From assembly GCA_020283715.1 (NCBI GenBank), contig JAIQCW010000176.1:1-13912 (forward strand): DNA of 13,912 nt. Direction: 5' to 3'. Shown piece by piece: positions 1 to 13,912 of the stretch (its first letter is position 1; every line of letters starts with the position of its first letter). Both the position numbers and the translations under genes were made by a program. Source of the stretch: Cytauxzoon felis (Eukaryota; Apicomplexa; Aconoidasida; Piroplasmida; Theileriidae). The notes under the pieces are model-generated. The model was not told the origin of the DNA and ran no database searches. It saw nothing but the letters and a program-made list of their open reading frames with translations.

Positions 1-361
1 CAAATAGCTGCAACAATTACCAATAAGAAAACCAATATCTATATATATATATATATATAGAATTATATACTAGATTATTATTATTTATACCTGAATGAGC
101 ATCTGGTAATGCTATACTATTCTTTACTATACCAGGTAATGCAGCTACATTAGCTAATTGTTTAAGTGCAGGTAAAAATGAACCAGGATCAGTTGAATAT
201 TGTTTTAACTCATCAAATAATAATTTTGATAATGATTCATTAGCAAATACATGTCCTTCTACATTCATATTAGGTACAAACCCCTTCTTAATAACATATA
301 AATGTTTTATAGAATTATGTGCTTCTATAAATTTTAATTGATTATCATAATTAATTTTCAT
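1..361 (-). CDS. RTCB: RtcB-type RNA-splicing ligase, N-terminal part (cut by window edge)
   Basis: RtcB joins RNA ends carrying a 2',3'-cyclic phosphate (or 3'-phosphate) and a 5'-OH, in tRNA splicing and RNA repair. Exon 1 (91-361) encodes about 90 residues that follow the human RTCB N-terminus closely: KKGFVPNMNVEG, FLPALKQLANVAALPGIV and LPDAHS. A 52-nt GT-AG intron (39-90) contains an AT dinucleotide run. Exon 2 (1-38) continues as SDIGFLIGN, matching the family motif SGYGFxIGN. The metal-binding Asp/Cys motif and the histidines lie beyond the window. After IGN the reading departs from the expected N-V-A-A-F; the +1 frame gives V-A-A-I, so a one-base slip or sequencing error is possible. 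The start codon is 21 nt from the stop of the succinyl-CoA ligase gene upstream. Family identity is secure; the exon 2 reading is less so. Confidence 0.9.
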
Positions 362-382
362 TATTTTAAAATATTAAATTAA

Positions 383-1584
383 TCATTTTTTATAAAGTAA
401 ATTATATATAGTTTCACCCATTACAGCAGGTGTCTTTGATACTACTACACCAGCCTTCTCAAGAGCTTTAACTTTACCTTGAGCTGTACCTTTATTGCCA
501 CTTATAATAGCACCAGCATGACCTAATTTAATTATATTATATATTAAATATAAAAAATTTACCCATTCTTCTACCAGGTGGAGCACACATTCCAGCAATT
601 AATGCAACAATAGGTTTATCTGTAGGATTTGCTATTAGCCAATCTGCTAAATCCTCTTCAGCACTACCACCAATCTCACCGATTACTAATATACCTATAA
701 ATTAATAATGTATGGGTTAATATATAAAAAAAATTACCCTTTGTCTTTGGATCATCTACAAGGAATTTAACAACATCTATAAAATTTACACCACCAAATG
801 GATCACCACCAATACCAACACATAATGATTGACCTAAACCATTAGTTGATGTTTGATATACAGCCTCATATGTTAATGTACCACTTCTACTAACAATACC
901 TATAAATAATATTAATAATACATCTATTAATAATTCAATATACCAATTGAACCCTTACTATGTATATTATTTGGCATAATTCCAATTTTACATTCATCAG
1001 GTTTAATAATACCAGGACAATTAGGACCAATCAATGTTGATTTACAATACGGATCCATCAATATACTTTTCACTTTTACCATATCATGTTGTGGTATACC
1101 CTCTGTAATACATACAATCAATCCAATTTCAGCCTCTATTGCTTCTACAATAGCATCAGCAGCTCCTGGTGGAGGAACAAATATAACAGTAGCAGAGGCA
1201 TCAGTAGCTTTCTTAGCCTATAAAATTATTATATTATAAATACTTATAAAATATATACACTAACCTCTTCAACATTTTTAAATATAGGAAGTTTATACTT
1301 TTTATCAAGAGATGTCCATTCTGTACCACCTTTTTTAGGATTCACACCTCCTACCATTTTAGTATTAAAATAATTCATACATTCTGTTGCATGAAATGAA
1401 CCCTAATATATATTAATATAATATAAATAACATATACTAACCTGTTTACCAGTAAGACCTTGACATATAATCCTTGTACTATTATCAATATAAATATTCG
1501 GATATTTAACCCGTAATAAACGATTCTAATATATTATTATTAATTAAAATAAAATAAAATTTCATAACTTACAAGTTTAATCAT
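383..1584 (-). CDS. SUCLG1: succinyl-CoA ligase (synthetase) alpha subunit, 7 exons
   Basis: This is the alpha subunit of the mitochondrial TCA-cycle enzyme that converts succinyl-CoA to succinate with formation of ATP or GTP. Exons in transcript order are 1573-1584, 1442-1525, 1265-1402, 944-1217, 738-899, 563-694 and 383-522. Introns are 47, 39, 47, 44, 43 and 40 nt, all GT-AG. The exons sum to 942 nt, giving 313 aa. The CoA-binding region reads [13 protein letters not shown] (about residues 25-37). It is followed by [31 protein letters not shown] and [12 protein letters not shown]. The phosphohistidine is His269, in RRMGHAGAII. The N-terminus ([13 protein letters not shown]) is short, basic and leucine-rich, which suits a mitochondrial presequence. 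Another ATG eight bases upstream (1592) reads straight into a stop. The length fits the family once the human presequence is discounted. Confidence 0.95.
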
Positions 1585-1784
1585 GTTTTCATGAAATTAA
1601 ATTATCCTAATCATTATCACCTATATCCAATCACCATGACATTATACAACCTCCATCAATCATAAAAAATATATCAACCGAAATTAAATCATACAATTTT
1701 AAAATAAAAGAATTATAATCTATTATTATCTAGAAAAATGACCTTACTATATAAATATTTATTACCGAACGAACAAATGTAAAC
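1585..1784. other. gene-free 5' flank of the succinyl-CoA ligase gene
   Basis: About 200 nt between the start codon of the succinyl-CoA ligase gene and repeat island A, presumably its 5' UTR and promoter. I see no open frame, tRNA or recognisable motif. The plus strand is strikingly C-rich over 1601-1680 (22 C against 2 G by hand count), part of the skew pattern around the islands. Confidence 0.5.
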
Positions 1785-2215
1785 TCCACCTGAGGTTACA
1801 ATCCTACTCTCCTTCCACTTCCACCTATCTTCTCCACTAGGCGTGGAGCCTCTTCTATTTACTTCCCCTTCCAGCTCCCGTAGATCGCTTACAGGTATTT
1901 CACTTCCACTTTAGGTCCAATCACTAACCTCATCTCCAACCTTACCTTCGTCCTGCAGACAGCTCCTCTATTTAGCTCCCCCTCAAGCTCCCAGAGATCG
2001 CTCTCGGGTTTTCCACCTGAGGTCGCATCCAACATATCCTTAGAACCATCTTCCATCATTCCCATGATGGATGATCCATCACTACCTTCTCACCGCCACG
2101 ATCTCTGGGAGTGGCTATACTCTTTAGAGATAGGTAATTAAAAGAGCTGTCTGCAAGACAAGGAGAGGTGGAGGTAACTTCAGGTGGATGATAGTTGGAT
2201 TGGACCTTGAGTGGA
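1785..2215. repeat. repeat island A (intergenic)
   Basis: This 431-nt island lies between the succinyl-CoA ligase start and the CK2 alpha stop. It opens with TCCACCTGAGGTTACAATCC and closes with GGATTGGACCTTGAGTGGA, so its ends are inverted repeats. Shared modules inside are CCACTAGGCGTGGAG, TTTACTTCCCCTTCCAGCTC, CGTCCTGCAGACAGCTCC (left) answered by AGAGCTGTCTGCAAGAC (right), and CATCATTCCCATGATGG. The last belongs to core type 1, which runs here in the opposite orientation to islands B and E. I see no target-site duplication. The left half is C-rich and the right half G-rich on the plus strand. Confidence 0.85.
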
Positions 2216-2280
2216 CTGGTGGAAATGATTATAGAGTATATATAAGATGTTAATAGACGATTATTTTTATTTAGTGTGTA

Positions 2281-3477
2281 TTATTTATCATGTACATCAT
2301 GAAAGAATGGATGTTCCATGGCTTCGAGTGGTGTGATACGTTGTGTATGATCATATACAAGCATACGATCGATAAGATCGAGTACTTCGGGTGATATAAG
2401 ATGTTGATTATCATGATGTATAAATTTAGACCATGGTTTTTTACTATGTGTACCTAATATTTCTTGATATGCTGATGTAAATTTGAGTCCATATTTATTA
2501 AAATAATCATGTAATGCATCAGTACCTAATACTTTAGCGATTTTAACTAATTGATCATAATTATCATGTCCATAAAAGAATGGTTCTTTTTTAAATATAA
2601 TACCAGCAAGCATACAACCAATAGACCAAATATCTAAACTATAATCATAATATCTCATATCAACTAATAATTCTGGTCCTTTATAATATCTAGTAGCAAC
2701 ACGTACACTATATTCTTGTTCAGGATGATAAAATTCAGCTAAACCCCAATCAATTAATCTAATTTGTTTTTTTTCATGATCTATCATAACATTATGTGGT
2801 TTAATATCACGATGCATAATACCTTGACTATGACAATAATTCATAGTTTTTAATAATTGATATATATAATATTTTATATCTTGTATAGTTAATGTAGGAT
2901 ATAATGTTTTAAAATCTGTATTATTAACATATTCAAATACTAATGATGGTGTTCTACTTTGTGGATCTTTAACTATATCTAATAATTGTATTATATTTGG
3001 TCCACCTTTTAAATTTTGTAATATTTTTATTTCTCTTTTTATTTTTTTCTTTTTTACTGGTTTAAGTATTTTTACTACACATTTTTCTTTTGTTTTTATA
3101 TTTAATGCTTCAAATACTTCACTAAATTTACCACGTCCTATCTTACGTACAATCTCATATGAATCTGGTACATTCCATTTTAATGTTATATTCTCATAAT
3201 CCCAATATTCTGAACCTTTTTTAATATTTACATCAGCATAATATTTTGGTAATATTATTGATATATCCTTATTAGGATATTTAGAATCATTATCACATTC
3301 CATATTATCCATTTCTATATAACCATATGTATCTATTAATATTTCATCATCTTCATATGATATTAATACATCACTATTCAAATTATTTTTCCTATAATGT
3401 CTAAATATACCATCCAAATTCGATATTATAAATGTACTATATATTATTATACCATATCCATTTATTATACTTCTCAT
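2281..3477 (-). CDS. CK2A: casein kinase 2 catalytic (alpha) subunit with N-terminal extension
   Basis: An uninterrupted 398-aa serine/threonine kinase. CK2 hallmarks are plain: glycine loop GRGKFSEVF (114-122), catalytic Lys136, the basic run [15 protein letters not shown] (139-153), [11 protein letters not shown] (183-193), HRDIKPHN with Asp224, DWG rather than DFG (243-245), [13 protein letters not shown] (259-271) and the GCMLAG region (287-292). Conserved EYWDYE (90-95) marks where human CK2 alpha begins to align; aligning YADVN with human YTDVN leaves about 68 extra N-terminal residues. Within this extension residues 7-20 ([14 protein letters not shown]) are hydrophobic, like a signal sequence or anchor, followed by an acidic stretch (41-70). 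A comparable extension was reported for Theileria parva CK2 alpha, as I recall. It is the only long intronless gene here. Its 3' flank is repeat island A and its 5' flank island B. Confidence 0.96.
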
Positions 3478-3669
3478 ACGATTATTTATCGTATTACTAA
3501 CATTTAAACTCTATATTTCTAATGGATTCTATTACCTTATCATCAACTCCCCATACAATATCTAATATTAATCACACTTTATTATATATAAATAATAAAA
3601 TTATAACATCTATTATATATAAAATAATATCATATTTTTTATAATTCATCCAAATATATACAATTATAC
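3478..3669. other. gene-free 5' flank of CK2 alpha
   Basis: About 190 nt of AT-rich sequence between the CK2 alpha start and repeat island B, presumably promoter and 5' UTR. It is strongly C-biased on the plus strand (21 C against 3 G over 3481-3600). A 22-nt stretch at 3494-3515 recurs with one mismatch at 7196-7217. No RNA gene or open frame is evident. Confidence 0.4.
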
Positions 3670-4080
3670 TCCACTCGAGGTTACAACCTTGTCTTCATCT
3701 TACAGCTCCACCTGAGGTCCATTCCACTCCTTCTCCACCTCTTATTCGTCTTGCAGACAGATTCCACCCGAGGTTACAACCTTGTCTTCCACTCGCCGTG
3801 GAGGCTTCTCCTAATTACCTATCTCTAAAGAGTAAAGCCACTCCCAGAGATCGTGGTGAAGGTAGTGATGGATCATCCATCATGGGAATGATGGAAGATG
3901 GTGATAAGGATGTGATGGATGTAACCTCAAGTGGAATGAAGTGTAGTACTGGACCTCGGGTGGAATACCTGGAAGCGATCTACGGGAGCTGGAAGGGGAA
4001 GTAAATAGAGAAGCTGTCTGCAAGACGACATCAGGTGGAACGACGAGTGGGAAGGAGAGTAGGATTGGACCTCGAGTGGA
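3670..4080. repeat. repeat island B (intergenic)
   Basis: This 411-nt island lies between the CK2 alpha start and the BiP stop. Its ends are TCCACTCGAGGTTACAACC and GGATTGGACCTCGAGTGGA. A perfect 15-nt inverted repeat, TCGTCTTGCAGACAG (3746-3760) against CTGTCTGCAAGACGA (4014-4028), brackets the interior. It carries core type 1: CTATCTCTAAAGAGTA, CCACTCCCAGAGATCGTGG and GGATCATCCATCATGGGAAT, nearly identical to island E. The right half has GAAGCGATCTACGGGAGCTG and GGAAGGGGAAGTAAATAGAG. The open frame across it is judged non-coding because the same DNA is a dispersed repeat. Confidence 0.85.
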
Positions 4081-4141
4081 GGATGATTGAGGATGGTTTT
4101 GTGTATATATTTAGATATTAATGTATTAGATTGTAAACAGA

Positions 4142-6734
4142 TTATAATTCATCACTATATCCAGTGTCATCATCGTCGGTATCGCTTCTACCATCAGTGG
4201 ATGATCCTCCATAGAGTTTGGAGATGATTGGATTGCATACATCTTCTAATTCTTTTTGTTTAGCATTGATATCTTCAGTTTCAGCATTAGGATTAGATGT
4301 AAGCCATGATTCAACATCAGATAGTGTTCTAAGTATAGTACTGCGATCTTCTTCTTCAATCTTTTGTCCAAGTTTATCACTATCTTTAACAGTTTTCTTC
4401 ATACTATCTATATATGCATCTAATGCCTGTCTTGCTTGTACATTTTCAAATACTAATTTATCCTTCTCAGCATTAGCCTCAGCATCCTTTACCATTCTAT
4501 CAATCTCTTCCTGACTTAATCTACCCTTTTCTGGGGTAATTACTATATTCTCCTTCTTACCACTACCCTTCTCATGAGCATGAACACTCAATATACCATT
4601 TGTATCTATGTTAAATGTAACCTCAATCTGTGGTACACCTCTCGGTGCTGGCGGTATACCAGTCAAGTCAAATTTACCTAAATAATTATATTAACATATA
4701 TATAGAGAGAAGTAGTTCATCTTCTACCTGAAGTTACATCCACCGAAGGTCGTCTTGCAGACAGCTTCTCTATTTAGCTCTTCATCCGCTTCCCTGAGAT
4801 CAGCTACGGGTTTCCACTTGAGGTCCAATCACTATCTTCCGCAACTTCATTTTTATCTCCAAACTTTGAAGAAATTCATCATTTCTGGGGAAATTCATGA
4901 AGATTGTGCAATGATTATTGGATGTATTTCTGATGTCAATACTTCATTGAAAAGGAATTTGATGATTGTATTTAATATACTCATCCTCACTTTAATCCAA
5001 TTTATATTCATTGGGATTTCCTTTCAAACATGAATATCGTCACTTTGGTCTTATATCGCCGAGATTAGATTTATAACCTCGAGTGGAACCTGGAAGCGAT
5101 CTATGGGAGCTGGAAGGGGAAGTAAATAAAAGAGCTCCATGCAATGGAAAAGATAGACCTCAGGTGGAAGGCGAGTGGAACATCCTTCGTATTGGTTTCG
5201 ATCTTACCTAGGTGTGTATTATGTTTGGTGAGTTTGCGTTCTCCTTGGAAGACTTGTATGGTAACGGTTGTTTGATTATCGGTGGATGTTGAGAAGATTT
5301 GTGATTTATTAGCTGGTATCATGGTATTTCTTTCGATAATGACAGACATTACACCACCTAATGTTTCTATACCTAATGATAATGGGCAGACATCTAATAA
5401 TAATAGATCTTGTGATGATTCACCAGATAATATACCACCTTGTATAGCTGCACCATATGCAACAGCTTCATCAGGATTAATATTATGATCAGGTTCTTTA
5501 CCAAAAAATTCTTTTATCATATCACGTATTTTAGGTATTCTAGTAGAACCACCAACTAGGACAACTTGATCTATATCACGTTTTTCTAATTTAGCATCTT
5601 TCAATACATTTTTTACTGTCTCCATAGTTTGTTCAAATAAATCTTCATTTAAACTTTCAAATTTTGCACGTGTTAATGTCTCTTTAAGTGTTAAACCATC
5701 AATTAAATTTTCAATTTCAATTGTTGTTTCAGTTTTTGCAGATAAATTACGTTTAGCTAATTCAACTTCAATACGTAATTTTTGTAGTGCAGTTTTATCT
5801 GATCTTAAATTAACCCCACTATGTTTCTTTTGAAATAATTTAATTAAATGATCCATAACTCTACGATCAAAATCTTCACCACCTAAATGTGTATCACCAC
5901 CAGTAGCTAATACTTCAAATACACCAGAATCTAATAATAATATAGATACATCAAATGTACCACCACCTAAATCATATACTAATATATTAGATTCTACATT
6001 CGTTTTATCTATACCATAAGCTATAGCAGCAGCTGTTGGTTCATTAATAATACGTACAACATCTAAACCAGCAATTTTACCTGCATCCTTTGTAGCTTGT
6101 CTTTGTGAATCATTAAAATAAGCTGGTACTGTTATAATCGCTCTACTAACCTCTTTACCCAAATAATTTTCAGCAATTGTTTTCATCTTTGTCAATACCA
6201 TAGCTGATATCTCCTCTGGTGCATAATCCTTAATAGAACCAGAATCTTTAACTTGAATATAAGGACGAGTACCCTTATTTACAATATTATAAGGTAATAA
6301 TTTCAAGTCATTTTGTACATCACTATCATTATATTTGCGTCCAATCAAACGTTTAACATCAAATACAGTATTCTCTGCATTCACAGTTGCCTCAACCTTT
6401 GCAGCATGACCTATAATATATTTAAGCTATACAATATATAAATATATATTATACTCACCTACTTTATGAAGACCATCAACAAATGATACATATGATGGTG
6501 TAATACGAGCACCATTCTCATCAGCAATAATCTCTACCCTTCCATTCTTATAAACACCAACACAACTATAAGTCGTACCCAAATCTATACCAATAATAGG
6601 ACCTTGCGCTATAATAATAATATATAATAACCTTAATCACCAAACATACGTGGACTAGCATAACTGTATAGATGACCAAAAAAATAGAGTATAATCAAGT
6701 AGAACGAAATATTGCGAAATATGTATATATTCAT
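4142..6734 (-). CDS. BIP: BiP/GRP78, endoplasmic reticulum Hsp70 chaperone, 4 exons
   Basis: This is the ER-lumen Hsp70 that folds secretory proteins. Exons in transcript order are 6641-6734, 6459-6608, 5208-6410 and 4142-4677. Introns are 32, 48 and 530 nt. The exons sum to 1983 nt, giving 660 aa, close to human BiP (654). Exon 1 supplies a clear signal peptide, [20 protein letters not shown] followed by HLYSYA, with likely cleavage near residue 26. The nucleotide-binding domain shows [10 protein letters not shown] (37-46), VPAYFND (176-182), [12 protein letters not shown] (203-214) and [10 protein letters not shown] (228-237). The interdomain linker DLLLLDV lies at about 416-422, and the substrate domain has [12 protein letters not shown]. 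The protein ends in GYSDEL, an ER-retrieval signal; cytosolic Hsp70s end in EEVD. The third intron is oversized because it contains repeat island C; without the island it would be about 72 nt. Confidence 0.96.
4723..5180. repeat. repeat island C inside BiP intron 3
   Basis: The island fills most of a 530-nt intron (4678-5207). It opens with a degenerate TCTACCTGAAGTT and closes with ACCTCAGGTGGA plus GCGAGTGGAA. The left side has GTCGTCTTGCAGACAGCTTC and the right side GAAGCGATCTATGGGAGCTG and GGAAGGGGAAGTAAATA. Its interior is core type 2, shared with island D: TATTTCTGATGTCAATACTT and GGAATTTGATGATTGTATTT. Core 2 reads on the plus strand, which is antisense to BiP, so island orientation is independent of the host gene. 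Confidence 0.8.
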
Positions 6735-7329
6735 ATTATTATAATAATAACTCTATCTTAATCAAATCTATTGAAGAATATTACATAACTGTCATTTAAA
6801 AACAATGAGACAATAATTTGTATATTATATAAGATGTTAATTTAAATCAAAATATATTTGACACAAATAATATTATTTTCTTCTTATTTTAATTCATATG
6901 GTCACTATTGTTCAACACATAATCAGCGTGTTATTGGATCATTCTATGTTACACCACTATCCCCATCTCGTCTCCTGCATTATTCATCTATAATCAAGGT
7001 CCACCCCTGTGCCTAATTAGTCATCATATGAAAAATTATTATTTATACATTTTGTTTTATTACCATTAATTATTTCTACTGTAATATATTATACATCTAA
7101 ATAACATTCATGTATTAATATAATTAAGATGGATGTCGTCGGTGATTATACGTTAGACACGTCTAAATGTTATCATATTATCTGATCCATGTAATTTACT
7201 AACATTTAAATTCTATAAAATCTCTAAATTATATTATATATGTATATACAACTTCATTTACTACCATCAACTCAAACTACACATACGAATTATTGCTACT
7301 TGATGGTGGACGTGTATCATACAATTAAA
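6735..7329. other. gene-free interval upstream of BiP
   Basis: 595 nt between the BiP start and the stop of the twin-CX9C gene, presumably BiP promoter and 5' UTR plus the neighbour's 3' UTR. No repeat island lies here. A cluster richer in G+C (about 6950-7020) contains CCACCCCTGTGCC, that is GGCACAGGGGTGG on the BiP strand, only loosely like the G-box reported upstream of Plasmodium heat-shock genes. An inverted repeat TTAGAC-AC-GTCTAA lies at 7153-7166. A short frame at 7129 (19 codons including its stop) has no splice partner. I see no RNA gene. Confidence 0.35.
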
Positions 7330-7575
7330 TTACTCATTAATACAACATTCATATAATTTAAAGTGATTACTACAGCGTATAATGTCTGTTGCATTCTTCT
7401 CTTTTGCGTAACGTTCACCAAACTCCTTTATACATGACAGCAACTGCTGTTCATAATGTTTACACTTTAGATTAACTGGATCACTTGTGGATCCTTTATT
7501 AGATTTCGAGTAGTTTGTATTCTCAGATGTACAGTAGTCTTGTAGAAACTCATCCGATAATACTATTTTAGACAT
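7330..7575 (-). CDS. small twin-CX9C (CHCH-type) protein, probably mitochondrial intermembrane space
   Basis: An 81-aa intronless frame. It has Cys38-X9-Cys48 and Cys68-X9-Cys78, separated by 19 residues, plus an extra Cys77 and Cys15. Twin CX9C motifs form a disulphide-linked helical hairpin (CHCH fold). Such proteins are imported and oxidised by the intermembrane-space relay, and many serve cytochrome oxidase assembly or copper handling. There is no N-terminal presequence, as is usual for this class; residues 1-30 are polar. The overall sequence does not let me choose among COX19, CMC or CHCHD families, so no symbol is given. The first ATG of the frame fits the expected length. The composition, with Cys, His and Glu, is unlike random AT-rich intergenic frames. 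The fold call is fairly firm; the specific role is unknown. Confidence 0.75.
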   Translation of the reverse strand: MSKIVLSDEFLQDYCTSENTNYSKSNKGSTSDPVNLKCKHYEQQLLSCIKEFGERYAKEKNATDIIRCSNHFKLYECCINE

Positions 7576-7993
7576 TATTGAAACGGATGGACAGATGGTT
7601 ATTTATGTATTTAAATAAAAAATTATGCCCTTTGACATTAAAATATACCGCCTTGTAGATGTAAATTTATAGTAGTCACCAAAGTCTATTTTATATATCA
7701 ATTGAATATATAATTCCTATAGCTGTAATTGGTCAATGGGAGATTGTAATGAATATACAATGAAATAAGAGTAAAATGTGTCAACATTCCATATGAATAA
7801 ATCGATAGAGATTAAAGTAGTCGATGAGCAGATAAAAAAATCACATACCTAATAATCTTTAGATTAATGATAAATTATACATTATTATTATATATATAAT
7901 CTTAATTAATATTTATAAATGTAAAACTAGACTAAAATAGAATACATGTCAAATAGAATCTTAATCATTCAAACAAGTATAGATAATTTTTAT
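7576..7993. other. gene-free interval
   Basis: 418 nt of AT-rich DNA between the start of the twin-CX9C gene and the 3' end of the small minus-strand gene at 7994-8242. It probably holds the CX9C promoter. The plus strand is G-biased around 7730-7840. No repeat island, RNA gene or convincing open frame was seen. Confidence 0.35.
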
Positions 7994-8242
7994 CTAAAGT
8001 TGAAAATAAATTGAAATATAATATAATAAATTATTTAAATGAACATTTAAAATTATTAATTTAATTAAATAATTTTTTTTTAGTAATTGATATTGATTTA
8101 TTATATCCACATATTTATAATGTGTATGATCTTCTATAATTTTTAATGCATTATTAATCTGTTGTCTAATGATTTCTAAATTAAAATTTTATTATTATTA
8201 ATTTGTATAATAATATAAACCTGATTCATTAATTTTATACAT
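7994..8242 (-). CDS. possible 2-exon gene for a 67-residue protein of unknown function
   Basis: I do not recognise the product. Exon 1 (8221-8242) encodes MYKINES and one extra base. A 45-nt GT-AG intron (8176-8220, GTTTAT to TTTAG) joins in phase to exon 2 (7994-8175), which ends in TAG. The spliced frame is 204 nt. The segment EIIRQQINNALKIIEDHTHY, followed by KYVDIINQYQLLKK, is rich in Glu, Gln, His and Asp and looks helical. Frames arising by chance in this AT-rich DNA are dominated by Asn, Lys, Ile, Tyr and Phe, so coding is plausible. The C-terminus (KLIILNVHLNNLLYYISIYF) is hydrophobic and could be a membrane helix, or could mark drift past the real end into a further splice. The start codon is 64 nt from that of the divergent gene at 8307. 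Confidence 0.45.
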
Positions 8243-8306
8243 TTTGAAAAAAATAATAATTTTAAATAATGTACCCACAAATTATTAATTATTATTAAAT
8301 ATACTA

Positions 8307-8573
8307 ATGGTAGAGGGTATTGTAAATATTAATAATAAAATTCCACAAGATTGTCTCTTTTGTAGAATAACGGGTACATTTTTCTTATCAGGAATATCAG
8401 TATATTCATTTTATTGTTATAAAAAATCTAGAAATAAACCAATCGATAAATTATTTTCAATGGTATTTGGTATCTCCACACTCTCATTAGGTATTATCAT
8501 CATATTTTCTATTACACATCTCATATCAACAGCTATATGTAGAGGTTTTAATCTCGGCCTATTCAAAAAATAA
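8307..8573 (+). CDS. small two-helix CxxC membrane protein, DMAC1/TMEM261 (DUF4536)-like
   Basis: An 88-aa frame. DCLFCR (15-20, Cys16-x-x-Cys19) stands before a first hydrophobic segment (about 23-38) ending in a basic loop (KKSRNKPIDK). A second segment follows at about 49-74 (KLFSMVFGISTLSLGIIIIF). The layout CxxCRxxG, one helix, a basic loop, then a second helix with an internal Gly resembles human DMAC1/TMEM261 (DUF4536), a complex I membrane-arm assembly factor. Apicomplexans lack canonical complex I, so if the resemblance is real the role must be different; a mitochondrial inner-membrane location is inferred. The TAA stop overlaps the ATG of CCZ1 by one base (TAATG). The gene is reasonably sure; the family assignment is tentative. 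Confidence 0.6.
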   Translation: MVEGIVNINNKIPQDCLFCRITGTFFLSGISVYSFYCYKKSRNKPIDKLFSMVFGISTLSLGIIIIFSITHLISTAICRGFNLGLFKK

Positions 8574-11237
8574 TGAATAAAGTCAATGCCATATTCATCT
8601 TCGATCTAGATCAAACTTGTAATCTCAATCATCCAACCGATCAACAAATACAGGTATTACATATCTAATATCTCCACTCGAAGTCCAATCCTACTATCGT
8701 TCCACCTGAGGTTACATTCCTGCCGTCAGCTTCTCTATTTACTTCCCCTTCCAGCTCCCGTAGATCGCTTCCAGGTATTCCACTTCCACTTGAGGTCTAA
8801 TCACTGTTTTTCACTAACTTCATTTTTACCTCCAAAATTTGAAGGAATTTCATCAATTTCTGGGGAAACTCATGACAATATTTCAGTGACCATTGAATGT
8901 ATTTCTGATGTCAATACTTCATTGAAGAGGAATTTGATGATTGTATTTAGTTTACTGAATTCCATTAATTCTCATTTATATTCATTGAGATATCCTTACA
9001 AACATTGATTCCGTCACTTTATCCTTATCTCGACGAGTTATGAATTAACCTCAGGTGGAACCTGGAAGCGATCTACGGGAGCTGGAAGGGGAAGTAATTA
9101 GAAGAGGCCACCACGGCGAGTGGAAGGACCTCGGGTGGAATAGCGAGTGGAAAGATATGTGGATTGTAACTTCGAGTGGAATAGACATAATTTATGATAT
9201 GATTAAATGTGTATATAGAGATGTAAATTATTATATTATTATCCTGAGACAAGATCGATAGATGATCAATTATCACATTTTGGTTTGATAGAGGGTTTGA
9301 TATCATTATCGAAGTGAGTTTGAAAGATTTTATATTATAAATGATATATATAATGATAGTACATTTACTACTGATGATGTAGATTATATAAAATCTAAAT
9401 TATATACAACAGTAATTATACGTTGGATACGTAATATATATTTAACAGTGGTATGTAATATAATTTAATATAATTTATAATTAATAGTCTTTTATAAATA
9501 ATAAATTATTAGATGAAAAGACAGATTATAGTTGTTATTGGAGAAATAATATATATAAAATTATATTAAAAAATTCAATTAGGATATTTGAATTATTATA
9601 TGGTAATATTTATAATCATTTATATAATAATATAAATAATAATGATTATTTAATTAAATTAAAATTTTATTTAAATGAATTTTTCCCCACTTTTATATCT
9701 AAATCTATAGAAAATGGTTCAAATATATTAAAAGGTTTATTAATTTAATTTCATATTCATTTATTTATAGATTTAGATTCATGTAGACGATTTTATGGTA
9801 ATATTTCAACAACATTAGATGTACAAGTTTGTTTATTATTTTTTATTCATTATATATTTTTTTTTAACCTCCTCTAGATTATTATCGATGAATTATGTAA
9901 TCAATTCAAATCAATCTCAAATACAATCTTAATATATAATAAACAATTAATACATACAACGTAAGATTATCAATATATATATATATACATCAATCTTATA
10001 TAGACTCAATAATCAAAATATGATCACAATTTATCTCTTTCTCATCAAACATCGAGGAGAGGTATCATCAATATATATATTGATACTCCACTCGAAGTCC
10101 ATCCGATGACCGTTGGGTCTAGGTCCACCTGAGGTCCAATCCAACTTTTTTCGTCCTGCCGTCAGCTCTTCCCCACCTGAGGTTACAACCTTGTCTTCCA
10201 CTCGCCGTGGAGGCTTCTTCTATTTATCTATCTCTAAAGAGTATAGCCACTCCCGGAGATCGTGGTGAAGGTAGTGATGGATCATCCATCATGGGAATGA
10301 TGGAAGATGGTGATAAGGATGTGTTGGATGTAACCTCAGGTGGAATGAAGAGTAGTACTGGACCTCAGGTGGAACCCGCAGCTGATCTCAGGGAAGCGGA
10401 GGGGGAAGTAAATAGAGAAGCTGTCTGCAAGACGAAGATAAGGATGGATTGGAGAGTAGTACAGGACCTCGAGTGGAGAGTAGAATATAGATTTTTTTTG
10501 TAAATGATATAAATATGATAGGTATCTCGTAATAGATCATATTGTATAAAATGGTTGGATACGTGTGAATTATTATTGGTTGATTCTGTTGATGGTAATA
10601 TATTTAGTCCTAGGGTATATATAGATGGAAATGAGTATATAATGTGTATATTAATTATTGGTGAATGTATATTGGTATTATTATTGAATGATGTTGATGA
10701 TATATTATTGGTATATTTATTTATTTATTATTTATAATAAAATTATTATAGACAATGACAAATATACGTGAATATGTAGAGAATATGCCATTTGGTTTAA
10801 TAAAATTGAATGAAATATTATCGGGTATGAATAATAATTCAATTATAAAATCAAAAAATATAAAAACATTTACAATAAATAAATTAACAAATACAATAAA
10901 TAGGTATATAAAATTTAATCATTTTATATTTTTTTTTAATGTTTATAGTGTTGGATTTGATTTAATTGATGATATGAAATTAGAAGAATTATCAATTATA
11001 TATGATTTACATAATTTAATTAAATTATCTAGAGATGATATTATGAAAATACATTTAAAAATTAAAAATGGATGGATCAATACAAAAATATCAAATCATA
11101 GAGAAGTATATTATATCAATGATCATAAAACATTATCCAATACCAAAAGTATGCACATAACACCCAACATCATCATCACTATAGATGAATTCGATCACTT
11201 TATCAATACCTATCTCAATGGTGTCTACTTTATCTAA
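8573..11237 (+). CDS. CCZ1: vacuolar fusion protein CCZ1 homologue, 10 exons
   Basis: With MON1, CCZ1 forms the exchange factor that activates Rab7 on late endosomes and vacuoles. Exons are 8573-8653, 9219-9313, 9360-9450, 9488-9734, 9771-9826, 9878-9960, 10004-10061, 10522-10710, 10752-10903 and 10949-11237. All junctions are GT-AG and in phase; the total is 1341 nt, 446 aa (human 482). The match to human CCZ1 runs in order: KLLYYYPETRS for KILFYHPNE; FGLIEGLISLSNTF for VGLCEAIVQFTRTF; ILIYNKQLIHTTLNNQNM for FLYNDQLIWSGLEQDDM; FSPRVYIDGNEY for FPKIFVNTDDTY; and NGWINTKISNHREVYYI for DYWVVGKKSDRRELYVI. Introns 1 (565 nt) and 7 (460 nt) contain islands D and E; the other seven are 36-51 nt. 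Intron 9 (45 nt) has no in-frame stop and could be retained, giving 461 aa. Exon edges are inferred, not confirmed by transcripts. Confidence 0.85.
8673..9180. repeat. repeat island D inside CCZ1 intron 1
   Basis: A 508-nt island within the 565-nt intron 8654-9218. It starts TCCACTCGAAGTCCAATCC and ends GGATTGTAACTTCGAGTGGA. The left half has TTCCACCTGAGGTTACATTC, CCTGCCGTCAGCTTCTC and TTTACTTCCCCTTCCAGCTC. The right half has GAAGCGATCTACGGGAGCTG, GGAAGGGGAAGTAATTAG and GCCACCACGGCGAGTGG. Core type 2 (about 8815-9040) matches the core of island C closely, including TATTTCTGATGTCAATACTT. Removing the island would leave a normal intron of about 57 nt. Confidence 0.85.
10087..10477. repeat. repeat island E inside CCZ1 intron 7
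   Basis: A 391-nt island within intron 10062-10521. It starts TCCACTCGAAGTCC and ends GGACCTCGAGTGGA. It carries CCTGCCGTCAGCTCTTC, CCACTCGCCGTGGAGGCTTC and core type 1 (about 10229-10370), near-identical to island B. The right half has CCCGCAGCTGATCTCAGGGA, GCGGAGGGGGAAGTAAATAG and GAAGCTGTCTGCAAGACGA. An 18-nt palindrome, ATCAATATATATATTGAT (10067-10084), abuts its left end. Without the island the intron would be about 69 nt. Confidence 0.85.
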
Positions 11238-11260
11238 TTCAATATAGAAGTAGCTCATAT

Positions 11261-11819
11261 TCCACTCGAGGTTACAACCACCGAAGGTCGTCCTCCACCT
11301 GAGGTCCATTAATCACACGTCCTTTTCCACTCGCCGTGGAGGCTCTCCACTTGAGGTTAGTCCTGCCGTCAGCTTCTCTATTTACCTATCTCTAAAGAGT
11401 AAAGCCACTCCCGGAGATCGTGGCGAAATATCCGAGACGATCCATGGGAGTCGAGGTGAGGTAAATAAGGAAGCCACCACGGCTAGTGGAAAAGAGATTA
11501 GGATTGGACCTCGAGTGGAAACCCGTAGCTGATCTCAGGGAAGCGGATGGGGAAGCAAATAGAGAAGGCCACCACGGCTAGTGGAAGAGTAGATGTTTGT
11601 GATGTAACCTCAAGTGGAAATAATGGGGTAAAAATGGATTATGGGGATAAAAAACCTCATAATAAAGATATTAAACCCCATTATAAACATGATATACAAG
11701 TTGATGATGAGTACATGACCTCGAGTGGAACCCGCAGCTGATCTCAGGGAAGCGGAGGGGGAAGTAAATAGAAGAGCTGACGGCAGGACGACATTCTGTG
11801 GATTGGACATCGAGTGGAA
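11261..11819. repeat. repeat island F between convergent CCZ1 and TTC4, partly duplicated
   Basis: At 559 nt this is the largest island, in the 617-nt gap between two convergent stops. It starts TCCACTCGAGGTTACAACC and ends GGATTGGACATCGAGTGGA. TCCTGCCGTCAGCT (11361-11374) is answered exactly by AGCTGACGGCAGGA (11775-11788). It contains a shortened core type 1 (CTATCTCTAAAGAGTAAAGC, then CCACTCCCGGAGATCGTGG). The right-half module AGCTGATCTCAGGGAAGCGG occurs twice, near 11528 and 11737, about 210 nt apart. A stretch of about 95 nt not seen in the other islands (about 11620-11715, rich in AAAACC, CATAAT and GATAT) separates the copies. This suggests two islands merged, or an internal duplication. 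Confidence 0.85.
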
Positions 11820-11854
11820 CTAACTTCATTTATAATAAGATTATTATGATTGAA

Positions 11855-13566
11855 TTATGATATGATTTCGTATTGTTTTAGGGCATTTTCATCTTGTACG
11901 ATATGTATGATAATGACTTTGAAAATGAGATTGATTTTATTAATGACATTGGATAGATGATTATTGACATTAAATTTAATTAATTCATTATCATTAATCT
12001 AAGTGTTGGATGATAAATTATAAATTAACAAACTTGATAATAACATAATGAATTATTACGATTAAATTGTATTGGATAATTATTATCTATAAACATTACA
12101 TCTAAATGATCACCAATACAAGTATTATAATTATAATCTTCAATATAATCTGTTATATTCATTTCATCATATCTAATAATAATAATGATTTAATTAATAA
12201 ATTTATAAACGTACATAAATAAACATGATGTATGTATTATACCATCCAATTCATAAAAATTAATCTTTTGTGATTCAGGTATCTTATACAATTCCGGTAA
12301 TAACTTAATATCTAATAAATATATATTAATCCATCTTATACCACATACTCTTTAATCTCAATAAATTCATCAATCTCATCTGTGATTCATACTCCTAATA
12401 AATAATTTAACTCAATCCACTCGAAGTCCTCCACCTGAGGTCCAATCCTTACCACTCGAGGTCTAATCCAACTTTCTTCATCCTGCCGTCAGCTCTCCAC
12501 CTGAGGTTACAATCTCTGTTCCACTCGCCGTGGAGGCTTCTCCTAATTACCTATCTCTAAAGAGTATAGCCACTCCCAGAGATCGTGGCGATGATAGAGG
12601 TTAAAATGATGTAACCTCAAGTGGACTACCCGTAGCTGATCTCAGGGAAGCGGAGGGGGAAGTAAATAGAAGAGCTGACGGCAGGACGACCTCAGGTGGA
12701 ACGCCTAGTGGAAAGGGAGATGTAGATGTAACCTCAGGTGGAGTCAGTATATTCATCAACAAACTTCTTTTTGTAATAAATTTAATTTATTATTTTGAAT
12801 TTCCTTTTCTTTTTCGAATTCTTTGAGTTTTTTGGTAACTTTGTGATAGAGTTTGCCGAATTCTTCATCGACATTATAGAGTACATTACTGTTGATATCA
12901 TTTGAGTTTGTAATGGTTTTGATACATTCGACACAGAATAGTAGTGATTGTTTATATAATGATATATTGAATGATGCTAGAGATCCACGATAATATCTTT
13001 AGATGAATGTATTAATGGATATAAGACATACGCTTTATAATCATGTTTATTAAATTTAATACTTCTTTTACAATCATCTATACATTTAACATATTGTCCT
13101 AAGTATATAATTTATTATCATTTAATGTATACATTTACCTAATTTAAGATATACATATGCACGATTAGAATATAATTGTGAATTTAATAAATTATCTTTA
13201 CATTCAGCTTGTATACCATTTGTATAACTTGATATTGCAGCATCATAAAATCTTTTTCCATCATTTACATAACCATTACCAACATCCTTTAGTAATAAAT
13301 AATTAAAGATTATACTCAACATACTTTATATTTTAATGCTATAGAATCTCTAGTTTCACCTTCTGCTAATAATTTATATAGAGCTTCTAAATCTTCATTT
13401 GAACTTATATCATCTATTATATATATAATATATATCAATATTATAATAATATACTTGGTATTTCATCCATAAATAATGGATGTTCAATATCTGCATACTC
13501 TCTAGTCAATTTTTCCAGAAATTCATCTGATATTTCATAGTCCTCATCATCATTAACACTCGGCAT
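11855..13566 (-). CDS. TTC4: TTC4/Cns1-type TPR co-chaperone, 9 exons
   Basis: TTC4 (yeast Cns1) links Hsp90 and Hsp70 through a TPR domain. Exons in transcript order are 13455-13566, 13325-13413, 13139-13286, 13032-13098, 12765-12996, 12349-12394, 12215-12311, 12034-12172 and 11855-11998. Introns are 41, 38, 40, 35, 370, 37, 42 and 35 nt. The total is 1074 nt, 357 aa (human 387). The N-terminus has HPLFMDEIP, like the human VPLFMSRAP. Three TPRs span about residues 62-172. The residues that clamp the EEVD tail are all present: Lys67, Asn71, Asn108, Lys138 and Arg142. A charged helix follows (about 191-231). The C-terminal wheel domain aligns with human TTC4: LDGIIHTSCLFIYDEMNITD, then DHLDVMF for DHLMVMF. 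An in-frame TAA lies upstream of the chosen ATG. Intron 5 holds island G. Confidence 0.88.
12416..12742. repeat. repeat island G inside TTC4 intron 5
   Basis: A 327-nt island within the 370-nt intron 12395-12764; only about 43 nt of ordinary intron remains outside it. Core 12-mers in the left orientation lie at 12416, 12430, about 12451 and 12496; in the right orientation they end at 12625, 12700 and 12742. TCCTGCCGTCAGCTCT (12481-12496) and AGAGCTGACGGCAGGA (12671-12686) form a perfect 16-nt inverted repeat. The interior has CCACTCGCCGTGGAGGCTTC, CTATCTCTAAAGAGTA and CCACTCCCAGAGATCGTGG, a short core type 1. The right half has AGCTGATCTCAGGGAAGCGG. Confidence 0.87.
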
Positions 13567-13912
13567 CTCATCTAACAGGCATTACACATTAAACTACATT
13601 TTATACATGAAATCCTACTGACATTTGGATAAACTATACACATTAAACTAGATGTAAATTATAAAATGAATGAATAATACTCTAGACATTATTATTACAA
13701 GAAATTTTTTTATATATTCAAGTTCAATAGGGCTAAATTATCTATCATCGATAGGTGTTTTGAGTGTAACTTTATTAACGCTCTTAATGTGTAGATGTGA
13801 TTTATAGTAATTATATTAATTAAAAGTAATGTAAAATTATGGTGAGATATTAAATGTGTAATGTTAACATTAATTAATCTCTCAATAAAACGAGCGTTGA
13901 AGCGATGTAAAA
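13567..13912. other. gene-free 5' flank of TTC4
   Basis: 346 nt upstream of the TTC4 start, likely promoter and 5' UTR. A 13-nt direct repeat, ACACATTAAACTA, occurs at 13584-13596 and 13638-13650. AACGCTC (about 13798) has its inverse GAGCGTT near 13891. No repeat island, open frame or RNA gene is visible, and the window ends without another gene. Confidence 0.35.

Follow-up and report, generated by a model that had tools for sequence, protein, structure and literature searches.

Inverted-repeat islands of Cytauxzoon felis coincide with short-range inversions of GC skew

Results

Islands in the window and the genes around them

The window, that is, the whole 13,912-nt stretch of Cytauxzoon felis DNA considered here, contains seven repeat islands, termed A to G (Table 1), in all of which the left motifs are in the C-form and the right motifs in the G-form. 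Both flanks of certain islands had been placed within single genes by an earlier, sequence-only reading. For island C this is borne out by an HSP70 profile that is matched over 45-453 on one side of the island and over 448-598 on the other, and the splice sites of the BiP intron lie 28 and 75 bp beyond the outermost words of the island. The other gene names hold in part: TPR co-chaperone matches (to solved structures) support TTC4 at island G for one exon only (13122-13325), the exon adjoining the island having no Pfam match, and the name CCZ1 at islands D and E derives from a single weak, sub-threshold match (Intu_longin_3, E 0.017), two further stretches having given no match in Pfam.

Table 1. 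Islands, flanks and associated features of the window, with flank base counts
Feature	Positions	Strand	Details
A left flank	1601..1680		C22 G2
Island A	1785..2216		intergenic; motif order CCCGG (motif cluster)
A right flank	2221..2400		C17 G41
B left flank	3481..3600		C21 G3
Island B	3670..4081		intergenic; motif order CCCGGGG (motif cluster)
B right flank	4081..4140		C1 G15
C left flank, BiP exon	4501..4680		C48 G23
BiP intron around island C	4678..5207	-	splice sites by eye: GTAAGA at 5207, TTTAG ending at 4678
Island C	4753..5179		within BiP intron; holds 225-bp core (word cluster)
Island C central core	4845..5072	+	repeated unit
C right flank, BiP exon	5221..5340		C11 G33
D left flank	8461..8640		C38 G20
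Island D	8673..9180		holds 225-bp core (word cluster)
Island D central core	8818..9037	+	compared with island C core
D right flank	9181..9360		C10 G31
E left flank	9901..10080		C29 G10
Island E	10087..10478		motif order CCCGGG (motif cluster)
E right flank	10501..10680		C7 G38
F left flank	11101..11220		C26 G10
Island F	11261..11819		motif order CCCGGGG (motif cluster)
F right flank	11821..11940		C8 G19
G left flank	12301..12410		C21 G2
Island G	12416..12743		motif order CCCCGGG (motif cluster)
G right flank	12841..13020		C18 G35

A dispersed family of composite inverted repeats

Four stretches totaling 254 kb (253.9 kb), the window among them, were analysed; they contain 110 complete islands, or about one per 2.3 kb, from which a genome total of 3,100-3,700 islands is estimated. 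Because C-form motifs precede G-form motifs in 110 of 131 motif clusters, these correspond to terminal inverted repeats. (A second island detector, which yielded 118 islands, was used for counts of flank signs and of skew jumps.) Some islands, including C and D, possess a 225-bp core, which is in plus orientation in eight cases and in minus orientation in three. The core of island C is a repeated unit: out of 399 candidate copies that were scored, the top 40 show 83-88% identity to it (itself excluded), and the core of island D is 82% identical to it. The arms are mosaics of modules common to several copies and are 65% purine on the 'outward' strand--that is, on the strand running 5'-to-3' away from the island. 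As composite inverted-repeat elements of one dispersed family, the islands have modular, outward-pointing arms that sometimes surround a 225-bp core.

Searches for a product or an insertion signature gave the following results. Mismatches between core copies (147, 178 and 159 by phase) show no clear three-base periodicity indicative of protein coding; the window has no Rfam match at the gathering threshold, nor has 9940-12800 at E ≤ 5; and no structure emerged when RNAalifold was applied to 41 modules aligned with MAFFT, in which the short stems were spread over gaps. Judged by eye, the window's islands have no obvious target-site duplication. In 32 of 113 cases, islands are closely flanked by exons of the same strand and thus appear intron-like; inasmuch as the reading frame is kept in only 14 of these 32, little above one third, this class may include intergenic islands or the exon ends may be imprecise.

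Skew inverts at islands

The inversion of GC skew at islands is real and genome-wide. The hand counts of the sequence-only reading were exact for 27 of 28 numbers, the sole error being at the left flank of island C (G23 rather than G24), and its description of each island as sitting at an abrupt inversion applies to most islands, though not universally: flanks are negative on the left and positive on the right at 96 of 118 islands, the remainder being negative on both sides (10), positive on both sides (9), negative then zero (1), positive then negative (1) or too short (1), and a 250-bp jump of 0.7 is reached by 59 of the 118 and by five of the window's seven. The islands' own halves share this polarity, as had been claimed (89 of 118 negative-to-positive, 4 reversed, 25 other). 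Over 150 bp, 46 of 110 complete islands combine a left skew ≤ -0.3 with a right skew ≥ +0.3, which exceeds chance: in the four stretches, 0.07-1.3% of placements free of islands do so. Nor are strong negative-to-positive jumps equally frequent elsewhere, an outcome that the earlier reading had regarded as fatal to its proposal: 59 occur near islands versus 6 far from them (the latter including one island that escaped the detector), and strong positive-to-negative jumps number 3 near islands and 46 far. The skew change is linked to islands in all of the sequence analysed except the island-poor C45 stretch, whose three islands lack a strong jump.

Silent sites, gene direction and range

Within 200 bp of islands, the skew at third codon positions is -0.57 to -0.80 on the left and +0.51 to +0.77 on the right, whichever strand the gene occupies. 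Coding strand is therefore rejected as the cause, in agreement with the earlier claim, and skew is present at convergent, divergent, tandem and intron-like islands alike (+0.35 to +0.83). Over the 200-300 bp outside the arms, third positions of the outward strand are, on average, rich in G and T and poor in C and A, irrespective of gene direction. Ordinary coding strands 1-2 kb from islands show a weaker bias in the same sense (third-position G 0.14-0.16 versus C 0.10; T 0.42-0.44 versus A 0.31-0.32). In the sense of the mRNA, the flank upstream of an island is C-rich and that downstream is G-rich.

The skew, whose range is counted from the island's edge rather than from its centre, is lost by about 300-400 bp at any distance to the next island and, past 400 bp, stays close to zero in all interval classes; there is little skew (-0.10 to +0.21) in gaps that lack an island and have none nearer than 900 bp. 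Longer islands have stronger neighbouring skew. Third-position GC climbs as islands are approached, being 0.13-0.22 at a distance of 300-450 bp and 0.27-0.32 in the nearest 100 bp, and runs of at least four A on the outward strand occur at 3.5-3.7 per kb within 200 bp versus 6.3-8.2 beyond, T runs being nearly constant.

Half-islands

Of 15 isolated half-islands, 13 were examined, two having been left out for their short flanks; their skew is +0.31±0.05 in front and +0.03±0.07 behind (n = 13). On average, therefore, isolated halves are skewed on the outward side only. It may be that half-islands are what is left of formerly complete ones, a point that counts against the explanation favoured below.

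Discussion

The near-fixed polarity, the third-position bias of the outward strand and the average one-sidedness of half-islands are, in our judgment, virtually certain. Because the strand bias of the flanks is present even at silent sites of genes, it suggests that islands bias mutation in adjoining DNA, and the mutational process is probably driven by the arms. Composition near islands versus far from them, compared without an outgroup, implies that the bias would have arisen through A-to-G and C-to-T changes on the outward strand. Because its range is the same at any inter-island distance and half-islands are on average one-sided, the pattern is better matched by two outward-pointing directional elements than by an origin or a break that acts symmetrically.

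Outward transcription may be the process involved, with a probability of roughly 0.4; bidirectional transcription, formerly listed as an alternative, predicts the right sign and is now the best guess from sequence. Each arm would initiate, or let in, an RNA polymerase that travels outward and produces a short non-coding transcript; in the wake of the polymerase, the outward, non-template strand would be transiently single-stranded and repaired less well and, thus exposed, would gather deamination-type transitions. Transcription-associated strand asymmetry consists of an excess of G and T on the non-template strand, and the excess of G and T here sits on the strand that outward transcription would render non-template, in the same sense as the weaker bias of ordinary coding strands; the bias at islands, however, is much stronger, is bounded at about 300 bp and is independent of the direction of the host gene.

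Several observations count against this reading or lend it no support. T runs, as terminators of the Pol III type only, bound the skew no better than A runs; a strict R-loop zone pattern was found in 0 of 220 cases; and outward arms as RNA fold no better than shuffled sequences in the six of six tried (z -0.39 to +2.69). In arm sequence, unlike in the flanks, C-to-T occurs at a lower rate than G-to-A (rate ratio 0.35), although A-to-G is 1.6-fold more frequent than T-to-C. Islands with unequal motif numbers on left and right are not correspondingly unequal in skew (rho 0.02, n = 94), and own-side and cross-side dose are about equally strong. Wobble pairs (44 versus 13) were set aside as an indicator of the RNA strand, since such an excess would be expected from the flank bias as well.

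Among the alternatives, a bidirectional replication origin, the leading proposal of the sequence-only reading, has the sign of the skew in its favour. Fork-linked skew, however, should extend to the next termination zone, and long-range fork asymmetry is not supported because the skew fades by 350-400 bp whatever the distance between islands. It is improbable that islands are initiation sites where short-range, initiation-linked mutagenesis inverts its strand polarity without long fork asymmetry. Human constitutive origins, in the portion of PMC9645720 drawn on here, do resemble islands in their skews and in having strand biases that change sign at the site amid a local rise in GC, and third-position GC likewise climbs towards islands; yet islands are a defined repeat with a range of a few hundred bp, half-sites are one-sided, the skew vanishes past 400 bp even in long intervals, and one complete island every 2.3 kb would make for a very dense set of origins. 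Quite unlikely, too, is the notion that islands are sites of recurrent breaks or gene conversion, listed earlier as an alternative, at which the outwardly resynthesised strand gathers polymerase errors, with G placed opposite T and T opposite G: resynthesis would involve the very strand that is biased, and mosaic arms are what recombination among copies is expected to produce, but a break centre predicts skew on both sides of half-islands, and damage to resected, single-stranded 3' tails would by strand geometry give the opposite sign.

Explanations that place the skew before the island or in its transcripts are less likely still. RNA-level selection, which would keep the sequence next to a hairpin-forming intron from pairing with whichever arm is closer, would require just the C-rich upstream and G-rich downstream flanks observed, but is very unlikely, since skew also occurs between convergent genes (+0.35, n = 10 islands) and divergent genes (+0.63, n = 8), a setting in which arms and exons may belong to separate transcripts. 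Insertion preference, by which islands enter where skew already switches sign, accounts for the coincidence of the two but is most improbable: with so few strong negative-to-positive jumps off islands in the 254 kb, nearly all targets would have to be occupied, and skew increases with island size.

Skew jumps serve to locate promoters and origins of replication. In the present case, a nuclear skew that is very strong but short in range goes with a defined repeat element, and silent sites display it whichever strand the gene occupies. If the estimated number of islands holds, then one small genome provides thousands of replicate loci for testing the cause of strand-asymmetric mutation; and, if islands do bias mutation, codon use beside them would be a product of mutation and not of codon selection. 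Strand bias of comparable size is known from mitochondria. It is rather doubtful, though conceivable, that the islands constitute a selfish repeat family that mutates its host directionally, the arms driving strand-specific A-to-G and C-to-T changes about 300 bp outward and thereby rewriting silent and, in part, amino-acid-changing exon sites beside some three thousand islands of the nuclear genome with a bias of mitochondrial size.

As repeats, the islands recall MITE or foldback elements, which have inverted arms around an optional core; islands likewise have inverted arms and an optional core in either orientation, but differ in that their arms are mosaics of modules, and the window's islands show, by eye, no obvious target-site duplication. 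Introner elements (described in Amoebophrya, PMC7789003, and surveyed in PMC9860276) are also repeats with inverted motifs, many genomic copies and some intronic locations; however, many islands lie outside introns, and introner elements bring their own splice sites, whereas those of the BiP intron, the only one checked closely, lie outside island C. Flank skew, which islands possess, is not among the features of introner elements described in the portions of these two papers drawn on here, and the main text of the survey does not mention Cytauxzoon, Theileria or Apicomplexa; no report of island-linked flank skew was among the papers listed by literature searches. A search for reverse transcriptase (RVT_1) turned up a single open frame, 1010 aa long, which lies on C56.

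Sequences analysed

The analysis is based on 253.9 kb of an assembly of 8.62 Mb in 181 contigs (the Cytauxzoon felis genome is tabulated in PMC3748084 as 9.1 Mb with 31.8% GC), namely the window (C104:1-13912) together with C162:1-140000, C37:80001-140000 and C45:1-40000. The assembly very probably belongs to C. felis: each of two PCR primers given in PMC3748084 for the cf76 gene of this species has a single exact match in it, and the two converge at a distance of 2.3 kb. The stretches were picked from contigs matched in an island search, and hence island density may be overestimated. To resolve skew by codon position, 75 long open frames served to train a simple gene finder.

Islands and their polarity

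Each island consists of clustered copies of a 12-base motif, which appears as TCCACYYGAGGT in the left arm (the C-form) and as its complement ACCTCRRGTGGA in the right arm (the G-form). Genome-wide there are 8,274 exact copies (4,106 and 4,168 on the two strands), whereas the same pattern written in reverse has no copy. Among 100 listed places on contigs C1-C4, neighbours less than 450 bp apart were arranged minus-then-plus 21 times and plus-then-minus never. The stretches read contain 131 clusters, which occupy 14% of the bases and 110 of which run C-then-G; the remainder are half-islands with at least two words of one form (8 C-only and 7 G-only), single words (3) and clusters in some other order (3). 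Scaled up, this corresponds to about 3,100-3,700 complete islands genome-wide. The C45 stretch, which is 74% predicted coding, differs from C162 and C37 in containing just 3 complete islands.

Skew of the flanks

The sequence-only reading reported, from hand counts, C-rich left and G-rich right flanks; a recount at the same coordinates reproduced 27 of its 28 numbers. Over 66 islands on C162 and C37, GC skew was -0.35 to -0.38 in four 50-bp bins on the left and +0.29 to +0.35 in four on the right, paralleled from 50 bp outward by A/T bias. At third codon positions (scored on the plus strand, with C45 set aside) skew at 0-100 and 100-200 bp to the left was -0.57 and -0.58 in plus-strand genes and -0.80 and -0.79 in minus-strand genes; to the right it was +0.75 and +0.77 in plus-strand genes and +0.66 and +0.51 in minus-strand genes. 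Beyond 1.2 kb from islands it lay between -0.13 and +0.22, again with C45 set aside. Positions 1 and 2 show a smaller skew of the same sense.

On the outward strand (that is, the strand running 5' to 3' away from the island), third-position G was 0.23-0.28 within 150 bp versus 0.07-0.16 beyond 700 bp, and C was 0.03-0.08 versus 0.10-0.15 (both excluding C45). The rise of G relative to A on this strand in the nearest 150 bp had odds ratios of 3.7-5.6 where a purine follows, 2.2-2.4 before C and 1.4-1.8 before T, a next-base dependence that is possibly a clue to the mutagenic process. The presumed direction of base change at the flanks derives from near-versus-far composition rather than from an outgroup.

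In 25-bp bins, outward third-position skew was +0.44 in the first 25 bp, +0.67 to +0.80 from 25 to 150 bp, +0.59 at 175-225, +0.35 at 275-300 and +0.14 at 375-400 bp, after which it fluctuated between -0.11 and +0.23. This range is independent of the gap to the next island (0.5-1, 1-1.6, 1.6-3 and >3 kb; n = 49, 29, 20 and 13), and the skew is stronger where islands are dense.

Strong negative-to-positive jumps in skew, whose equal frequency away from islands would have refuted the sequence-only reading, numbered 59 near islands and 6 far from them, and strong positive-to-negative jumps 3 and 46. At exon ends, outward third-position skew was +0.21 and +0.59 in island-bearing gaps, and -0.10 to +0.21 in gaps having no island either within them or within 900 bp. 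Island-free gaps with another island less than 900 bp away gave -0.55 to +0.19, as expected where the exon leads towards an island. Outward skew was +0.35 to +0.83 across all five placement classes (convergent, 10; divergent, 8; tandem far, 38; intron-like, 32; sharing a gap, 25), which cover 113 of 115 islands outside C45, the other two having no exon on one side.

Possible mechanisms

The sequence-only reading took the negative-to-positive jump for the signature of a bidirectional replication origin, with strand-asymmetric mutation around breaks or gene conversion and bidirectional transcription as alternatives. An outward lagging template would fit the observed sign. A polymerase moving outward from the island with its non-template strand exposed would also give this sign; deamination on resected 3' tails would give the wrong one. 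Short outward transcription is favoured over replication forks because the range is bounded and because half-islands are one-sided: in the 13 of 15 with sufficient flank, skew was +0.31±0.05 on the outward side and +0.03±0.07 at the back, the latter being compatible with 0 (p 0.68) and differing from the approximately -0.31 predicted by a symmetric centre (p 0.0017). Individual half-island loci scatter widely, and such loci may be remnants. A process fixed at the island centre would predict the reverse of the observed relation to island length: measured from the island edge, skew ends at about 200 bp for islands shorter than 230 bp and at 250-300 bp for longer ones, which also have stronger adjoining skew. 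Counting against action of each arm on its own side, cross-side correlations (0.16 and 0.24) were similar to own-side ones (0.25 and 0.21), and left-right imbalance in motif words was unrelated to imbalance in skew (rho 0.02, 94 complete islands).

Short outward transcription is nevertheless given a probability of only about 0.4, because terminator, R-loop and folding tests lent it no support and because the spectrum of changes within arms is unlike that of the flanks. Among module copies in the four stretches, outward-strand changes comprised 61 A-to-G and 52 G-to-A; pyrimidine transitions were scarce (20 T-to-C and 10 C-to-T). Searches of openly licensed papers listed no prior account of these islands or their flank skew.

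Arm modules and core

Arms combine a small number of modules as mosaics, in which the purine-rich form (65% purine) faces outward. A conserved stretch within modules, GATCYNNGGGA, has 247 copies in the four stretches, and the bases flanking it covary: complementarity is seen in 242 copies for pair 1 (column frequencies predict 186), in 239 for pair 2 (112 predicted), in 239 for pair 3 (110) and in 113 for pair 4 (80). Since paired bases change together, dyad symmetry is kept while sequence varies, as it would be in either hairpins or sites for dimeric proteins. A further inverted pair, with the versions CCAC/GTGG, GTCT/AGAC, CCAT/ATGG and CTCT/AGAG, was found in 187 of 265 copies, the search itself having demanded pairing. 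The GATCYNNGGGA-bearing modules had no match in Rfam, and six outward arms folded as RNA no better than shuffles.

Between the arms of 11 islands lies a 225-bp core (8 on C37, 1 on C162 and 2 in the window), oriented one way in 8 and the other way in 3. Genome-wide there are 399 candidate places, of which the best 40 were scored.

Coordinates of arm, core and reverse transcriptase features
Feature	Sequence	Positions
GATCYNNGGGA stretch, example	window	3973-3991
GATCYNNGGGA stretch, example	window	11435-11453
225-bp core	window	4845-5072
225-bp core	window	8818-9037
Reverse transcriptase match	C56	73693-74436

Introns and relatives

Island C lies within an intron of BiP: the HSP70 profile stops at 453 on one side and restarts at 448 on the other. 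Among the 1,487 orthologous introns described in PMC2612703, mean length is 76 bp (22% GC) in Theileria parva and 64 bp (21% GC) in T. annulata; given such means, islands of this size are unlikely to be common in the introns of these species. The CK2 alpha-like protein of the window shares 81% identity over 92% with T. annulata and 83% over 83% with an unnamed metagenome protein, the top identities among 120 listed relatives. The sole reverse transcriptase match in the assembly falls in one open frame of 1010 aa, which might, at a guess, be a candidate telomerase.
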